A stretch of DNA of 64,000 nucleotides. It comes from Janthinobacterium sp. 67. Lineage in GTDB: Bacteria > Pseudomonadota > Gammaproteobacteria > Burkholderiales > Burkholderiaceae_D. This document shows, piece after piece, positions 1 to 64,000 of the stretch (its first letter is position 1; each line of letters opens with the position of its first letter). The notes under the pieces are model-generated. The model saw nothing but the letters and a program-made list of their open reading frames with translations. It was not told where the DNA came from and searched no databases. The stretch spans positions 248,001-312,000 of the forward strand of contig NZ_PGES01000001.1 in NCBI RefSeq assembly GCF_002797895.1. Direction: 5' to 3'. Made by a program: the position numbers and the translations under genes.

Positions 1-1
1 G

Positions 2-970
2 ATTTCTCCTGCTTTTGCCTCGGTACTTGCCAGCGGCCGCGCCCAGTTCAACGGCCGTGCGGCGGAAGCGCGCCGGCGCTTTCCCGCGCTCGACATGGCC
101 GCCTTCGGCGCCTTCCTGCACGACGGCGTCGATCCGCTGGTGCTGGCCGTGGCCGCCGCCGCGCCCGAGCGCGTGGGCGGCGTCACCCTGGCCGCCTACG
201 ACATGGCCCTGGAACTGGTGGGTCACGGCCTGGCCGGTCCTGCCGCGAAAAATCCGTTCTTGAATACCGTGTGGCGCGAACTGGCGCCGCTGTTTGCGCC
301 GCTGCTGGCGACGGCGCCCGTGGATGTATTGGGCATGCTCAGCAACGCCGCCATCCACATCGCCTCCGTGGCGGGCGCGCGGCCCGCGCAGTGGCAAGCC
401 GGGATGGCTGCCGTGGCGCCGCAAGTGGGCAGCGTCGCGCAGCTGCGCGCCGTGGGCCAGGTGCTGGCCTGGCGCGCCGGCGTCGCGCATTTCCGCCAGG
501 GCGCGCTGGCTGCCGCCGACACCTTGCCACCGGCGCTGGCGCTGGCCGCGTTTGACGAGCCGGGTGCGCAATGGCCGCAGGTGCATGCACAGCTGCTGGA
601 CTATCCGTGGCGCGGCAATGCCGAGGGCAGGGAGTTCGGCAGCTTCAGCGGCCTCGGTGGCGATTTCGGCACGCCGCCGCAAGTGCGCGCAACAAACGAC
701 GGTTTTATCGTGCGCAGCGCCGAGCGCCATTACCTGCTGGTGGCCGACGCCTATGGCGCCGTGCTGCACAGCGCCACGGCGCAGGAGTATGAGCAGGCCA
801 CTACCGGCATGCCATCGTCCGTGCGCCTCGACGGGGCCACCGTGCACGTCGGCGCGCGCAGCATCGCGCTCGACCTGCCGGCCGGCGACATCGCCATCGC
901 CGCGAATGCGCATACCTTGGCCATTACGTCGCCGTGGACGCACGCGATCCGCCTGCTGCCGCTCGCATGA
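2..970 (+). CDS. Unknown protein, 5' end outside window
   Basis: The frame is open from base 2, and the residues before the first internal Met (base 95) read like protein, so I treat the gene as cut by the window edge. About 322 residues are visible. The protein is Ala-rich with no signal peptide or obvious membrane segment. The N-terminal two thirds look helical; the C-terminal 120 residues have short alternating hydrophobic stretches that look beta-rich. I recognise no family. Its stop overlaps the next start by 4 bp (ATGA), so it is translationally coupled to the zincin/VWA gene. VWA proteins of this kind often sit beside a MoxR AAA+ ATPase, which could lie just upstream; that is inference only. 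Confidence 0.7.
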   Translation: MSPAFASVLASGRAQFNGRAAEARRRFPALDMAAFGAFLHDGVDPLVLAVAAAAPERVGGVTLAAYDMALELVGHGLAGPAAKNPFLNTVWRELAPLFAPLLATAPVDVLGMLSNAAIHIASVAGARPAQWQAGMAAVAPQVGSVAQLRAVGQVLAWRAGVAHFRQGALAAADTLPPALALAAFDEPGAQWPQVHAQLLDYPWRGNAEGREFGSFSGLGGDFGTPPQVRATNDGFIVRSAERHYLLVADAYGAVLHSATAQEYEQATTGMPSSVRLDGATVHVGARSIALDLPAGDIAIAANAHTLAITSPWTHAIRLLPLA

Positions 971-2724
971 AGACGACCGCCGACACCGCGCTGATCGACG
1001 CCTGGCGCGCCGCCTGGCCCGAAGCCCTGGCCGTGTGGAGCAAATTCACGCGCTTGCGCGATCCGAGCCTGTGCGCCAGTCGCGTCGAGGCCAGCAAGCA
1101 AGGCTTGTCCGGCAGTTTCGCCATGATACGGCTGCTGGACCAGAGCGTCGTGGTGGACTTGCCGCTGGTGACGGAGCTGGGCCTGGACGACTATGCGCTG
1201 GAAGTGCTCGCCCATGAAATCGGCCACCACATCCTCGCGCCGGGCAGCGCCAGTGACCAGTTCCGCCTGCTGGCGCGCATGCGCCGCGCCTTGCCGACCC
1301 TGGAACAGCACGCGCCCATGGTGGCCAATCTGTACACGGACCTGTTCATCAACGACCGCCTGCAGCGCCAGGCGAACCTGCGCATGGCCGATATCTACCG
1401 CAAGCTGGAGCAGGGACGCTCTGTGGAAGCCAAGGCCAACGGCGGCGTATGGACCCTGTACATGCGCATCTATGAAAACCTGTGGCAGCTGGAAAAGGGA
1501 GAGCTCGGTGGCGGCCACGCTGACGAGCGGCTGGACACGGACGCCTGGCTCGGCGCGCGCCTGATACGCGTCTACGCGAACGACTGGATGCTGGCGGCGG
1601 GCCGCTTCGCCACCTTGCTGCTGCCTTACCTGGTGGAAGACACGGACGCTCTGAGCCCCAGCCGCTATCTGCTCGATACGCGCGACGCGGCGCGCGGCTG
1701 CCAGACGTATGGCGCGCAGCAGATCGAGGATGACGAGGAGGACGGCGCCATCCATCCCGTGCACGACAAACGCATCTCGGGCCTCGACGGGGACGAAGCG
1801 CCTGCAGAGCCGGCGGCCAGGCAGGGCGGCGGCCAGCTGCGCGAACCGTTCGAACTGGGCGACATTCTAAAGGCGTCGGGCGTGGACCTGAGCGACCATG
1901 AAATCGCCATCCGCTATTACCGCGAACGGGCCTTGCCGCACCTGGTGGCCTTCCCCAGCCGCCCCGCGCCCGAGTCGCAGGAGCCGCAGATGGAAGGGCT
2001 GGAACCGTGGGAAATCGGCGACCCGCTGGAAGACATCGACTGGCTGCAATCGGTGATGCAGTCGCCGCGCCCCGTGCCGGGCGTGACCACCGTGCGCCGC
2101 GTGTATGGCCGCGAACCGGCGCGCGCCATCGATGCCGTGCCCGTCGACCTCGACATGTACGTGGACAGTTCCGGCTCCATGCCGAACCCGCAGGCGCACA
2201 CCTCGTTTTTGACCCTGGCTGGCGCCGTCATCGCGCTATCGGCCTTGCGCGCCGGCGCGAAAGTACAGGTGACCCTGTGGAGCGGCAAGAACGAAGTGAT
2301 GCAAACGCCGGGTTTCGTGCGCGATGAAGACATGATCCTGGGCGTGCTGACGGAATTTTTCGGCGGCGGCACCTGCTTCCCCATCCACCGCCTGCGCCAG
2401 ACCTATGCGGCAAAGCGCGAGCGGCCCGCGCACATTTTGATGATTTCCGACGACGGCATCACTACCATGTTCGACAAGGATGAGCTGGGCAACAGCGGCT
2501 GGGATATCTCGGCGAAAGCGCTGGCCCAGGGCGGCGCGGGCGGCACCATGGCCCTGAACCTGGAGCGCGACTGGGAGGGCGCGGCCAGCCACAAATGGCT
2601 GCAGAAAACCTATGACGACTTGAAGCGCGCGCGCCGCGAGCAGGGCTGGGACATCCACGCCGTCGAGCGCTACGAGGACTTGCTGGACTTTGCGCGGGCG
2701 TTCAGCCGCAGGCATTATGTTTAA
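967..2724 (+). CDS. VWA-domain protein with N-terminal HEXXH zincin motif
   Basis: 585 aa from the ATG in the ATGA overlap; an in-frame ATG 33 bp upstream lies inside the preceding gene and is less likely. Residues 83-87 are HEIGH, the HEXXH zinc-binding motif of metallopeptidases, in a helical N-terminal domain. Residues 400-404 are DSSGS, the DxSxS metal-ion (MIDAS) motif of von Willebrand A domains, followed by a GGGT stretch and an SDDG stretch that fit the remaining MIDAS residues. A Glu/Asp-rich linker lies between the domains near residues 260-290. VWA proteins act as adaptors or chelatase-like partners of MoxR ATPases. Peptidase activity is possible but unproven. The protein is soluble, with no signal peptide. 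Confidence 0.85.
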   Translation: MKTTADTALIDAWRAAWPEALAVWSKFTRLRDPSLCASRVEASKQGLSGSFAMIRLLDQSVVVDLPLVTELGLDDYALEVLAHEIGHHILAPGSASDQFRLLARMRRALPTLEQHAPMVANLYTDLFINDRLQRQANLRMADIYRKLEQGRSVEAKANGGVWTLYMRIYENLWQLEKGELGGGHADERLDTDAWLGARLIRVYANDWMLAAGRFATLLLPYLVEDTDALSPSRYLLDTRDAARGCQTYGAQQIEDDEEDGAIHPVHDKRISGLDGDEAPAEPAARQGGGQLREPFELGDILKASGVDLSDHEIAIRYYRERALPHLVAFPSRPAPESQEPQMEGLEPWEIGDPLEDIDWLQSVMQSPRPVPGVTTVRRVYGREPARAIDAVPVDLDMYVDSSGSMPNPQAHTSFLTLAGAVIALSALRAGAKVQVTLWSGKNEVMQTPGFVRDEDMILGVLTEFFGGGTCFPIHRLRQTYAAKRERPAHILMISDDGITTMFDKDELGNSGWDISAKALAQGGAGGTMALNLERDWEGAASHKWLQKTYDDLKRARREQGWDIHAVERYEDLLDFARAFSRRHYV

Positions 2725-2745
2725 ATTACCCCAAAGTCTAAACCT

Positions 2746-2772
2746 GGGGTCGGACCCTCAGGGTCCGACCCC
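2746..2772. repeat. 27-bp perfect palindrome (GGGGTCGGACCC family)
   Basis: Arms GGGGTCGGACCC (2746-2757) and GGGTCCGACCCC (2761-2772) are exact reverse complements separated by TCA. It lies in the 87-bp gap between the VWA gene and the next start, inside what otherwise looks like one operon. A relative with the same frame of bases, followed by the same ACTTG, lies at 44511-44541. It could fold as a hairpin in either transcript and act as an attenuator or as an mRNA-stabilising element. Confidence 0.8.
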
Positions 2773-2811
2773 GGCACTTGTATTTTGGGGTTGGAATTTC
2801 AAAGTAAAACG

Positions 2812-3405
2812 ATGAATACTCCTGGCCCACTGCTCGAAATCCTGACCCACCGCCTGGCCGACACGCCCGTCGAATTCCTCGCCGAGCCCCGCATCGCCGG
2901 GGTCGCCAATGCGCAGGCCGTGGCCGTGGCCGCGCTGGTCAACGACATTTTGCTGCTGCATGGCGCGCGCGCGCCGGCCGCGTCGCTGCAGGGTTTTGTC
3001 GGCGCGCAGGTGAAGGCGGACCGCAACCGGCTGGCGCTGGCCATGATCGTGTGCTGGCTGCTTGCCGACGACTGGTTCACCGCGCAGCAGTTGCCGCAGC
3101 CAGCCTTGCTGCAGGTGCTGGGCGAGGCGGCGCGCGAACTGGCCGCTGCCACGCCGGCCCACCAGTTTACGCAAGACCCCGAGCGGCGCGAGGAACTGGC
3201 GCGCATCGTGCTGGCGCGCCTCGGCTTTCGACCGCGTGACGAAAGCGTGGCGCAGGCCACGGACCGATTGTCCGCCATCAGCGGCACGGAGCGCCGCCGC
3301 CTGCTCGACGCGAGCCGGCTGGCCGAGCAGCGCGCGCGCGAAATCCGCGAAGCGCTGGCGAAAAAGGCGGCCGAGGAATCGGCCGACAAGTGGTCGCGCG
3401 AATGA
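2812..3405 (+). CDS. Small helical protein of unknown function
   Basis: 197 aa from the ATG at 2812; a TTG 27 bp upstream is also in frame but follows the palindrome directly and has no ribosome site. The protein is predicted mostly helical, with a hydrophobic stretch near residues 72-80 and a strongly charged Arg/Glu/Lys/Ala C-terminus (about residues 150-197) that looks like a coiled coil. No family recognised. Its stop overlaps the start of the PaaK-like gene by ATGA. The position between the VWA gene and the adenylate-forming enzyme suggests a structural or adaptor subunit of the same system (inference). Confidence 0.75.
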   Translation: MNTPGPLLEILTHRLADTPVEFLAEPRIAGVANAQAVAVAALVNDILLLHGARAPAASLQGFVGAQVKADRNRLALAMIVCWLLADDWFTAQQLPQPALLQVLGEAARELAAATPAHQFTQDPERREELARIVLARLGFRPRDESVAQATDRLSAISGTERRRLLDASRLAEQRAREIREALAKKAAEESADKWSRE

Positions 3406-4781
3406 CGCTCGCTGGCAAACCTGACGTCAACCTGCCTGGCGGCGCCTGGGCATCGGATCGCGACTACTGTCCCACCCTGACGCCGGCGGGCGCGCGCATG
3501 CTGGCGCACTTGCGCAGCCATCCTTGCGCCCCCGTCTACCGCAACCGCAGCGGCAACAAGCTGCTGGCCGGGGAAGTGGAAGCGTTGCGCGCCTACGAGC
3601 AGGAAGTCATGGACGCGGTAGCCGCTTGGAATGCCGATGCGCCGCCGTCCTGGCTGGCGGATTTTCTCAAGACGGCCTACGCCACGGTGCCGCATTACCG
3701 CGCCTGCGGCTCGCCGCCCGCGCGCCTTGCGGACGTGGCACCCGTCAGCCGCGCCGAGCTGGCCCACGACATCGCCGCCTTCGTGCCCGACGATGCGGAC
3801 CTGGCGCGCATGATCAATTTCCAGACGACAGGCACCACGGGCCACCCGCTGCTGATCGCTTCGCACCCGCTGGTGGCGGGGCGCTACCTGGCTTTCCACA
3901 AGCGCGCGCTGCGCCGCTTCGGCGTGACCCTGCGCCATGGCGCGGGACAGGTGGGCGTGATGCTGCTGGGGCACCAGCGCCGCTGCTTCACCTATGTTTC
4001 CGTCACGCCCACGATGAACGAATCGGGCCTGGCGAAGATCAACCTGCACGTGGACGACTGGCGCGACCCGGAAGACCGCGCGCGCTACCTCGATGCCATG
4101 GCGCCCGAGCTGATCGCGGGCGACCCCATTTCGTTTGCCGAGTTGCTGACCTTGCCCATGACGCACAAGCCGGCCGCATTGATGTCCGTGTCGATGATGC
4201 TCTTGCCCGGCATGCGCGCGCGCCTGGAACAGCGTTTCGGCTGCCCCGTGCTCGATATCTATTCGCTCAATGAAGTGGGACCCGTCGCCGTCTACGATGA
4301 ACAGGCGGGCGGCCACGTGCTGCTGCAGCACCGGCTGTACGTGGAAATCCTCGATGCTGCGGGCCAGCCCGTGCCCGAGGGCGCGCGCGGCGAAATCACG
4401 GTGACGGGCGGCTTCAATTTCTGCCTGCCGCTCGTGCGTTACCGCACCGGCGATTACGCTTCGCTGGCGCATGGCCCGCACGGTCCCGTGCTGGTGGGGC
4501 TGGCGGGACGCAGCCCTTTGCGCTATCGCACGGTCAACGGCGAATGGATCAACAATATCGACATCACGCACGCCTTGAAACCGCTGGCCATCGCCCTGTT
4601 CGGCGTGCACCAGCACGGCGACGGCGCCATCGCGCTGCGCCTGGCGCCGGGCGCCATGCCGCAGGCTGACCGGGCGCGCGCCTTGCTCGCGCCATTTTTC
4701 GGCGACATCGCGGTCGAGACTTTGCTGGCGGAAGACAAGATCATTCAATACACCTCGGATTTGCAGGAAGCGGCAGCATGA
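3402..4781 (+). CDS. PaaK-like adenylate-forming enzyme (AMP-binding)
   Basis: 459 aa. Residues 142-147 (TTGTTG, followed by HP) are the phosphate-binding loop of the acyl-adenylate superfamily. Further along are an SLNEVGP segment at the position of the adenine-binding YxxTE motif and YRTGDYA, the ATP-ribose motif. The overall form resembles phenylacetate-CoA ligase (PaaK) rather than long-chain acyl-CoA synthetases. A lysine near the C-terminus (in EDKIIQY) could be the catalytic Lys. No thiolation domain or other carrier protein is visible nearby, so the acyl acceptor is unknown. ATGA overlaps on both sides couple it to the small helical protein and to the NadR-like gene. Confidence 0.85.
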   Translation: MTLAGKPDVNLPGGAWASDRDYCPTLTPAGARMLAHLRSHPCAPVYRNRSGNKLLAGEVEALRAYEQEVMDAVAAWNADAPPSWLADFLKTAYATVPHYRACGSPPARLADVAPVSRAELAHDIAAFVPDDADLARMINFQTTGTTGHPLLIASHPLVAGRYLAFHKRALRRFGVTLRHGAGQVGVMLLGHQRRCFTYVSVTPTMNESGLAKINLHVDDWRDPEDRARYLDAMAPELIAGDPISFAELLTLPMTHKPAALMSVSMMLLPGMRARLEQRFGCPVLDIYSLNEVGPVAVYDEQAGGHVLLQHRLYVEILDAAGQPVPEGARGEITVTGGFNFCLPLVRYRTGDYASLAHGPHGPVLVGLAGRSPLRYRTVNGEWINNIDITHALKPLAIALFGVHQHGDGAIALRLAPGAMPQADRARALLAPFFGDIAVETLLAEDKIIQYTSDLQEAAA

Positions 4782-5818
4782 ACCTTTACAAGCGCGGCCT
4801 CGTGGTCGGCAAATTCTGCCCGCTGCACCAGGGCCATGAACTGTTGATTGAGCGTGCAGGTGTCGCCAGCGAAGAACTGCTGGTGGTCAGCTACACCAAG
4901 CCCGAATTTCCCGGCTGCGCGCCGGCGCGCAGGGACGGTTGGCTGCGCGCGCAGTTCCCGCAAGCGCGCATCGTCGTGCTGGACGATGCGCGCCTGGCCG
5001 CCCTCTGTGCGGCGCGCGGCGTGCCTGCGCGGACCTTGCCGCACAACGACGACGATGGCGACGCGCATCGCCACTTCATGGGCTGGCTGTGCTGGACGGT
5101 GCTGGAACTGCCCGTCGATGCCGTGTTTACCAGCGAAGACTATGGCCCCGGTTTTGCACAGGTACTGGAACGGCATTATGCCAGCGGGCCGGTGGCCCAC
5201 GTGAGCGTGGATCAGGCGAGAGCGGCGGTGCCCGTGTCGGGCACGCGGGTAAGGCAAGATCCGCATGCGCACAGCGCCTTCTTGTCACCTGTCGTTTACG
5301 CCAGCTTTGTCACGCGCGTGTGCGTGCTCGGCGGCGAATCGAGCGGCAAGACGACCTTGACGGCCGCGCTGGCGGCGCATTTCGAGACGGCCTGGGTGGC
5401 CGAGTATGGCCGCGAATTGTGGGAACGCCAGGATGGCGTGTTGGCGTATGATGATTTGCTCAAGATCGGCCGCGAGCAGCTGCGCCGCGAAGCGCATGCG
5501 CTGTTGGCCGCGCGGCGCTGGCTGTTTTGCGACACCTCGCCCATGACCACGTATTTCTACTGCGTCGAGATGTTCGGCAAGGCCGAGCAGGAACTGGCTC
5601 AGCTGGCCGAACACCGCTACGACCTGGTGCTGCTGTGCGCCCCCGACTTCCCGTTCATCCAGGACGGCACGCGCCGCGACGAGGATTTCCGCGCGCGCCA
5701 GCATGCGTGGTACCAGGCCGAACTGGCGCGGCGCGGCATTGCCTATGTCAATGTAGCAGGCACGGTCGCAGACAGGGTCGCGCAAGTCGCCCAGTTGCTC
5801 GCGCGTAGGTCGGATTAG
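4778..5818 (+). CDS. NadR-like NMN adenylyltransferase / ribosylnicotinamide kinase
   Basis: 346 aa with two domains. The N-terminal domain has HQGH (17-20), the nucleotidyltransferase HxGH motif, and SGTRVR (154-159), the paired ISTxxR-type motif. The C-terminal domain begins with the P-loop GESSGKTT (186-193), as in the NadR kinase domain. NadR family enzymes make NAD from NMN and phosphorylate nicotinamide riboside. The N-terminal DNA-binding helix-turn-helix of enteric NadR is missing. It is the last gene of the operon, and the stop TAG lies inside the REP-like element that starts at 5805. No nicotinamide riboside transporter (PnuC) is next to it, so salvage may not be its only role. Confidence 0.88.
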   Translation: MNLYKRGLVVGKFCPLHQGHELLIERAGVASEELLVVSYTKPEFPGCAPARRDGWLRAQFPQARIVVLDDARLAALCAARGVPARTLPHNDDDGDAHRHFMGWLCWTVLELPVDAVFTSEDYGPGFAQVLERHYASGPVAHVSVDQARAAVPVSGTRVRQDPHAHSAFLSPVVYASFVTRVCVLGGESSGKTTLTAALAAHFETAWVAEYGRELWERQDGVLAYDDLLKIGREQLRREAHALLAARRWLFCDTSPMTTYFYCVEMFGKAEQELAQLAEHRYDLVLLCAPDFPFIQDGTRRDEDFRARQHAWYQAELARRGIAYVNVAGTVADRVAQVAQLLARRSD

Positions 5819-5888
5819 CGCGCGAGCGCGTAATCCGACATGGCACGCCAACAATGATGTCGGATTACGCTTCGCTAATCCGACCTAC
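5805..5888. repeat. REP-like double palindrome, copy 1
   Basis: Outer arms GTAGGTCGGATTAGCG and CGCTAATCCGACCTAC are exact complements. Each half is itself a palindrome (GTCGGATTA ... TAATCCGAC), with CCAACAATG between the halves. This resembles a REP pair. The element sits between two convergent genes and supplies both stop codons: TAG at 5816-5818 for the NadR-like gene and the complementary CTA at 5885-5887 for the TetR gene. It could serve as a bidirectional terminator. Same orientation as the copies at 41857 and 42065. Confidence 0.88.
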
Positions 5889-6442
5889 GCGGTAAAAGCC
5901 GTGTTCACGGCTTTCAGAATCTCGTCCGAAAACGCGTCATCGTCGATGGCGCGCGCCAGCGCCACGGCGCCCACCATGGCCGACAGCATGACGATGGCGT
6001 CCTGGCGCGCGTTGCTCTTTTTCTGCCACGGGAAATGCGTGGCCAGCTTGCCGATGATGGCTTTCAGGTGAAAAGTAAACGCTGGGCGCACGGCCGGCTG
6101 CTTGCGCGCGTCGCCCGCCAGGGCGGCCAGCAGACAGCCATCGCCCGGCGCATCGCGGTGGGCCGCGCTCACGTAATCGCGCACGTACTGGCGCATCGTT
6201 TCCGGGCTGATGGTCGCCGCATCGAGCGCCACGCGCGAGTGTTCCGAGCCGTGCAGGGTGCTTTCGGCCATCAGCGCTTCCTTCGAGGCGAAGTGGTTGT
6301 AGAAGGGGCCGTGCGTGAGTCCCGTCGCCTGCATGATCTGTCCCACGCTGACGCCGTCGTAGCCTTTTTCACGGAACAGCCGCGCCGCCTGCGTCAGGAT
6401 GCGCTGGTGCTTTTCGGCGGTTTCTTCGGCGGGATAACGCAT
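5885..6442 (-). CDS. TetR/AcrR family repressor
   Basis: 185 aa. The N-terminal 50 residues hold the TetR helix-turn-helix (KHQRILTQAARLFREKGYDG then GLTHGPFYNHFASKEAL), and the helical remainder is the ligand-binding and dimerisation domain, close to the TetR_C_33/YxaF type. It is divergent from the SDR gene across a 164-bp region with three regularly spaced operators, so it most likely represses itself and the SDR gene. The inducer is not predictable. The last codons and the stop come from the REP-like element. Confidence 0.9.
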   Translation of the reverse strand: MRYPAEETAEKHQRILTQAARLFREKGYDGVSVGQIMQATGLTHGPFYNHFASKEALMAESTLHGSEHSRVALDAATISPETMRQYVRDYVSAAHRDAPGDGCLLAALAGDARKQPAVRPAFTFHLKAIIGKLATHFPWQKKSNARQDAIVMLSAMVGAVALARAIDDDAFSDEILKAVNTAFTA

Positions 6443-6475
6443 GGCAGGCTCCTGGTCGCGATGTAAAAATAATAG

Positions 6476-6570
6476 TTGACATCATACATGATGTTCGTCA
6501 TGCTTCAACGCATTAAACATGATGATCGTCATATTTAATGCGTTAAAGCATGATGGCTATCATGTTTGAT
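6476..6570. promoter_or_regulatory. Divergent tetR/SDR promoter region with three operators
   Basis: Three 16-bp imperfect palindromes of the form CATGATNNNNNTCATG occur at 6487-6502, 6518-6533 and 6549-6564, with centres exactly 31 bp apart (about three helical turns). The first exactly fills the 16-bp spacer of a minus-strand promoter for tetR (-35 TTGAAG complement at 6503-6508, -10 TATGAT complement at 6481-6486). The middle operator is nested in an 11-bp inverted repeat AACGCATTAAA/TTTAATGCGTT (6507-6517/6534-6544), which includes a possible plus-strand -10 TTTAAT at 6534-6539. Confidence 0.75.
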
Positions 6571-6606
6571 GGCCTCAACCCACCCCATACTGAAGAAGGA
6601 ATGACC

Positions 6607-7410
6607 ATGAATGCAGTCACTACCCAGGGCACGGCCCTCATCACCGGCGCCTCGTCCGGCCTGGGCGCCGTGTACGCCGACCGCCTGGCCGCGCGCGGCT
6701 TCGATTTGATCCTCGTGGCGCGCCGGGTCGAGCGCCTGGGCACCCTGGCCGCCGCGCTGGCGGCAAAATATGGCGTGGCCGTGCGCGCCATGGCCGCCGA
6801 TCTGGCCGCACCGGCCGACCTGCGGCGCGTAGCCGAAGAACTGGCCGGCAACCCGGCCATCACCATGCTGGTCAATAACGCGGGTGTCTCGACCCTGGGC
6901 GCCGTGGTGGACGCGCCGCGCGAGGGCATCGCCGCGATGGACCAGGTCAACGTGGCGGCGCTGGCGCAACTGACGTACGCCGTGCTGCCGCAGTTCAAGC
7001 AGCGCAACAGCGGCACCATCATCAACATCGGCTCCGTGCTGTCCTTCCACATCCTGCCCGTCAGCACGATCTACAGCGCCACCAAGGGCTATGTGATGAA
7101 TTTCACGCGGGGCTTGCAGCAGGAACTGGCCGGCACGGGCATCACGGTGCAGCTGGTGCTGCCCGCGTCGACGGCGACGGAAATCTGGGAATTGAGCGGC
7201 GTGCCGCTGGCGCAGCTGGACCAGGCCACCATCATGCGCGCGGAAGACTGCGTCGATGCGGCGCTGGCGGGCCTGGACCAGGGCGAGCTGGTAACCCTGC
7301 CTTCGGTGGAAGACCAGGAGCTGTGGGAGCGTTTTGACGCGGCCCGCCTGGCCCTGTTCGCGGGCGCGATGCGCGGCACGCCGGCATCGCGCTATGGCGT
7401 CAAAGGCTGA
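6607..7410 (+). CDS. Short-chain dehydrogenase/reductase (SDR)
   Basis: 267 aa. I chose the ATG at 6607 because AAGGA ends 6 bp before it; the ATG at 6601 touches the ribosome site. TGASSGLG near the N-terminus is the Rossmann TGxxxGxG motif, followed by NNAG and the catalytic YSATK (YxxxK) with a preceding Ser. The classical SDR fold reduces or oxidises small alcohols and ketones with NAD(P). An Arg after the second strand (VARRVERL) favours NADPH. It is divergent from the TetR gene and probably under its control; the substrate is unknown. Confidence 0.9.
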   Translation: MNAVTTQGTALITGASSGLGAVYADRLAARGFDLILVARRVERLGTLAAALAAKYGVAVRAMAADLAAPADLRRVAEELAGNPAITMLVNNAGVSTLGAVVDAPREGIAAMDQVNVAALAQLTYAVLPQFKQRNSGTIINIGSVLSFHILPVSTIYSATKGYVMNFTRGLQQELAGTGITVQLVLPASTATEIWELSGVPLAQLDQATIMRAEDCVDAALAGLDQGELVTLPSVEDQELWERFDAARLALFAGAMRGTPASRYGVKG

Positions 7411-7440
7411 CAGGAGGGCGGCCAGCGCCGCGCGCCGAAG

Positions 7441-8433
7441 TTACAGCGGTCGCACGGGGATGCAGATATCGCAAGAGAATTCTCCGGTGGCCGGGTCTAT
7501 CGCTGTGGCGGCGGAAAAGCGTTCGAAGCAAGGGCGCTCATCCCACTGCAGGCCGCTGGCCGGCAGCCATTCACGCGTCATGCGCGTCCACGTCTCGGCG
7601 ATGGCGCTGGACGGCCCCTTGAACTGCGCCACGGCATAGCGCCCGCCGGGCAGGGTGGTGATGCTGGCCCGGCCGCCTGACTGGAAGCCATCTGGCACCG
7701 CGACGCAGGCATCGTAGCGGCATTTGTCCGGCGGCGTGATGCCGGGATCATCATGGCCGATACCGTAGCAGATCGCGTCGTCCAGGCCGTGCGACTGCAT
7801 CCATGGTGCGACGGTGTCGCGCCAGAAGGTGCTGATTGCGGGGCCGTAGGGGCCGATATGGCGCTGGCATGCCACGGTGGCAGGCGGCAGGTCGAGGATG
7901 GTAACTTTCATAAGACTCTCTCTATGATGTGAATGGGAGTCGTCATGGTGCTGGAAGTTCAGCAGGCTTTCCTGATCGGTATTGCGCATGGCCTGATCCG
8001 GATTGCTATCTTGCCGGCGCAGGCGCATGGCCGCAAGCATGGCAGCGTTTTTTGCGGCAACGTCGGCACGCCAGGCCGTTGGCGTGCAGCCGAATTTCAA
8101 CTTGAAGGCGCGCGCAAACGCTTCGCCTGACCCGAAGCCCGTTGCCAGCGCGACGTCGAGTATCGTTTTGCCGGGGCGGCAGGCCAGGCGCAAGGCGGCC
8201 GTTTCCAGCCGCCGGCGGCGCGCATAGTCGCCCAGCGTTTCACCCATCCAGGCGGCGAACACGCGGTGAAAGTGGAAACGGGAAAAATGCGCGACGTCGG
8301 CCAGCTGCGCCAGGTCCAGCGGAGTGTCGAGGTGGCGGTCGATATGATCGAGCACGGCATTCATACGCCGTGCATATTCGGCGCGAAACAGGCCGGACGC
8401 CGGCTCTTCAGGGAGAGTGGGAGGGGAAGACAT
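7441..8433 (-). CDS. AraC-family regulator with C-terminal GyrI-like domain
   Basis: 330 aa. The N-terminal 105 residues carry the two AraC helix-turn-helices (LAQLADVAHFSRFHFHRVF and the TILDVALATGFGSGEAFARAF segment). Residues about 175-330 form a GyrI-like/SOUL-type ligand-binding domain starting at MKVTILDLPPATVACQRHIG. This architecture is that of Rob/SoxS-like multidrug-sensing regulators such as BmrR-type sensors. A His/Asp/Ser-rich linker joins the domains. No obvious target lies beside it: the SDR gene converges from the left and metY lies upstream on the same strand. Confidence 0.9.
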   Translation of the reverse strand: MSSPPTLPEEPASGLFRAEYARRMNAVLDHIDRHLDTPLDLAQLADVAHFSRFHFHRVFAAWMGETLGDYARRRRLETAALRLACRPGKTILDVALATGFGSGEAFARAFKLKFGCTPTAWRADVAAKNAAMLAAMRLRRQDSNPDQAMRNTDQESLLNFQHHDDSHSHHRESLMKVTILDLPPATVACQRHIGPYGPAISTFWRDTVAPWMQSHGLDDAICYGIGHDDPGITPPDKCRYDACVAVPDGFQSGGRASITTLPGGRYAVAQFKGPSSAIAETWTRMTREWLPASGLQWDERPCFERFSAATAIDPATGEFSCDICIPVRPL

Positions 8434-8482
8434 GCCGCCAATTATGGCATGAAGACCCCTGTGGACGGTTTGAAATAGGGCC

Positions 8483-9769
8483 TCAGGCCGCGTTCAACGC
8501 CTGTTCCAGGTCTTCGCGCAAGTCGTCGATATGCTCGATGCCGACGGACAGGCGCAGCATGTCTTCGGACACGCCCGCCTTGGCCAGTTCCTCGGGATTG
8601 AGCTGGCGGTGCGTGGTGGAAGCGGGGTGGGTGGCCAGCGACTTGGCGTCGCCGATATTGACCAGGCGCGTGAACAGCTGCAGGGCGTCGAGCACGCGGG
8701 CGCCTGCCGCGCGCGGATCCTCGCCATCCGCCAGTTTCAGGCCGAAGGACAGGATGCCCGAGGCGCGGCCGTCCATGTATTTTTTCACCAGCGCGTGGTC
8801 CGGGTGGTCTTCCAGGCCCGCGTAATTGACCCACGCGACTTTCGGATGCTGCTTCAGGTGCTTGGCCAGGGCCAGCGTGTTGTCGCAGATGCGGTCCATG
8901 CGCAGGGCCAGGGTCTCGATGCCCTGGATCAGCTGGAAGGCGGAGAGGGGCGAAATGGCCGCACCCATGTTGCGTAGCGGGACGACGCGCGCGCGGCCGA
9001 TGAAGGCGGCGGGGCCGAACGCGTCCGTGTAGACGACGCCGTGATACGACACGTCCGGTTCGTTCAGGCGCTTGAAGCGCTCCTTGTGCTCGGCCCACGG
9101 GAACTTGCCGCTGTCGACGATGGCGCCGCCCACGGTGGTGCCGTGGCCGCCCAGGTATTTGGTCAGCGAGTGGACGACGATGTCGGCGCCATGCTCGATG
9201 GGACGGAACAGATAGGGACTCGGCACCGTGTTATCGACGATCAGCGGGATGCCGTGCGCGTGCGCGATCTCGGCCAGTTTTGCCACATCGGTGACATTGC
9301 CCAGCGGGTTGCCGATCGATTCGCAGAAGATGGCCTTGGTGCGCGCATCGATCAGTGCGGCGAAGGTCTCGGGCTGGCGCGCGTCGGCGAAGCGCACTTC
9401 GATGCCGATCTGCGGCAGGGTGTGGGCAAACAGGTTGTAGGTGCCGCCATACAGCTGGCTGGCGGAGATGAAATTGTCGCCCGCTTCGGCAATCGTCTGG
9501 ATCGCATAGGTAATCGCCGCCATGCCCGACGCCACGGCCAGCGCGGCCACGCCGCCTTCCAGCGCGGCGACCCGCTTTTCCAGCACGTCCTGCGTGGGGT
9601 TCATGATGCGCGTGTAGATATTGCCTGCCACCTTGAGGTCAAACAGGTCGGCGCCATGCTGGGCATTGTCGAAGGCGTAGGCCACCGTCTGGTAGATGGG
9701 GACGGCGGCCGCCTTGGTGGTCGGGTCAGGGGTGTAGCCGGCGTGCACGGCCAGGGTTTCGATTCTCAT
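8483..9769 (-). CDS. metY: O-acetylhomoserine sulfhydrylase / aminocarboxypropyltransferase
   Basis: 428 aa, full length for the Cys/Met metabolism PLP enzymes. It begins with IETLAVHAGYTPD, typical of MetY, and has the PLP-binding Lys in HSLTKYLGGHG. The reaction is O-acetyl-L-homoserine plus sulfide (or methanethiol) to homocysteine (or methionine), cytoplasmic. Expected partners (metX) are not in the window. The gene is monocistronic: a 94-bp gap separates it from the end of the sugar kinase gene, and its upstream region shows no SAM riboswitch that I can recognise. Confidence 0.93.
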   Translation of the reverse strand: MRIETLAVHAGYTPDPTTKAAAVPIYQTVAYAFDNAQHGADLFDLKVAGNIYTRIMNPTQDVLEKRVAALEGGVAALAVASGMAAITYAIQTIAEAGDNFISASQLYGGTYNLFAHTLPQIGIEVRFADARQPETFAALIDARTKAIFCESIGNPLGNVTDVAKLAEIAHAHGIPLIVDNTVPSPYLFRPIEHGADIVVHSLTKYLGGHGTTVGGAIVDSGKFPWAEHKERFKRLNEPDVSYHGVVYTDAFGPAAFIGRARVVPLRNMGAAISPLSAFQLIQGIETLALRMDRICDNTLALAKHLKQHPKVAWVNYAGLEDHPDHALVKKYMDGRASGILSFGLKLADGEDPRAAGARVLDALQLFTRLVNIGDAKSLATHPASTTHRQLNPEELAKAGVSEDMLRLSVGIEHIDDLREDLEQALNAA

Positions 9770-9863
9770 GTGGTCTCCGGTTCGAATGGTCTGCGATGGT
9801 CAAATCCGCAGCCATTGTGCCATGCGTACCTTAGCTCGTTGCTACGCTTGATAGAATATTAAG

Positions 9864-10775
9864 TCATAAGCTAGTGCGGTCTTGATATAAGTCATGCAGC
9901 TCCGCCGGTCCGATGAAGCGTTCATGCGTGCCATGCTGCGCGCAGGCAAACGCGCCGCCGATGGCGCCGCGGCGCATGGCGGTGTCCAGGCCTGCATCGC
10001 CAAGCCAGGCGTGCAAAAAGGCGGCCACGAACGAATCGCCCGCGCCATTCGTGTCCACCACGGGCAGCGTCAAGCCTGCCGTCGGATAGTGGCGCACGGA
10101 TGCGCCGTCCCGTTCCAGCAGGTAGGCGCCGTGCGCGCCTGCCATGGCGATCACGGCTTGCGCGCGGCCTTGCGAAATAATCGCGCGCATGACGTCGTCC
10201 CGGCGCTCGCCCAGCGCTGCCGTACTGAGGAAGACCAGGTCGGCGCGCAGTGCGAATTTCCTGTGGTGCGGGTTGACGCCATCCCAGTCGTGCAAGTCGG
10301 TCGACACCGTCGTGCCGCATACCTGCGCATCGTCAAACAGTTCGGCCACCCAGCCCATGATGGAAAAATGCGCGTGGCGCGCCGGTCCCAGGTAGGGCAG
10401 ATAGAAGGCGGCCGGCATGCGCACGTCTTCCGGATGGCGGCCATCGTACAGCGACAGCCGGCGTCCTTGCGGGTCGACCAGGTTGACGCTGCGCCGTGTT
10501 CCCGAAGGTTCGACGATGTGCGAGAAATCGAGCTTGGCGTCTTTATAGCGCTGCAGGATGGCCGCGCCTTGCGCATCGTCGCCGATGAAGTCGATGAACT
10601 TGCAGCGCAAGCCCAGCGCGTGGCAACCGAGCGCCACGCCATTGCCCGTGTGCGCCACGTAGTCGCGGATGGGCGGCACGTGTAGCGAATCGGCGACGGG
10701 CAGTTGCAGGTCGGGGACGCGCACGATGGTGTCGATGCCGGCGCCGCCGACCACTAGGATGTCATAGCTGCTCAT
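9864..10775 (-). CDS. PfkB-family carbohydrate kinase
   Basis: 303 aa. The C-terminal DTNGAGDSFVAAFL is the PfkB signature 2 with the catalytic Asp, and the N-terminal GGAGIDTIVRV and the GNGVALGCHALG stretch match signature 1. The enzyme phosphorylates a sugar or nucleoside with ATP. It overlaps the alpha-amylase gene by 4 bp (ATGA) and is the last gene of the maltodextrin operon, so a glucose- or fructose-type sugar is a reasonable guess. The exact substrate cannot be read from the sequence. Confidence 0.88.
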   Translation of the reverse strand: MSSYDILVVGGAGIDTIVRVPDLQLPVADSLHVPPIRDYVAHTGNGVALGCHALGLRCKFIDFIGDDAQGAAILQRYKDAKLDFSHIVEPSGTRRSVNLVDPQGRRLSLYDGRHPEDVRMPAAFYLPYLGPARHAHFSIMGWVAELFDDAQVCGTTVSTDLHDWDGVNPHHRKFALRADLVFLSTAALGERRDDVMRAIISQGRAQAVIAMAGAHGAYLLERDGASVRHYPTAGLTLPVVDTNGAGDSFVAAFLHAWLGDAGLDTAMRRGAIGGAFACAQHGTHERFIGPAELHDLYQDRTSL

Positions 10776-12406
10776 GGTGCTGCCTTTTCTAACAGGACGG
10801 TGCCGGCCGCGTTCACGGCGACGGCGTCATCTTTGACGATATAGGTTTGGTTCGTGTAGGCGTCGCGCAGTTGTGTGCCATCGGCGAACACGCCATGTAC
10901 TTTGAGTGCGAGCGCGCCTTGCGCTTCGGGCACGGCGATGATGGCGTCGCCATCCATCACGCGGGCGAACGCATACGGCTTTTCATCGATCAAACGATGC
11001 TCGCCGCGCGCCAGGGCAGGGTGGCGCAGCCGGAACTGGCCCAGCTTGCGCGCATGGGCCAGGGTGGCCGCATCGAGCGTAGCCCAGTTCATGCTTGACC
11101 GGGTCGCCTGCTGTTCGTCGCCGATGGGCGCCGCGCCGGGCTGGCGCGCGCTTTCATCGCCGTAGAACAGCTGCACGCCGCCCGGCGCCAGCAGCAGGGC
11201 GGACAAGCCATGTTTCAGCCGGTCGCGCGGGAACAAACTGGTGTCGTGCGAGGAGATATACGACAGGATGTCGTAGCGGGGGGCCGAGCCCTTGTTCAGC
11301 AAGCCCGCGTACTGGCGGTACACGCCGTCGATGCTTTTCCAGTCGCCGCCCGCGCGATGCTGGAAATCGAAATTGATCATCGAGTCGAAGCCCGCGTCAT
11401 GCCAGCTGCTGCGCTCGGGGCCATGGCCCCACGCTTCGCCCGTCATCCAGAATGGCGCGTCGTCGATTTTCTGCTGCGGGTGGCGCGTCTTCCAGTCTTG
11501 CAGTGCATCGGTGGCCGCCGCGCGCAGGGCCAGCCAGCTGGCCGGCTCCACGTGCTTGACGGTGTCGGCCCTGAAACCGTCGACGCCGAATTCGCGCACC
11601 CAGTCGGCCAGCCAGCTGACAAGGTAAGTGCGGACAGTCGCATCGGGCAGTGCCACGGCGCGCGTGTCGCTTTTACGTTGCAGGATGGGCGGCAAGCCCA
11701 CGGCCTTGCCGCTCTCCGTGCGGAAGTCGGGCAGGTAGGCCAGCTGCATCGTGAAATCGTCCTTGCCGCCGTCTGAATAGCCGGGCAAGCCCGCGCGCAC
11801 CCAGTCCGGGCCCCACCATTGCGCGAATGCGAAGTTGTTGTAGTCGATGAAGCTGTGATAGTCGCGCAGCACGGCCTTTTCATGTCCCGGCCACAGCACG
11901 GGCACCTTGAATTCGGACAGGGTGCGCAGGTCCGCGTAGCCGGGGTGGTTCAGCACCACGTCGAACAGCACGCGGATGCCTTGCGCGTGGGCCGTATTGA
12001 TCATTTCGCGCAATTCCTCGCGCGTGCCCATGTTGGCGTCCATGGTGGTGTAGTCGAGCGCCCAGTAGCCGTGGTAGGCGTAGTGCTGGAATTGCTGCTT
12101 GCCGCCCACCACCCAGCCGTGTATCTGCTCATACGGCGCCGTGATCCACAGGGCGTTGACGCCCAGTTCCCTGAAATAGCCGGCTTTGAGCTGCTGCGTG
12201 ATGCCGGCGATGTCGCCGCCGTGGAAGCTGCCGACGTCGCCGCCTTGCGGATCGGCGGCGCGGCCATAACTGTGGTCGTTGCCGGGGTTGCCGTTGGCGA
12301 AGCGGTCCGTCACGGCGAAGTAGACAACCGGATTCTCGGCAAAACTCCCTGCCTGCGCCGAAGCGCACAACAGCAGGGCGGCCAGCGTAGTCAGGGAGCG
12401 CCGCAT
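10772..12406 (-). CDS. Secreted alpha-amylase, GH13
   Basis: 544 aa from the ATG that begins MRRSLTTLAALLLCASAQAG, a clear Sec signal peptide; an open frame continues upstream into malG but is not coding. GH13 catalytic residues are visible: the nucleophile Asp in GFRADTVKHVE, the acid/base Glu in MTGEAWGHG and the transition-state Asp in ISSHDTSLF. It cleaves internal alpha-1,4 bonds of starch or long maltodextrins outside the cytoplasm, supplying the MalEFGK2 importer. It begins 2 bp after the malG stop. Confidence 0.93.
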   Translation of the reverse strand: MRRSLTTLAALLLCASAQAGSFAENPVVYFAVTDRFANGNPGNDHSYGRAADPQGGDVGSFHGGDIAGITQQLKAGYFRELGVNALWITAPYEQIHGWVVGGKQQFQHYAYHGYWALDYTTMDANMGTREELREMINTAHAQGIRVLFDVVLNHPGYADLRTLSEFKVPVLWPGHEKAVLRDYHSFIDYNNFAFAQWWGPDWVRAGLPGYSDGGKDDFTMQLAYLPDFRTESGKAVGLPPILQRKSDTRAVALPDATVRTYLVSWLADWVREFGVDGFRADTVKHVEPASWLALRAAATDALQDWKTRHPQQKIDDAPFWMTGEAWGHGPERSSWHDAGFDSMINFDFQHRAGGDWKSIDGVYRQYAGLLNKGSAPRYDILSYISSHDTSLFPRDRLKHGLSALLLAPGGVQLFYGDESARQPGAAPIGDEQQATRSSMNWATLDAATLAHARKLGQFRLRHPALARGEHRLIDEKPYAFARVMDGDAIIAVPEAQGALALKVHGVFADGTQLRDAYTNQTYIVKDDAVAVNAAGTVLLEKAAP

Positions 12407-12408
12407 GG

Positions 12409-13299
12409 TCAGCCCTTCACGCCGCCAGCCGTCAGGCCGGAGATCATCCATTTTTGCGCCAGCAGGAACACGGCCGTGATGGGCAGGCCGGACAGGATGG
12501 CCGCCGCGGCGAAGTCGCCCCACAGGTATTTTTGCTCGTACAGGAACAGCTTGGAGCCGACGGCCAGGGTCAGGTTGTTCTGTTCATGCAGCAGCACGGA
12601 CGCGATCGGGTATTCGATGATGGCGCCGATGAACGACAACAAAAACACCACCATCAGGATGGGCACCGTCATCGGCAGCAGCACGTAGACGAAGGCCTGC
12701 CACTGCGTGGCGCCGTCGACCTTGGCCGCTTCCTCGATCTCGATGGGGATGGTTTGGTAGTAGCCCTTGATGGTCCAGATGTGCAGGGCGATGCCGCCCG
12801 TATAGGCCAGCACCAGGCTGCCGTGGTGGTCGATGCCCAGCCATGGCACGTAGCTGCCCAGCACGTCGAAGATGGCGTAGATGGCCACCAGGGCCAGCAC
12901 GGCGGGGAACATTTGCAGCAGCATCAGCGCGGACAGCGTCTGCGACTTGAAGCGGAACTGCATGCGCGCGAACGCATACGCGCAGGTAGTCGACAGCAGC
13001 ACGGTCACGGTGGCGCTCATGCTGGCCACCTTGATGGAATTCCACAGCCACAGCAGCACGGGGAAGTCCGGTTCGACGAGGGCGCCGTTGGGCGCCTGGT
13101 AAGACATGCCCAGCGCCAAGCGCCAGTGCTCGAAGCTGATCTCGGGCGGTATCAGGCTGCCCGAGGCGAAATTGCCGGGCCGCAGGGAGATCGACAAGAT
13201 CATCAGGAAGGGAAACATCACCAGCGCGATCAGCGCGATCACGGCGACGTGGGCCGCCAGGATGCGCCAGCGGTTGGAACGGTCGACAACGATAGCCAT
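12409..13299 (-). CDS. malG: Maltose/maltodextrin ABC permease MalG
   Basis: 296 aa, six predicted membrane segments and the EAA loop [16 protein letters not shown] that contacts MalK. The length and the C-terminal [10 protein letters not shown] match the enteric MalG type. It forms the channel with MalF. It lies 9 bp downstream of malF and 2 bp upstream of the amylase start, so all three are cotranscribed. Confidence 0.95.
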
Positions 13300-13308
13300 G
13301 GCTGTCCT

Positions 13309-14820
13309 TTATGCTTTGTTCATGCGCGTCAGGCGCATGTTGACCAGCGAAATCGCGGCCACGAGGAAGAAGATCAGGGTCGAGATGGCGGCGGCCAGGC
13401 CAAAGTTCTGGCCGGAATCCTCGAACGCGATGCGGTAGGTGTAGGACACGAGCAAGTCCGTCGTGCCGGCCGGCAAGGTGGTGTCGAGGAAATCGGGACG
13501 CCCGCCCGTCAGCAAACTGATCAGCACAAAATTGTTGAAGTTGAAGCCGAGGCTGGCCACCATCAGCGGCGTGAGCGGCTTGATGATCAGGGGCAGGGTG
13601 ATCTTGAAGAAATTCGTCAGCGGTCCCGCGCCGGCCAGGGCCGAGGCTTCGTACAGGTCCGACGGGATCGCCTTGATCAGGCCCATGCACACGACCATCA
13701 TGTAGGGGTAGCCGAGCCAGGTGTTGACGATCAAGATCATGGCCTTGGCCAAGGTGGTGTCCGAGAACCAGGCGGGCTTGATGCCGAACAGGGCGTCGAG
13801 CACGAGGTTGATTTCGCCAAAGTTATTGTTGAACAAGCCCTTGAAGACGAGGATGGAAATGAAACCGGGCACGGCGTACGGCAGGAACAGCAGGGTGCGG
13901 TACAGGCCGCGGAAGCGCAGCGCATCCCAGTTCAGGAGCACGGCCAGCACCATGCCCAGGCCCGTCGTGGTGGCCACGCTGATCAGCGCGAAAACGATGG
14001 TCCACACGAAAATGCGCAGGAAGGGGCCGCGGAACGCTTCGTCCGAGAAGATCTTGACGAAGTTGGCGAAGCCCACGTTGACCTTGAAGCCCGGTTCCAG
14101 TTTCGTGCCGTCCGGCATTTCATAAAAGCCCGTCTTGAAGTTCGGTTTCACGAGTTCGCCCGTGGCGACTTTCTTCAAGGTCTTGTCGGGCAGTTGCTTG
14201 TAGACGTGCGCGACGGGGCCGAATTCGCGCAAGCCCACCATGCGCAGCTCGATCTTGTTCGGCAGCACGAGGGTGAGCAGTTTCAAGTCTTTTTGCAGGG
14301 CGATGATGTCCTTGATGGGCAGCGGCGCGGCCAGCACGGGCGCCTGCACGGGATCGAGCGGCGCCACTTCCACGTTCAGGGGCACGGCGCGCTTGAGGGC
14401 CAGCGGCTGCGTCAAGAGCACTTCGCCCGTGTCCGGGCTTTCCAGGCGCAAGCGGTATTCTTTATTATCGGCATGCACGGTCATGGCATAGCCGGCGCTT
14501 TCCACGCGCTGCGTTTCATCCAGCAAATATTGCGTGGCCCGTTCATAGGTGAGCAGGTTGCGCGAACTGAAATTGGTAAAGCCGATCGACACCGTGTACA
14601 CCATCGGCAGCAGCACGAAGACGATGACCGCCGTGATGCCGGGAAACAGATAGCGGTAAGCATAGGCGCGCGGCGACGTGAAGACAAACGTCGTCAAGGT
14701 CAGCAAGCCGAGGAAAACGGCGGCCAGCATGGTCTGGCCGGAAATGTACAACATGAAGAGCAGATACAGACCCAGCGCCATGCTGATGGTCAATACCGTA
14801 GGGCCGATAAACTTGCGCAC
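13309..14820 (-). CDS. malF: Maltose/maltodextrin ABC permease MalF
   Basis: 503 aa with a GTG start after an AGG-containing site. Like E. coli MalF it has extra N-terminal membrane segments and a large periplasmic P2-type loop (about residues 95-270) before the conserved core, which distinguishes the enteric MalF type from the short ~300-aa permeases common in other bacteria. The EAA loop is YEASALAGAGPLTNFFKI. It forms the heterodimeric channel with MalG. Confidence 0.94.
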   Translation of the reverse strand: MRKFIGPTVLTISMALGLYLLFMLYISGQTMLAAVFLGLLTLTTFVFTSPRAYAYRYLFPGITAVIVFVLLPMVYTVSIGFTNFSSRNLLTYERATQYLLDETQRVESAGYAMTVHADNKEYRLRLESPDTGEVLLTQPLALKRAVPLNVEVAPLDPVQAPVLAAPLPIKDIIALQKDLKLLTLVLPNKIELRMVGLREFGPVAHVYKQLPDKTLKKVATGELVKPNFKTGFYEMPDGTKLEPGFKVNVGFANFVKIFSDEAFRGPFLRIFVWTIVFALISVATTTGLGMVLAVLLNWDALRFRGLYRTLLFLPYAVPGFISILVFKGLFNNNFGEINLVLDALFGIKPAWFSDTTLAKAMILIVNTWLGYPYMMVVCMGLIKAIPSDLYEASALAGAGPLTNFFKITLPLIIKPLTPLMVASLGFNFNNFVLISLLTGGRPDFLDTTLPAGTTDLLVSYTYRIAFEDSGQNFGLAAAISTLIFFLVAAISLVNMRLTRMNKA

Positions 14821-14864
14821 GATGGATACCTGTGAAGATGGATACTGGATGAAGGCGTTGTGGT

Positions 14865-14952
14865 GTAGGTCGGATTAGGCCCGAAGGGCCGTAATCCGAC
14901 AACATTGTTGGCTGCACATGGCGGATTACGCGCAAGCGCTAAGCCGACCTAC
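14865..14952. repeat. REP-like double palindrome, copy 2 (inverted orientation)
   Basis: Outer arms GTAGGTCGGATTAG and CTAAGCCGACCTAC differ by one base. The central AACATTGTTGG is the reverse complement of the CCAACAATGTT centre in the copies at 41857 and 42065, so this copy is inserted in the opposite orientation. It lies between malE and malF, where such hairpins can protect the upstream malE message and lower malF expression, as REP elements do in the E. coli malEFG operon. That role here is inference. Confidence 0.88.
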
Positions 14953-14982
14953 GCGAAGTCACGTGATGCAGCGCGATACCGA

Positions 14983-16203
14983 TTAATTCGCCGTCGTAAT
15001 CCGCTTCGCCGCCGCATCGAGGCCATCCTTGGTCGTCTGGCGGCCTTGCGTGATGTTTTCCAGCGCCGATTGCATCGACGACCAGAAGCGGCCCATTTCC
15101 GGGTTGTTCGGCATTGGGCGGCCCGCTTGCGCGCTTTCCATCGTCGCCTGGATGTTCGGATTGGCTTTCAGTTCCGCAAACAGCACTTTATTGGCTGGCG
15201 TACCCAGCGGGACGTCGGCGTTGATGGTTTTCAGGCCATTGATCTGCAGCATCTGGTTTTCCAGGAATTCCGTCGCCAGGTCCTTGTTCGGGCTGGCCTT
15301 GGAAATCATCGCGCCCAGCACGCCCACGAATGGGGTGGCCGTCTTGCCCGCCACGGTAGGGATCGTTGCCACGCCGAAGTTGATCTTCGACTTGCGCGCA
15401 TTGTCCCATGACCATGGGCCGTTGATCATCATGGCGATCTTGCCCTGGTTGAAGCCCGCTTCCATCTCGGCGTAGCCGGCGCCCTTCGGCATGGCGCCGC
15501 TGTTGATCAGGGTCATCAGCGCATTCACGCCCGCTTGCGAGCCGGCATTGTTCACGCCCGTCTTGGCTGCATCGTAGCGGCCGTCGGACTTGACTTCAAA
15601 CGGGAAGCCGCCGCCCGCACCCAGCAATGGCCACGTGAAATAGGTGTTCGTGTAATCCCACAGGATGGCTTTCTTGCCTTGGGCGGACAATTTCTTGTCC
15701 AGCGCGGCGATTTCCTCGAAGGTTTTTGGCGGCGTCGGCACCAGGTCCTTGTTGTAGACGAGGGCGACGGCTTCGATGGAGATCGGGTAGCCCCAGGTCT
15801 TGCCGCTCACCGTGAAGGCGTTCCAGGCCAGCGGCAGGATGGCGGCGCGCGCTTCCTTGCTTGGCGTCAATGGTTGCAGCAAGCCGGCGTCGATCCAGGT
15901 GCCGATGCGGTCATGCGGCCAGATCCAGATGTCCGGGCCCTTGCCGGCGGCGGCCGCTTGCTGGAATTTGTTCGGCGCATCTTCCGGATGCTCGACGACG
16001 ACCTTGATGCCCGTCTTCTTGGTGAATTCTTCGCCGACCTTGGCCAGGCCCTTGTAGCCTTTGTCGCCATTGATCCAGATCAGCAGGGTGCCTGCTTCGG
16101 CCGCGTTCCCCATGCTGACGGCGGCCAGGTTGCCGATGCCGGCCAGGGCGGCGGCGATCAGGGTGGTTTTGATGAAGCTGCGTTTCGGGTGCGTGAAGGA
16201 CAT
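14983..16203 (-). CDS. malE: Maltose/maltodextrin-binding protein MalE
   Basis: 406 aa. The signal peptide of about 35 residues ([17 protein letters not shown] then SMGNAAEA) is followed by [20 protein letters not shown], the start typical of enteric MalE. There is no lipobox, so it is free in the periplasm. KRSFIK slightly resembles a Tat motif, but Sec export is usual for MalE. It delivers maltodextrins to MalFG. A 162-bp gap carrying a REP-like repeat separates it from malF. Confidence 0.94.
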
Positions 16204-16270
16204 GTCAATCTCCAGTATCTTTTTTTATGCTAAGTTTATGTTGAGTATCAAGGCTGAAACGATACAACCA

Positions 16271-16298
16271 GGCCAGGCGGCGCCTGTAGCGCCTGGCC
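16271..16298 (-). terminator. Hairpin downstream of malK
   Basis: GGCCAGGCG (16271-16279) pairs with CGCCTGGCC (16290-16298) around a 10-base loop in the malK-malE gap. On the minus strand it is followed only by TGGTTGTAT, so it is a weak terminator or a partial-readthrough element rather than a strong stop. Confidence 0.5.
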
Positions 16299-16313
16299 CC
16301 TTAAAGCCGGGTG

Positions 16314-17399
<1,086 letters not shown>

Positions 17400-17617
17400 G
17401 TCGTCCTCACTCTCACTGAATGTGCCTGGCCAAATCTGCTGCGCGTCGAGATTTGCGGCTGGCGATGCTCACTGTGCGTTCGCACAGCTGCGCTTCTCAG
17501 CCACAACTCTCATCCGCTCGCTACGATTTTGCCAAGCACCGATACTCTGTTGTTCGGCCCCGCTGATGCGCGGGGCTCGTTATTGTAATTGGCGGCATGG
17601 CCGCCAAAGCCTGCGAT
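17400..17617. other. Gap between alpha-glucosidase and malK with two hairpins
   Basis: 218 bp without a convincing gene. CTGTGCG/CGCACAG with a TT loop (17472-17487) and GCCCCGC/GCGGGGC around TGATGC (17557-17563/17570-17576) can each fold. The second is directly downstream of the alpha-glucosidase stop and may be a terminator, but no T-run follows on the minus strand. No CAAAGCGCTTTG operator is present, so malK is more likely transcribed by readthrough from the alpha-glucosidase promoter. Confidence 0.5.
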
Positions 17618-19255
17618 TTACGCCAGGGTGCCGAACCAGCCGCCATGCGGGGGCAGGATGATCTGCTGGCCATCTTTATTACCTGGCAAGCCGTGACCGG
17701 CCAGGTCGGCCGCCGGCGCCGCGTCTGGCCAGGAAAATGTGACGGCTTCCGTGCCCAGGTTGAAGGCGGCCAGGACCGACGGTTGGCCGGGCAAGTCGCG
17801 GCGCAGGGCCAGCACGGGTTCCGGCGCATCGAAGAAACTGATGTCGCCACGCAGCAATTGCGGCAGGGTGCGGCGCCAGGCGAGGATATTCTGCGCAAAC
17901 TGCAGCGGCGAGCCGCTATCGCGCGCTTCGACGTCAGCGGCGCGCGCCAGGTGTTCGGGCGGCACGGGCAACCAGGGTTTTGCCGTGCTGAAGCCGCCGT
18001 GCGGCGCACCGGCCACCCATGGCATCGGCGTGCGGCAGCCGTCGCGGCCCTTGAACTGGGGCCAGAACGGAATGCCGTACGGGTCTTGCAGCGCTTCGAA
18101 AGGAATGTCCGCTTCCGTCAGGGCCAGCTCGTCGCCCTGGTACAGGCACGGCGTGCCTTTCAAGGCGGCCTGCACGGCCAGCACGACCTTGGCCAGCGAC
18201 GGCGATGGATTCTCGCCGCCCCAGCGCGTCATGACGCGCACGCTGTCGTGGTTGCCCACGGACCAGGAAGCCCAGCCGTCGGCCACTTGCGCTTCGAACT
18301 CTTCCACCTGCTTGCGGATGTGGGCGGCCGAAAACTCCGCCGTCAGCAAGTTGAAGCTGTAGGCCATGTGCAGCTTGTCGGCGCCCGTGTAGGCCGCCAT
18401 GGTGGCCAGCGCATTGTCGTCGCCCACTTCGCCGATGGAAACGGCCTGGTATTCGTCGAGCACGGCGCGCACGCGCTGCAGGTAGGCGATGTTTTCCGGC
18501 TGCGTCTTGTCGTACACGTGCGCCTGCATGCCGTAGGGATTGATGGCCGATACACTGCTCGCATCGCGCTGCGCGGCTGGCGGATTGTCGCGCAGCAACT
18601 GGTCGTGATACGGGAAGTTGCAGGAATCGAAGCGGAAGCCGTCGACGCCGCGCTCGAGCCAGAAACGCAGGTTGTCCAGCTGGGCCTGCTGCACGGCCGG
18701 ATTGTGGAAATTCAGGTCGGGCTGGCTGACGAGGAAATCGTGCAGGTAATACTGGCCGCGGCGCGGCTCCCATTGCCAGGCCGAACCGCCGAACACGGAC
18801 AGCCAGTTGTTCGGCGCCGTGCCGTCCGGCTTCTGGTCGGCCCACACATACCAGTCGGCCTTGGGATTGTCGCGGCTGGAGCGGCTTTCCACGAACCACG
18901 GATGGATGTCGGACGAGTGCGACAGCACCTGGTCGATCATCACTTTCAAGCCCAGTTCATGGGCGCGGGCCACGAGGCGGTCGAAATCGGCCAGGGTGCC
19001 AAACATCGGGTCGACGTCGCAGAAATCAGCCACGTCATAGCCGAAGTCCTTCATCGGCGACGTGAAGAAGGGCGAGATCCACACGATGTCGGCGCCCAGG
19101 GCGGCGATGTAATCGAGCTTGGAGGTAATGCCGGGCAAGTCGCCGATGCCGTCGCCATTGCTGTCGAGGAAGCTGCGTGGATACACCTGGTAGATGACGG
19201 CGCTGCGCCACCAGTCGGCGGGCAGATGGGCGAGATTGTTCTGGATGGTCGGCAT
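17618..19255 (-). CDS. Cytoplasmic alpha-glucosidase, GH13
   Basis: 545 aa, no signal peptide. WRSAVIYQVYPRSFLDSNGD and the GIGDLPGI stretch are typical of the GH13 alpha-glucosidase/oligo-1,6-glucosidase group. The nucleophile Asp is in GFRFDSCNF, the acid/base Glu in SIGEVGD and the third Asp in VGNHDSVR. It hydrolyses imported maltose or maltodextrins to glucose. It is the first gene after the operator-bearing promoter at 19339-19391 and heads the operon with malK, malE, malF, malG, the amylase and the sugar kinase. Confidence 0.93.
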   Translation of the reverse strand: MPTIQNNLAHLPADWWRSAVIYQVYPRSFLDSNGDGIGDLPGITSKLDYIAALGADIVWISPFFTSPMKDFGYDVADFCDVDPMFGTLADFDRLVARAHELGLKVMIDQVLSHSSDIHPWFVESRSSRDNPKADWYVWADQKPDGTAPNNWLSVFGGSAWQWEPRRGQYYLHDFLVSQPDLNFHNPAVQQAQLDNLRFWLERGVDGFRFDSCNFPYHDQLLRDNPPAAQRDASSVSAINPYGMQAHVYDKTQPENIAYLQRVRAVLDEYQAVSIGEVGDDNALATMAAYTGADKLHMAYSFNLLTAEFSAAHIRKQVEEFEAQVADGWASWSVGNHDSVRVMTRWGGENPSPSLAKVVLAVQAALKGTPCLYQGDELALTEADIPFEALQDPYGIPFWPQFKGRDGCRTPMPWVAGAPHGGFSTAKPWLPVPPEHLARAADVEARDSGSPLQFAQNILAWRRTLPQLLRGDISFFDAPEPVLALRRDLPGQPSVLAAFNLGTEAVTFSWPDAAPAADLAGHGLPGNKDGQQIILPPHGGWFGTLA

Positions 19256-19338
19256 GAATGATTTCTTAAAAGTTGCCTGTAGCGTTGGCTATCAGGGCGG
19301 CGCTGCTGGTTGGTAGGCGAACGTCTTATTTTAAAATT

Positions 19339-19391
19339 CAAAGCGCTTTGGGTATGAAATGAGTATAGTTCAAAGCGCTTTGAAAAGTAAA
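19339..19391 (-). promoter_or_regulatory. Alpha-glucosidase/mal operon promoter with two LacI-type operators
   Basis: Two perfect CAAAGCGCTTTG palindromes (19339-19350, 19371-19382) with centres 32 bp apart. On the minus strand the upstream operator lies between a -35 TTTACT (complement 19386-19391) and a -10 TATACT (complement 19362-19367). The arrangement -35, CAAAGCGCTTTG, AAC, TATACTC is almost base-for-base the same as at lamB. The adjacent LacI-type regulator is the obvious ligand. Confidence 0.85.
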
Positions 19392-19494
19392 GCGATACAC
19401 GCGCCAGACATACGATTTTTTTATGAGGGTGATTCAGGACAACGAGATGGCGCCGCTGGCCAGGCGGCCGGCGGCGCAGGGAGGCGGAAAACGC

Positions 19495-20505
19495 CTAGTT
19501 CGGCACGGCTCCCGCCGACTCGCCCGGCAACAGTTCGCATGGCCACAGTTCCTGCAAATCGGTGACGGGCGTGCCATCCATCTGCGCCAGCAGCATGTTG
19601 ATCATTTTCGCGCCGGCGCCGCGCGGGTCGGGCTGGACGATGGTGGTGACGTTGTGGCCGGCCAGGGAATCTTCCATCACGCCCCAGACGATCAGCGACA
19701 TCTCGCGGCCGATGCTGATGCCCGCGTCGAGCAGCGCGCGCACGGCGCCCACGCCCGACATGTGATTGTCGACGATGACGGCCGTGGGGCGGGGCGAGCG
19801 GGCCAGCAGGCGCTGCATGGCCTGGTAACCGGCGCGGCGGTCGTGCGCGTTGTCGACCAGATTGTCCGGATCGACGGCCAGGCCGCCCGCCTGCATGGCG
19901 TGCTGGAAACTCTCGACGCGCTGGCGCACGAAGTTCAGGTCAGGCGTGGCGCTGATCAGGCCGATGCGCTGGTGGCCCAGCTGCGCCAGGCGCTCGACGG
20001 CCAGGCGCATGCCCGCTTCGTTGTCGTAGTCGAACCACGCATGCGGCTGGTTCAGCTGCGTGCGGCCATGCGCGACGAAGGGCATGCCCTGCTGCGCCAG
20101 GTAGGCGATGCGCTCGTCGAACGGTTTCGTGCGCCCGACGATCAGCCCGTCGATGCGGCGGCCCTTGACCATGCGTTCATAGGTGTGGAACTCGTTGGTG
20201 GCCGAGGCGGGCGCGATCATCATGTCCATCTGCTGCGCTTCCAGCGCTTCCGACATGCCGCCCACGATGTCGATGAACATGGGGTCGGCCAGGTCGTTCG
20301 GCATCAGCGGGTAGATGATGCCGACGATATTCGTGCGCCCCACGGCCAGGCTGCGCGCCATGGGATTGGGGCGGTAGCCGGCCGCCTGCGCAGCGGCCAG
20401 CACCCGCTCGCGCGTGCGTTCGCTCACTTCCGGATAGCCATTCAAGGCGCGGCTGACGGTGGTTTCGGATATTCCTAGCGTTTTGGCGAGATTTTTGAGG
20501 TTCAT
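19495..20505 (-). CDS. LacI-family regulator of the maltose genes
   Basis: 336 aa. The N-terminal helix-turn-helix (LAKTLGISETTVSRALNGYP) and hinge helix (NPMARSLAVGRT) precede a periplasmic-binding-protein-like sugar sensor. It sits between lamB and the alpha-glucosidase gene, and CAAAGCGCTTTG, the symmetric centre-CG type recognised by LacI/GalR proteins, occurs in both flanking promoters. It resembles MalI/AglR-type local regulators and presumably replaces MalT here. No operator is visible before its own start, so autoregulation is not suggested. Confidence 0.92.
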   Translation of the reverse strand: MNLKNLAKTLGISETTVSRALNGYPEVSERTRERVLAAAQAAGYRPNPMARSLAVGRTNIVGIIYPLMPNDLADPMFIDIVGGMSEALEAQQMDMMIAPASATNEFHTYERMVKGRRIDGLIVGRTKPFDERIAYLAQQGMPFVAHGRTQLNQPHAWFDYDNEAGMRLAVERLAQLGHQRIGLISATPDLNFVRQRVESFQHAMQAGGLAVDPDNLVDNAHDRRAGYQAMQRLLARSPRPTAVIVDNHMSGVGAVRALLDAGISIGREMSLIVWGVMEDSLAGHNVTTIVQPDPRGAGAKMINMLLAQMDGTPVTDLQELWPCELLPGESAGAVPN

Positions 20506-20818
20506 GGATGCTGCAGTCGGGGTGGATCGGGAGCGGTGCCGTGCAATGCAGGGTAGTTTATCTGATAAATGCCGGAATGATCAGGGGTATGGCAAGCGGC
20601 GGCGGCGCCCAAAAAAATACGCGGGCAAACCCAGGGGCGCCCGCGCTAAAAGAGGATACTGCTGAATCACTACATTGAAGCTGCCGGCCATCGCGTGCAG
20701 CGGCGAAATGGTGGGTCCGGTTACTACCTGCCCCTGAATGAGCGGGCGGTGCTGCTGCCAGTGGCTGGCGCCTTGCGGCGTCAGCCAGTGTTGGATGCCT
20801 CTGATTAATAAAGAGCTC
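20506..20818. other. Gap between lacI-type gene and lamB
   Basis: 313 bp with no gene I trust. It holds the lamB terminator (20611-20644) and a further hairpin at 20762-20787 whose arms TGGCTGGCGCC and GGCGTCAGCCA differ by a single G-T pair. A 97-codon minus-strand frame across 20581-20874 is unlike any known protein and overlaps lamB, so I did not call it. The promoter of the lacI-type gene must lie at its left end; I see no strong -10/-35 pair. Confidence 0.5.
20611..20644 (-). terminator. Intrinsic terminator of lamB
   Basis: On the minus strand GCGGGC (complement 20639-20644) pairs with GCCCGC (complement 20621-20626), followed after two bases by a run of seven T (complement of the A-run at 20611-20617). 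It lies 175 bp past the lamB stop. Confidence 0.7.
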
Positions 20819-22039
20819 TTACCACCACGACTCGACCTGGAAGCCGATCGAGCTGCCATTGGTCTTGCCACCAAACACGCCCGTCGACGACAGCGCCGAT
20901 TCCGCGGCGGCGGCCGACTGGGCTGCCTTGTTCCATTTGGCGTAGGTGTAGAAGGCGCGCAGCACGGGGCGCGACCAGAAGCTGTTGCCGGCCGACAGTT
21001 GCGGCGCGAAGGTCAGCTTGGTGAGATTGCGGCTCTCGCCGCCTTCCGGCTTGACGATGTCGTGGCCCAGTTCCACGGCCAGGCTGTAGTTGTCCGTGAA
21101 GTGGTAGACGGGACGCGCGCCGATCGACGTCCATTTGCTGCTCACGCCTGCCGTTTCCTTGTCTTCATAGACAAAGGTGCCCATGCCCGACCACGCGCCT
21201 TTGGGCTGGATCATGATCTGTTCCGTCAGGCGCACGACCTTGTCATCCTTGCCGGCGCCCAGGCTGAAGCCGCCCGTATTGGCGGCGCTGCCTTTGCCGT
21301 ACTGCAATGCCACCTTGTTGAAGCCGCCCAGCAGATTGCCTTGCGTATGCATGACGGTCAGCAAGTGGCCGCTGGCGATGGGGGCGGCGCCCTGCGCATT
21401 GCGTTTCTGGTTGAATTGCAAGCCCAGCGTCAGTTCGCCATCGGGGTTGACCTTGATGCCGGAGAAGCGCAGGTCGTGGGACAGGCCCATGCGCTTGCTG
21501 TCGCCGTCATCGGCCGTGCGCACGATGGCGTAGGCCAGCTTGGCGGCGCCCAGGTCGATGTTTTCCAGGCCGGCGCCAGGGCCGCTGTTATTCCAGAAGT
21601 AGTAATCGGTGATGTGCACGTCCTGGCGGTCGTAGTAGCGCTTGCCGACCCAGGCGCGCGCTTCGGCGAAGGCGCCCGAACCGATCTTGTCGGCGACCAC
21701 GTTCATTTCGCGCCACGACGGGTCCGATTGTTCCCAGTCCTGGTTCTGGTTGACGGAGAACGCCACCAGGGTGTTGATGCGGAAGGTGGTGCCATTGGCG
21801 GCTTTGAAGGCTTCGCCGCCGAATTTCAACTCGCCGTAGGTTTCGCACTCATTGCCCAGACGATACTTGGACGAGGCGCCGGCCAGGCCGAAACACGCTT
21901 CCTTGCCGCCTTCGCTGCTGGTGCCAAAGCCCGAGCGGATGTAGCCGCCGAAATCGATAGGCAGGGCGGCCTGGGCGGCCGAAGCGCTCAAGGCCAACGC
22001 CACGGCGGCAGGCAAAGTTTTCAAGAAATGTTTGTTCAT
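20819..22039 (-). CDS. lamB: Maltoporin LamB
   Basis: 406 aa from the ATG beginning MNKHFLKTLPAAVALALSAS, a standard signal peptide; the frame is open 19 codons further upstream but those lie in the leader with the operators. LPIDFGGYIRSGFGTSSEGG and the closing aromatic-rich GFQVESWW are typical of the 18-strand LamB porin. It admits maltodextrins through the outer membrane for MalE. It has its own operator-rich promoter and terminator. Confidence 0.92.
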   Translation of the reverse strand: MNKHFLKTLPAAVALALSASAAQAALPIDFGGYIRSGFGTSSEGGKEACFGLAGASSKYRLGNECETYGELKFGGEAFKAANGTTFRINTLVAFSVNQNQDWEQSDPSWREMNVVADKIGSGAFAEARAWVGKRYYDRQDVHITDYYFWNNSGPGAGLENIDLGAAKLAYAIVRTADDGDSKRMGLSHDLRFSGIKVNPDGELTLGLQFNQKRNAQGAAPIASGHLLTVMHTQGNLLGGFNKVALQYGKGSAANTGGFSLGAGKDDKVVRLTEQIMIQPKGAWSGMGTFVYEDKETAGVSSKWTSIGARPVYHFTDNYSLAVELGHDIVKPEGGESRNLTKLTFAPQLSAGNSFWSRPVLRAFYTYAKWNKAAQSAAAAESALSSTGVFGGKTNGSSIGFQVESWW

Positions 22040-22093
22040 TGCGTCTCCAGTGTTTTTATAGGTGTGGGATCGGTGCGCATAACTTCGCGCAAC

Positions 22094-22156
22094 CAAAGCG
22101 CTTTAGTTATGTTTCAAAGCGCTTTGAGTATAGTTCAAAGCGCTTTGATAAGTAAA
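22094..22156 (-). promoter_or_regulatory. lamB promoter with three phased LacI-type operators
   Basis: CAAAGCGCTTTA (22094-22105) and two perfect CAAAGCGCTTTG (22115-22126, 22136-22147) have centres exactly 21 bp apart, two helical turns. On the minus strand the -35 TTTACT (complement 22151-22156) and -10 TATACT (complement 22127-22132) enclose the most upstream operator; the next covers the start region and the third lies in the leader. Confidence 0.85.
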
Positions 22157-22263
22157 CTCGTTTTGCTTCTGGAAATTTATGACATGTTGCGGAGAAACAT
22201 CAGGGAGGGCGGCGGCGCGTGGGCGCCGCCGTGTACGGCAGGAGGAACGGCGATGGTCGTGAC

Positions 22264-23823
22264 TTATTGCTGCGCCTTGCAGGCGGGCAGGGCGGCCGTG
22301 TCCGTTGCTGCACCAGCTGGATGACGCAAAAAGGCCAGGATCAGCAGGGCCGAAGCCGTCGTAATGCTGGCCAGCACATACAGCAAGTGGCGGAAGGCGG
22401 CGCCATACGCTTGCGCCAGTTCGGCGGCGCCGGCCTGCGGCAATAGTTCACCGGCATGGCGCAGCTCGCCCAGCGCCAGGAAGGGCGCGGCCAGCGCCGC
22501 CTGCTCCGGGGCGAGGCCGGATACTTTGCCCAGGGCCGCCATCGCCAGCGTGCCCAGCAGTGCGCTGACGATGGCCAGCGCCAGGCCTTCGCCCGCCACG
22601 CGCGTCGTATTGAAGATGCCGGCCGCCATGCCGGCCCGTTCGACGGGCACGACGCTGATGGCCAGACCATCCATCAAGCCCCACGGCAGGCTGATGCCGC
22701 AGCCGATCAGCAGCAGCGGCCCGATCAAGGTGGCGGGCGATTGTCCCGGCGCACAGGTGGATAGCCACAGCAGGCCGCCGGCCGCCAGCAGCAAGCCGCT
22801 GGCGCAAATGTGCGCGGCGGCAAGGCGCTGCGCCGCCATGCCGGCCAGGACCGGCAGCACCAGCATGGGCGCGGACAGGGCGATCATCATGCGTCCCGCC
22901 TCGAGTGCGCTGTAGCCTTCGATGCCGATGAAGCGGGCCGGCAGCAATACCAGCAGCACGACAAAGGAAAACGCGGGCGCGGCGGCCAGCAGTTGCACGC
23001 CGGCAAAGGCGGGCAGGCGGAACAGGGTCAAGTCCAGCATGGGCCGCGCGGCGCGGCGCTCCACGCGGATGAAAATGGCCAGCAGCAAGGCCGCGCCACC
23101 GAGCAGTCCCAGGCTGGCGGCGCTGCTCCAGCCACTGTCGGGTGCCTGTAGCAAGCCATAGGTAAACAAGGACAGGGCGCCGGTAAACGTCAGGGCGCCG
23201 GGCCAGTCGACGCCTTGCGCCTGCGGGTCGCGCGATTCGCGCATGGCGAGCGCGGCGGCCAGCAGGGCGGCCAGGCCGGCCACGGCCGTGCCGATAAAAA
23301 TGGCGCGCCAGCCCGTGTGCGTGATCAGGGTGCCTGCCAGGAAGGGACCGAAGGCCAGGCCCGTGCCGAAGGCCGTGCCGATCAGGCTGAAGGCGCGCGC
23401 GCGGGCGGGCCCGTCGAATTCCTGCGCCAGGGCCGCCAGTCCGCTTGACAGGGCCATGGCGCAACCGAGGCCCTGGACGGCGCGCAGCACGTCGAGCCAC
23501 ACAATGCCGGGCGCGGCCGCCAGTGCCAGCGCGGCGGCGGAAAACACGCCCAAGCCCAGCAGGAAGACGCGCTTGCGGCCATAGCGGTCGGCCAGCGCGC
23601 CGGCCACCATCAGGCAGCCGCCAAAACTGAGCATGAAGGCGTTCGTGATCCACGCCAGCGCCAGCGGCGTGCCGTGCAAGTCGGCGGCGATGGCGGGAAG
23701 GGCGATGGCCGGCCCCGTAAAACTGAGCGGCATGCAGAGCGCGGCCAGGCAGACGGCGGCGAGCACGAAGGCGCGCCGGGCGGCAGCTGGTTCCGGGGCT
23801 TGCGCGGGGAGAGTGGTATCCAT
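22264..23823 (-). CDS. MFS drug/proton antiporter, DHA2-like
   Basis: 519 aa, about 14 membrane segments as in the EmrB/QacA group. The loop DRYGRKRVFLLGLG between segments 2 and 3 is the MFS motif A, and GTAFGTGLAFGPFLAG fits motif C of drug exporters. It probably exports a hydrophobic toxic compound across the inner membrane. It is divergent from the LysR gene at 23931 (107-bp gap), which likely regulates it. No membrane-fusion partner lies nearby. Confidence 0.9.
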   Translation of the reverse strand: MDTTLPAQAPEPAAARRAFVLAAVCLAALCMPLSFTGPAIALPAIAADLHGTPLALAWITNAFMLSFGGCLMVAGALADRYGRKRVFLLGLGVFSAAALALAAAPGIVWLDVLRAVQGLGCAMALSSGLAALAQEFDGPARARAFSLIGTAFGTGLAFGPFLAGTLITHTGWRAIFIGTAVAGLAALLAAALAMRESRDPQAQGVDWPGALTFTGALSLFTYGLLQAPDSGWSSAASLGLLGGAALLLAIFIRVERRAARPMLDLTLFRLPAFAGVQLLAAAPAFSFVVLLVLLPARFIGIEGYSALEAGRMMIALSAPMLVLPVLAGMAAQRLAAAHICASGLLLAAGGLLWLSTCAPGQSPATLIGPLLLIGCGISLPWGLMDGLAISVVPVERAGMAAGIFNTTRVAGEGLALAIVSALLGTLAMAALGKVSGLAPEQAALAAPFLALGELRHAGELLPQAGAAELAQAYGAAFRHLLYVLASITTASALLILAFLRHPAGAATDTAALPACKAQQ

Positions 23824-23930
23824 GGGAATGATTCCAGAAAGAGGGAATCCGATGATAATATGGACGCAATCAATGAAAAAGTGGCTGAAAATCCACTCAT
23901 AACGGACAAATATTCCCCAATGGCTATGAC

Positions 23931-24857
23931 ATGGATAATCTGAACGGCATTGCCGCCTTCGTGCGCGCGGCGGAAACTTCCAGCTATGTGGCGGCCGGCC
24001 GGTTGCTCGGCGTGTCGGCCTCGGCCGTGGGCAAGAGCGTGGCGCGGCTGGAAGAAAAGCTGGGTGTGCGCCTGCTCAACCGCAGCACGCGGCGCATCAG
24101 CCTGAGCAACGAGGGTGCGCTGTTCTACGAACGCTGCCAGCGCATCCTGGCCGACCTGGGCGATGCCGAGGCGGAACTGTCGCACCTGGCCGAGGCGCCG
24201 CGCGGCAAGCTGCGCGTCAGCCTGCCCGTGATCGGCTACCGCATCATCCTGCCTTTGCTGGCCGAGTTTACGCGGCTGTATCCGGAGATCGAGCTCGACC
24301 TCGATTTCAACGACCGCCTCGTCGACGTGGTGGCCGAAGGCGTCGACGTGGCCGTGCGCAGCGGTACCTTGACGGATTCGCGGCTGATGGCGCGCGAACT
24401 GGGGCCGTTTGCCTTTGCCATCGTCGGCTCGCCCGCGTATTTCGCCCGCCACGGCGTGCCGGCCACGCCGCGCGCGCTGGAAGGGCATGCCTGCGTGCGC
24501 TATAAATTCCCCACCACGGGCAAGTTGCAGGAATGGGAGTTGCAGCGCGCCGAGGGCGACAGCGGCGGCGAGTTGCGCTTGCCGACCGCCTTGACCTGCA
24601 ACAATATCGAAGCCTTGATCGGCGCCGCCACGCAAGGCGTGGGTCTCGCTTATTTACCTGACTTTATCGTGCGCGACACCATCGCGCGCGGTGACTTGCA
24701 AGCCGTGCTGGCCGGCTACTTACTGCACTCAAGCAAGTTCTGGGTGCTGTGGCCGTCAAGCCGCCATCTGTCGCCAAAAATTCGCGTCTTTGTTGACCAT
24801 TTGTGTACCCACCTGCATTTCTCTTCGCTCCCTCCCAAGCCTGCCTCACTCCCTTGA
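23931..24857 (+). CDS. LysR-family transcriptional regulator
   Basis: 308 aa. The N-terminal helix-turn-helix (FVRAAETSSYVAAGRLLGVS) is followed by a LysR substrate-binding domain with FNDRLVDVVAEGVDVAVRSG, typical of the AaeR/DmlR-like subgroup. The last 20 residues are Pro/Leu/Ser-rich and look like a casual extension. It is divergent from the MFS exporter, which is the likely target. Confidence 0.9.
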   Translation: MDNLNGIAAFVRAAETSSYVAAGRLLGVSASAVGKSVARLEEKLGVRLLNRSTRRISLSNEGALFYERCQRILADLGDAEAELSHLAEAPRGKLRVSLPVIGYRIILPLLAEFTRLYPEIELDLDFNDRLVDVVAEGVDVAVRSGTLTDSRLMARELGPFAFAIVGSPAYFARHGVPATPRALEGHACVRYKFPTTGKLQEWELQRAEGDSGGELRLPTALTCNNIEALIGAATQGVGLAYLPDFIVRDTIARGDLQAVLAGYLLHSSKFWVLWPSSRHLSPKIRVFVDHLCTHLHFSSLPPKPASLP

Positions 24858-25170
24858 TGTCCCTTGCCCCCGCGCCGGAGGCGGCTTGGGGAATACTCCT
24901 ACCCCAAGGCGATTATTCCTAACGCCACCGAATTTATATTTGCTGCGATGCATCAAGCCATGCCGCACGGCATCAACTTATGGCCTTGCTGAATACCCGT
25001 CATTCGTTATGGAAATTGCCATAAGGAATTTATTTATGTTAATTTCATATCTGTTTCTGCAGCATTGCATTTGCCGGACGGTTGCAGGGACATGTGCAGG
25101 ATTAGGCGCCATCAGCGTGTAGTAACCAACAATTAAGGGATGATCATCCCGTTCCGTTCAGGGAGTGTGC
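24858..25170. other. AT-richer gap before the patatin gene
   Basis: 313 bp, clearly less GC-rich than its surroundings. It contains an 18-bp near-perfect palindrome TTATGGAAATTGCCATAA at 25007-25024 and a short hairpin ATGCCGCACGGCAT near 24959. These may be the regulatory region of the patatin gene. The ribosome site AGGGAG is at 25159-25164. No gene seen. Confidence 0.5.
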
Positions 25171-26292
25171 ATGAAGACAGTCACGACGATACCGCCGGAT
25201 CCGGCACCAGCCGCGACAGCGAAACCGGCCCGCAAAACGGGGCTGCTGCTCGGTGGCGGTGCACCAAATTCCACCTTGATCGCCGGCGCCCTGGCCGCGT
25301 TTCTCGATGAGGGTATCGAGTTCGACGTCATTTCCGCGTCGGGCGCGGGTGTATTGATGGGCTTGCTTTACACGACGCCGCACGAAGCCACGCCGCGCCA
25401 GGCCTTGCAAAGCTGGGCCGACACGGGCGTGGCCGACAGCATCTACAAGATGATCCCGATCAACTACAAGGTGTTCCAGAAGCCGGGCATGCACGCGAGC
25501 ACTTTCCGCGACGCCTTCCAGCCGCCGGCCAACAATCCTTTTTTTCAGGCGTTCCAGCAAACGTTTGCGGGCGTGCCCACGGCCTGGTCGGACTGGGGCA
25601 AGCTGATGGTGTCGTCACTGTCGCCGTCGGATCTGTCGGCGAAAAGCCTGGGCCTGTGCGCGCATTTGCCCTTCCTGGAAAAAGCCGTGGATTTTTCGGG
25701 CGTGGCGCGCATGCGTCCCGATTTCTACATCAATGCCTACAACCTCAGCGAGCACCGCATGCAAATCTGGGGCAAGCACGAGATCGAACCGATCCATGTG
25801 CGCGCGGCCCTGTCGTTCCCCTTCCTGTATGCGCCCACGACCATCGGGGGCGACGACTACATCGAAGGCGCGGCCCTCGATACGCTCAATTTCGATCCGT
25901 TTATCGAAGGCAAGGGCGAGCATCATGACGCCGACACCCTGGTCATCCTCGACATCCTCGGCGATGAACGCCTGCTGCGCAAGCCGCGCAACCTGTACGA
26001 CGCCTGGGTGCGCTCCATCATCACGCCGCTGGTGAAGATTTCCAAGAGCGAGCTGCGCCTGTTTGAACTCGAGCACAACACGGATGCGCGCACGGGCCAG
26101 CCCAAACGACGCCTGCTCAAGCTCGACCTGATGGGAGGCATCCCGGAGCAGCACTGGCCCGACACCCTGGACTGGTCCAGCTCGAACATGCAACTGCTGT
26201 TCGACGTGGGCCACAAGGCGGGCCTGGCGTTTTGCCGCCAGCATGGTGACTTGCTGCGCCGCACTCCCGACGCTTCCCCGCTGGCGGCCTGA
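25171..26292 (+). CDS. Patatin-like protein with altered catalytic motifs
   Basis: 373 aa from the ATG at 25171, 6 bp after AGGGAG; a GTG two codons upstream is inside that site. The oxyanion loop reads GGGAPN (28-33), where active patatins have GGGxxG-type loops. The nucleophile elbow reads SASGAG (55-60) instead of GxSxG, and the usual Asp-Gly-Gly/Ala reads EGA (232-234). The fold is recognisably patatin, of the DUF3734-like group. It may be a divergent lipase or a non-catalytic relative. No signal peptide; it appears monocistronic. Confidence 0.82.
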   Translation: MKTVTTIPPDPAPAATAKPARKTGLLLGGGAPNSTLIAGALAAFLDEGIEFDVISASGAGVLMGLLYTTPHEATPRQALQSWADTGVADSIYKMIPINYKVFQKPGMHASTFRDAFQPPANNPFFQAFQQTFAGVPTAWSDWGKLMVSSLSPSDLSAKSLGLCAHLPFLEKAVDFSGVARMRPDFYINAYNLSEHRMQIWGKHEIEPIHVRAALSFPFLYAPTTIGGDDYIEGAALDTLNFDPFIEGKGEHHDADTLVILDILGDERLLRKPRNLYDAWVRSIITPLVKISKSELRLFELEHNTDARTGQPKRRLLKLDLMGGIPEQHWPDTLDWSSSNMQLLFDVGHKAGLAFCRQHGDLLRRTPDASPLAA

Positions 26293-26376
26293 TCGCCGGC
26301 AAGCGATCCCGGCCACCCGATCGGCAGCTCTTATCCCGTCTGGCCTTGCCAGGCCACCTTTTTACTGTGACACACC

Positions 26377-28023
26377 ATGAATATCACCAAGCAATTAATT
26401 CTGACCCTGACCATCGCCTTGCTGGCCCTGCTATTGCTGGGCGCGGGCGGCGCCATCCAGCTGCAGCGCGCCCAGGAGCGTTTCGATACCGTGCAAAATC
26501 GCATCATCCCCAGTATCCAGGGCTTGAATGCGGCCAAGGGTTTCCTTGCCGATTCGCGTCTGGCCGGCTACCGCCTGTCCGTGTTCTCCAACCTGGCCGA
26601 CAAGACGGCGCTGGACAAGGCCGTGGCCGACGCCAACACGAATTTCGACAAGGTCATCGCCACCTACCGCGCCGAGCGCCTGTATGACGCGACGGACAGC
26701 AAGATGCTCGACGCCGACCAGGCCGCCATGGAAGCCTACCGCCGCGCGCTCGTGCCATTCTTTGCCGCCGCCTACGCGGGCGACATGGATGGCGTGCGCG
26801 CCACCTTGCTGGCCGGCACGCCGCTGGCCATCACGGCCGCCGCCGCCAAAAAGAGCATGGATGACCATATCGCCTACAACAACAAGCTGGTCGACGATGT
26901 AAAAGCGGAAAGCCTGGCCGCCTATGACACGGCGTTCAACACCATGCTGGCCGTACTGGGCGTGGCCGTGCTGCTGACGGGTGCGCTGGCCTGGCATATC
27001 TACCGCACCATCAGTGGCGGCCTGGGTAATATCGAACATACGCTGGAGCGTGTCAGCGCTTCGCTGGACCTGTCCGCCGCCATGCCCGTCGAGCGCATGG
27101 ATGAAGTGGGCCGCACGGCCACGGCCTTCAATAAATTCCTGGAGCGCATCGTCGGCGTGATCGCCACCGTGCGCGCCTCGGCCGATACGGTCAGCGTGGC
27201 GGCCGCGCAGATTTCCGCCGGCAACGCGGACTTGTCCGTACGCACGGAACAGCAGGCGTCATCGCTGGAAGAAACGGCGTCCAGCCTGGAAGAACTGACC
27301 TCGGCCGTGCGCCAGAATACGGACAATGCGCGCCAGGCGAATACCCTTGCCGTGTCCGCCTCGGACGTGGCCCGCAAGGGCGGCGCCGTGGTGGCGCAAG
27401 TGGTCGGCACGATGGGCTCGATCAATGAGTCGGCGAAGAAGATCGCCGACATTATCGGCGTGATCGACGGCATTGCCTTCCAAACCAACATTCTGGCGCT
27501 GAACGCGGCCGTGGAAGCGGCCCGCGCAGGCGAGCAGGGCCGTGGTTTCGCCGTGGTCGCCACCGAAGTGCGCAACCTGGCGCAGCGTTCGGCGGCGGCC
27601 GCCAAGGAAATCAAGGGCTTGATCGAGGATTCCGTGGATAAAGTCAACACGGGCAGCGCGCTCGTCGACCAGGCGGGCGCGACGATGGAAGAAATCGTCG
27701 CCAGCATCCGCCGCGTAACGGACATCATGGGCGACATCGCCAACGCCAGCCACGAGCAAAGCGCCGGCATCGAGCAGGTGAACCAGGCCATTTCGCAAAT
27801 GGACCAGGTCACCCAGCAAAACGCGGCCCTGGTGGAAGAGGCGGCCGCCGCGGCATCCTCGCTGCAAGACCGTGCCGTCGAGCTGGTCGACGTGGTGGCC
27901 GTGTTCCGCCTGCGTGGCGACGCCCAAGGGAAGGCGTTGAAAGTGGCGGGCGGCTTGCCGGCCCCGGCAACAGCTGCCGCCAGCCGGCGCCTGGCCTTGC
28001 CGGGCCGCAGTGCTCGAGGTTAA
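26377..28023 (+). CDS. Methyl-accepting chemotaxis protein
   Basis: 548 aa. Membrane segments are near residues 7-30 and 190-213, enclosing a periplasmic four-helix-bundle sensor (4HB_MCP type). A HAMP region follows, and the highly conserved signalling tip IDGIAFQTNILALNAAVEAA begins near residue 364. It transmits an unknown small-molecule signal to CheA/CheW. The C-terminus lacks an obvious CheR-binding pentapeptide. No che genes are nearby, so this is an orphan receptor. Confidence 0.93.
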   Translation: MNITKQLILTLTIALLALLLLGAGGAIQLQRAQERFDTVQNRIIPSIQGLNAAKGFLADSRLAGYRLSVFSNLADKTALDKAVADANTNFDKVIATYRAERLYDATDSKMLDADQAAMEAYRRALVPFFAAAYAGDMDGVRATLLAGTPLAITAAAAKKSMDDHIAYNNKLVDDVKAESLAAYDTAFNTMLAVLGVAVLLTGALAWHIYRTISGGLGNIEHTLERVSASLDLSAAMPVERMDEVGRTATAFNKFLERIVGVIATVRASADTVSVAAAQISAGNADLSVRTEQQASSLEETASSLEELTSAVRQNTDNARQANTLAVSASDVARKGGAVVAQVVGTMGSINESAKKIADIIGVIDGIAFQTNILALNAAVEAARAGEQGRGFAVVATEVRNLAQRSAAAAKEIKGLIEDSVDKVNTGSALVDQAGATMEEIVASIRRVTDIMGDIANASHEQSAGIEQVNQAISQMDQVTQQNAALVEEAAAAASSLQDRAVELVDVVAVFRLRGDAQGKALKVAGGLPAPATAAASRRLALPGRSARG

Positions 28024-28031
28024 ATCTTTTG

Positions 28032-28058
28032 ACCGCCCCGGTTCATTTAATGGGCGGT
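28032..28058. terminator. Hairpin between convergent MCP and GFA genes
   Basis: ACCGCCC (28032-28038) pairs with GGGCGGT (28052-28058) around a 13-base loop that contains the start of TTCATTTAA. It follows the chemotaxis gene stop by 8 bp and overlaps the end of the GFA-family gene on the other strand. No long T-run. Confidence 0.45.
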
Positions 28059-28484
28059 ATTCGGAAAAAAGCGTAGGTATCCAGCGATGTCAGGTCCGCC
28101 TCCAGCAATTTTATCTTTTGGATGGAGTCGGCCTTCGTTGACTGCTACTTCTTCAAAGTCAAACGGACTGATTCCTTCCAGACAGGCCACATTGATCCCG
28201 AATTGATCGGGTTTTGACCGGCGTTGGTGATGTGTGTATATCCCGCATTTTGAGCAAAAATAGTGCTTCGCTTGCATGGTGTGAAACTGATAAAGGGTGA
28301 GCAATTCCTCTCCAGAAGTGATCTCTATATCCTGAAGCGCCGCAGAAACCGCTATCGCACCGCGCATGCGGCAATAGGAGCAGTTGCAGCGCCGTGCTGT
28401 CTTGAGCCCGTCGCTAAGTCGAACTTGAAATCTTACAGATCCACAATGGCATGAACCTCGTAACTTTCCATCAGTGCTTTTCAT
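28047..28484 (-). CDS. GFA-family zinc protein
   Basis: 145 aa from the ATG preceded by AAGGA; the frame is open 28 codons upstream without a ribosome site. GSCHCGSVRF, CNCSYCRM and CSKCGIYTH are the zinc-binding cysteine motifs of the glutathione-dependent formaldehyde-activating (GFA/CENP-V) family. The specific substrate is unknown; many members are not true formaldehyde enzymes. It lies 40 bp downstream of an unknown gene on the same strand. Confidence 0.9.
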   Translation of the reverse strand: MKSTDGKLRGSCHCGSVRFQVRLSDGLKTARRCNCSYCRMRGAIAVSAALQDIEITSGEELLTLYQFHTMQAKHYFCSKCGIYTHHQRRSKPDQFGINVACLEGISPFDFEEVAVNEGRLHPKDKIAGGGPDIAGYLRFFPNTAH

Positions 28485-28524
28485 TTTTTTCCTTACAATG
28501 ACGGCTTGTGTCCGAACACGGCCT

Positions 28525-28944
28525 TCAATCAAAGACAATCCGCTGCCCCAGCTCGAATTGATTCTCATGGCAATAAAACAGGATAAGCGGCGTGTCCTTC
28601 GAATAGATCATCGCGTCGTCACGTGACGGTACAAAAATATCCGACCAGTTCTCGACCAGGAACACACTGCTGCAGACGAAGCATGCGTCTTCTCCAAACA
28701 CCACCACGACCTGCTGAATTCCTGGCACGCGCTCCCGTAACCAGCTGGTTGCGATGGCCACGTCGTCTCCGAAGGCGAATCGCTCGATGGAATCAACGGT
28801 GTTACTGTTCAAGCCGAGATGCGTCTTCGAGTCATGCAGACCCACCAAATCATAGGCACGGCGAGCATCCGCGGCATCAAGCCAGACGATATCGGCCGAG
28901 TGATGTTTTAGCTCCTCAACCCGCCAATGTGTTTTGTTTATCAT
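28525..28944 (-). CDS. Unknown 139-residue protein
   Basis: 139 aa, GC content lower than its neighbours. Soluble, no signal peptide, mixed alpha/beta, with a hydrophobic strand QQVVVVFGEDACFVCSS in the middle that could be a core strand of a small fold. No family recognised. It lies 40 bp upstream of the GFA-family gene on the same strand and may be cotranscribed. The lower GC and the mixed set of genes around it hint at acquired DNA, but that is weak. Confidence 0.6.
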   Translation of the reverse strand: MINKTHWRVEELKHHSADIVWLDAADARRAYDLVGLHDSKTHLGLNSNTVDSIERFAFGDDVAIATSWLRERVPGIQQVVVVFGEDACFVCSSVFLVENWSDIFVPSRDDAMIYSKDTPLILFYCHENQFELGQRIVFD

Positions 28945-29075
28945 CTTTCAACATCCAAGGTGCCCTGGGCAGCGTTTCTAGGGTAGCATCGTGCCCAGGT
29001 GTGAATACATGCCTTGTCATTTGTTTGTATAGTCAGAATGCAATTATATTGATATTAATAGGGAGATACCCGCTG

Positions 29076-29546
29076 ATGCAAATCGAAGAAAGCATCCACA
29101 TTGCCGTCCCGCCCACGGTCATCGATCAAATCTGGAGCGAGGTCGACCGATGGCATCAGTGGGATCCGGATACCAAGCAAGCCCGGCTCAATGGGCCATT
29201 TGCGGTGGGAACACATGGCCGTATCGTTCCCAGCAAGGGGATGGGCATTCCGATGCTCGTCACGGAGCGCTCGGCGGGCCGCTCGTTCACCGTCGAAGGC
29301 TACATTCCTTTGTTCCGCATCCATTTCGAGCACACGGTGCTTGCCGCAGATGGCGGATCGGAAGTCGTTCACCGCGTGTGGTTCACCGGAGCGCTTGCCT
29401 TTTTGTTCGGGCCAGGCGTCGCCAGGCAAGTCCGGGACGGGCTTCCCAGGACGATGCGCTCGCTCAAGGCCTATGCCGAGAAGCGCAACGAGACTCTCCA
29501 TGACGGTGAGGCGGCGGGGCTGGCGCGGCAGCAGCCTGATAGATAG
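29076..29546 (+). CDS. SRPBCC (START-like) family protein
   Basis: 156 aa from the ATG 9 bp after GGGAG. It begins QIEESIHIAVPPTVIDQIWS and continues with VDRWHQWDPDTKQARLNG, typical of polyketide cyclase/dehydrase-like SRPBCC proteins that bind hydrophobic ligands in a deep pocket. No catalytic residues can be assigned. A 131-bp AT-rich stretch upstream probably holds its promoter. Confidence 0.85.
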   Translation: MQIEESIHIAVPPTVIDQIWSEVDRWHQWDPDTKQARLNGPFAVGTHGRIVPSKGMGIPMLVTERSAGRSFTVEGYIPLFRIHFEHTVLAADGGSEVVHRVWFTGALAFLFGPGVARQVRDGLPRTMRSLKAYAEKRNETLHDGEAAGLARQQPDR

Positions 29547-29692
29547 TTTCCCGTCGTCAATTCCTTGCAAACTGCCGCGTCAAATTAACGTGCCCTTCCT
29601 GTCATGATGGAATACAATTCCTGCGTGGCAGCCAGCTTGCCTGGCAAGGCCGGGCACGGCGTCACGCTTTGACCTCGGAAAGATGTTTGCTT

Positions 29693-30586
29693 ATGACTCT
29701 GCAGTTCCACCTGCCGAATGTACCTTGTGCGCCTTGCGCGCCATGCAGTCGGTCCCAGCCACTCGGTTCCCTGTTTGCCCTGACCCTGTTTTGCCTGATG
29801 CCAGCGGCGTCCGCGATAGCGGCTGCGCCCGCCAGCAGCGGCGTGATGCTGGAAGAGCTGACGAGCACGGAGTTGCGCAGCCGTATCGACCACGGCGCCA
29901 CGACCGTGCTCGTGCCGATAGGCGGCGTCGAGCAGAGCGGGCCGTATATCGCGCTGGGCAAGCACAATGTGCGCGCCGGGCTGCTGGCGCGGCAGATTGC
30001 GCAAAAGCTGGGCAATACCATCGTCGCGCCCGTCGTTTCCTACGTGCCGGAAGGCGCGATTGTTCCGCCGGCCGGCCACATGCGCTTTGCCGGCACCATC
30101 TCGATTCCGCCCGCCGCCTTCGAAGCCGTGCTGGAAGGGGCTGCCGCCAGCCTGCGCCAGCATGGTTTCCGCGACATTATCTTCCTCGGCGACCATGGCG
30201 GCTATCAAAAAAACGAACAGAACGTGGCCAACAAGCTGAACCGCTCATGGGGCAAAGCCGCCACCGGCAAGGACGCGCGCGCTTATGCCTTGCTCGACTA
30301 CTATGACATCACGCAGACGGCGTATATTGCCGAGCTGCAAAAGCGCGGCCACAGCAGCGCCGAGATCGGGCTGCACGCGGGCTTGGCGGACGCGGCCCTG
30401 ATGCTGGCGACGGACCCGTCGCTGGTGCGCAGCGAGGCCATGGCCCATGGCCCCAAGCCTGGCGTCGCGGACGGCGTGCGCGGCGACGCCACGCGGGCCA
30501 CGGCTGAACTGGGCCAGATCGGTATCAAGCTGCAGGTGGACACCTCGGTGGCCGCTATCAGGCAGCTGCTGCAACGTAATAAATAA
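29693..30586 (+). CDS. Creatininase-family protein with altered metal motif, exported
   Basis: 297 aa from the ATG at 29693 (a TTG lies 24 bp upstream). A hydrophobic segment near residues 25-45 looks like a signal or anchor. The core PIGGVEQSGPYIALGKHN stands where creatininases have EQHGPHLPL followed by a Thr-Asp: the first metal His is Ser, the second His is Tyr and the metal Asp is replaced, while GDHGG keeps the later His. It may use different ligands. It shares strand and spacing (57 bp) with the YVTN gene, so a periplasmic pair is likely. Confidence 0.8.
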   Translation: MTLQFHLPNVPCAPCAPCSRSQPLGSLFALTLFCLMPAASAIAAAPASSGVMLEELTSTELRSRIDHGATTVLVPIGGVEQSGPYIALGKHNVRAGLLARQIAQKLGNTIVAPVVSYVPEGAIVPPAGHMRFAGTISIPPAAFEAVLEGAAASLRQHGFRDIIFLGDHGGYQKNEQNVANKLNRSWGKAATGKDARAYALLDYYDITQTAYIAELQKRGHSSAEIGLHAGLADAALMLATDPSLVRSEAMAHGPKPGVADGVRGDATRATAELGQIGIKLQVDTSVAAIRQLLQRNK

Positions 30587-30643
30587 ATCTTCCGCTGGAA
30601 GTGCTGAACTTCCGGCTTTTGCAACGAAACGACGCGAAATCAC

Positions 30644-31915
30644 ATGAAAAAAATGCAACGACGCTCCATCGTCACCTTGTCCGCCCTGGCTGCCGCACTG
30701 GCCGGCCTGGGCGTGGCCAGCCAGGTCATCGGCGCCAGCACGCCGGCCCCAGTTGCCGCCGCGCCGGCCGCCGCCTATTCGCCGCTGCCGGGCATGCCGC
30801 CGCTGGTGGACCCGAAGAACGTGTACGGCAGCATCGCCAGCAGCAATATGAGCGCCGTCGTCAAGGATCACCTGCGCCGCGTGTACGTGCCCAATCTGCG
30901 CTCGAACGACGTGTACGTGATCGACCAGGACAGCCTGAAAGTGGTCGACAAGTTCAAGGTCGGCAGCGGCCCGCAGCACGTCGTGCCGTCGTGGGATTTG
31001 CGCACCCTGTGGGTGGCGAACAATGCCGAGCGCACGGACAAGGGCAGCCTGACGCCGATCGACCCTTTGAGCGGCAAGCCGGGCAAGGAAGTGCCTGTCG
31101 ATGACCCCTACAATATGTATTACACGCCGGACGGCAAGTCGGCCATCGTCGTGGCCGAAGCGCGCCACCGCCTCGATTTCCGCGATCCGAAGACCATGGC
31201 CGTGCAGTATTCGATCGACACGCCCCAGTGCGGCGGCATCAACCATGCGGACTTTTCGAATGACGGCCGCTATGCCATGTTCACCTGCGAATTCGACGGC
31301 ACCATCGCCAAGATCGACCTCGTGGGCCGCAAGGTCGACGGCTACCTGAAATTGCAGATGCCGGCCAAGCGCTTTGCCGAGTCCGGTCCCGTGGGCGGCC
31401 CGGCGAATGAAATCTGCAGCGTCAAGAAAGGCATGCCGCAAGACATACGCATCTCGCCGGACGGCAAGAAATTCTTTATCGCCGACATGGACGCCGACGG
31501 CGTGCACATCGTCGATGGCGCTACCTTGAAGGAAATCGGCTTCATCCAGACGGGCGTGGGCGCGCACGGCCTGTATCCTAGCCGTGATGGCAAGAAATTG
31601 TACGTGGCCAACCGCGGCACGCACCGCATCCACGGCAAGCCGAAAGGCAAGGGCAGCGTGAGCGTGATCGATTTCGCGACGGAAAAAGTCGTGTCGAACT
31701 GGCCGATTCCCGGCGGCGGCAGCCCCGACATGGGCAATGTGTCCGCCGACGGCAAATACCTGTGGCTGTCCGGCCGTTTCGACGACGTGGTCTACCGCAT
31801 CGATACGAACAGCGGCGACGTAGCCAAGGTGAAAGTCGGCCAGGAACCGCACGGCCTGACCGTGTGGCCGCAGCCGGGGCGCTATTCGCTCGGTCATACG
31901 GGCAACCTGCGCTAG
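30644..31915 (+). CDS. YVTN/YncE-like beta-propeller protein, exported
   Basis: 423 aa. The first 30 residues are an export signal (KMQRRSIVTLSALAAALAGL). Repeated units such as RRVYVPNLRSNDVYVID, DGKKFFIADMDADGVHIVD and DGKKLYVANRGTHRIHG are the blades of a YVTN seven-bladed propeller. Such periplasmic proteins bind partners or ligands, and in other bacteria YncE is linked to iron or TonB regulation. Its cotranscription with the creatininase-family gene suggests a joint function, not yet known. Confidence 0.85.
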   Translation: MKKMQRRSIVTLSALAAALAGLGVASQVIGASTPAPVAAAPAAAYSPLPGMPPLVDPKNVYGSIASSNMSAVVKDHLRRVYVPNLRSNDVYVIDQDSLKVVDKFKVGSGPQHVVPSWDLRTLWVANNAERTDKGSLTPIDPLSGKPGKEVPVDDPYNMYYTPDGKSAIVVAEARHRLDFRDPKTMAVQYSIDTPQCGGINHADFSNDGRYAMFTCEFDGTIAKIDLVGRKVDGYLKLQMPAKRFAESGPVGGPANEICSVKKGMPQDIRISPDGKKFFIADMDADGVHIVDGATLKEIGFIQTGVGAHGLYPSRDGKKLYVANRGTHRIHGKPKGKGSVSVIDFATEKVVSNWPIPGGGSPDMGNVSADGKYLWLSGRFDDVVYRIDTNSGDVAKVKVGQEPHGLTVWPQPGRYSLGHTGNLR

Positions 31916-32030
31916 GCAGGGGGCATGGCGTTCCTGGGGGAGCCGCGCCGTATCTGTTGCTGCAATTGCTTAAAATGCAATATTGGCGCATACTGCGTTT
32001 TCTATTCCACTACCTCCAGGGAACGCCATC

Positions 32031-32402
32031 ATGATTCTTGATCACATCGGTTTGACTGTCAGCGATGCACCGGCCAGCAAGGCTTTCTTTGCGGCCGCCC
32101 TGGCGCCCCTGGGCGTCTCGGTGGTAATGGAAGAGCAGGGCTGGGTAGGCATGGGCAAGGATGGCAAGCCCGATTTCTGGTTCGGCGCGGGCGGCACGCC
32201 GCAGGCCGGCATGCATCTGGCCTTCGCGGCGGCCAACCGCGCCCAGGTGGATGCGTTTTACCAGGCCGCGCTGGAAGCGGGCGGCAAGGATAACGGCGCC
32301 CCCGGCATCCGCGCCCTGTATCATCCGAATTACTATGGCGCTTTCGTGCTGGGACCGGACGGTCACAATGTCGAAGCCGTTTGCCACCATCCCGAGCCGT
32401 GA
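32031..32402 (+). CDS. VOC (glyoxalase/bleomycin resistance) family protein
   Basis: 123 aa from the ATG 9 bp after AGGGA. It begins MILDHIGLTVSDAPASKAFF, the VOC beta-alpha-beta start, and ends with YGAFVLGPDGHNVEAVCH, where the His and Glu would be metal ligands. Single VOC module, presumed to be a dimer; substrate unknown. It precedes a DUF2628 gene by 27 bp. Confidence 0.9.
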   Translation: MILDHIGLTVSDAPASKAFFAAALAPLGVSVVMEEQGWVGMGKDGKPDFWFGAGGTPQAGMHLAFAAANRAQVDAFYQAALEAGGKDNGAPGIRALYHPNYYGAFVLGPDGHNVEAVCHHPEP

Positions 32403-32429
32403 GGCCGGACAATACCTGAAGAGAGCAGC

Positions 32430-32765
32430 ATGAAGCACAGCGCCACCCTGTTTGCCGACGATGCCGGCCGCTATGCCTACGTCAAAGCGGGTTTTTCCTG
32501 GCCGGCCCTGTTCCTGGGCTCGTTCTGGGCCGTCGCCAAGCGCCGCTGGTGGCTGTTGCTGCTCATGCTGGCCATGGATGCGTGCCTGTGGTTTGGCAGC
32601 CATCTGGCGACCGAACTGCGCATCGGCCCGATGATGCTGTTGATGGCCGCCGCGGAGATCAGCTATTTGCTGGCGCGTGGCTGGTATGGCAACCGCTGGC
32701 TGGAGGCTTCGCTGCGCAGCCATGGCTACAAGCCCGTCGTGCCGGGCGCGGGCGTCGCTGCTTGA
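32430..32765 (+). CDS. DUF2628-family small membrane protein
   Basis: 111 aa. WPALFLGSFWAVAKRRWWLL is the hallmark of the DUF2628 family, followed by a second membrane segment and the GWYGNRWLEASLRSHGYK tail shared by the family. Inner membrane, function unknown. It probably forms a bicistronic unit with the VOC gene. Confidence 0.85.
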   Translation: MKHSATLFADDAGRYAYVKAGFSWPALFLGSFWAVAKRRWWLLLLMLAMDACLWFGSHLATELRIGPMMLLMAAAEISYLLARGWYGNRWLEASLRSHGYKPVVPGAGVAA

Positions 32766-32855
32766 GCGTGCCTGGCACAGATTTTCCTCCTTGTTACTGA
32801 CGTTTGCCAAGGGCCAGCCGTCCAGCCCACACTTTCTGCGCAGCCTTGCGCACCT

Positions 32856-32869
32856 TTGATCTAGATCAT
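32856..32869. promoter_or_regulatory. FNR/Anr-type box
   Basis: TTGATCTAGATCAT matches the FNR consensus TTGAT-N4-ATCAA except for the last base, and its core TGATCTAGATCA is a perfect palindrome. It lies 177 bp upstream of the phasin start, in a 281-bp gap without genes. If used, it would link phasin expression to low oxygen. Confidence 0.5.
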
Positions 32870-33046
32870 CCCTCACCTGCAGTGCTCACGTAGCCTTGGG
32901 ACTCGCGTTGCAAAGCATCTTCCCCACCAACCGGATATGTTTTTTCGCGTTTCGTGGCCTAGCCCGGCCGTCTGTCTGAACGTTCGACAGCCGGTGGTGC
33001 CGCCATCCGTTTATGTCCACCCAACCGCTATTTAATGAGGAACTCC

Positions 33047-33685
33047 ATGTATCCATATTCCCGTAGTGTTACCCCCGCCGCCAAGAACCACCTGGAAGCG
33101 CAACTGGCTTTCTTCAATGGCCTGTCGAAGTCGCTGTTCCAGTCGGTGCAGCACTTCAGTGACCTGAACATGCAGCTGGCGCAAGGCTTGCTGGAAGAAA
33201 CCACGGTCACCAGCCAGAACCTGTTGACGGTCGAGCGCGCTGAAGATGTGTTCCAGGTGGCTGCCGCCTCGGGCCAGCCAGCCGCCGAGCAACTGCGCAA
33301 ATATCAGCAACAGGTATCGCGCCTGGCGGCCGATACGCAAGTCGAACTGGCCAATGTGGCAGAGCGTCATGTGAATGAAACGAGCCGCACCGCCAAGGCC
33401 CTGGCCGAAGAAGTGGCCCGCACGGCTTCGGAAGAAACGGAGAAAAACGTGCGCAAGCAGCAGGAAGCCATGCAGCGCATCGCCGAACCGTTCCAGGCCT
33501 ATCATCAGAACGGCGCCAACCGCGACCAGCAACGCGGTGCGCAAAGCCGTGACGGTCAAAGCCTGCAAAGCGCCGGCCACCAGGGCAGCCAGCAGTCGGC
33601 AGGCAGCGAAGGCTCGGCCAGCGGCAGCACATCGCAAGCGGGCTCCGCACAAAGCAAGAGCAGCAGCGCCAGCCGCAAGGAGTAA
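33047..33685 (+). CDS. Phasin (polyhydroxyalkanoate granule protein)
   Basis: 212 aa; the start at 33047 has GAGGA 5 bp upstream, whereas the ATG at 33035 is inside that region. The phasin-2 type core (EAQLAFFNGLSKSLFQSVQ and the LNMQLAQGLLEETTVTSQN stretch) is helical and amphipathic. The C-terminal 55 residues are Ser/Gln/Gly-rich and low-complexity. It coats PHA granules and limits their size. No phaC or phaB lies in the window. Confidence 0.9.
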   Translation: MYPYSRSVTPAAKNHLEAQLAFFNGLSKSLFQSVQHFSDLNMQLAQGLLEETTVTSQNLLTVERAEDVFQVAAASGQPAAEQLRKYQQQVSRLAADTQVELANVAERHVNETSRTAKALAEEVARTASEETEKNVRKQQEAMQRIAEPFQAYHQNGANRDQQRGAQSRDGQSLQSAGHQGSQQSAGSEGSASGSTSQAGSAQSKSSSASRKE

Positions 33686-33797
33686 GCGCGAGTTGCTTGC
33701 CGCTGAGTCGCATCGCGCGGGCCGAGCCTTTGGGCCTTGATATGTGGCCAACTATGCGTCGGGCCGGCAAGCATCGTGCGTAGTGATCCGGGCACAG

Positions 33798-33825
33798 CGC
33801 CCGCCCTTCACGGGGCGGGCGTTTT
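33798..33825 (+). terminator. Intrinsic terminator of the phasin gene
   Basis: CGCCCGCCC (33798-33806) and GGGCGGGCG (33813-33821) form a 9-bp stem with loop TTCACG, followed by TTTT. The right arm and loop also encode the last residues and stop (complement of TCA at 33808-33810) of the hydrolase gene on the opposite strand. Confidence 0.8.
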
Positions 33826-34803
33826 GTCGTAGGCGTGCGGCTCGGGCGCCGGCGTGGCCGCGCCAGGCGGGCGGGAGGGCGAGGTCATGCTTGCCGACAA
33901 GGCCGTATCGGACAAGGGCAAGTCGCTCCCGCTGTTGGCGTCGATGAAGATGCTGACGGCGTCCAGGGTGGGCGCCAGCCTGCGCAAGGGGCCGGCCAGC
34001 GAGGCGACCAGGGTGGCGTGGCCCACGTGGTCGAAATAGGTTTCCGTCACGGGCCGGTGCAGCGCCCGCAAGGCTGTGGCCAGGCCGCCCGTGTTGCGTT
34101 GCGGATTGACCAGCTTGTCCTTGCCTGGCAACGGGGCGATCAGCAGGGCGGGCGGGGCGTCGGCCGTCACGTGGTGGATGGGCTGCGAAGCGGCGGGCGT
34201 GTCCGGGTAAAAGAAGACGGGGCGGGTGGTGGTGTTTTCGATGGGCAGGAAATCATAGGGGCCGGCCAGGCCTATCCAGCCCCGCAAGTCCTGCGGACGC
34301 ATGCCGTGGCGCGCCAGCAGGCTGGCATCGAGCGCCAGCATGGCCGCATTGTAGGCGCCGGCGCTATGGCCCATGACGAACAGGCGCGTGGGGTCGCCGC
34401 CATGGCGGCGCGATTCCATCGCGGCCCAGGCCACGGCGCGGGCCGCATCCTGCAAGATCTCGGGGTAGTGCACGTCCGGATACAGCCGGTAGTCGGCGAT
34501 CACGGCCAGGTAGCCGCGCGCCGCCAGCGCGTGGCCGACGAAGGCATAGTCGGCGCGTTCGCCCGTCGTCCAGTTGCCGCCATAAAAGAACACCACGACG
34601 GGCACGGGTCCCGTGCGGATCCTGGGGGCGTACACATCGAGCTTTTGTCGTGGCAGGGGGCCGTAGGCCAGGCCCCGCGTCACTTGCGAGGCGCTGCCGG
34701 ACGACAAGGCATTGATGGCGGTCAAGGGCGAGCAGGCGGCCAGGCCGGCAGCGAGCGGGATGGCCGCCAGCAAGCCGAGCAGGGCAGTGCGCAGGATCGT
34801 CAT
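33808..34803 (-). CDS. Lipoprotein alpha/beta hydrolase
   Basis: 331 aa from the ATG giving MTILRTALLGLLAAIPLAAG followed by LAAC, a lipobox; a longer frame upstream lacks a ribosome site while GGGAG precedes this start. FYGGNW is the HGG-type oxyanion motif and GHSAGAYNA the nucleophile elbow of the esterase/lipase (BD-FAE, carboxylesterase) group. Probably an outer- or inner-membrane-anchored esterase. The C-terminal 30 residues are Pro/Ala-rich and include the codons over the phasin terminator. Confidence 0.9.
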   Translation of the reverse strand: MTILRTALLGLLAAIPLAAGLAACSPLTAINALSSGSASQVTRGLAYGPLPRQKLDVYAPRIRTGPVPVVVFFYGGNWTTGERADYAFVGHALAARGYLAVIADYRLYPDVHYPEILQDAARAVAWAAMESRRHGGDPTRLFVMGHSAGAYNAAMLALDASLLARHGMRPQDLRGWIGLAGPYDFLPIENTTTRPVFFYPDTPAASQPIHHVTADAPPALLIAPLPGKDKLVNPQRNTGGLATALRALHRPVTETYFDHVGHATLVASLAGPLRRLAPTLDAVSIFIDANSGSDLPLSDTALSASMTSPSRPPGAATPAPEPHAYDKTPAP

Positions 34804-34908
34804 GCAAGCTCCCGATGGTGGTGGTTGATGCTTGCAGTGTAGGCCAGGCTGGGCCGGGCGCACATGGGGAAGTTGCTTTCCAGCATAGATAAATGTTGCA
34901 TGCGTCAA

Positions 34909-35799
34909 TCAATCCTGTAACAGCCATTTGCGCGCCGTGGCGATGACGGCGTCCGACAGGGTGCGCGTGAGCGGCGTCTGGATATCCCAGGCATGCCAGG
35001 TCAGGGGCACGTCGAGCGCCTGACCTGCCGCCACGTCGACGAGCCTGCCGGCGGCCAGTGCCGTTTCCGCCTGCAGCAGGGGCACCATGCCATAAGCATA
35101 GCCCGCTTCGATGAAGCGCACGAAGTCGCGCGCCGAACCGAGCACATGGTGCGGATAGCGGCCCGTGTAGCCGAGCCGGTGCTGCAGGTAGCGCTCGTGC
35201 AGCGCATCCTTGCTGCCAAAGGTGATGGCGGGCGCCTGGCTGACGGCTTCCACCGTAAAGCCATGGGGAAACCATTGTTGCGCGAACGGGGGCGAGGCCA
35301 CGCACAGGTAGCGCATGCCGCCCAGCGGCGTGGCCGTGGTGCCGGCCACGAGGTCGTTGGCGCTGGTGACGCAGGCAAACACGCGTCCTTCGCGCAGCTG
35401 GCTCAAGGTATGGTCCTGGTCGTCGAGGCGGATATCGAGCAGGCAGGACGGCGGCGACAGCAGCGGTCCCAGCGCTTCCGGTATCCACGTGGCGGCGCTG
35501 TCGGCGTTGACGGCGATGGCCAGCGCCGGCAATTGCGTGGTGGGGCCGGGCTGGGCATCGAGCGCCGCTTCGAGCAGCTTGACTTGCCGGTAGTGGGCGA
35601 TCAGGCGCTGGCCCGCTTCCGTGGGCAGGGGCGGGTGGCTGCGGATGATCAGCAAGGTGCCTTCCAGGTTTTCCAGGGTGCGGATGCGCTGCGACACGGC
35701 CGGCTGGCTGATCGCCAGCGCTTGCGCCGCCTTTTCAAAACTGCCCAGGCCGATCACGGCGTCGAGGGCGGCCAATCCACGGTAATCGACGACGCGCAT
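34909..35799 (-). CDS. argP: LysR-family regulator ArgP
   Basis: 296 aa. The start MRVVDYRGLAALDAVIGLGS and the SISQPAVSQRIR-like helix-turn-helix are those of ArgP (IciA/LysG). ArgP senses lysine/arginine and activates the exporter gene argO. It is divergent from a LysE/ArgO exporter at 36004, the classical arrangement. The 204-bp intergenic region is AT-rich next to argP, as expected for the regulated promoter. Confidence 0.92.
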   Translation of the reverse strand: MRVVDYRGLAALDAVIGLGSFEKAAQALAISQPAVSQRIRTLENLEGTLLIIRSHPPLPTEAGQRLIAHYRQVKLLEAALDAQPGPTTQLPALAIAVNADSAATWIPEALGPLLSPPSCLLDIRLDDQDHTLSQLREGRVFACVTSANDLVAGTTATPLGGMRYLCVASPPFAQQWFPHGFTVEAVSQAPAITFGSKDALHERYLQHRLGYTGRYPHHVLGSARDFVRFIEAGYAYGMVPLLQAETALAAGRLVDVAAGQALDVPLTWHAWDIQTPLTRTLSDAVIATARKWLLQD

Positions 35800-36003
35800 A
35801 AGTTTCTCTTATATATGGTTAGAATCATTCATTATACTTATATTTACTTTTTCTTTACACTGTTGAAATAGGGTAACAACTCCACTCTGCCGCGCGGTCC
35901 TCCTGGTTCCGCACCACCCTCCACCTACCTCTGATGACTTTGCCTTTGCCGGCAGAGCGTGGGCGACCGTGCGCGTGATGGAAAGCAATGGAAAGGAATC
36001 GAT

Positions 36004-36609
36004 ATGGACAGCGCAATTTTCTTGAAAGGCATGGGGCTCGGGGCGAGCCTGATCGTGGCCATCGGCACGCAAAACGCCTTCCTGCTCAAGCAGGGGCTGA
36101 AGCGCCATTACGTGCTCACCTGCATCCTGGTTTGCCTGGTGTGCGACGCCATCCTGATCACGGCCGGCGTGGCCGGCATGGGCACGTTCATTGCCGACAA
36201 CCCGAATTTCCTGCTGTGGGCCAAGGCCGGCGGCGCCACCTTCCTGATCGCCTACGGCTTGCGCGCGGCCAAGTCCGCCTGGCGCCCCACGGCCTTGACG
36301 GTGTCGGCCGCCAAGGCGCCCGAAGGCTACTGGGCCGTGATCGGCGCGGCACTGGCGTTCAGCCTGCTGAACCCGCACGCCTTCCTCGATACGGTCATCC
36401 TGCTCGGTTCGATCGGCGGCCAGCATGAAGGCGTGGGACGCTTCTACTTCGCCGGCGGCGCCATCATGGCTTCGGCCCTGTGGTTCTTCCTGCTGGGCTT
36501 TGGCGCCCGCTACCTGGCGCCCGTGTTTGCCAAGCCCATGGCCTGGCGCGTGCTCGACGGCATCATCGCCCTCGTCATGTGGGCCATCGCCGCCTCGCTG
36601 TTCCTGTAA
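36004..36609 (+). CDS. argO: LysE/ArgO-family basic amino acid exporter
   Basis: 201 aa, six membrane segments. GASLIVAIGTQNAFLLKQGL and FSLLNPHAFLDTVILLGSIG are the conserved LysE motifs with the NPH of the exporter core. The ATG is 7 bp after AAAGGA. It exports arginine or lysine from the cytoplasm and protects against basic amino acid overload, under ArgP control. Confidence 0.93.
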   Translation: MDSAIFLKGMGLGASLIVAIGTQNAFLLKQGLKRHYVLTCILVCLVCDAILITAGVAGMGTFIADNPNFLLWAKAGGATFLIAYGLRAAKSAWRPTALTVSAAKAPEGYWAVIGAALAFSLLNPHAFLDTVILLGSIGGQHEGVGRFYFAGGAIMASALWFFLLGFGARYLAPVFAKPMAWRVLDGIIALVMWAIAASLFL

Positions 36610-36618
36610 GCGTGACAA

Positions 36619-36641
36619 GCGCCGCAGCCTGCCTGCGGCGC
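36619..36641 (+). terminator. Hairpin after argO
   Basis: GCGCCGCAG (36619-36627) pairs with CTGCGGCGC (36633-36641), loop CCTGC, 9 bp past the argO stop. No T-run follows, so it is a stem-only or Rho-assisted terminator. Confidence 0.5.
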
Positions 36642-36697
36642 GCGGCAATTCCCCGTAAAATAGCCTTCAACTTGACGCTACGTTTTCCAGGAATGCC

Positions 36698-37150
36698 ATG
36701 ACCCAGACCACGCCAGACTCCCTGCACATCGTGTGCCCCCATTGCGACGCCGTCAACCGCTTGCCGGCGGCGCGGCTCGCGGAACAGCCCACTTGCGGCA
36801 AGTGCCAGAAGGATTTATTCACGGGCGAGCCCGTGGACCTGGCCAGCGCCCGTTTCCTCAAGCATATCGAACGCAGCGACATTCCCGTGCTGGTGGACTT
36901 CTGGGCGCCCTGGTGCGGCCCATGCCGCAGCATGGCGCCATTTTATGTCCAGGCCGCCAAGACCCTGGAGCCGGCGTTTCGCGTCGTCAAGGTAAACACG
37001 GAAGCGTCGCCGGACATGGGCAGCCGCTTCAATATCCGCAGCATTCCCACCCTGGCCCTGTTCCGCAGGGGCGTGGAAGTGGCGCGCCAGCCCGGCGCCA
37101 TCGATGCCAATGCCATCGTCACCTGGGCGAGGGATAAAGCCCGTCTTTGA
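36698..37150 (+). CDS. trxC: Thioredoxin 2 (TrxC)
   Basis: 150 aa. The N-terminal zinc ribbon has Cys13/Cys16 (VCPHC) and Cys33/Cys36 (TCGKC), and the thioredoxin fold has active-site WCGPC with Cys73 and Cys76, followed by the cis-Pro in SIPTLALF. A cytoplasmic reductant of disulfides and part of oxidative stress defence (OxyR regulon in E. coli). A short perfect hairpin GAAAACCG/CGGTTTTC lies at 37159-37177. Confidence 0.95.
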   Translation: MTQTTPDSLHIVCPHCDAVNRLPAARLAEQPTCGKCQKDLFTGEPVDLASARFLKHIERSDIPVLVDFWAPWCGPCRSMAPFYVQAAKTLEPAFRVVKVNTEASPDMGSRFNIRSIPTLALFRRGVEVARQPGAIDANAIVTWARDKARL

Positions 37151-37158
37151 GCTGGCAG

Positions 37159-37177
37159 GAAAACCGTGGCGGTTTTC
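37159..37177 (+). terminator. AT-rich hairpin after trxC
   Basis: GAAAACCG and CGGTTTTC are exact complements around TGG. It lies 9 bp past the trxC stop and only 4 bp before the -35 of the next gene. The T-rich second arm could stop trxC transcription. Confidence 0.5.
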
Positions 37178-37180
37178 TAT

Positions 37181-37210
37181 TTGACATTTAATATGGCGCC
37201 ATATTATATT
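37181..37210 (+). promoter_or_regulatory. MarR promoter with operator between -35 and -10
   Basis: TTGACA (37181-37186) and TATATT (37205-37210), 18-bp spacer. The spacer is almost entirely the 18-bp perfect palindrome TAATATGGCGCCATATTA (37189-37206), a plausible MarR site. The expected transcription start falls at or within a base or two of the ATG at 37218, so the message may be leaderless. Confidence 0.75.
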
Positions 37211-37217
37211 GCGCCTT

Positions 37218-37730
37218 ATGATAAAACTTGAACAGAAATACACGGCCTTGCTCGGTGACGTGCAGCGCCGCGCGCTCGGCGCGGACACGCGGGCATCGAT
37301 CGGGCGCTTGCGCCTGTGCTTTGAAGTGCTGGGCCTGGCGTCCGCCATCGATGGCGATTGCGCCGCGCGCCTGGGCCGGCATGGCTTGTCTGAAGGTAAG
37401 TTTGTCTTGCTGTCCCTGTTGCGCGACATGCCCGACGGACTTTCTCCACACGCACTGGCCGAGCGGGCAGGCGTGACGCGCGGCACCATCACGGGCTTGC
37501 TCGACGGCCTGGAGCGCGACGGTTTCCTCGCGCGCCATCCTGACCAGTTCGACCGGCGCAAGCTGTTCGTGCGCCTGAGCGCCAAGGGAAAAGCCGCCGC
37601 TGCGACCCTGGTCGATGAGCACGCACAGTGGATCGCCAGCCTGTTTGCCGACTTCACGCCGGCAGAAATGCAGCTATTGAGTACGCTGCTGGAAAAAGCC
37701 TGGCGCAAGACGGACCGGGGTGCGCCATGA
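37218..37730 (+). CDS. MarR-family regulator
   Basis: 170 aa from ATG 37218. The winged helix is LAERAGVTRGTITGLLDGLE followed by the wing region DQFDRRKLFVRLSAKG, as in MarR. It probably represses itself through the palindrome overlapping its promoter. It overlaps the HEAT-repeat gene by 4 bp (ATGA), so both are controlled together; the ligand is unknown. Confidence 0.9.
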   Translation: MIKLEQKYTALLGDVQRRALGADTRASIGRLRLCFEVLGLASAIDGDCAARLGRHGLSEGKFVLLSLLRDMPDGLSPHALAERAGVTRGTITGLLDGLERDGFLARHPDQFDRRKLFVRLSAKGKAAAATLVDEHAQWIASLFADFTPAEMQLLSTLLEKAWRKTDRGAP

Positions 37731-38473
37731 GCCGCGGCGTCGCCGACATCGCGCCCGCGCGCCTGGCCCTGCTGAACGGGGGCAGCGTGGCCAGCGCCAC
37801 CCTGACGGAAGGGCTGGCCATCGATTTCGCCCAGCTGCTGGCCGCGGCCGTGCCCGGTATTGGTGCCGCCCGCCTGGACCGGATGCGCGCGCTGGCGGCA
37901 GACGGCATCACCAGGCGCATGGCGCTGGCGGCGCAATTGCTGCTCGATGCACAAGTTGACCTGGCTGTGCTGCAAGCCCACCCATCCGACACGGTACGGG
38001 GATGGACCTGCTTTGCCATCGCCGCCCAGGCTGGCTTGACCTTGCCGCAGCAGCTGGCCGCCATGCGGCCGCTGGCCGACGATGGCCACTTCGGCGTGCG
38101 CGAATGGGCCTGGCTGGCGCTGCGTCCCCATCTGGCGGCGCATCTTGACGAGGCAATCGCCTTGCTGGCGCCGTGGACGGCGGACCCGTCGGAAAGAGTG
38201 CGCCGCTTTGCCTGCGAAGCGCTGCGCCCGCGCGGCGTGTGGTGCGCGCATATCGCCCGCTTAAAGGGGCAGCCGCAGCTGGCCTTGCCCGTGCTGCAAG
38301 CCTTGCGCGCCGATCCGGCCGTCTACGTGCAGGATTCCGTGGCCAACTGGCTCAACGATGCGGCCAGGAGCGAGCCGGACTGGGTGCGCAGCCTGTGTGC
38401 GCAATGGCTGCAGGAAAGCCCTGCTGCTGCCACGCAGCGCATCTGCAAGCGCGCCCTGCGTTCGATTTCTTGA
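37727..38473 (+). CDS. HEAT-repeat protein related to DNA alkylation repair (AlkC/AlkD-like)
   Basis: 248 aa in a succession of short helical pairs. RRFACEALRPRGVWCAHIARL and the DPAVYVQDSVANWLNDAAR stretch match the conserved regions of the HEAT-like alkylpurine glycosylase family, in which the protein grips alkylated DNA without base flipping. Catalytic residues cannot be fixed by eye. Coupling to a MarR repressor suggests induction by a chemical stress. It is followed 17 bp later by an unknown gene with a strong ribosome site. Confidence 0.78.
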   Translation: MSRGVADIAPARLALLNGGSVASATLTEGLAIDFAQLLAAAVPGIGAARLDRMRALAADGITRRMALAAQLLLDAQVDLAVLQAHPSDTVRGWTCFAIAAQAGLTLPQQLAAMRPLADDGHFGVREWAWLALRPHLAAHLDEAIALLAPWTADPSERVRRFACEALRPRGVWCAHIARLKGQPQLALPVLQALRADPAVYVQDSVANWLNDAARSEPDWVRSLCAQWLQESPAAATQRICKRALRSIS

Positions 38474-38490
38474 TTTTTTGGAGGAAAACC

Positions 38491-38826
38491 ATGCATTATC
38501 TGTTGGAACTGTACAGTCCGAAACCGGCCTGGCTGGCCCTCGACGCCGCCGCGCGCCAGGCGTATTTCGACAGGGTCGGCGCCGGCATGGCGGCCCTGTC
38601 CGGCATGGGCGCCGAAGCGCTGGCCATGGGCGCCATCGATGGCGGCAAACTGCACGCGGCCGCCCGGCAATTCTATGCCGTCTGGCGCTTCCCGGACGAG
38701 GCGGCACTGGACGCCTTGCTGGCCGGCATCGCCGCCACGGGCTGGCACGATTATTTCGACACCATCAATGCGGCTGGCCCGGCCGTGGATTTCCCTGGCC
38801 ACCTGGCGCAATTGGCCACCGTTTAA
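38491..38826 (+). CDS. Unknown 111-residue protein (YCII/DUF6616-like)
   Basis: 111 aa from the ATG after GGAGG. MHYLLELYSPKPAWLALDAA at the start and the WHDYFDTINAAGP near the end suggest a small dimeric alpha/beta-barrel-like fold related to YCII or monooxygenase-type modules. Function unknown. It follows the HEAT-repeat gene closely and may be a third member of the MarR-controlled operon. Confidence 0.7.
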   Translation: MHYLLELYSPKPAWLALDAAARQAYFDRVGAGMAALSGMGAEALAMGAIDGGKLHAAARQFYAVWRFPDEAALDALLAGIAATGWHDYFDTINAAGPAVDFPGHLAQLATV

Positions 38827-38887
38827 GCGTACGGCGTTTTCCTTGCCGCTGCGGTAAAGTTGGCATTTTCATCCGATTACGACGTTG

Positions 38888-39478
38888 ATGCCACTCAAAC
38901 TGCTCTCCACCCTGTTGTTTGCCCTGGCGCCCATGCTGGCGTCGGCCGCTCCCGCCACCCCGCTAGCCCTCGTCGTCGCCGCCCGCAAGCAGGTGGGCGT
39001 GACCGTGCGGTACGACCCGCGCTACGAACGGCTCGCCTATCCGGGCGGCGACGTGCCGATGGAGCGGGGCGTGTGCACGGACGTGATCGTGCGCGCCTAC
39101 CGCCAGCTGGGGCAGGATTTGCAGGTGCTCGTGCATGAAGACATGCGCAAGGCGTGGCAGGTGTACCAGCAGCAGGGGCGCTGGCAAATGAAGGGACCGG
39201 ACCGCAATATCGACCACCGCCGCGTGCCGAACCTGGGCACGTATTTTGCCCGGCACGGCACCAGCTTGCCGCCAAGCAAGGAGGCGAACGCCTACCGCGC
39301 GGGCGACATCGTCACCTGGCGCCTGCCGGGCAACCTCACGCACATCGGCATCGTCAGCGACAAGCAGTCGTGGGGCGGCGTGCCGCTCATCATCCACAAC
39401 ATCGGCGAAGGCGCGCGCGAGGAAAATATTCTGTTCAGCTATACGATTACGGGGCACTACCGCTGGCAGCCCCGCTGA
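38888..39478 (+). CDS. DUF1287 (YijF-like) exported protein
   Basis: 196 aa from the ATG at 38888 (a TTG precedes it). Signal peptide MPLKLLSTLLFALAPMLASA. The body CTDVIVRAYRQLGQDLQVLV, HRRVPNLGTYF and THIGIVSDKQ contains a Cys and His arrangement as in NlpC/P60-like hydrolases, the DUF1287 family. A peptidoglycan or amide hydrolase role is inferred. The last 32 bp overlap the end of the MocR gene on the other strand. Confidence 0.85.
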   Translation: MPLKLLSTLLFALAPMLASAAPATPLALVVAARKQVGVTVRYDPRYERLAYPGGDVPMERGVCTDVIVRAYRQLGQDLQVLVHEDMRKAWQVYQQQGRWQMKGPDRNIDHRRVPNLGTYFARHGTSLPPSKEANAYRAGDIVTWRLPGNLTHIGIVSDKQSWGGVPLIIHNIGEGAREENILFSYTITGHYRWQPR

Positions 39479-40919
39479 CGGACACGGGCGCTATTTCCTG
39501 CAGGATCGCCAGCACCTTGGCCAGCGCCGTGTCGATATCGAGCTTGTCGATGGCGCCATAGCCGAGGAACAGGCCATCGTGGCGGGCGGGGCCGTGGTAA
39601 AAGCCGGACAGCGCATACAGGCTGATGTCGGCCAGGCGCGCACGGCGCTGCAATTCGACGACGTCGAGCGGCGCCCGGGCCAGGGCCGCCACGTGGAAGC
39701 CGGCGCTGGCCGGCACCAGGCGGAACCATGGCGCCAGCGGGCCGTTGAACCAGTGCAGCAAGCGCTCGCGCCGGCCCGCATAGATATCGTGGCAGCGGCG
39801 GATGTGGCGCAGCAAATGGCCGTCGGCGATGAACTTGGCCAGCGCATGCTGGCCCAGGCTGGCCGTATGGTAGTCGCTCAGGTATTTCACCGTCTGCACG
39901 GCGGCTACGATGGCTTGCGGCAACACCACATAGCCGAGCCGCAGTTCCGGCAGCATGATCTTGGAAAAGCTGCCCACGTGGGCGACGACGCCGTAGCGGT
40001 CCATGCTTTGCAGGGAATCTTCCGGCCGGCCTTCGTAGCGGAAAGCGCTGTCGTAATCGTCCTCGATGACGATGGCGCCTAGCTGTTGCGCCCGTTCCAA
40101 CAAGGCATGGCGGCGCGCCATGCTCATCGGCATGCCCAGTGGAAATTGATGCGCGGGCGTGACGTAGATCAGCCGTGTGCCATCCGGGATTTGCCCGACG
40201 ATGAGGCCATCCTCGTCCACTTCGATGCCCACCACGTGCGCGCCCTGGCTGGCGAACACGGCGCGCGCCACCGGGTAGCCGGGTTCCTCCACGACTACCG
40301 TGTCGCCCGGTTCCAGCAGGGTCTGCGCCAGCAGGTGCAAGGCTTGCTGCGCGCCGCTGGTGACGAGCACCTGTTCCTCGGTGCAATGGATGCCGCGGCT
40401 GAAGGCGGCATGGCCGGCGATCGCCGCGCGCAGCGAGGGCAAGCCTTCCACGGGGCCATAACGGCCGCGCGCCTGGCCACCCTGGCGCAGCGCGTGCAGC
40501 ATGCAGGCGCGCCATTCATCTTGCGGGAAGTGCGCGGGCGTGGCGCGTCCGCCGATGAAGGCGTAGCGCGCCGGCGTTTCCTGGCTGGCGCGGCGCAAGG
40601 GCGTGGACGTCGCTTCCCAGCGGGCGATGCGCTGCGCGCTGGCCAGCGGCGTGCTGGCGTGGCGGCGCTGCGGCGAGGCGTGCGGCGTCTGCACGAAGCT
40701 GCCCACGCCCACTTTGCCGACCAGCAGCTTTTCATAACCGAGCTTGTCATATACGTCGGACACCGTCTTGCGCGACAGGCCCAGCTGGCTGGCCAGCAGG
40801 CGCGAGGGCGGCAATTGCTGGCCGTCCGCCAGCCGGCCCGAGCGGATGGCTTCGCTGAGCTGGCGGTACAACTGGCCGCCCAGGTCGCGCGTGCCGTCGA
40901 TCAGGATGTGTAATTCCAT
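39447..40919 (-). CDS. MocR/PdxR-type regulator (GntR HTH plus aminotransferase)
   Basis: 490 aa. The N-terminal winged helix (LYRQLSEAIRSGRLADGQQL and the LSRKTVSDVYDKL helix) is joined to a fold-type I aminotransferase domain with EDDYDSAFRYEG and SFSKIMLPELRLGYV, whose Lys would bind PLP. PdxR-type proteins sense PLP and regulate pyridoxal synthesis or transporters. It is divergent (105 bp) from the AhpD-like gene, a possible target. Confidence 0.9.
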   Translation of the reverse strand: MELHILIDGTRDLGGQLYRQLSEAIRSGRLADGQQLPPSRLLASQLGLSRKTVSDVYDKLGYEKLLVGKVGVGSFVQTPHASPQRRHASTPLASAQRIARWEATSTPLRRASQETPARYAFIGGRATPAHFPQDEWRACMLHALRQGGQARGRYGPVEGLPSLRAAIAGHAAFSRGIHCTEEQVLVTSGAQQALHLLAQTLLEPGDTVVVEEPGYPVARAVFASQGAHVVGIEVDEDGLIVGQIPDGTRLIYVTPAHQFPLGMPMSMARRHALLERAQQLGAIVIEDDYDSAFRYEGRPEDSLQSMDRYGVVAHVGSFSKIMLPELRLGYVVLPQAIVAAVQTVKYLSDYHTASLGQHALAKFIADGHLLRHIRRCHDIYAGRRERLLHWFNGPLAPWFRLVPASAGFHVAALARAPLDVVELQRRARLADISLYALSGFYHGPARHDGLFLGYGAIDKLDIDTALAKVLAILQEIAPVSVSGAASGSAP

Positions 40920-41024
40920 GGTGTGTCTGCTGGTGGTCTGCTGTTTTTCGGGAAGATTGGCCTGCCGCGCGCTCTTCTTGCGCTTCTACAATGGTGCATC
41001 TCTACTTTATCAAGGAATGCCATC

Positions 41025-41465
41025 ATGACACAGCAACGACTCGATTTTGTGCAAGCCTCGCCCGACGCCATCAAGGCCATGTATGCGCTGGAAGCGGCCA
41101 TTGCCAAGCTGGGCGTGGAACACTCGCTGCTTGAACTGATCCGCCTGCGCGCCTCGCAAATCAATGGCTGCGCCTTTTGCGTGGACATGCACACGAGCGA
41201 CGCGCGCAAGGCCGGCGAAACGGAGCGTCGCCTGTATGCCGTCTCCGTCTGGCGCGAAACGCCGTTCTTCACGCCACGCGAGCGGGCCGTGCTGGCCTGG
41301 ACGGAAGCGCTGACCCTGCTGCCGCAGAATCACGCGTCCGATGAAGACTATGCGGCGCTGGCGGAGCAATTGACGCCGGCGGAGATGGTCAACGTGACCC
41401 TGGCCATCGGTTCCATCAATACCTGGAACCGCCTGGCCGTGGGCTTTCGCAAGATGCCTGAATAA
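41025..41465 (+). CDS. Carboxymuconolactone decarboxylase/AhpD-like protein
   Basis: 146 aa from the ATG after AAGGA. The core LELIRLRASQINGCAFCVDM has the CxxC of the AhpD-like active site, followed by the His of the MHTSDARK segment. Such proteins are alkylhydroperoxidase-like antioxidants, usually homo-oligomers. It is divergent from the MocR gene, an arrangement common for MocR targets. Confidence 0.9.
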   Translation: MTQQRLDFVQASPDAIKAMYALEAAIAKLGVEHSLLELIRLRASQINGCAFCVDMHTSDARKAGETERRLYAVSVWRETPFFTPRERAVLAWTEALTLLPQNHASDEDYAALAEQLTPAEMVNVTLAIGSINTWNRLAVGFRKMPE

Positions 41466-41545
41466 ATCCTGTGTTCGTTCGCGAACAGACGGCTGGCTGA
41501 CCCCTGCGTAGGCTGAACGGACGATTGATCAGCCAGGGAGCAGCC

Positions 41546-41860
41546 ATGCAAGTAGCTATCGGGGAAGGCGCCGACAAGACGCCGGCACAGCAGGAAGAAG
41601 CGCACGAAGAAGCGCGCCGCGAATTCATCGCCGAACTGTGGCGGCGCTTCGAAGCCTTGCAGGAGTGGGCCGTCAGCCACTGGCCCGACCAGCAGCACCC
41701 CCTCAGTTCCGCCGACTTCGTCGAGGCGCGCAAGGAGATATTGAGCTTGCGGTCGCCGGCCGGTTCCCTGAATCAGCCGGCTACGCGCGATGCGGCAGAG
41801 CCAGCCCCGGAGCAGGGCGGGGCGCAGTACTTGGATGTGACGCCAGCGCCGTGGCCGTAG
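41546..41860 (+). CDS. Small unknown Glu-rich protein; C-terminus recently duplicated
   Basis: 104 aa from the ATG 7 bp after AGGGAG. The first half is Glu/Arg/Ala-rich and helical, with WRRFEALQEWAVSHW in the middle; the last third (LSLRSPAGSLNQP to DVTPAPWP) is Pro-rich. The stop TAG is the first TAG of the REP-like element. This C-terminal part plus the element occurs again immediately downstream. No family recognised. Confidence 0.7.
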   Translation: MQVAIGEGADKTPAQQEEAHEEARREFIAELWRRFEALQEWAVSHWPDQQHPLSSADFVEARKEILSLRSPAGSLNQPATRDAAEPAPEQGGAQYLDVTPAPWP

Positions 41861-41944
41861 GTCGGATTAGCGCTTGCGCATAATCCGACGTCACCCGCCA
41901 ACAATGTTGTCGGATTACGGCCCTCCGGGCCTAATCCGACCTAC
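41857..41944. repeat. REP-like double palindrome, copy 3
   Basis: Same structure as at 5805: outer arms GTAGGTCGGATTAG and CTAATCCGACCTAC, centre CCAACAATGTTGTCGG. It supplies the stop TAG (41858-41860) of the small gene. Confidence 0.9.
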
Positions 41945-41954
41945 GCGTTGCTCT

Positions 41955-42067
41955 TTGAGCTTGCGGTCGCCGGCCGGTTCCCTGAATCAGCCGTCCCGGC
42001 AAGATGAAGCGGAACCGGAGCAGGGCGGGGCGCAGTACTTGGATGTGACGCCAGCGCCGTGGCCGTA
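41955..42067 (+). pseudogene. Duplicated C-terminal fragment of the small Glu-rich gene
   Basis: Encodes the same LSLRSPAGSLNQP ... QYLDVTPAPWP end as 41741-41860, with substitutions and two codons fewer, but without the N-terminal half. A frame can be extended upstream through the REP-like element, but that is not a credible protein. A leftover of the tandem duplication. Confidence 0.75.
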
Positions 42068-42152
42068 GGTCGGATTAGCGCTTGCGCGTAATCCGACGTC
42101 ACCCGCCAACAATGTTGTCGGATTACGGCCCTCCGGGCCTAATCCGACCTAC
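42065..42152. repeat. REP-like double palindrome, copy 4
   Basis: Differs from copy 3 by one base in the loop of the first half. It provides the stop codon (complement of CTA at 42149-42151) of the MFS gene transcribed from the opposite strand. Confidence 0.9.
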
Positions 42153-43324
42153 GCGTTGCTCTTCCCTTGAGCAAACACCCAGCAAACCAAACTCACCAGC
42201 AACCCCGCCATCACGCCATACGCCAGGTTCAAGGCGCTGTCGAACAGCAGCGGCGCCACCAGGCCCGAGACGAGGGCGAACAGCAGCATCTGGATGAACG
42301 ATTGCATCGACGACGCCAGGCCGCTGTTGTTGGGGAAGTGGTTCAAGGCCATCAGGGTCATCGGCGGCATGGCGATCGACAGGGCGAACGAGTAGAAGAA
42401 CAGCGGCAGCACGGCCCATGGCACTTCGGCGGCAAAAACATAGTTGTACCCGATGTTGGCGGCGGCGGCCACCAGCATGAGGATGAAGCCGGCCCAGATC
42501 ATCTGGTGCTGGCTGTAGCGGTGGGCGATTTTCGCCGACAGGGCCGAACCGAACACCATGCCGCTGATCAGGGGAATGAACAGCCACGCGAATGCCGTTT
42601 CCGGCAGGTGCAGGATGTTGATGATGAAGTAGGCGGCCGAACCGATGTACAGGGCGAAGCCGCCAAAGGCGGCGCCGATGGCCGTCGACAGCAGCAGAAA
42701 CTGGCGGTGGCACAGCACCTTCCAGTAATTGACGGCGATGTCGCCCAGGTGGAAGGCGTGGCGCTGCTCCTTCGGCAGGCTTTCCGGCAAGGCGCGCCAG
42801 ACGACGACGAACATCAGCACGCCGAAGGCCGTGAGGAACCAGAAGATCCAGCGCCAGCCCAGGCTTACCTGCAGCCAGCCGCCCAGCACGGGCGCAATCG
42901 CCGGCGCCAGCGCGAACACCATCATGATGTGCGAGAGGATTTTCTGCGCGGCGGCGCCCGAATAACGGTCTTGCACGATGGCGCGGCCGATCACGGAACC
43001 GGCGCCCGCCGACAGTCCCTGCAGCACGCGCCAGGCCAGCAGCCAGCCCAGCGACGGCGCCAGCGCGGCGCCCACGGAGGCGATCACGTACAGCGCCAGC
43101 GAAACGAGGATGACGGGACGGCGACCGAACGAGTCGGACAGGGTGCCGTAGAACAGCATCATGAAGGCGAACGTGAACAGGAAAAAGCTCAGGGTTTGCT
43201 GCACCAGCAGGGGGCTGGCATTGAAATCGTGCACGATGGCGGGGAACGACGGCAGATAGGTGTCAATTGCAAGCGGTCCGACCATCGCCAGGCCCGCCAA
43301 GATCCAGGTTAATAATTTAGTCAT
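42149..43324 (-). CDS. Bcr/CflA-type multidrug MFS transporter
   Basis: 391 aa, 12 membrane segments. IDTYLPSFPAIVHDFNAS near the N-terminus and GTLSDSFGRRPVILVSLALY (motif A) are typical of the Bcr/CflA family of drug/H+ antiporters. The final codons and stop are inside the REP-like element. It is divergent from the serine acetyltransferase gene, with a 187-bp region between them. Confidence 0.9.
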   Translation of the reverse strand: MTKLLTWILAGLAMVGPLAIDTYLPSFPAIVHDFNASPLLVQQTLSFFLFTFAFMMLFYGTLSDSFGRRPVILVSLALYVIASVGAALAPSLGWLLAWRVLQGLSAGAGSVIGRAIVQDRYSGAAAQKILSHIMMVFALAPAIAPVLGGWLQVSLGWRWIFWFLTAFGVLMFVVVWRALPESLPKEQRHAFHLGDIAVNYWKVLCHRQFLLLSTAIGAAFGGFALYIGSAAYFIINILHLPETAFAWLFIPLISGMVFGSALSAKIAHRYSQHQMIWAGFILMLVAAAANIGYNYVFAAEVPWAVLPLFFYSFALSIAMPPMTLMALNHFPNNSGLASSMQSFIQMLLFALVSGLVAPLLFDSALNLAYGVMAGLLVSLVCWVFAQGKSNA

Positions 43325-43403
43325 GTTGAACAGTGTTTTTGTTAGTCCGTCATTTTACGCTAGTGGCAACGATCGGGCTTGATCGCATGCCGCCGCGAGA
43401 TCG

Positions 43404-43422
43404 ATATGCGTTTTTCGCATAT
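43404..43422. promoter_or_regulatory. LysR-type inverted repeat upstream of epsC
   Basis: ATATGCG-TTTTT-CGCATAT, 7-bp perfect arms with a T-N11-A core as in LysR-type sites, 89 bp upstream of the serine acetyltransferase start. Matching half sites occur at 53038 and 53108 in the organosulfur divergent region, so a sulfur regulator such as CysB is a candidate. Confidence 0.55.
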
Positions 43423-43511
43423 GGAATCTTGGAATTCTTCTTTTGAATCGCGGTGCCTGGCCGCTAAGCTGGGGCGACCCGGCCTGTTTGCCGTTTTTTG
43501 GAAGATACGCC

Positions 43512-44465
43512 ATGCACAGCATTTATCCCGCGGCGCCCGCCGACGACACGGCCCACTGGAACCTGGGGCCCGTGATCCAGGCCTTGCGCAGCTCGCGCGA
43601 AGACAAGCACAAGATCCGCCATAACGGCAGGGTACGCGAACTGCCGTCGCGCGAAGCGCTCACCACCATCGTCAACGGCCTGTCGGCGGCCCTGTTCCCC
43701 ACGCATTACGGGCGGCCCAACCTGACCGATGAAAGCATCGATTACTTTGTCGGCGACACCCTCAACACGACCCTGAACCGCCTCAGCGAACAGGTGCGGC
43801 GCGGCCTGCTGTTCTCGGCTCCGGCTCACGCCGTTCCGGCCGGTGATGAAGAGGGCGGCACGAATGACGATGCGGCCCTGGCGCAGCAGGCGCGCGACAT
43901 CACGCGCGCGTTTGCCGCCAGCCTGCCCGATATCCGCGCCTTGCTCGTGTCGGACGTGCAGGCCGCCTATGCGGGCGACCCGGCCGCCACGTCGGTGGCC
44001 GAGATCATGCTGTGCTATCCGGGCACCATCGCCATCCTGTACCACCGCCTGGCGCATCAGTTGCACGCGCTGGGTGCGCCGTTCCTCGCGCGCCTGATCG
44101 CCGACATCGCGCATACCCTGACGGGCATCGACATCCACCCGGGCGCGCACATCGGCGCCTCCTTCTTCATCGACCATGGCACGGGCGTCGTGATCGGCGA
44201 GACGGCCATCATCGGCCAGCGGGTGCGCCTGTACCAGGCCGTGACATTGGGCGCCAAGCGCTTCCCGGCCGACGCAAGCGGCGCGCTGATCAAGGGCACG
44301 CCGCGCCATCCCATCGTCGAGGACGACGTGGTCATTTACGCGGGCGCGACTGTGCTCGGGCGCATCACCATCGGCGCGGGATCGACCATCGGGGGGAATG
44401 TGTGGCTGACGCAGAGCGTGCCGGCGAACAGCAATGTTTCGCAGGCGCAGATGCGCAATGATTGA
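43512..44465 (+). CDS. epsC: Serine O-acetyltransferase, EpsC/SrpH type
   Basis: 317 aa. N-terminal helical domain, then the left-handed beta-helix hexapeptide repeats (IDIHPGAHIGASFFIDHGTG and GVVIGETAIIG) with the catalytic His-Asp pair. Longer than CysE with the N-terminal extension of EpsC. It makes O-acetylserine, the precursor of cysteine. The upstream inverted repeat suggests sulfur-dependent control. Confidence 0.92.
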   Translation: MHSIYPAAPADDTAHWNLGPVIQALRSSREDKHKIRHNGRVRELPSREALTTIVNGLSAALFPTHYGRPNLTDESIDYFVGDTLNTTLNRLSEQVRRGLLFSAPAHAVPAGDEEGGTNDDAALAQQARDITRAFAASLPDIRALLVSDVQAAYAGDPAATSVAEIMLCYPGTIAILYHRLAHQLHALGAPFLARLIADIAHTLTGIDIHPGAHIGASFFIDHGTGVVIGETAIIGQRVRLYQAVTLGAKRFPADASGALIKGTPRHPIVEDDVVIYAGATVLGRITIGAGSTIGGNVWLTQSVPANSNVSQAQMRND

Positions 44466-44510
44466 AGAGTGAAATAAAGTAGGTGCTTTAGCCAAACCCC
44501 AGAGCTAGGG

Positions 44511-44541
44511 CCGGGGTCGTACCCTGAGGGTACGACCCCGG
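44511..44541. repeat. 31-bp perfect palindrome (GGGGTCGNACCCT family)
   Basis: Arms CCGGGGTCGTACCCT (44511-44525) and AGGGTACGACCCCGG (44527-44541) are exact complements around a single G. It lies between two convergent genes (epsC and the META gene). Same family as 2746-2772; both are followed by ACTTG on the right. Confidence 0.85.
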
Positions 44542-44556
44542 TACTTGCGGTCGGGT

Positions 44557-45036
44557 TTACTTCACCGTCAGGACTTCATACCGCGCCACGGGCACGCCAT
44601 CCTTCAGCAGCAGCAATTCCTGGTCCGCGTAGCGGTAGCCGTTGACTTCGCCCAGGGTGGCCAGCAGCAGGCGCTCGAGGTCCATGTCCTGCGGCTGGCA
44701 CATCATCATGGTGCCGGCCATCTGCCCAAAGCTCAAGGTGCTGACGCCATCGCTGGTGTAGCCGCCCATCATCTGGTTGCAGCCGCTGTGGCCGCTGGCG
44801 CGGCCTTCGGCCAGCAGCAGGGTCACTTCGCGCTGCTCGGGCGCCTTGCGCACCACTTGCTTGCCCTTCAATTCCTTCAGCTTCCACTGCGTGCCCGTCA
44901 GCTTCGGCGCCGGCTTGGCGGGCGAGGTGGCACCCGGCGCGGCGGCGGCAGCGTCGCTGCGCACGGGTGTTTGCGCGCAGCCGGCCGTGATGGCGACGAT
45001 GGCGGCGAGAGGAATCAGTCTGGCGAGTGTGAACAT
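44557..45036 (-). CDS. META/HslJ-domain lipoprotein 1
   Basis: 159 aa. Lipobox VAITAGC at residues 14-20, Ala/Pro linker, then the META domain LTGTQWKLKELKGK with GHSGCNQMMGGY. HslJ-like proteins are involved in stress or novobiocin tolerance; mechanism unknown. A paralogue is at 58423. Confidence 0.85.
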   Translation of the reverse strand: MFTLARLIPLAAIVAITAGCAQTPVRSDAAAAAPGATSPAKPAPKLTGTQWKLKELKGKQVVRKAPEQREVTLLLAEGRASGHSGCNQMMGGYTSDGVSTLSFGQMAGTMMMCQPQDMDLERLLLATLGEVNGYRYADQELLLLKDGVPVARYEVLTVK

Positions 45037-45108
45037 GGCAATCCTTCTTTAATTGAATGGCACCAGCGTAGCAGATCGGTGCCGCGTCAGCGTGCACGCT
45101 TGACAAGC

Positions 45109-45999
45109 TCACTGCTGTTTTTCCTGCTCCAGCCGGGACTCGAGCACGGTGCGCGCCGCCGCCACGTAGGCGCGGCAAGCCTGCGGGTCGATGAACGCCT
45201 CGCTGCCGGCCGTGGCACTCGCCTCCAGCCTTTCCCACAGCTGCGACGCTTCCGGGTGGGCCGAGATCAGCACGTCGCACGGCAGGTTTTCCAGGGTCTC
45301 GAAGCTGTGGCGCAAGTCCGCCACCGCGTTCGGATACTCGCTGCTGGCGCTGAACTTGAAGCCGGGACGCGAAACGGCGTTGAGGCTGTCCGCGTAGACC
45401 ATGTTCAGGCAGCGGGGGCCGTCGCACGATTGCCACGTCCAGCTCAGGCCTCCGGGCGTGTGGCCCGGCGTGGCATGTGCAGTCACGTTGACGGGGCCGA
45501 CGTTGAACTGGCCGCCGTCGCGCGCCAGGCGCATGTCCTTCACGGGCGGGTACTTGGGCAGCGCATGGTATTGCGGATCGTCCGGGCCCACTTCGCCCGA
45601 CGCCAGGTCCAGCGCGGCCGACGGGCTGGCGGCCACCAGCGCATCGCTGCGCCGCTGCAGTTCGGCCAGGCCGCCCGCATGGTCGATATGGCCGTGCGAA
45701 TTGAGGATCAGTTTCACGTCCTCGATGCGAAAGCCCAGGGCGGCGATATTGGCGATGATCTTGGGCGCCGATTCCGGCAAGCCGCCGTCAATCAGCACGT
45801 GGCCCTGCGGCGACGTCACCAGCACGGAGCTGAGGCCTTTCACGCCCACATAATAGGTATTGCCGAAGATGCGGAACGGCGCCTGGTCCGCGTTCCAGGT
45901 GGCACAGATGTCGCAGCCTGGCGTCTGCGCCTGGGCGGCGGGGCCGGCCAGCAGCAGCGCCAGTGCCAGCGCCGGCGCGCGCGTAAGAGTGGGGTGCAT
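45109..45999 (-). CDS. Subclass B3 metallo-beta-lactamase
   Basis: 296 aa from the ATG starting MHPTLTRAPALALALLLAG, a signal peptide ending at AQAQ; a longer frame upstream lacks a ribosome site. HGHIDH (102-107) is the zinc motif, followed by GHTPGGLSWTW (His of site 1) and the late His in ISAHPEAS. This spacing fits B3 enzymes (L1/THIN-B/CPS-1 type). It hydrolyses beta-lactams including carbapenems in the periplasm. Whether it is the Janthinobacterium enzyme THIN-B cannot be settled by eye. No AmpR-like regulator adjoins. Confidence 0.9.
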   Translation of the reverse strand: MHPTLTRAPALALALLLAGPAAQAQTPGCDICATWNADQAPFRIFGNTYYVGVKGLSSVLVTSPQGHVLIDGGLPESAPKIIANIAALGFRIEDVKLILNSHGHIDHAGGLAELQRRSDALVAASPSAALDLASGEVGPDDPQYHALPKYPPVKDMRLARDGGQFNVGPVNVTAHATPGHTPGGLSWTWQSCDGPRCLNMVYADSLNAVSRPGFKFSASSEYPNAVADLRHSFETLENLPCDVLISAHPEASQLWERLEASATAGSEAFIDPQACRAYVAAARTVLESRLEQEKQQ

Positions 46000-46063
46000 T
46001 GTGATCCTTATCCGTGTTGCCAGGGTGGCGTATGCTGACACGGAACGGGGCCGGACGCAAACG

Positions 46064-46822
46064 TCACAAGGATGCGGGCGGCGCGTCGCCAGTGTCCTTG
46101 TACACCAGTTCGATCAGGGTATCGTCCGCATAGCGGGTATCGCCCACGGGGGCCTGGAAGGATGTGCCGCCGTTTTTTACCTGCAGCGCGACGCGGCGCT
46201 CGCCATCGAGCAGGGTGGCGCTGGCGATGGCCGGATCGCTGTGCGTGCCCATCTTGAGCGCGCCGGCGGAACACCAGTCGGTGGTGCGCAGCTTGGTGGC
46301 GATCAAGGTGCGTATCAAAAATGGGATCTCTTTCTTGGCAATGGCGACCGTCACCTGGCATTGCAGGCGCAAGTCGCCCAGGCGGCGCATGCCGGGTGGC
46401 ACATCGTCGCTGCGGACGCTGGCCTGCCAGCGGAACTGGCCCTGCTTTTTGTTGGTGATCAGGTCCGCATCTTCGCTGTCGGCTTGCGCGCTGCGGGGCA
46501 GCACAAAGCTGCCATCGGCCGACAGGGGCAAGTTGATCGTGGTGTCGCTGCCGGCGATGCGCAAGGCCACGTCCTGCATGATGTCCGCCGGAGCATCGGG
46601 GCCGGGAATCAGCTGGAAGCGCACTTCGCGCGCCTTGGGCGCCAGTGCATGGTAGTCGTCAAAGGCATCGAGGCCCGCCGCCATCACGCGGTACGATTTC
46701 AATTCCGGATTGCGGATGCTGTTGACGTGGATGGACTGGCCGGTGTCGGCCGGCGCATCGGCGTGCGCCGTGATGTGGCAGAGGGCCAGGATGGCGAGAA
46801 CGGGAAGGAAGGAAAAGTGCAC
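46064..46822 (-). CDS. Exported protein of unknown function
   Basis: 252 aa with a signal peptide (MHFSFLPVLAILALCHITAHA). The mature part is beta-rich, without a membrane segment, and has two cysteines (in LRLQCQVTV and TTDWCSAGA) that could form a disulfide. No family recognised. It lies upstream of, and on the same strand as, the metallo-beta-lactamase gene, separated by 64 bp. Confidence 0.75.
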   Translation of the reverse strand: MHFSFLPVLAILALCHITAHADAPADTGQSIHVNSIRNPELKSYRVMAAGLDAFDDYHALAPKAREVRFQLIPGPDAPADIMQDVALRIAGSDTTINLPLSADGSFVLPRSAQADSEDADLITNKKQGQFRWQASVRSDDVPPGMRRLGDLRLQCQVTVAIAKKEIPFLIRTLIATKLRTTDWCSAGALKMGTHSDPAIASATLLDGERRVALQVKNGGTSFQAPVGDTRYADDTLIELVYKDTGDAPPASL

Positions 46823-46897
46823 GTAGCCGCCTGTTTGTTTTTACCATGGCAAGCTAACATGAATGACAAGGCTTGTCACTGGGGCGGCGGGCCAGCC

Positions 46898-47632
46898 TCA
46901 GATCGCGTGCGCGGCGTGCAGTTCGCCGAGGATGGTCTCCTTCAATGCGGCCTGCGCTGCCGGCGTGCGCAGGCGCGGCCGGGATGCTGCCACCTCGTAA
47001 TGGGCGCGCGGCGGTCCGGCGCGCGTATCGAGCATGACGATGCGGTCGCTCAGGTACAGCGCTTCGTCGATATCGTGCGTTACCAGCAGCACGCTCAAGC
47101 CATGGCGCGCGGCGACGGCGGCCAGCAAGTCCTGCAGCTTCATGCGCGTAAAAGCGTCGACGGCGGAAAACGGTTCGTCCAGCAGCAGGATGCGGGGCTG
47201 GCCGAACAGGCCGCGGGCAATCGCCGCGCGCTGCGCCTGGCCGCCCGACAGCTGCTTGGGCAAGCTGTCCGCATGGCCTTGCAAGCCCACTTCCTCGAGC
47301 AATTGCCCGACGCGGGGATCGTTTTCGCCACCGGCACCGAGGCCGAAGGCGATGTTTTGCGCCACCGTCAGCCAGGGAAACAAACGCGGTTCCTGGAAGA
47401 TCAGGCCAATGTCGGCGTGCACGCCGGCCAGCGGCTTGCCGCCCATGCGCAATGTGCCGCGAAAGTCCGTATCGAGTCCCGCCACGATGGACAGCAGGCT
47501 GCTCTTGCCGCAGCCGCTGGCGCCGATCAGGCTGACGATCTCGCCCTGGCGCAGCTGCAATTGCAGATTGTGCAGCACGCGCCGCGCGCCATAGGATTTG
47601 TCATGGATGGCAATGTCAAGCAAGGCAGTCAT
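46898..47632 (-). CDS. Sulfonate-type ABC ATPase (SsuB-like)
   Basis: 244 aa. Walker A GASGCGKSS (37-45), EPRLFPW loop, signature LSGGQAQRAA and Walker B LLLDEPFSAVD, as in the nitrate/taurine/sulfonate importer family. Third gene of the transporter in the minus-strand organosulfur cluster; the permease is 15 bp upstream. Confidence 0.9.
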   Translation of the reverse strand: MTALLDIAIHDKSYGARRVLHNLQLQLRQGEIVSLIGASGCGKSSLLSIVAGLDTDFRGTLRMGGKPLAGVHADIGLIFQEPRLFPWLTVAQNIAFGLGAGGENDPRVGQLLEEVGLQGHADSLPKQLSGGQAQRAAIARGLFGQPRILLLDEPFSAVDAFTRMKLQDLLAAVAARHGLSVLLVTHDIDEALYLSDRIVMLDTRAGPPRAHYEVAASRPRLRTPAAQAALKETILGELHAAHAI

Positions 47633-47647
47633 GCGTGGGGGCTTTCG

Positions 47648-48472
47648 TCAGGTGATGGCATAGCTGTCGCGCCAGGCGAGCAAGCGGGTTTCCAGGCGCT
47701 GCATCAGGCTGTCGCTGGCCTTGCCCAGTACGGCCAGCAGCACGATGGCGGCCAGCACGATGTCGGCGCGGCTCGTTTCGCGCCCGTCGCTGAGCAGATA
47801 GCCGAGGCCCTGACTGGCGGCGATCAGCTCGGCCGCCACCATGAACATCCAGGCCAGGCTCAAACCGTTGCGCAGACCCGTGAAGATGGCCGGCAGCGAG
47901 GCCGGCAGCAGCACGCGCCGCGCCAGCGCGGGCCGGCTCAAACGGTACATGCGCGCCGCGTCGATCAGCTTGCGGTCCACGTCGCGGATGCCCGACGCCA
48001 CGCCCATGTAGACGGGGAAGAAGGCGCCGATGCCGATCAGGACCAGTTTCGGCGCTTCATCGATGCCCAGCCACAGCAGCAGCAAGGGCACCCAGGCCAG
48101 CGAGGGAATGGCGCGCAGGGCCTGGAAAGTGGGGTCGAGCAGCGCCTCCACCGCGCGGTTCAAGCCCACGGCCGCGCCGAGCACGATGGCCAGCAGCGCG
48201 CCGCCCGTAAAGCCGATGGCCACGCGCGCGGTACTGGCCAATACGTGGCCGGCCAGGCCCTGGCGCACCAGGTCGGCGATGGTGGCGGCGATGTCGCTGG
48301 GCGCCGGCAGCAGGTTGGCGGGGATGGCGCCCGCGCGCACGCCCACTTCCGCCGCCAGCAGCGCCAGGGCGGGCAGCAGCAGGCCAAGCGCCGCGCGCGG
48401 CAAGGGAGGAAGCTTGCGCCGGACGCCGGTCTCGTTGGCCTGCGCCGGCGCGGTGAGCGTGTCTCTGGCCAT
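47648..48472 (-). CDS. Sulfonate-type ABC permease (SsuC-like)
   Basis: 274 aa, five to six membrane segments and the EAA-like loop IDAARMYRLSRPALARRVLL. The N-terminal 30 residues are Ala/Pro-rich and cytoplasmic. It forms the channel of the aliphatic sulfonate or related importer and lies 6 bp from the binding-protein gene. Confidence 0.9.
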   Translation of the reverse strand: MARDTLTAPAQANETGVRRKLPPLPRAALGLLLPALALLAAEVGVRAGAIPANLLPAPSDIAATIADLVRQGLAGHVLASTARVAIGFTGGALLAIVLGAAVGLNRAVEALLDPTFQALRAIPSLAWVPLLLLWLGIDEAPKLVLIGIGAFFPVYMGVASGIRDVDRKLIDAARMYRLSRPALARRVLLPASLPAIFTGLRNGLSLAWMFMVAAELIAASQGLGYLLSDGRETSRADIVLAAIVLLAVLGKASDSLMQRLETRLLAWRDSYAIT

Positions 48473-48478
48473 GACCGC

Positions 48479-49468
48479 TTACGCCTTGCTGATGAAGGGC
48501 GCGGCGACGCGCGTGTCGACCAGGTCCGCGATGGCGCGGTTCAAGTCGGCGCCTGGCTTGACCAGCGCTTCATCGACGAGGATGGGCGCGGCCACCAGCA
48601 GGGCCTTCACATGTTCGTTCGACGGTTGCGGATTGCTGAAGTCACTGCGCAGCTTCACCTGCAGCAGCGCCACCGGCAGGCTGACCTTGGCTTCTTCCGA
48701 CAGGATCTTCGCCGCCTCGGCCGAGTTGGCGCGTATCCAGGCGCGCGCCCGTTCATAGGCCTGTATCACCTTGCCCACTTCGGCGGGGCGGCTGGCGAGG
48801 AATTCCTCGCGCACGTTCAGGAAGCCGTAGGTATTGAAGGCCACGTTGCGGTAGATCAGGCGCGACCCCGCTTCCAGTTCGCTGGCGGCCATGTGCGGAT
48901 CGAGGCCGGCCCAGGCATCGACCTTGCCCTGCTCCAGCGCCGCGCGGCCGTCGGCATGCTGCAGGCTCACGTGTTCGATATCGCCGCGTTTCAGGCCCGC
49001 CGTCTTCAATGCGCGCAGCAGGAACAGATATGGGTCGGTGCCCTTGGTGGCGGCCACCTTCTTGCCCTTCAAGTCGGCGATGCTGCGGATGGGGCTATCC
49101 TTGCGCACGACCAGCGCCGTCCATTCGGGACGCGAAAAAATATACGGCGCGCGGATGGGGTTGCCGTTGGCGCGCGCCAGCAGGGCGGCCAGGCCGGCGC
49201 TCGAACCGATGTCGATGCTGTTGGCGTTCAGGTATTCGAGCGCGCGGTTGCTGCCCGCGCTGAGCACCCACTTGATGCTGGTGCCGTCCGGCTTGAACGC
49301 TTCTTCCAGCCAGCCGAAGCGGCGCAGCACCAGGCTGGCGGGTGAATAATAGGCGTAGTCGAGGCGCAGCTCCTTCAAGGGCGCCTGCGCGGCGGCGCGG
49401 GTAAGGCCGGGCAAGGCGGCGAGGGCGGCGCCGCTGGCGGCCAGTTGCAAGAGGGTTCTGCGTTTCAT
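48479..49468 (-). CDS. Aliphatic sulfonate binding protein (SsuA-like)
   Basis: 329 aa. The export signal RRTLLQLAASGAALAAL has a twin Arg, possibly Tat. The mature protein LRLDYAYYSPASLVLRRFGW and the IGSSAGLAALLARANG stretch belong to the SsuA/TauA class. It binds organosulfur compounds in the periplasm for the adjoining SsuCB-like proteins. Confidence 0.9.
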   Translation of the reverse strand: MKRRTLLQLAASGAALAALPGLTRAAAQAPLKELRLDYAYYSPASLVLRRFGWLEEAFKPDGTSIKWVLSAGSNRALEYLNANSIDIGSSAGLAALLARANGNPIRAPYIFSRPEWTALVVRKDSPIRSIADLKGKKVAATKGTDPYLFLLRALKTAGLKRGDIEHVSLQHADGRAALEQGKVDAWAGLDPHMAASELEAGSRLIYRNVAFNTYGFLNVREEFLASRPAEVGKVIQAYERARAWIRANSAEAAKILSEEAKVSLPVALLQVKLRSDFSNPQPSNEHVKALLVAAPILVDEALVKPGADLNRAIADLVDTRVAAPFISKA

Positions 49469-49500
49469 GGTGTCCTTGAATGGGGAATCTGATATATATG

Positions 49501-50892
49501 TCAGGCCGCTGCCAGGGCATCGTCTGCGGGCGCGATGCTGACCTGGCGTCCAGCGTGATCGGCGGGCAGGCGCGGGCCCTGGCCGAAGACTTTGTGGCGC
49601 AAGCTGCCTTCTTCATATTGCGTGCGATAGCGGCCGCGCCGCTGCAGTTCCGGCACGATGTGGGCCACCACATCGGCCATGCTGTCGTGGGCGACGGCGA
49701 AGGCGAGGTTGAAGCCGTCGATGCCCGTTTCATCGAGCCAGCTTTCCAGCTGGTCGGCCACCTGGCGCGCATCGCCGACGAGTACGGGGCCGCGTCCGCC
49801 CAGCCCGATGTATTCGGCCGCCTCGCGCACCGTCCACGTGCGATCCGGGTCAGCCTGGCTGAACGAGGCCAGCGCCGAGCGACCGGCCGGCGAATCGATG
49901 TAGTCGATGGTGGCGTCGAGCGGGTAGCGGCTGAAGTCGACGCCCGTCCAGCCGGACAGCAGCACCAGGGCCGCCTCGATATTCACGTGGCGCAGGTAGT
50001 CGGCGTGTTTTGCGCGCGCTTCTGCTTCCGTGGCGCCCGTGATGACGAGCGCCTGCGCGTAGATCAGCAGCGCGTCGCCATCGCGCCCGCTTTGCCGCAC
50101 GGCCGCGCGCAAGTCGTCGGCGTAGCGCTTGACCACCGTCTTGCTGGGGCCACTGACAAAGGTCGCTTCCGCGTGGCGCGCCGCGAAACGCGTGCCGCGC
50201 GGCGAGGTGCCCGCCTGGTACAGCAGGGGCGTGCGCTGGGGCGACGGCTCGCACAAATGGATGCCGGGCACCTGGTAGTGGCGCCCGGCATGGTTGATCG
50301 GATGTACCTTGGCGGGATCGGCGTAGATGCCGCGCGCCTTGTCGTTGACGACGGCGTCGTCGTCCCAGCTTTTTTCCCACAGCTTGTAGACGACGTCCAG
50401 GTATTCGTCGGCCAGGTCGTAGCGCTCGTCGTGGCCCAGCTGCTGGCTCAAGCCCAGATTGCGCGCCGCGCTATCGAGGTAGCCGGTGACGATATTCCAG
50501 CCGATGCGCCCACCCGTCAGATGGTCGAGCGTGGAGATGCGCCGCGCGAACGTGTACGGATGTTCGTAGGTGAGGGCGCAGGTGACGCCGAAACCCAGGT
50601 GCGTGGTCGCCTGCGCCATGATGGGCACGAGGGCCAGCGGGTCGTTCAGCGGCACCTGCACGCCGTGTTCCAGGGCCGCATCGAGGCTGCCCCGGTACAC
50701 GTCATACACGCCCAGCACGTCGGCCAGGAACACCGCGTCAAACAGGCCCGCTTCCAGCAGCTGCGCCAGTTCCGTCCAGTGCTGCGGGTCGGTATAGCGG
50801 TGGCTGCGGTCGCGCGCATGCGTCCACAGCCCCGGCGACTGGTGGCCGACGCTGTTCATCTGGAAGGCGTTGAAGCGTATCGTCTTCGCCAT
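49501..50892 (-). CDS. NtaA/SnaA/DszA-type flavin monooxygenase
   Basis: 463 aa. Bacterial-luciferase-like TIM barrel with RFNAFQMNSVGHQSPGLWTH at the start and the NIVTG motif (GRIGWNIVTGYLDSAARN) typical of NtaA/SnaA/DszA enzymes, which use FMNH2 and oxygen to break C-S or C-N bonds. Probably works with the reductase SsuE or another FMN reductase. It lies between the MetQ-like and the SsuA-like genes. Confidence 0.9.
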   Translation of the reverse strand: MAKTIRFNAFQMNSVGHQSPGLWTHARDRSHRYTDPQHWTELAQLLEAGLFDAVFLADVLGVYDVYRGSLDAALEHGVQVPLNDPLALVPIMAQATTHLGFGVTCALTYEHPYTFARRISTLDHLTGGRIGWNIVTGYLDSAARNLGLSQQLGHDERYDLADEYLDVVYKLWEKSWDDDAVVNDKARGIYADPAKVHPINHAGRHYQVPGIHLCEPSPQRTPLLYQAGTSPRGTRFAARHAEATFVSGPSKTVVKRYADDLRAAVRQSGRDGDALLIYAQALVITGATEAEARAKHADYLRHVNIEAALVLLSGWTGVDFSRYPLDATIDYIDSPAGRSALASFSQADPDRTWTVREAAEYIGLGGRGPVLVGDARQVADQLESWLDETGIDGFNLAFAVAHDSMADVVAHIVPELQRRGRYRTQYEEGSLRHKVFGQGPRLPADHAGRQVSIAPADDALAAA

Positions 50893-50895
50893 GGC

Positions 50896-51723
50896 TTATT
50901 TGGCCGCCGTCTGCAACGCTTGCTGGTAATCGGGTTTCGAATAGCCGGCAAAGTGCTTGTTCGTGATGTCGAGGAATTCGCGCGAGCGGTAGGCGGCCGC
51001 CAGGTCTTTTGCGAACTGCTTGTCCTTGTCCGCCGTGCGGATGGCCACCAGGTTGATGTAGTTGGGCGAGATTTTCTCGGCCACCAGCGCCTCCGTCAGC
51101 TTCAGCCCCGACGCCAGCGCGTAATTGCCGTTGATGAAGGAGTAATCGGTGTCGCCCAGCGAGCGTGGCAGCTGCGCCGCTTCCAGCGGCAGCAGCTTGA
51201 TTTTCTTCGTGTTGACAGCGATATCCTTTTCCGACGCGCGCACGGGGTCGAAGCTGGCGCGCAGCTTGATCCATCCCAGCTGGTCGAGCAGCACCAGTGC
51301 GCGCGCCTGGTTGGTCGGATCGTTCGGCAAGCCCACCGTCGTGCCTTCCTTCACGTCGTCCAGGGTCTTGTGCTTCTTGCTGTAGATGGCGATCGGCGCC
51401 GTCGGGATCGTGATCAGGTCCGTCAGGGCCAGCTTGTGTTCCAGCGCGAATTTCTTCAGGTAGACGATGTGCTGGAAGACGTTGGCATCGAGCGAACCTT
51501 CGGCCAGCGCGAAGTTCGGCTGGATGTAGTCATTGAACTCCACCAGCTTGACCTTGTAGCCCTGCTTTTCCAGGATAGGCTTGATGCCCAGCTTGATCTG
51601 GTCCGCGTACGGCCCGGCGCTGGTGCCGATGGTGATGTCTTTCGGATCCTTGGCGTGGGCGAAGCTGGCCGCCAGGGCCAAGCTCAAGGCGGTGACGAGG
51701 ATGCTGCGGCGGGCGATGGTCAT
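50896..51723 (-). CDS. MetQ/NlpA-type methionine binding protein
   Basis: 275 aa with a signal peptide (RSILVTALSLALAASFAHA), no lipobox. IKPILEKQGYKVKLVEFNDYI and EGSLDANVFQHIVYLKKFAL are the NlpA-family ligand-binding motifs. Its usual partners MetN and MetI are absent from this cluster, so it either serves the SsuCB-like transporter or a distant one. It begins 21 bp past the SfnB-like stop. Confidence 0.9.
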   Translation of the reverse strand: MTIARRSILVTALSLALAASFAHAKDPKDITIGTSAGPYADQIKLGIKPILEKQGYKVKLVEFNDYIQPNFALAEGSLDANVFQHIVYLKKFALEHKLALTDLITIPTAPIAIYSKKHKTLDDVKEGTTVGLPNDPTNQARALVLLDQLGWIKLRASFDPVRASEKDIAVNTKKIKLLPLEAAQLPRSLGDTDYSFINGNYALASGLKLTEALVAEKISPNYINLVAIRTADKDKQFAKDLAAAYRSREFLDITNKHFAGYSKPDYQQALQTAAK

Positions 51724-51744
51724 GATGGCTCCTTGGTGGGTAAA

Positions 51745-52959
51745 TTATGAATACGCCGTCGGCTCGGGCACCGTGCCTGTCAAGGCAAAGCGTCCCAGGT
51801 CGCGCAGCTTGTAGTCGATGGGGTCGTGCAGGGTGTGCACGCGCACGTTGCGCCAGTAGCGGTCGAAGCCGTATCGGGCCGAGGTGGAGCGGGCGCCCGT
51901 CAGTTCGAACATCTGGCTGCTGATCTCCAGTCCCCCCCTGTGCGCCAGGCACTTGGCTTCGGCCACGGTCACGGCCAGCAAGCCCCGTTCGCGCGCCGTC
52001 ACCAGCGCGCCCTTGCGGAACACCTTTTCCAGTTCCTGCGCCGCAGCGTCGGCCAGCACTTGCGCGGGACGCAGCAAGAGCCACAGCTGGCCATAGCGGT
52101 GCTGCACCAAGGGGTCGTCCGTCGCCTTGTCCACGCCCGAGGAAAACCAGGCTTTCGCCTGTTCGTCCGTGTAGCGGCGCGCCGCCTCGAACGCGCCTTC
52201 GGCGATGCCCAGATACAGGTTGCTCATGATCAGCTGCGCGATCTGCGAGCGCACGGTCGCTTGCGGCGTGGCGGCCTGCGCGGGCGCCTGCAGCACCAGC
52301 TCGCGCGGCAGTGCCACGGCCTGGAAATGCACATTGCCGCTGTCCGTCTGGCGCTGGCCGAAGGCGTCCCAGTCCGCCTGCACGGTCACGCCGTCCTGGC
52401 GCGTGGGCAGGGCGGCGATCAGCGCCGTCTGCGTGGGCGCGTGCCAGGCGGAGACGGTAAGCCAGTCGGAACCCACGGAACCGGAAGAAAAGCTCTTGAT
52501 GCCGTCGAGGATATAGCCGTCGCCGCTGTCGGTGGCCGTGACCCGTTTGTCGAGCGGGTTCAAGGCATTGCCCCAGAACAGGCGCTCGTCGACGGTCAAG
52601 GTGAGCAGGCGGCGTTGCTGCTGCGCGCTGCCATACAGCTGCAGGCCGGCCAGTTGTAAATGGTGGAAGCCGAAGACGTGCGCCAGCGCGCTGTCGGCGC
52701 GCGCCAGGATGCGGATCACTTGATACACGAGGGGCCACGACGCGCCCTGGCCGCCGAATTCCACGGGAATCGACAGGGTCAGTAAGCCCGACTCGCGCAG
52801 CCATTCGCGTTCCTGCGCCGCATGGCCGCCGGCCTGGTCGCGGGCATTGGCCGTTTCGGCCAGGCGCGCGGCCAGCGCGGTGGCGATGCTGATGGCGTCC
52901 TGCAGGGGTTCCGGCACAGGCGGCTGGGGACGGGCGGCATGGAGAAAAACGCTAGACAT
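51745..52959 (-). CDS. sfnB: SfnB-type acyl-CoA-dehydrogenase-like oxidoreductase
   Basis: 404 aa from the ATG at 52959; the longer frame upstream begins with a hydrophobic run and lacks a ribosome site. SIPVEFGGQGASWPLVYQV and the closing YGFDRYWRNVRVHTLHDPID are as in SfnB/DszC, flavin-dependent enzymes of the acyl-CoA dehydrogenase fold that work on dimethylsulfone or other organosulfur substrates. First gene of the minus-strand organosulfur cluster. Confidence 0.88.
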   Translation of the reverse strand: MSSVFLHAARPQPPVPEPLQDAISIATALAARLAETANARDQAGGHAAQEREWLRESGLLTLSIPVEFGGQGASWPLVYQVIRILARADSALAHVFGFHHLQLAGLQLYGSAQQQRRLLTLTVDERLFWGNALNPLDKRVTATDSGDGYILDGIKSFSSGSVGSDWLTVSAWHAPTQTALIAALPTRQDGVTVQADWDAFGQRQTDSGNVHFQAVALPRELVLQAPAQAATPQATVRSQIAQLIMSNLYLGIAEGAFEAARRYTDEQAKAWFSSGVDKATDDPLVQHRYGQLWLLLRPAQVLADAAAQELEKVFRKGALVTARERGLLAVTVAEAKCLAHRGGLEISSQMFELTGARSTSARYGFDRYWRNVRVHTLHDPIDYKLRDLGRFALTGTVPEPTAYS

Positions 52960-53213
52960 GAATGAGATTCCAGAAAGACGATGACGCCGATATTGCACCG
53001 CCAGGCTCACGCCGTACACGAAGAAAACCGCGCATGGATATGCGAAAAAAGCCATGCGGGGATGAGCGCCTTCGCTTGCGGGGCGTCAGGCCCGGATAGT
53101 CAAAAAACGCATATCGAAGCGCGAAAGCATTCGTTTTACCGGGCGGCTGATGGCGATAGGCTGCAAGCATCCGGACAACGCCACTTTCGACAACCTACAG
53201 GGACGGGCATCAC
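52960..53213. promoter_or_regulatory. Divergent promoter region of the two organosulfur clusters
   Basis: 254 bp. Contains GATATGCG followed by six A (53037-53050) and six A followed by CGCATATC (53102-53115), opposed half sites that together resemble the ATATGCG-N5-CGCATAT repeat upstream of epsC. An additional inverted repeat CGCATGG/CCATGCG (53031-53037/53052-53058) surrounds the first. Possible binding sites for a LysR-type sulfur regulator (CysB, Cbl, SsuR) driving both sides. Confidence 0.55.
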
Positions 53214-53834
53214 ATGAGCATCTTGTTATTGGGCGGTAGCCCGCAACTCCCATCGAGTTCCAGCCGCCTGCTGCTGCATATCGGCGAACAGCTGGCGCTG
53301 CAGGGCCACAGCTATGCTCAGCTGCATGTGCGCGACTTGCCGGCGCGCGCCTTGCTGCTGGCCGACTACGACGATGCGGCAATCGCCCGCGCCGTGCGCG
53401 CCGTGGCCGATGCGGACGCCATCGTGATCGCCACGCCCATCTACAAGGCGTCGTATACAGGGTTGCTGAAAGCCTTCCTCGACCTGCTGCCGCAAGATGG
53501 CCTGGCCGGCAAGCTGGTGCTGCCGCTGGCCACGGGCGGCGGCCATGCCCACACCCTGGCGCTCGACTATGCGCTGCGTCCCGTGCTCCATGCGCTGGGC
53601 GCCAAGCAAGTCTTCACCAGCATCTACGCGAATGCGCAGCAACTGGCGTGGCACGAAGAAGGGGGCCTGAGCCTGGATGCGCCGATCGCCGACCGCGTGC
53701 AGGCCGGCATCGAGGAACTCTCCACCGGCCTGTTCGTGCTGCAGGGGCAGCGTCCATCCGCGCCTGCCGAGATTGCGCACCCCGTGCGTTCGCTGCAAGA
53801 CCAGCCTTACGCCCCCCACTATCAAGCCGCCTGA
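53214..53834 (+). CDS. ssuE: NAD(P)H-dependent FMN reductase SsuE
   Basis: 206 aa. LLLGGSPQLPSSSSRLLL is the FMN-binding start and TPIYKASYTGLLKAFLDLLP the SsuE motif. It supplies FMNH2 to SsuD and possibly to the NtaA/DszA-like enzyme in the other half of the island. First gene of ssuEADCB, 24 bp before ssuA. Confidence 0.92.
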   Translation: MSILLLGGSPQLPSSSSRLLLHIGEQLALQGHSYAQLHVRDLPARALLLADYDDAAIARAVRAVADADAIVIATPIYKASYTGLLKAFLDLLPQDGLAGKLVLPLATGGGHAHTLALDYALRPVLHALGAKQVFTSIYANAQQLAWHEEGGLSLDAPIADRVQAGIEELSTGLFVLQGQRPSAPAEIAHPVRSLQDQPYAPHYQAA

Positions 53835-53858
53835 TTATTCACCGACCAAGGAACCGCC

Positions 53859-54869
53859 ATGACACACCGCCACGCACAACGCCTTTCGCGCCGTACCACT
53901 TTGGGCCTGCTGTTTGCCGCCGCCGCCGGCGTGATGGCGGCCGGCATGCCGGCCGCGGCGCAGGCGCAGGCCAAAGGGGAGGTCCAGGTGCAGGTGCGTA
54001 TCGGCTACCAGAAATACGGCACCTTGACCCTGCTGAAAGGGCGCGGCACCCTGGAAAAACGCCTGGCCGAACAGGGCGTGGGCGTGAAATGGACGGAGTT
54101 TCCGGCCGGCCCCGTGCTGCTGGAAGGCTTGAACGTGGGCAGCATCGATTTCGGCACCGTGGGCGAGGCGCCGCCGATCTTTGCCCAGGCGGCCGGCGCC
54201 AACCTGGTCTACGTCGGCAATGAGCCGGCGTCGCCGGCCAGCGAAGCCATCGTCGTGCCCAAGGGTTCCGGCCTGCGCACCCTGGCCGACTTGAAGGGCA
54301 AGAAGATCGCCCTGAACAAGGGCTCGAACGTGCACTACCTGTTATTGAAGGCGCTGGAAAAGGCCGGTGTCGCGTACGCCGACATCCAGCCCGTGTTCCT
54401 GCCGCCCGCCGATGCGCGCGCCGCTTTTGAACGGGGCAGCGTGGATGCGTGGGCCATCTGGGACCCGTTCCTGGCGGCCGCCGAAAAGCAGCTGGGCGCG
54501 CGCGTGCTGGCCGATGGCAAGGGCCTGGTGGCGAACTACCAGTTTTATCTGGCGTCGCGCACGTATGCGGAAAAAAATCCCGAGATCCTGCGCATCGTGC
54601 TCGATGAAGTGGCCAAGGTCGATGACTGGGGCCGCAACAACCCGGACGAAGTGGCGACGATCCTGTCGGCACAGACGGGGCTGGGCAAGGATGTCGTGGC
54701 GCTGGCCGCCTCGCGCTATGCGTATGGCGTCAAACCCGTGTCCGTCGACGTCATCGCGTCGCAGCAAAGGGTGGCCGATGCGTTTTCCGGCCTGAAGCTG
54801 ATCCCCAAACCGATCGTCGTCAAGGACGCGCTGCTGCCGGCGCGCCAGCTGGCCACCAGCGCAAAATAA
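53859..54869 (+). CDS. ssuA: Aliphatic sulfonate binding protein SsuA
   Basis: 336 aa. The signal has twin Arg (SRRTTLGLLFAAAAGVMAAG), possibly Tat. VRIGYQKYGTLTLLKGRGTL and FGTVGEAPPIFAQAAGANLV are SsuA hallmarks. Delivers alkanesulfonates to SsuCB. It differs clearly from the other SsuA-like protein at 48479, so the two clusters are not a recent duplication. Confidence 0.93.
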   Translation: MTHRHAQRLSRRTTLGLLFAAAAGVMAAGMPAAAQAQAKGEVQVQVRIGYQKYGTLTLLKGRGTLEKRLAEQGVGVKWTEFPAGPVLLEGLNVGSIDFGTVGEAPPIFAQAAGANLVYVGNEPASPASEAIVVPKGSGLRTLADLKGKKIALNKGSNVHYLLLKALEKAGVAYADIQPVFLPPADARAAFERGSVDAWAIWDPFLAAAEKQLGARVLADGKGLVANYQFYLASRTYAEKNPEILRIVLDEVAKVDDWGRNNPDEVATILSAQTGLGKDVVALAASRYAYGVKPVSVDVIASQQRVADAFSGLKLIPKPIVVKDALLPARQLATSAK

Positions 54870-54890
54870 ACAAGCAAAGGAAAGCGCACC

Positions 54891-56051
54891 ATGTCATTGA
54901 ATGTCTTCTGGTTTATTCCCACCCACGGCGACAGCCGTTACCTGGGCACGTCGCAGGGCGCGCGTCCCGTCGATGCCGATTACCTGCGCCAGGTGGCCGT
55001 GGCCGCCGACACGCTCGGCTACGACGGCGTGCTGCTGCCCACGGGCCGCTCCTGCGAAGACGCCTGGGTGGTGGCGTCGTCGCTCATCAGCGTGACGCAG
55101 AAACTCAAATTCCTCGTCGCCGTGCGGCCCGGCCTGTCCACGCCCGGCCTGGCCGTGCGCATGGCGTCCACGTTCGACCGCCTGTCGAACGGGCGCCTGT
55201 TGATCAACGTCGTCACGGGCGGCGACCAGGGCGAGCTGGAAGCGGACGGCCTGTTTGCCGACCACGCCAAGCGCTATGAAATCTCCGATGAATTCATCAA
55301 GGTGTGGCGCGCCACGCTGGCGGGCGAGGGCGGCGCGGCCGGCTACGATTTCGAGGGCAAGCATATCCAGGTGAAGGGCGCGAAAACCCTGTATCCACCC
55401 GTGCAGAAGCCGTATCCACCGCTGTATTTCGGCGGGTCTTCGGAACCGGCGCATGAACTGGCGGCCGAGCAGATGGACGTGTACCTGACGTGGGGCGAGC
55501 CGCCCGCCGCCGTGGCCGAGAAAATCGCCGACATCCGCGCGCGCGCGGCAAAAAAAGGCCGCACAGTCCGGTTTGGCATCCGATTGCACGTGATCGTGCG
55601 CGAAACGAACGAGGCGGCCTGGCGTGCGGCCGATGAACTGATCAGCCACCTCGATGACGACATCATCGCCAAGGCGCAGGCGGCCTTCGGCAAGATGGAT
55701 TCCGTGGGCCAGCAGCGCATGGCGGCCCTGCATGGCGGGCGGCGCGACAAGCTCGAAGTATCGCCGAATCTGTGGGCCGGCGTGGGCCTGGTGCGCGGCG
55801 GCGCGGGCACGGCCCTCGTCGGCGACGGGCCGACCGTGGTGGCGCGCATGCAGGAATACGCGGACCTGGGCATCGACACCTTCATTTTCTCGGGCTACCC
55901 GCATCTGGAAGAATCGTACCGCTTTGCCGAACTGGTGTTCCCGCTGCTGGGCAAGGGCAAGGCCGTGGGTGAGCAGTCCTTGAGCGGTCCCTTCGGCGAA
56001 GTCATGGCCAGCAATATCGTGCCTGCCGCACCACAGAAAAAGGTGGCCTGA
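54891..56051 (+). CDS. ssuD: FMNH2-dependent alkanesulfonate monooxygenase SsuD
   Basis: 386 aa, close to E. coli SsuD (381). [20 protein letters not shown] and [20 protein letters not shown] are diagnostic; a Cys in [10 protein letters not shown] matches the conserved active-site region. It releases sulfite from C1-C14 alkanesulfonates with FMNH2 from SsuE. Overlaps nothing; 1 bp before ssuC. Confidence 0.95.
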
Positions 56052-56052
56052 G

Positions 56053-56844
56053 ATGGCGACGGCCACCGTCAAGCGTCCGCCCGGGATGTCATGGCGCAAT
56101 GCATTCGCGCCATGGGCCTTGCCAGTGGCGCTGCTGCTGGCCTGGCAGCTGGCGGCGCAGTGGGGCTGGCTGTCGAGCCGCATCCTGCCCGAGCCGTGGG
56201 CCGTGGCGAAAGCCTTCTGGCACCTGGCCGTGTCGGGCGAATTGTGGCTGCACCTGAAAACGAGCTTGTGGCGCGCGACGGTGGGTTTTGCCGTTGGCGC
56301 GGGGCTGGGCTTGCTGCTGGGACTATTGACGGGCAGCTTCCGCCACGCGGAAACCCTGCTCGACACGACCCTGCAAATGGTGCGCAACATCCCGGCATTG
56401 GCCCTGATTCCGCTGGTGATCCTGTGGTTCGGCATCGACGAGACGGCCAAGCTGTTCCTGCTGGCCGTCGGCGTCTTCTTTCCCGTCTACCTGAATACTT
56501 TCCACGGCATCCGTTCGGCCGACCAGGGCTTGATCGAAATGGCGAAAAGCTACGGTCTCTCGGGCTGGCCTTTGTACCGCGACGTGATCCTGCCGGCCGC
56601 CATGCCCTCGATTCTGGTCGGCGTACGCTTCTCGCTGGGCCTCGTGTGGGTGCTGCTGATCGTCGCCGAAACCATCTCGGCGCAGGCCGGCATCGGCTAC
56701 ATGACGATGAATGCCCGCGAATTTCTGCAAACGGACGTGGTGCTGGTGGGGATTTTGCTGTACGCCTTGCTGGGCAAACTGGCCGATCTGTTCTCGCGCC
56801 GGCTGGAGCGCCACTGCCTGCGCTGGAATCCCGCCTACCGATAG
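56053..56844 (+). CDS. ssuC: Sulfonate ABC permease SsuC
   Basis: 263 aa, six membrane segments. The loop [20 protein letters not shown] is the EAA motif. N-terminal cytoplasmic extension of about 20 residues. It pairs with SsuB. Confidence 0.94.
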
Positions 56845-56869
56845 TGACGAAATGAGGAAAGAAAATACC

Positions 56870-57700
56870 ATGCTGCTCGCCCCCATCCAGATCGAAACGG
56901 ATTTTTTGTCGCACTTCGTGCAGTACGACCCGGCCGGTGCGCCGCCGCAGGCCAGGGCAGCACCGTCCGCCCCCTTGCAACGGCGTGGCGTGCCGTTGGA
57001 ACTGACGCAATTGAGCAAGGCCTATGGCGAACGTCCTGTTTTGAAAAACGTTGACCTGCAGCTGGAAGCGGGCGAGTTCGTCGCCATCGTCGGGCGCAGC
57101 GGCTGCGGCAAGAGCACCTTGCTGCGCTCGATCGCGGGACTGGAAAGCGTCGATGACGGCAAGGTTGCCATCGGCAGCGGCGTAGGCGCGCCCGATATCC
57201 GCATCATGTTCCAGGAATCGCGTCTGCTGCCGTGGAAGACGGTGCTCGACAACGTGGCCCTGGGTCTGCCCCGTTCCGTTGGCGCGGCGGCCGCCTCGCT
57301 GTGGACGGTGGGTCTGGCCGAACGGGCAAACGACTGGCCGTCGGCCCTGTCGGGCGGGCAGAAGCAGCGCGTGGCGCTGGCGCGCGCGCTCGTGCACGAG
57401 CCGCAACTGCTGCTGCTTGACGAACCATTGGGCGCGCTCGACGCCCTGACGCGCATCGAGATGCAGCAGCTGATCGAGTCGCTATGGCTGGCGCGCGGTT
57501 TCACGGCCGTGCTGGTGACGCATGACGTGGCCGAAGCCGTGGCCCTGGCCGACAGGGTGCTGCTGATCGAGGACGGCCAGATCACCATGGACGTGCAGGT
57601 GGAATTGCCGCGCCCGCGCCAGCGCGGCCATGCGGCCTTCGCCGCGCTGGAGCAGACTATCTTGTCGCGCGTGCTGCAGCCGTCTCGGCCAGGACAATAA
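56870..57700 (+). CDS. ssuB: Sulfonate ABC ATPase SsuB
   Basis: 276 aa from the ATG at 56870, 7 bp after GAGGAAAG; an ATG six codons upstream is inside that site. Walker [10 protein letters not shown] (75-83), signature [17 protein letters not shown] 40-residue N-terminal extension before the ATPase core is characteristic of betaproteobacterial SsuB. The last 44 bp overlap the HAD gene on the opposite strand. Confidence 0.94.
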
Positions 57701-58367
57701 AGCCGTCGCTATCGACGCTTGCCACGATGGCTTCATAATTGTCGATGGCAGGATGGCGCGTGGCCAGCGGGTGCGCATGCGTGGCGGTGACGACGATGAC
57801 CTTCGCGCCAGCCGCTTCGCCCGCCTCGATGCCCACCGACGCGTCTTCGAACACGAGGCAGTCGGAGGGCGCCACGCCCAGTTTTTCCGCCGCCAGCAAG
57901 TAGCAATCGGGTTTTGGTTTGCCGGCCTTGACGTCTTCCGCCGTCACCATGATGGCGGGTATCGGCATGCCGGCCGCCTTCAGGCGCGCCGTGGCCAGTG
58001 TCCTCGGCGCCGAGGTGACGATGGCCCATTGCGCGGGCGGCAGCGATTCCAAAAAGCGCAGCGCGCCCGCGATTTCAATAATCCCTTCCACGTCGACGAT
58101 TTCCGCATCCGTGATGCCCTGCGACTCGCGCTGCGCGTCGACGCCGGGCAAGCGCAGTTTGGCGATGGTGTCGACCGAGCGCGCGCCGTGGATGGTGGGC
58201 AAAAAGGCCGCCACGTCGAGGCCCTGGCGCCGCGCCCACGTGCCCCAGATGCGTTCGGCGGCGGCGATGGAATTGATGACGGTACCGTCCATGTCAAACA
58301 AAAAAGCCCGGTAGCGGCCGGCGGCCGATGGTGTCGGGGGTGTAGACGGCGAGGGCAGTGCGGACAT
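57657..58367 (-). CDS. HAD-family phosphatase
   Basis: 236 aa from the ATG giving [11 protein letters not shown]; a frame 32 codons longer is open but has no ribosome site. [12 protein letters not shown] carries the nucleophile Asp, with Thr in VTSAP, Lys in [10 protein letters not shown] and Asp in [11 protein letters not shown]. It resembles YfbT/HxpA-type sugar phosphatases. The 3' end overlaps ssuB by 44 bp, convergent. Confidence 0.9.
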
Positions 58368-58422
58368 GGCTTCCTTCCAGATGATGGGCTGGAAGCCATT
58401 GTAACGGCAGTCGATTTTTATT

Positions 58423-58878
58423 TCACAGGTAGACCGATTCAAACCTGGCCACGGGTGCGCCATCCTTGAGCAGGATCAGCTTCTCGCCTTCGATCTGGTA
58501 GCCCGTCACGCTGTTCAAATTGGCCAGCACGGCGCTTTCCAGCTGCATCAAAGGGGGCGGGCAGGCCATGCGCGTGCCGGCCAGTTGCGTGAAGCGCAGG
58601 GCCGAGCCGGCCAGCGTATAGCCGCCCATGACGCGGTTGCAGCCCGTGAAACCGGTGCCCTTGCCATCGTCGGTGAGGGTGATGCGCACTTCGCGCTCCT
58701 GCTGCGGCGCCATCGCCACCGGCGCGCCATCGAGCTGCGTCAGCTTCCAGTAGGTATTCGTCAGGCTGGCCTGCGGCGCCAGGCTGGCGTTCGGCCTGGC
58801 GCTGTCGCTGGTGGCGGCGCAACCGCCGGCCATGGCGATGGCGGCGGCGAGGGGAAGGTATTTCAGGCGATGCGGCAT
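58423..58878 (-). CDS. META/HslJ-domain lipoprotein 2
   Basis: 151 aa. Lipobox IAMAGGC, then LTNTYWKLTQLDGAPV and GFTGCNRVMGGYTLAGSALR of the META domain. Paralogue of the protein at 44557 with the same order of features. It lies 55 bp upstream of the HAD gene on the same strand. Confidence 0.88.
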   Translation of the reverse strand: MPHRLKYLPLAAAIAMAGGCAATSDSARPNASLAPQASLTNTYWKLTQLDGAPVAMAPQQEREVRITLTDDGKGTGFTGCNRVMGGYTLAGSALRFTQLAGTRMACPPPLMQLESAVLANLNSVTGYQIEGEKLILLKDGAPVARFESVYL

Positions 58879-59025
58879 GGGATGCTCCTGTGAGGGGGAA
58901 TGCCTGCAGACTAGCAGGTTTTTCGCGCCGCTCAGCGCACGGCAGCGGTCATTGTTTCCATTTTGCCAGTCCTGGCATTAAACTCATGCTTTCTATTGTT
59001 TTAACCTTGATAGGGGGGCGGGCCG

Positions 59026-59961
59026 ATGCTGCAAGCGCAAGCGCTGGATAATCGACTCGTCGCCACCACTGCCGACGACGTGCTGGTCGACCGCATCGTG
59101 CCCGGCGCGCCGCTGGTGATCGCCTTCGGCTTCGTCTCGTGGACCACGCGTCCCGCCTTCGATTTTTACGGACGCCTGAGAAAGCTGGAGCAGGTCAGCG
59201 GCCAGCACCTGAACAAAATCCTCGTGCGCGATTCGGGCAATGCCTGGTACCACCGCCGCATCGCAGGCCTGGGCAGCCATGTCGACGAGACGGCGCAAGC
59301 CTTGCGCGAACTCGTGCGCCGCATCGCGCCCGGTCAAGTCACGACCCTAGGCCAGTCCATGGGCGCGTACGCGGCCGTCATGTATGGCTTGCTGCTCGAC
59401 GCGCAGCAGATCGTCGCCTTCGGACCGCTGTCCTTCCTCGACGTGCAGCAGGCGCGCTTGTACCATGAGCTGCGCTGGCTGCCCGTGATGGAGTCGCTGG
59501 CGCAAGACCCGCCGGCCTCGGGCTACTACGACCTGGCGGCCCTGTGCCGCGCCAGGGCGACGGACGCCACGCAGCTGCACCTGGTGTTCGGTACGCGGCC
59601 GGATACGGCCAACCTTGGCGCCAGCGCCAGCGAATCGGTGAACCTCGACGCCATGCATGCGCAGCGCCTGGCCGCCTTCGGCCGCTGCACCCTGCATCCG
59701 TATCCCCATTCGGGCCACGCCGTGGTGCAGCACCTGATCGACACGAAGCGCATCAACGGCTTGCTGGCCAAGTGCATACTCGGTCTTGCGCTGGAAGAGG
59801 AAGCCATGCCGGACATCAGCCGCGAGTGGCAGGACTGGGTGGCGGAAAACCTGCGTTTGGGCTGCGCCGGCGAACAGCTGGTGGCCGTGCTGCGGCAGCA
59901 CGGTTTTTCGCTGGCCAGCAGCATGGCCGCCGTGGATGCCGCGCGCGCCAAGGCCACATGA
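59026..59961 (+). CDS. Alpha/beta hydrolase-like protein with C-terminal helical tail domain
   Basis: 311 aa. GQSMGAYAAVMYG is the nucleophile elbow; the acidic and His residues of the triad may be in the FGTRPD and YPHSGHAV stretches. The last 45 residues (WQDWVAENLRLGCAGEQLVA onward) form a small separate helical unit that I have seen appended to 2OG-Fe(II) oxygenase-like proteins in related bacteria. Overlaps the next MocR gene by ATGA; function unknown. Confidence 0.75.
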   Translation: MLQAQALDNRLVATTADDVLVDRIVPGAPLVIAFGFVSWTTRPAFDFYGRLRKLEQVSGQHLNKILVRDSGNAWYHRRIAGLGSHVDETAQALRELVRRIAPGQVTTLGQSMGAYAAVMYGLLLDAQQIVAFGPLSFLDVQQARLYHELRWLPVMESLAQDPPASGYYDLAALCRARATDATQLHLVFGTRPDTANLGASASESVNLDAMHAQRLAAFGRCTLHPYPHSGHAVVQHLIDTKRINGLLAKCILGLALEEEAMPDISREWQDWVAENLRLGCAGEQLVAVLRQHGFSLASSMAAVDAARAKAT

Positions 59962-61427
59962 CGCCGCAGTTCGAACTCGACACCCTGAAAATGCGCATCG
60001 CCGCGCCCGAACTGGCGGCGCTCGATTTGCGCGTGCGCGTGCAGCGCGCGCTGCGCCAGCTGATACTCGATGGCGTGCTGGCGCCCGGCCTGCGCCTGCC
60101 GGCCACGCGCGCGCTGGCGCAATCGCTGGGCGTGTCGCGCGACACGGTGGAAATGGCGTACGCGCAGCTGCGCCTGGACGGTTATATCCAGCGCCAGGCG
60201 GGATCGGGCAGTTTTGTCTCGCCCACGATAGGGGCGAGCTTGCTGGGCAAGCCGGCGGTGGCGCCGCTGTCCATGCCGGCGCAGCCGGTGGCGCTCAGCG
60301 CGCGCGGCGCACAGATTCTCGCCAGCGGCGGCGTGGCCGACCAGCAGACCGTAAAAGCGTTCGCCACGGGCTTGCCGGAAACGCGGGCCTTCCCGCTCGA
60401 CGTGTGGGAGCGCTTGCGGCGCCAGGCGGCCGGCGAACACCATGTGCTGCTGCACGGCGACCCGCAAGGCGCCGGGCCGCTGCGGCAAGCCATCGCCGAC
60501 TATGTGAACCTGGAGCGGGGCGCGCGGGCCACGGCGCAGCAGGTGCTTGTGCTGAGCAGCACGCGCCAGGCCCTGTACCTGTGCGCGCAGGTGCTGGCCG
60601 ATGCGCATGGCCCCATCCTGATGGAAGACCCCGGCTATTTCGGCGCGCGCAAGGCGTTCGAGATGGCGCAGCTGCGCGTCGTGCCCGTGCCCGTCGATGC
60701 ACATGGCTTGTCCATCGCACACCTGCGCGCGGACCGCAGCGGCGCCAACACGGTGTACGTCACGCCGTCGCACCAGTACCCGACGGGCGCCACCCTGGCG
60801 CTCGAGCGCCGCCTGGCCCTGACCGCCTGGGCGGCCGAGCGCCAGGGGTGGATCATCGAGGACGATTACGACAGTCAGTTTCACTACGCGGGCTTGCCGA
60901 CGGCGTGCGTGCAGGGGCTCGACACGCAGCAGCGCACGATTTACCTGGGCACCTTCGCCAAGTCGCTGTATCCGGGCCTGCGCATCGGCTACATGGTGCT
61001 GCCGCCCGCGCTGGTGCAAGCGATGACCCATGCGCGCAGCATTCTCGACGGTCACACGCCGCAGCTCGATCAATTGACACTGGCCCGTTTCATCGCCGAT
61101 GGCCATTTTGCGGCCCACGTGCGCGCCATGCGCAAGGTCTACGCCGTGCGCCGCGATGCGATGGCGCAGGCCGTGCAGCGGCACCTGCCGCACGTGGTCA
61201 CGGCGCAGTTGCCGCCGGGCGGCTTGCAGATGCCCTGTCTGCTGCACGAGGACAGGGTGGAGCTGGACACGATACGGCTGGCGGCGCAGGCGGGCATCGT
61301 GCTGCCGGGCCTGAGCCGGCTGTACGCGACGCCGCCGGTGCGCGGCGGCTGGCTGCTGGGCTTTGCGGCCTTGACCCCGCACGAGATCGACAACGGCATC
61401 GTCCGCCTGGCCCGCGCGCTGGGTTGA
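59958..61427 (+). CDS. MocR/PdxR-type regulator
   Basis: 489 aa from the ATG overlapping the previous stop. Winged helix with GVSRDTVEMAYAQLRLDGYI, then an aminotransferase domain with EDDYDSQFHYAG and GTFAKSLYPGLRIGY (PLP Lys). Second MocR protein of the window, distinct from that at 39447. Translational coupling to a hydrolase is unusual for the family. The transporter gene downstream may be its target. Confidence 0.9.
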   Translation: MTPQFELDTLKMRIAAPELAALDLRVRVQRALRQLILDGVLAPGLRLPATRALAQSLGVSRDTVEMAYAQLRLDGYIQRQAGSGSFVSPTIGASLLGKPAVAPLSMPAQPVALSARGAQILASGGVADQQTVKAFATGLPETRAFPLDVWERLRRQAAGEHHVLLHGDPQGAGPLRQAIADYVNLERGARATAQQVLVLSSTRQALYLCAQVLADAHGPILMEDPGYFGARKAFEMAQLRVVPVPVDAHGLSIAHLRADRSGANTVYVTPSHQYPTGATLALERRLALTAWAAERQGWIIEDDYDSQFHYAGLPTACVQGLDTQQRTIYLGTFAKSLYPGLRIGYMVLPPALVQAMTHARSILDGHTPQLDQLTLARFIADGHFAAHVRAMRKVYAVRRDAMAQAVQRHLPHVVTAQLPPGGLQMPCLLHEDRVELDTIRLAAQAGIVLPGLSRLYATPPVRGGWLLGFAALTPHEIDNGIVRLARALG

Positions 61428-61520
61428 TGCAAAGTGGTCTGCTGTATGTACTTGAATTGGCCTGCTTGAGCAGTCCATGTGGCCATTAATATGCTCGCTT
61501 TCAATGGCAGAGGCATAGAG

Positions 61521-62724
61521 ATGACAACCACCACAACAACCGCCATGGCCGACCGGGCGCGCTGGCGCGACCTGGCGTCCCCCGCCATGGCCGCCTTCAT
61601 TTCCGTCCTCGTCAACTATGGCGGCACCTTCGTGCTGGTGTTCCAGGCGGCCCAGCTGGCCCAGCTGAGCGCCGCGCAGACGGCGTCCTGGGTCTGGTCG
61701 CTGAGCATCGGCGTGGGCGTGACGGGCATCTGGCTCAGCTACCGCTACCGCGCGCCCATCATCACGGCCTGGTCCACGCCCGGCGTGGCTTTTCTTGCCA
61801 CCGTGATGCCGCACACGCCGTATGCCGAGGTGATCGGCGCCTATATGATTTCCGCCATTGCCTTCATTGTGCTGGGCATGTCCGGCGCCTTCGAGCGCCT
61901 CGTGCGGCTGATTCCTGGTGGCATCGCGGCCGGCTTGCTGGCCGGTATCCTGCTGCAGTTTGGCGTGAACGCGTTTGGCGGCGCCAGCGCCGATCCGCTG
62001 CTGGTGGTGGTCTTGCTGCTGTCGTACGCGGTGCTGCGCCGTTTCACGGCACGCTTTGCCGTGGTGGGCATCATGCTGATCGGCCTGGCCCTGCTGCTGG
62101 CGCAGGGGCGCATCGATGCGCAAGGCATCGAACTGGCCCTGGCCGCGCCCGTGTTCGAGATGCCGCGTTTTTTCCGTGGCGTCCCTGCTGGGCGTGGCGC
62201 TGCCGCTGTTCCTGATCACCCTGACGGGGCAATACATGCCCGGCATGCTGGTGCTGCGCAATGACGGCTATAACGTCAGCGCCAATCCGATTTTGACGGT
62301 GACGGGACTCGGCTCGCTGCTCATGGCGCCGTTCGGCGCGCACGCCTTCAACGTGGCCGCCATCACGGCCGCCATCTGCACGGGCAAGGACGCCCATGCG
62401 GACCCGTCGAAGCGCTACGTGGCCGGGCTGGCGTGCGGCGTGCTGTACATCCTCGTGGGCATCTTTGGCGTCACCCTGGCCAGCCTGTTCATGGTCTTGC
62501 CGCGCAGCTTCATCACGGCGCTGGCGGGCCTGGCCCTGCTGGGCGCCATCGGCAACAGCCTGGCGCAGGCGATGGCGGACGTGCGCATGCGCGAAACGGC
62601 CCTGATTACCTTCCTGGCGACGGCCGCGAACGTGACCCTGCTGGGCGTGGGTGGCGCCCTGTGGGGGCTGGCGGCGGGACTGGCGGCGCACGGGCTGATG
62701 CATGGCTGGCGCAAGGCGGCATAG
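61521..62724 (+). pseudogene. benE: BenE-family benzoate/H+ symporter, frameshifted
   Basis: The first part (to about 62170) encodes SPAMAAFISVLVNYGGTFVL, WSTPGVAFLATVMP and GGIAAGLLAGILLQFGVNAF; the rest, one frame over, encodes ALPLFLITLTGQYMPGMLVL and FGAHAFNVAAITAAICTGKD. Together they are one 12-segment BenE protein of about 400 residues. The break is in a run of six T at 62168-62173; with five T the two frames join as MPRF-SVASLLGV. It may be a real mutation, a sequencing error or a slippage site. The RBS is weak. Confidence 0.85.
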
Positions 62725-62807
62725 CCTGGATATTTGCCCATTTTGCCAGCCGCCGCATACAATTGCTGCGCCCGTGCCCGTTGGCACCGTCTTTTCCGAT
62801 GTGAGCG

Positions 62808-63111
62808 ATGGCCGACCTGACTTCCCTGGCGCAGTATCTTCCGGCGATCACGCCCGCCTTCCTCGTCTGCGCCGCCTTGCTGTTGGCAACTCCACGTACC
62901 GTGCCGCTGCTGCGCGTGCTCGTGCACGTCGTGTTTTTCGTGCTGGCGCTCGGAGCTCGTGTCGGGCCTGCTGTTCGGTCTGTGCCACGCCTTCCTTGCC
63001 ACCACCGTCACGCAGGTGGGTGCGCCCATCGTCGTGTTCACCGTGATCGAAGGCCTGGTGGCGGGGCTGGTATATTGCCGGGCCGGCTTGCTGGCCGCCG
63101 GCTGGGTGTGA
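62808..63111 (+). pseudogene. Decayed membrane-protein gene, probably CPBP-type protease
   Basis: MADLTSLAQYLPAITPAFLV continues to VVFFVLALG near 62950 in one frame. The next frame then takes up ELVSGLLFGLCHAFLATTVT and IVVFTVIEGLVAGLVYCRAG to a stop at 63111. The second part resembles the C-terminal half of CPBP (CAAX-like) intramembrane proteases, with His in FGLCH, but the EExxxR motif and about 90 residues are missing. The likely cause is an internal deletion plus frameshift at GCTCGGAGCTC. Medium to low certainty on the family. Confidence 0.55.
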
Positions 63112-63148
63112 ATCCTGTTGTTTCAATTTAATGAAGAGTGAGAAAACG

Positions 63149-63691
63149 ATGCCTGTCAGTTCCTACCTGAATACCCGCCCCGTCGTGGGCGAGCGCGTCT
63201 ACCTGCATGACACGGCGCAAGTGATTGGCGACGTGCAGATCGGCGACGACTGCTCGATCTGGTGCAACAGCGTGCTGCGCGGCGACGTCAACCGCATCGT
63301 CATCGGCGAGGGCAGCAATATCCAGGACTTTTCCATGGGTCACGTGTCGCACAGGAATGCGGCCAAGCCCGACGGTTCACCGTTGACCATCGGCAAATAC
63401 GTGACCATCGGCCACTCCGTCATCTTGCACGGCTGCACGATAGGCGACGAATGCCTGATCGGCATGGGCAGCATCGTCATGGATGACGTGGTGGTGGAAA
63501 AGCACGTGATGCTGGGCGCGGGCAGCCTGGTGTCGCCAGGCAAGGTGCTGGAAAGCGGCCATTTGTACGTGGGCCGGCCCGCCGCCAAGGTGCGCGCGCT
63601 CACGGAAGCGGAGATCGCCTACCTGCGCTATTCGGCCGAGCACTACGTGCGCGTGAAGAACAATTACCTGGCAGGCCAGGACGACGCCTGA
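63149..63691 (+). CDS. Gamma-type carbonic anhydrase family protein
   Basis: 180 aa from the second ATG (63149); the ATG at 63131 is also possible. Left-handed beta-helix of hexapeptide repeats with His ligands in SMGHVSHRN and TIGHSVILHGCTIG, as in YrdA/CaiE-type gamma-CA proteins. Trimeric zinc or iron enzyme; many homologues have weak or no carbonic anhydrase activity. Its end overlaps the desaturase gene by 28 bp. Confidence 0.92.
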   Translation: MPVSSYLNTRPVVGERVYLHDTAQVIGDVQIGDDCSIWCNSVLRGDVNRIVIGEGSNIQDFSMGHVSHRNAAKPDGSPLTIGKYVTIGHSVILHGCTIGDECLIGMGSIVMDDVVVEKHVMLGAGSLVSPGKVLESGHLYVGRPAAKVRALTEAEIAYLRYSAEHYVRVKNNYLAGQDDA

Positions 63692-64000
63692 TCGTCGGCG
63701 TCGCCGAGCCGGCGCAGTTCCGGCCGCGGCGCCAGGTCTTGCGGCAGGCGCAGGGCTGACACGAGGCCCAGGCGCCGCAACAGCAGCAGCATCCACCAGC
63801 CCGGATCCCATTCGCCCGGCAACAGGCCCAGCCTGGCCGAGCCCGGATACGCGTGATGGTTGTTGTGCCAGCATTCGCCCATGGTCAGCAGCGACGTCAG
63901 GCGGATATTCCGGCCTTGTACGGCGGCCCCATCGACGTGAAAATGCGTTTGCCCATGGTTGTGGGCGAAGTAGCCGATCAGCCAATGGCCGAGCACGCCG
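63664..64000 (-). CDS. Fatty acid desaturase, C-terminal part (5' end outside window)
   Basis: About 112 residues are visible, cut by the right edge. HWLIGYFAHNHGQTHFHVDG and TMGECWHNNHHAYPGSARLG contain the HNNHH histidine box, the third iron-binding box of membrane acyl-CoA desaturases of the delta-9 type. The start lies beyond 64000. The end has an unusual Arg/Leu/Pro-rich tail overlapping the carbonic anhydrase gene. Confidence 0.9.
   Translation of the reverse strand, partial: GVLGHWLIGYFAHNHGQTHFHVDGAAVQGRNIRLTSLLTMGECWHNNHHAYPGSARLGLLPGEWDPGWWMLLLLRRLGLVSALRLPQDLAPRPELRRLGDADDQASSWPAR

Follow-up and report, generated by a model that had tools for sequence, protein, structure and literature searches.

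MoxR-VWA systems are already known: NorQ/NorD, CbbQ/CbbO and RavA/ViaA are two-component MoxR and VWA remodelling machines with a dedicated client, and their clients are other than the one proposed here; to our knowledge, the third protein and the enzyme genes of the cluster described below are not part of them. The closest known systems are the MoxR-vWA-centric ternary systems, above all their beta-propeller subsystem, for which the available excerpts of Kaur et al. (2020, PMC7159879) give a third component that is a VMAP, iSTAND, FtsH or beta-propeller protein and a general model in which the MIDAS of the VWA domain binds a client peptide and MoxR remodels the client. The operon at the start of the 64,000-nucleotide stretch of Janthinobacterium sp. 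67 analysed here (the window) resembles the excerpted systems in that it encodes a MoxR ATPase together with a VWA cochaperone and a conserved third protein that may have a propeller-like domain. Compared with the beta-propeller subsystem of those excerpts, however, its VWA protein (zVWA) has an N-terminal HEXXH domain and, judged by the fewer than 91 residues that follow its VWA_2 match, is too short to hold a four-blade propeller behind the VWA domain; its MoxR has a standard P-loop; and its partners (Hel, a PaaK-like enzyme, NadR and PnuC) are fixed instead of variable effectors, although one relative (G131) has a TCAD9-phosphatase gene. NadR has no occurrence in the excerpts of PMC7159879. 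Group 2.2 jumbo phages likewise encode a vWA protein with an N-terminal metallopeptidase domain beside MoxR, but the excerpts of PMC7824862 describe a role in virion assembly and mention no PaaK-like, Hel or NadR partner. The PnuC-NadR salvage pair likewise consists of adjacent genes with a NadR that has both catalytic domains, but here it is embedded in a MoxR-VWA-Hel-PaaK set, and the window's genome has its cluster-type PnuC elsewhere in the chromosome. In open-licence PMC text, no paper was found that describes the gene set, none that combines MoxR with PaaK and none that combines MoxR with PnuC; a module with these partners is apparently undescribed.

The operon is real, and both larger and more conserved than could be seen in the first-pass annotation, which had described five genes in the window; all five lie on the + strand at the place given there. 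Its full order is moxR-p155-p323-zVWA-hel-paaK-nadR, with the first two genes upstream of the window. In the numbering of the extended locus (L004; window position equals L004 position minus 8000), the MoxR-type AAA+ ATPase gene, for which a search upstream had been suggested, is present at 5945-7525, and the gene for the 155-residue p155 lies at 7522-7989. The gene for p323 begins with an ATG at L004 7999, two bases before the first base of the stretch, and occupies window positions 1..970 with its stop codon; it is followed by zVWA (967..2724, 585 residues), hel (2812..3405, 197 residues), the paaK-like gene (3402..4781, 459 residues) and the nadR-like gene (4778..5818, 346 residues). Three of the four joints within the window are ATGA overlaps (967-970, 3402-3405 and 4778-4781). 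At zVWA-hel the gap is 87 bases, so to describe all four as ATGA-overlapped or closely spaced is a little too generous; in other loci these two genes overlap or are separated by as few as 1-3 or as many as 126 bases. A consensus promoter scan of L004 5000-14500 returned no promoter-like site anywhere on the + strand and is uninformative on separate transcription of nadR; the same scan placed a terminator-like hairpin between zVWA and hel (2744-2774), where a perfect palindrome of 27 bases (2746..2772, no strand) belongs to a repeat with further copies elsewhere. Against three Janthinobacterium loci, the dN/dS ratio is 0.02-0.24 in six of the genes and 0.25-0.36 in p155, and all of them thus behave like genes under constraint.

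The order moxR-p323-zVWA-hel-paaK is maintained over the 47 loci compared, in Pseudomonadota and in MAG contigs labelled Acidobacteria, Verrucomicrobia, Chloroflexi and Spirochaetes, and with its gene order so nearly constant between distant bacterial lineages, the cluster probably represents a genuine, as yet uncharacterised system. Where the flanking sequence suffices, moxR is present in 41 of 43 loci (absent from L030 and L039) and p323 in 42 of 43; among the 41 loci with enough downstream sequence, hel and paaK are present in all and nadR in 37 (absent from L030, L035, L038 and L042). These counts bear out the proposal that the genes form one conserved set of which the NadR-like gene is a member, and scattering of the genes in most relatives, which had been named as evidence to the contrary, is not what is seen. 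The moxR, p323 and zVWA genes adjoin, so that the MoxR and vWA genes share an operon with a conserved third component, and hel and paaK adjoin wherever both are seen and are duplicated jointly in three Chloroflexi loci. Presence is all-or-none in the genomes searched: the MoxR and Hel profiles match the identical 3 of 398 genomes of the phylum, and zVWA and hel are found in the identical 32 of 120 relatives. Some relatives carry an extra radical-SAM enzyme and PnuC, a nicotinamide-riboside transporter; the radical-SAM gene occurs in 7 of the 21 loci outside the genus that could be assessed and in none of the 20 inside it, and all seven proteins match PF04055 and retain C11, C15 and C18 of a CxxxCxxC motif. 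In two Chloroflexi loci, genes for a proline racemase and a DAO-type FAD oxidoreductase lie between p323 and zVWA and were considered as a hint to the substrate. Among 8000 scored candidates each, at least 1826 relatives of Hel and at least 3061 of zVWA were found, and the 120 listed for each have no Pfam domain and no informative name. An origin of the cluster in mobile elements was considered and set aside: zVWA has no match by tblastn in 50,697 phage records (E 0.001), none in 72,556 plasmid records and none in viral contigs, in a scan that requires exact short peptide patterns.

The component classes proposed in the first-pass annotation hold. MoxR exceeds both Pfam cut-offs (AAA_3, 32.2 against 27; AAA_lid_2, 31.4 against 22.7), with the P-loop GGPGRGKT intact in 12 of 12 sequences. 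In zVWA, the zincin-like HEXXH motif (HEIGHH, residues 83-88, encoded at 1213-1230) and, in the C-terminal VWA domain, D400-x-S402-x-S404 (the MIDAS DxSxS, encoded at 2164-2178) and D495 are invariant in all 15 aligned relatives; the MIDAS threonine is not retained in L051. The VWA_2 match (residues 399-495 of 585) has an E value of 0.004, below the cut-off, and no Pfam peptidase family exceeds its cut-off: Peptidase_M48 reaches 12.4 bits against 20.3, and 1 of 15 members has a match at E 0.1. The third protein, p323, is predicted to have a helical N-terminal domain and a C-terminal beta domain that resembles part of a beta-propeller, and its conservation across phyla is poor, at 19-28% in the most distant rows. 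Against the Pfam and NCBIfam models, neither p323 nor Hel reaches a meaningful score.

Hel, which has no Pfam match, is all-helical in its structure model (pLDDT 91.4) and has a conserved C-terminal tail (ESADKWSRE in the window). Two explanations of this tail are not favoured. As a precursor peptide for the radical-SAM enzyme, an idea for which the FxSxx peptide systems in the excerpts of PMC7159879 served as comparison, Hel should not keep the tail in loci that have no radical-SAM gene, but it does; and as a by-product of the overlap between hel and paaK, the tail should not be retained at wider spacings, but it is, at 10, 22 and 77 bases (L032, L029 and L037). The best NCBIfam match of the PaaK-like protein is NF045666 (E 7e-23, below the curated cut-off); it falls far short of the PaaK model TIGR02155 (42.7 bits, cut-off 646.3) and just short of Pfam AMP-binding (29.4 bits, cut-off 29.9), and its profile matches solved PaaK-type ligases. 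Residues T142, G144, G147, E291, D351 and K446 are invariant in 17 of 17 sequences, and we take them to be the P-loop, the E of the LNExGP motif, the TGD aspartate and the C-terminal lysine of adenylate-forming enzymes. Judged by its sequence, the protein is an adenylate-forming enzyme with its catalytic motifs intact.

The NadR-like protein has NMN adenylyltransferase (NMNAT) and ribosylnicotinamide-kinase domains without the HTH domain. It scores 164.8 bits against TIGR01526 (E 3e-48), below the curated cut-off of 341.15, and exceeds that of AAA_28; its profile matches solved NadR proteins at E 3e-38 to 1e-68 (best three, 1e-62 to 1e-68). Residues H17, G19, H20, S154 and R159, presumably the conserved catalytic motifs of both domains, are invariant in 14 of 14 sequences, including two rows with the NMNAT domain alone; these two Chloroflexi loci (L037 and L049) fit riboside salvage less well. 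Within the genus, all 32 genomes with the cluster have a full-length NadR and none of the 8 other genomes does. Where the pnuC-nadR pair is present, it mostly lies downstream of paaK, but in one genome (G112) it lies upstream of moxR; the NadR of G112 branches outside the proteobacterial NadR clade (support 100/100) whereas its zVWA groups with proteobacterial zVWA (94/94, below the tool's star). This position and the discordant trees suggest that pnuC-nadR was recruited more than once. Stand-alone pnuC-nadR pairs also occur in genomes that lack the cluster, and on the tree seven stand-alone NadRs, whose loci each also contain a PnuC gene, are interspersed with those of the cluster, so the idea that NadR is specific to the system was rejected. 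The cluster-type orphan PnuC of the window's genome scores 158.3 bits against PF04973 (cut-off 27.3), in a scan of the orphan protein, and is 62% identical to the Paucimonas cluster PnuC; another PnuC elsewhere in the genome adjoins a kinase-only protein. As some relatives have PnuC and a radical-SAM enzyme in the set, the simplest reading of the NadR part is salvage of nicotinamide riboside to NAD, rather than the source of a new NAD-derived chemical.

The component classes and their genetic coupling are well supported; for the complex, the client relation and its direction of action, the role of NAD, the substrate, the product and the physiological role, we infer a model that is tentative yet plausible, in which an ATP-driven machine acts on an adenylating unit that has its own supply of NAD. 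The MoxR AAA+ ring, the zincin-VWA cochaperone and p323 would together form a remodelling or processing machine with the Hel-PaaK-like pair as its dedicated client; Hel would be a partner or adaptor of the adenylate-forming enzyme, which the machine may activate, mature or release. The enzyme would convert a carboxylic acid via acyl-AMP to a thioester, ester or amide, PnuC and NadR would convert outside nicotinamide riboside via NMN to NAD for the pathway, and the radical-SAM enzyme would add a step in some lineages. Counting against this model are the loci that lack nadR (4 of 41) or moxR (2 of 43), the hairpin between zVWA and hel, the stand-alone pnuC-nadR pairs, the lost MIDAS threonine, the divergence of p323 and the NMNAT-only NadRs.

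A MoxR-VWA core accompanied by a third protein that has a beta domain like part of a beta-propeller, together with the patchy presence of the cluster, could instead indicate an anti-phage or self-limiting conflict system akin to the MoxR-vWA ternary systems, in which p323 would be the sensor, MoxR-zVWA would fix a threshold, the adenylating enzyme would act as effector and NadR-PnuC would replenish NAD. In G131, the only one of six genomes searched in which TCAD9 exceeds its cut-off, a gene that encodes TCAD9 and phosphatase domains stops about 60 bases ahead of moxR, and TCAD9 is named as associated with vWA-MoxR-VMAP in the excerpts of PMC10910872. Defence is nevertheless unlikely, and a weaker rival than the chaperone-client model: the same partner genes, not variable effectors, occur in every lineage; zVWA is without match in the phage records, plasmid records and viral contigs searched; the best PADLOC 2.0.0 match of the seven proteins is mad8 at E 0.046; and the MoxR P-loop differs from the GXXXTAKS frequent in beta-propeller systems. 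The radical-SAM protein of relatives reaches 52 bits against viperin models, which is no better than NirJ (53 bits).

That an adenylate-forming enzyme, a nucleotidyltransferase and a radical-SAM enzyme occur together would also suit a biosynthetic cluster for a cofactor or metabolite derived from a nicotinamide nucleotide, which NadR and PnuC would supply and the PaaK-like and radical-SAM enzymes modify; a target enzyme would then receive the product or a metal from MoxR-zVWA-p323. Metal insertion is a known function of MoxR-VWA pairs (NorQD, in the excerpts of PMC9976466 and PMC13036017), and L037 and L049 retain only the NMNAT domain of NadR. We consider this quite doubtful, as most assessable loci lack the radical-SAM gene, NadR looks ordinary and is paired with a transporter as in the stand-alone salvage pairs, and no target enzyme is linked. 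The stand-alone pairs, the four loci without nadR and the other PnuC of the window's genome beside its kinase-only protein would all be expected if NadR were a neighbour with no functional tie to a system consisting of moxR-p323-zVWA-hel-paaK only, but nadR recurs in 37 of the 41 loci that can be assessed, sometimes on one side of the cluster and sometimes on the other, and across 40 genomes of the genus its full-length form and the cluster co-occur perfectly; its recurrence already makes this explanation very improbable.

Returning to the chaperone-client model, a more specific form of it, which we rate as quite speculative, is that the machine gates the Hel-bound adenylating enzyme and that the acyl group ends up on a protein, perhaps on the Hel tail, or on a nicotinamide nucleotide supplied by PnuC-NadR, so that a novel modified protein or cofactor is formed; if true, this would be a chaperone-gated metabolic system of a new class. 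The module is maintained over large evolutionary distances and includes two protein families, p323 and Hel, outside the Pfam and NCBIfam models. As a tractable case from an environmental genus, it lends itself to the questions of how a MoxR-VWA machine may act on an adenylate-forming enzyme and for what purpose the machine would maintain a NAD supply of its own.

The five genes that the first-pass annotation joined into one overlapped operon at the start of the window (bases 248001-312000 of contig 1; genome total 6.45 Mb) are the last five of seven genes when the 8 kb of upstream sequence is read: moxR (526 aa), p155, p323, the gene for a protein with an N-terminal HEXXH motif and a C-terminal VWA domain (zVWA), the gene for an all-helical protein (hel), a paaK-like adenylate-forming enzyme gene and a nadR-like NMN adenylyltransferase/ribosylnicotinamide kinase gene. 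The operon is confirmed and extended, and the MoxR gene thought of as a possible upstream member is its first gene. ATGA overlaps occur at all joints but p155-p323 (9 bases) and zVWA-hel (87 bases). Conservation is highest in MoxR (a mean column identity of 75% across 12 rows; dN/dS 0.02-0.04), and constraint is weakest on p155 (dN/dS 0.25-0.36), which is encoded between moxR and p323 (7522-7989 of L004, the window's locus with 8 kb upstream) and was found in 17 of the 20 Janthinobacterium loci that could be assessed and in 0 of 23 other loci. The zVWA-hel gap contains a perfect palindrome of 27 bases (window 2746-2772), present in some Janthinobacterium loci only; a second copy, with two mismatches, lies at window 44513-44539 (chance expectation 0). 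A dispersed palindromic repeat of ~88 bases (window 5803-5890) begins at the extreme end of nadR and encodes its last codons, with many copies among the matches listed in three related genomes (G203, G229 and G209).

A zVWA scan of a species-genome collection gave 42 loci, which with the window's locus and L050, L051, L059 and L060 made 47 compared loci; zVWA was the search handle for all of them, and a gene was called present anywhere within a locus, spanning up to ~9 kb per side. Among loci with sufficient flank, moxR was present in 41 of 43 (not found in L030 and L039), p323 in 42 of 43 (not found in L039), hel and paaK each in 41/41, and nadR in 37 of 41 (not found in L030, L035, L038 and L042), a recurrence that bears out the proposal of a conserved set; in L030, zVWA is set apart from the other cluster genes by 5.3 kb. 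The closest zVWA relatives among named genomes are in Janthinobacterium, and loci beyond the genus belong to Paucimonas, Undibacterium, Massilia, Duganella, Rugamonas, Hahella and other Pseudomonadota, with further loci on metagenome-assembled contigs labelled Acidobacteria, Verrucomicrobia, Chloroflexi and Spirochaetes, labels that can err. Independent MoxR and hel profile searches picked out the identical 3 genomes among 398 of the phylum; zVWA and hel matched the identical 32 of 120 relatives, every one inside the genus; and zVWA occurred in 3 of 200 genomes drawn from the order. The cluster is rare and, within the genomes searched, all-or-none. Proline-racemase and DAO-type FAD oxidoreductase genes lie between p323 and zVWA at two Chloroflexi loci (L037 7795-8943, L040 7622-8962). 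Immediately upstream of moxR, a Leptospiraceae locus encodes a protein that combines VWA and CsgG-like domains (L044 2188-4026), and moxR of L041 is likewise preceded by the end of a CsgG-like gene.

The system varies the MoxR-VWA theme, is widely conserved and is apparently undescribed, since searches of open-licence papers turned up no published description and family models are lacking; the window's zVWA matched no Pfam family at its cut-off. The HEXXH motif and the MIDAS DxSxS and D are kept in 15 of 15 aligned zVWA members, and L051 has lost the MIDAS Thr. In MoxR-VWA pairs, according to PMC7159879, a client peptide is captured by the VWA MIDAS and then remodelled by the AAA+ ring; by this analogy, MoxR, zVWA and p323 are probably parts of a single machine. 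The model of p323 (pLDDT 92.4) shows a helical domain together with a beta domain whose resemblance to part of a propeller is suggestive only. Because hel and paaK adjoin wherever both are seen and are duplicated as a pair, the Hel-PaaK pair is most likely the client. Hel is confidently predicted to be all-helical (pLDDT 91.4), a PDB search with it gave no match, and its conserved, acidic-ended C-terminal tail, with Arg then Glu/Asp in 25 of 25 aligned rows, is a candidate ligand of the zVWA MIDAS. The PaaK-like enzyme retains in alignment the residues of adenylate-forming enzymes but scores well short of the PaaK cut-off.

The first-pass interpretation, a MoxR-type reaction coupled to an adenylated or NAD-derived product in stress, defence or cofactor modification, is supported in part: the gene set and MoxR stand, and defence is a weaker alternative. 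In one distant relative (G131; its locus, L051, is the most divergent of the zVWA loci) a gene whose product combines TCAD9 and dual-specificity-phosphatase domains (L051 4235-6343) lies ~60 bases upstream of moxR, and TCAD9 is tied to vWA-MoxR-VMAP systems in PMC10910872; however, the partner genes are fixed, and phage, plasmid and PADLOC searches gave no matches. A cofactor-building role for the cluster is possible, but the radical-SAM enzyme is not a constant member (in the cluster at 7 of 21 assessable loci beyond the genus; not found at any of 20 within it) and NadR is ordinary in appearance, with NMNAT and kinase domains, conserved motifs and a profile that strongly matches NadR proteins of solved structure; its score is under the TIGR01526 cut-off, and no HTH domain was found in the window's protein. 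That nadR is a mere neighbour is unlikely because it recurs with the cluster: among genomes of the genus, full-length NadR is encoded in 32 of 32 with the cluster versus 0 of 8 others (3 of the 8 only 82-88% complete).

PnuC, the nicotinamide-riboside transporter, is encoded within or beside the cluster at 11 of 21 assessable loci beyond the genus and was not found there at any of 20 within it. The most complete order, moxR-p323-zVWA-rSAM-hel-paaK-pnuC-nadR, occurs in Paucimonas (L026) and G295 (L059), and at three Chloroflexi loci (L037, L040, L049) the radical-SAM gene lies between duplicate hel-paaK copies. The window's genome has an orphan cluster-type PnuC gene remote from the cluster (L054 5965-7455; C1:4708880), its product sharing 62% identity with the cluster PnuC of Paucimonas; its other PnuC, adjoining a kinase-only protein, has 30% identity to its best cluster match. 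A second PnuC, compared in sequence with the cluster type for the window genome's copy only, is present in all 32 genomes of the genus that carry the cluster versus 1 of the 8 that do not. The sole exception, G214, has the cluster flanks 408 bases apart versus ~10.5 kb in the window's genome, and so has an empty site. A survey with the NadR of G112 (E 1e-20) matched 7 of 299 genomes drawn from the phylum, three within the cluster and four stand-alone, each of the latter with pnuC in its locus. The four stand-alone NadRs are nested in a proteobacterial clade (support 100/100), and the NadR of G112, where pnuC-nadR lies upstream of moxR, falls outside it, on a long branch whose exact position is unsure given a tree-program warning; the zVWA of G112 groups with proteobacterial zVWA (94/94). 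The 33% identity of G112 NadR, versus 52-57% for G295 and G353 despite about equally distant zVWA, points in the same direction. The simplest reading is that a nicotinamide-riboside salvage pair was recruited into the cluster more than once, which speaks for a need of NAD or its precursor; the pathway's NAD most likely comes from NadR and PnuC.
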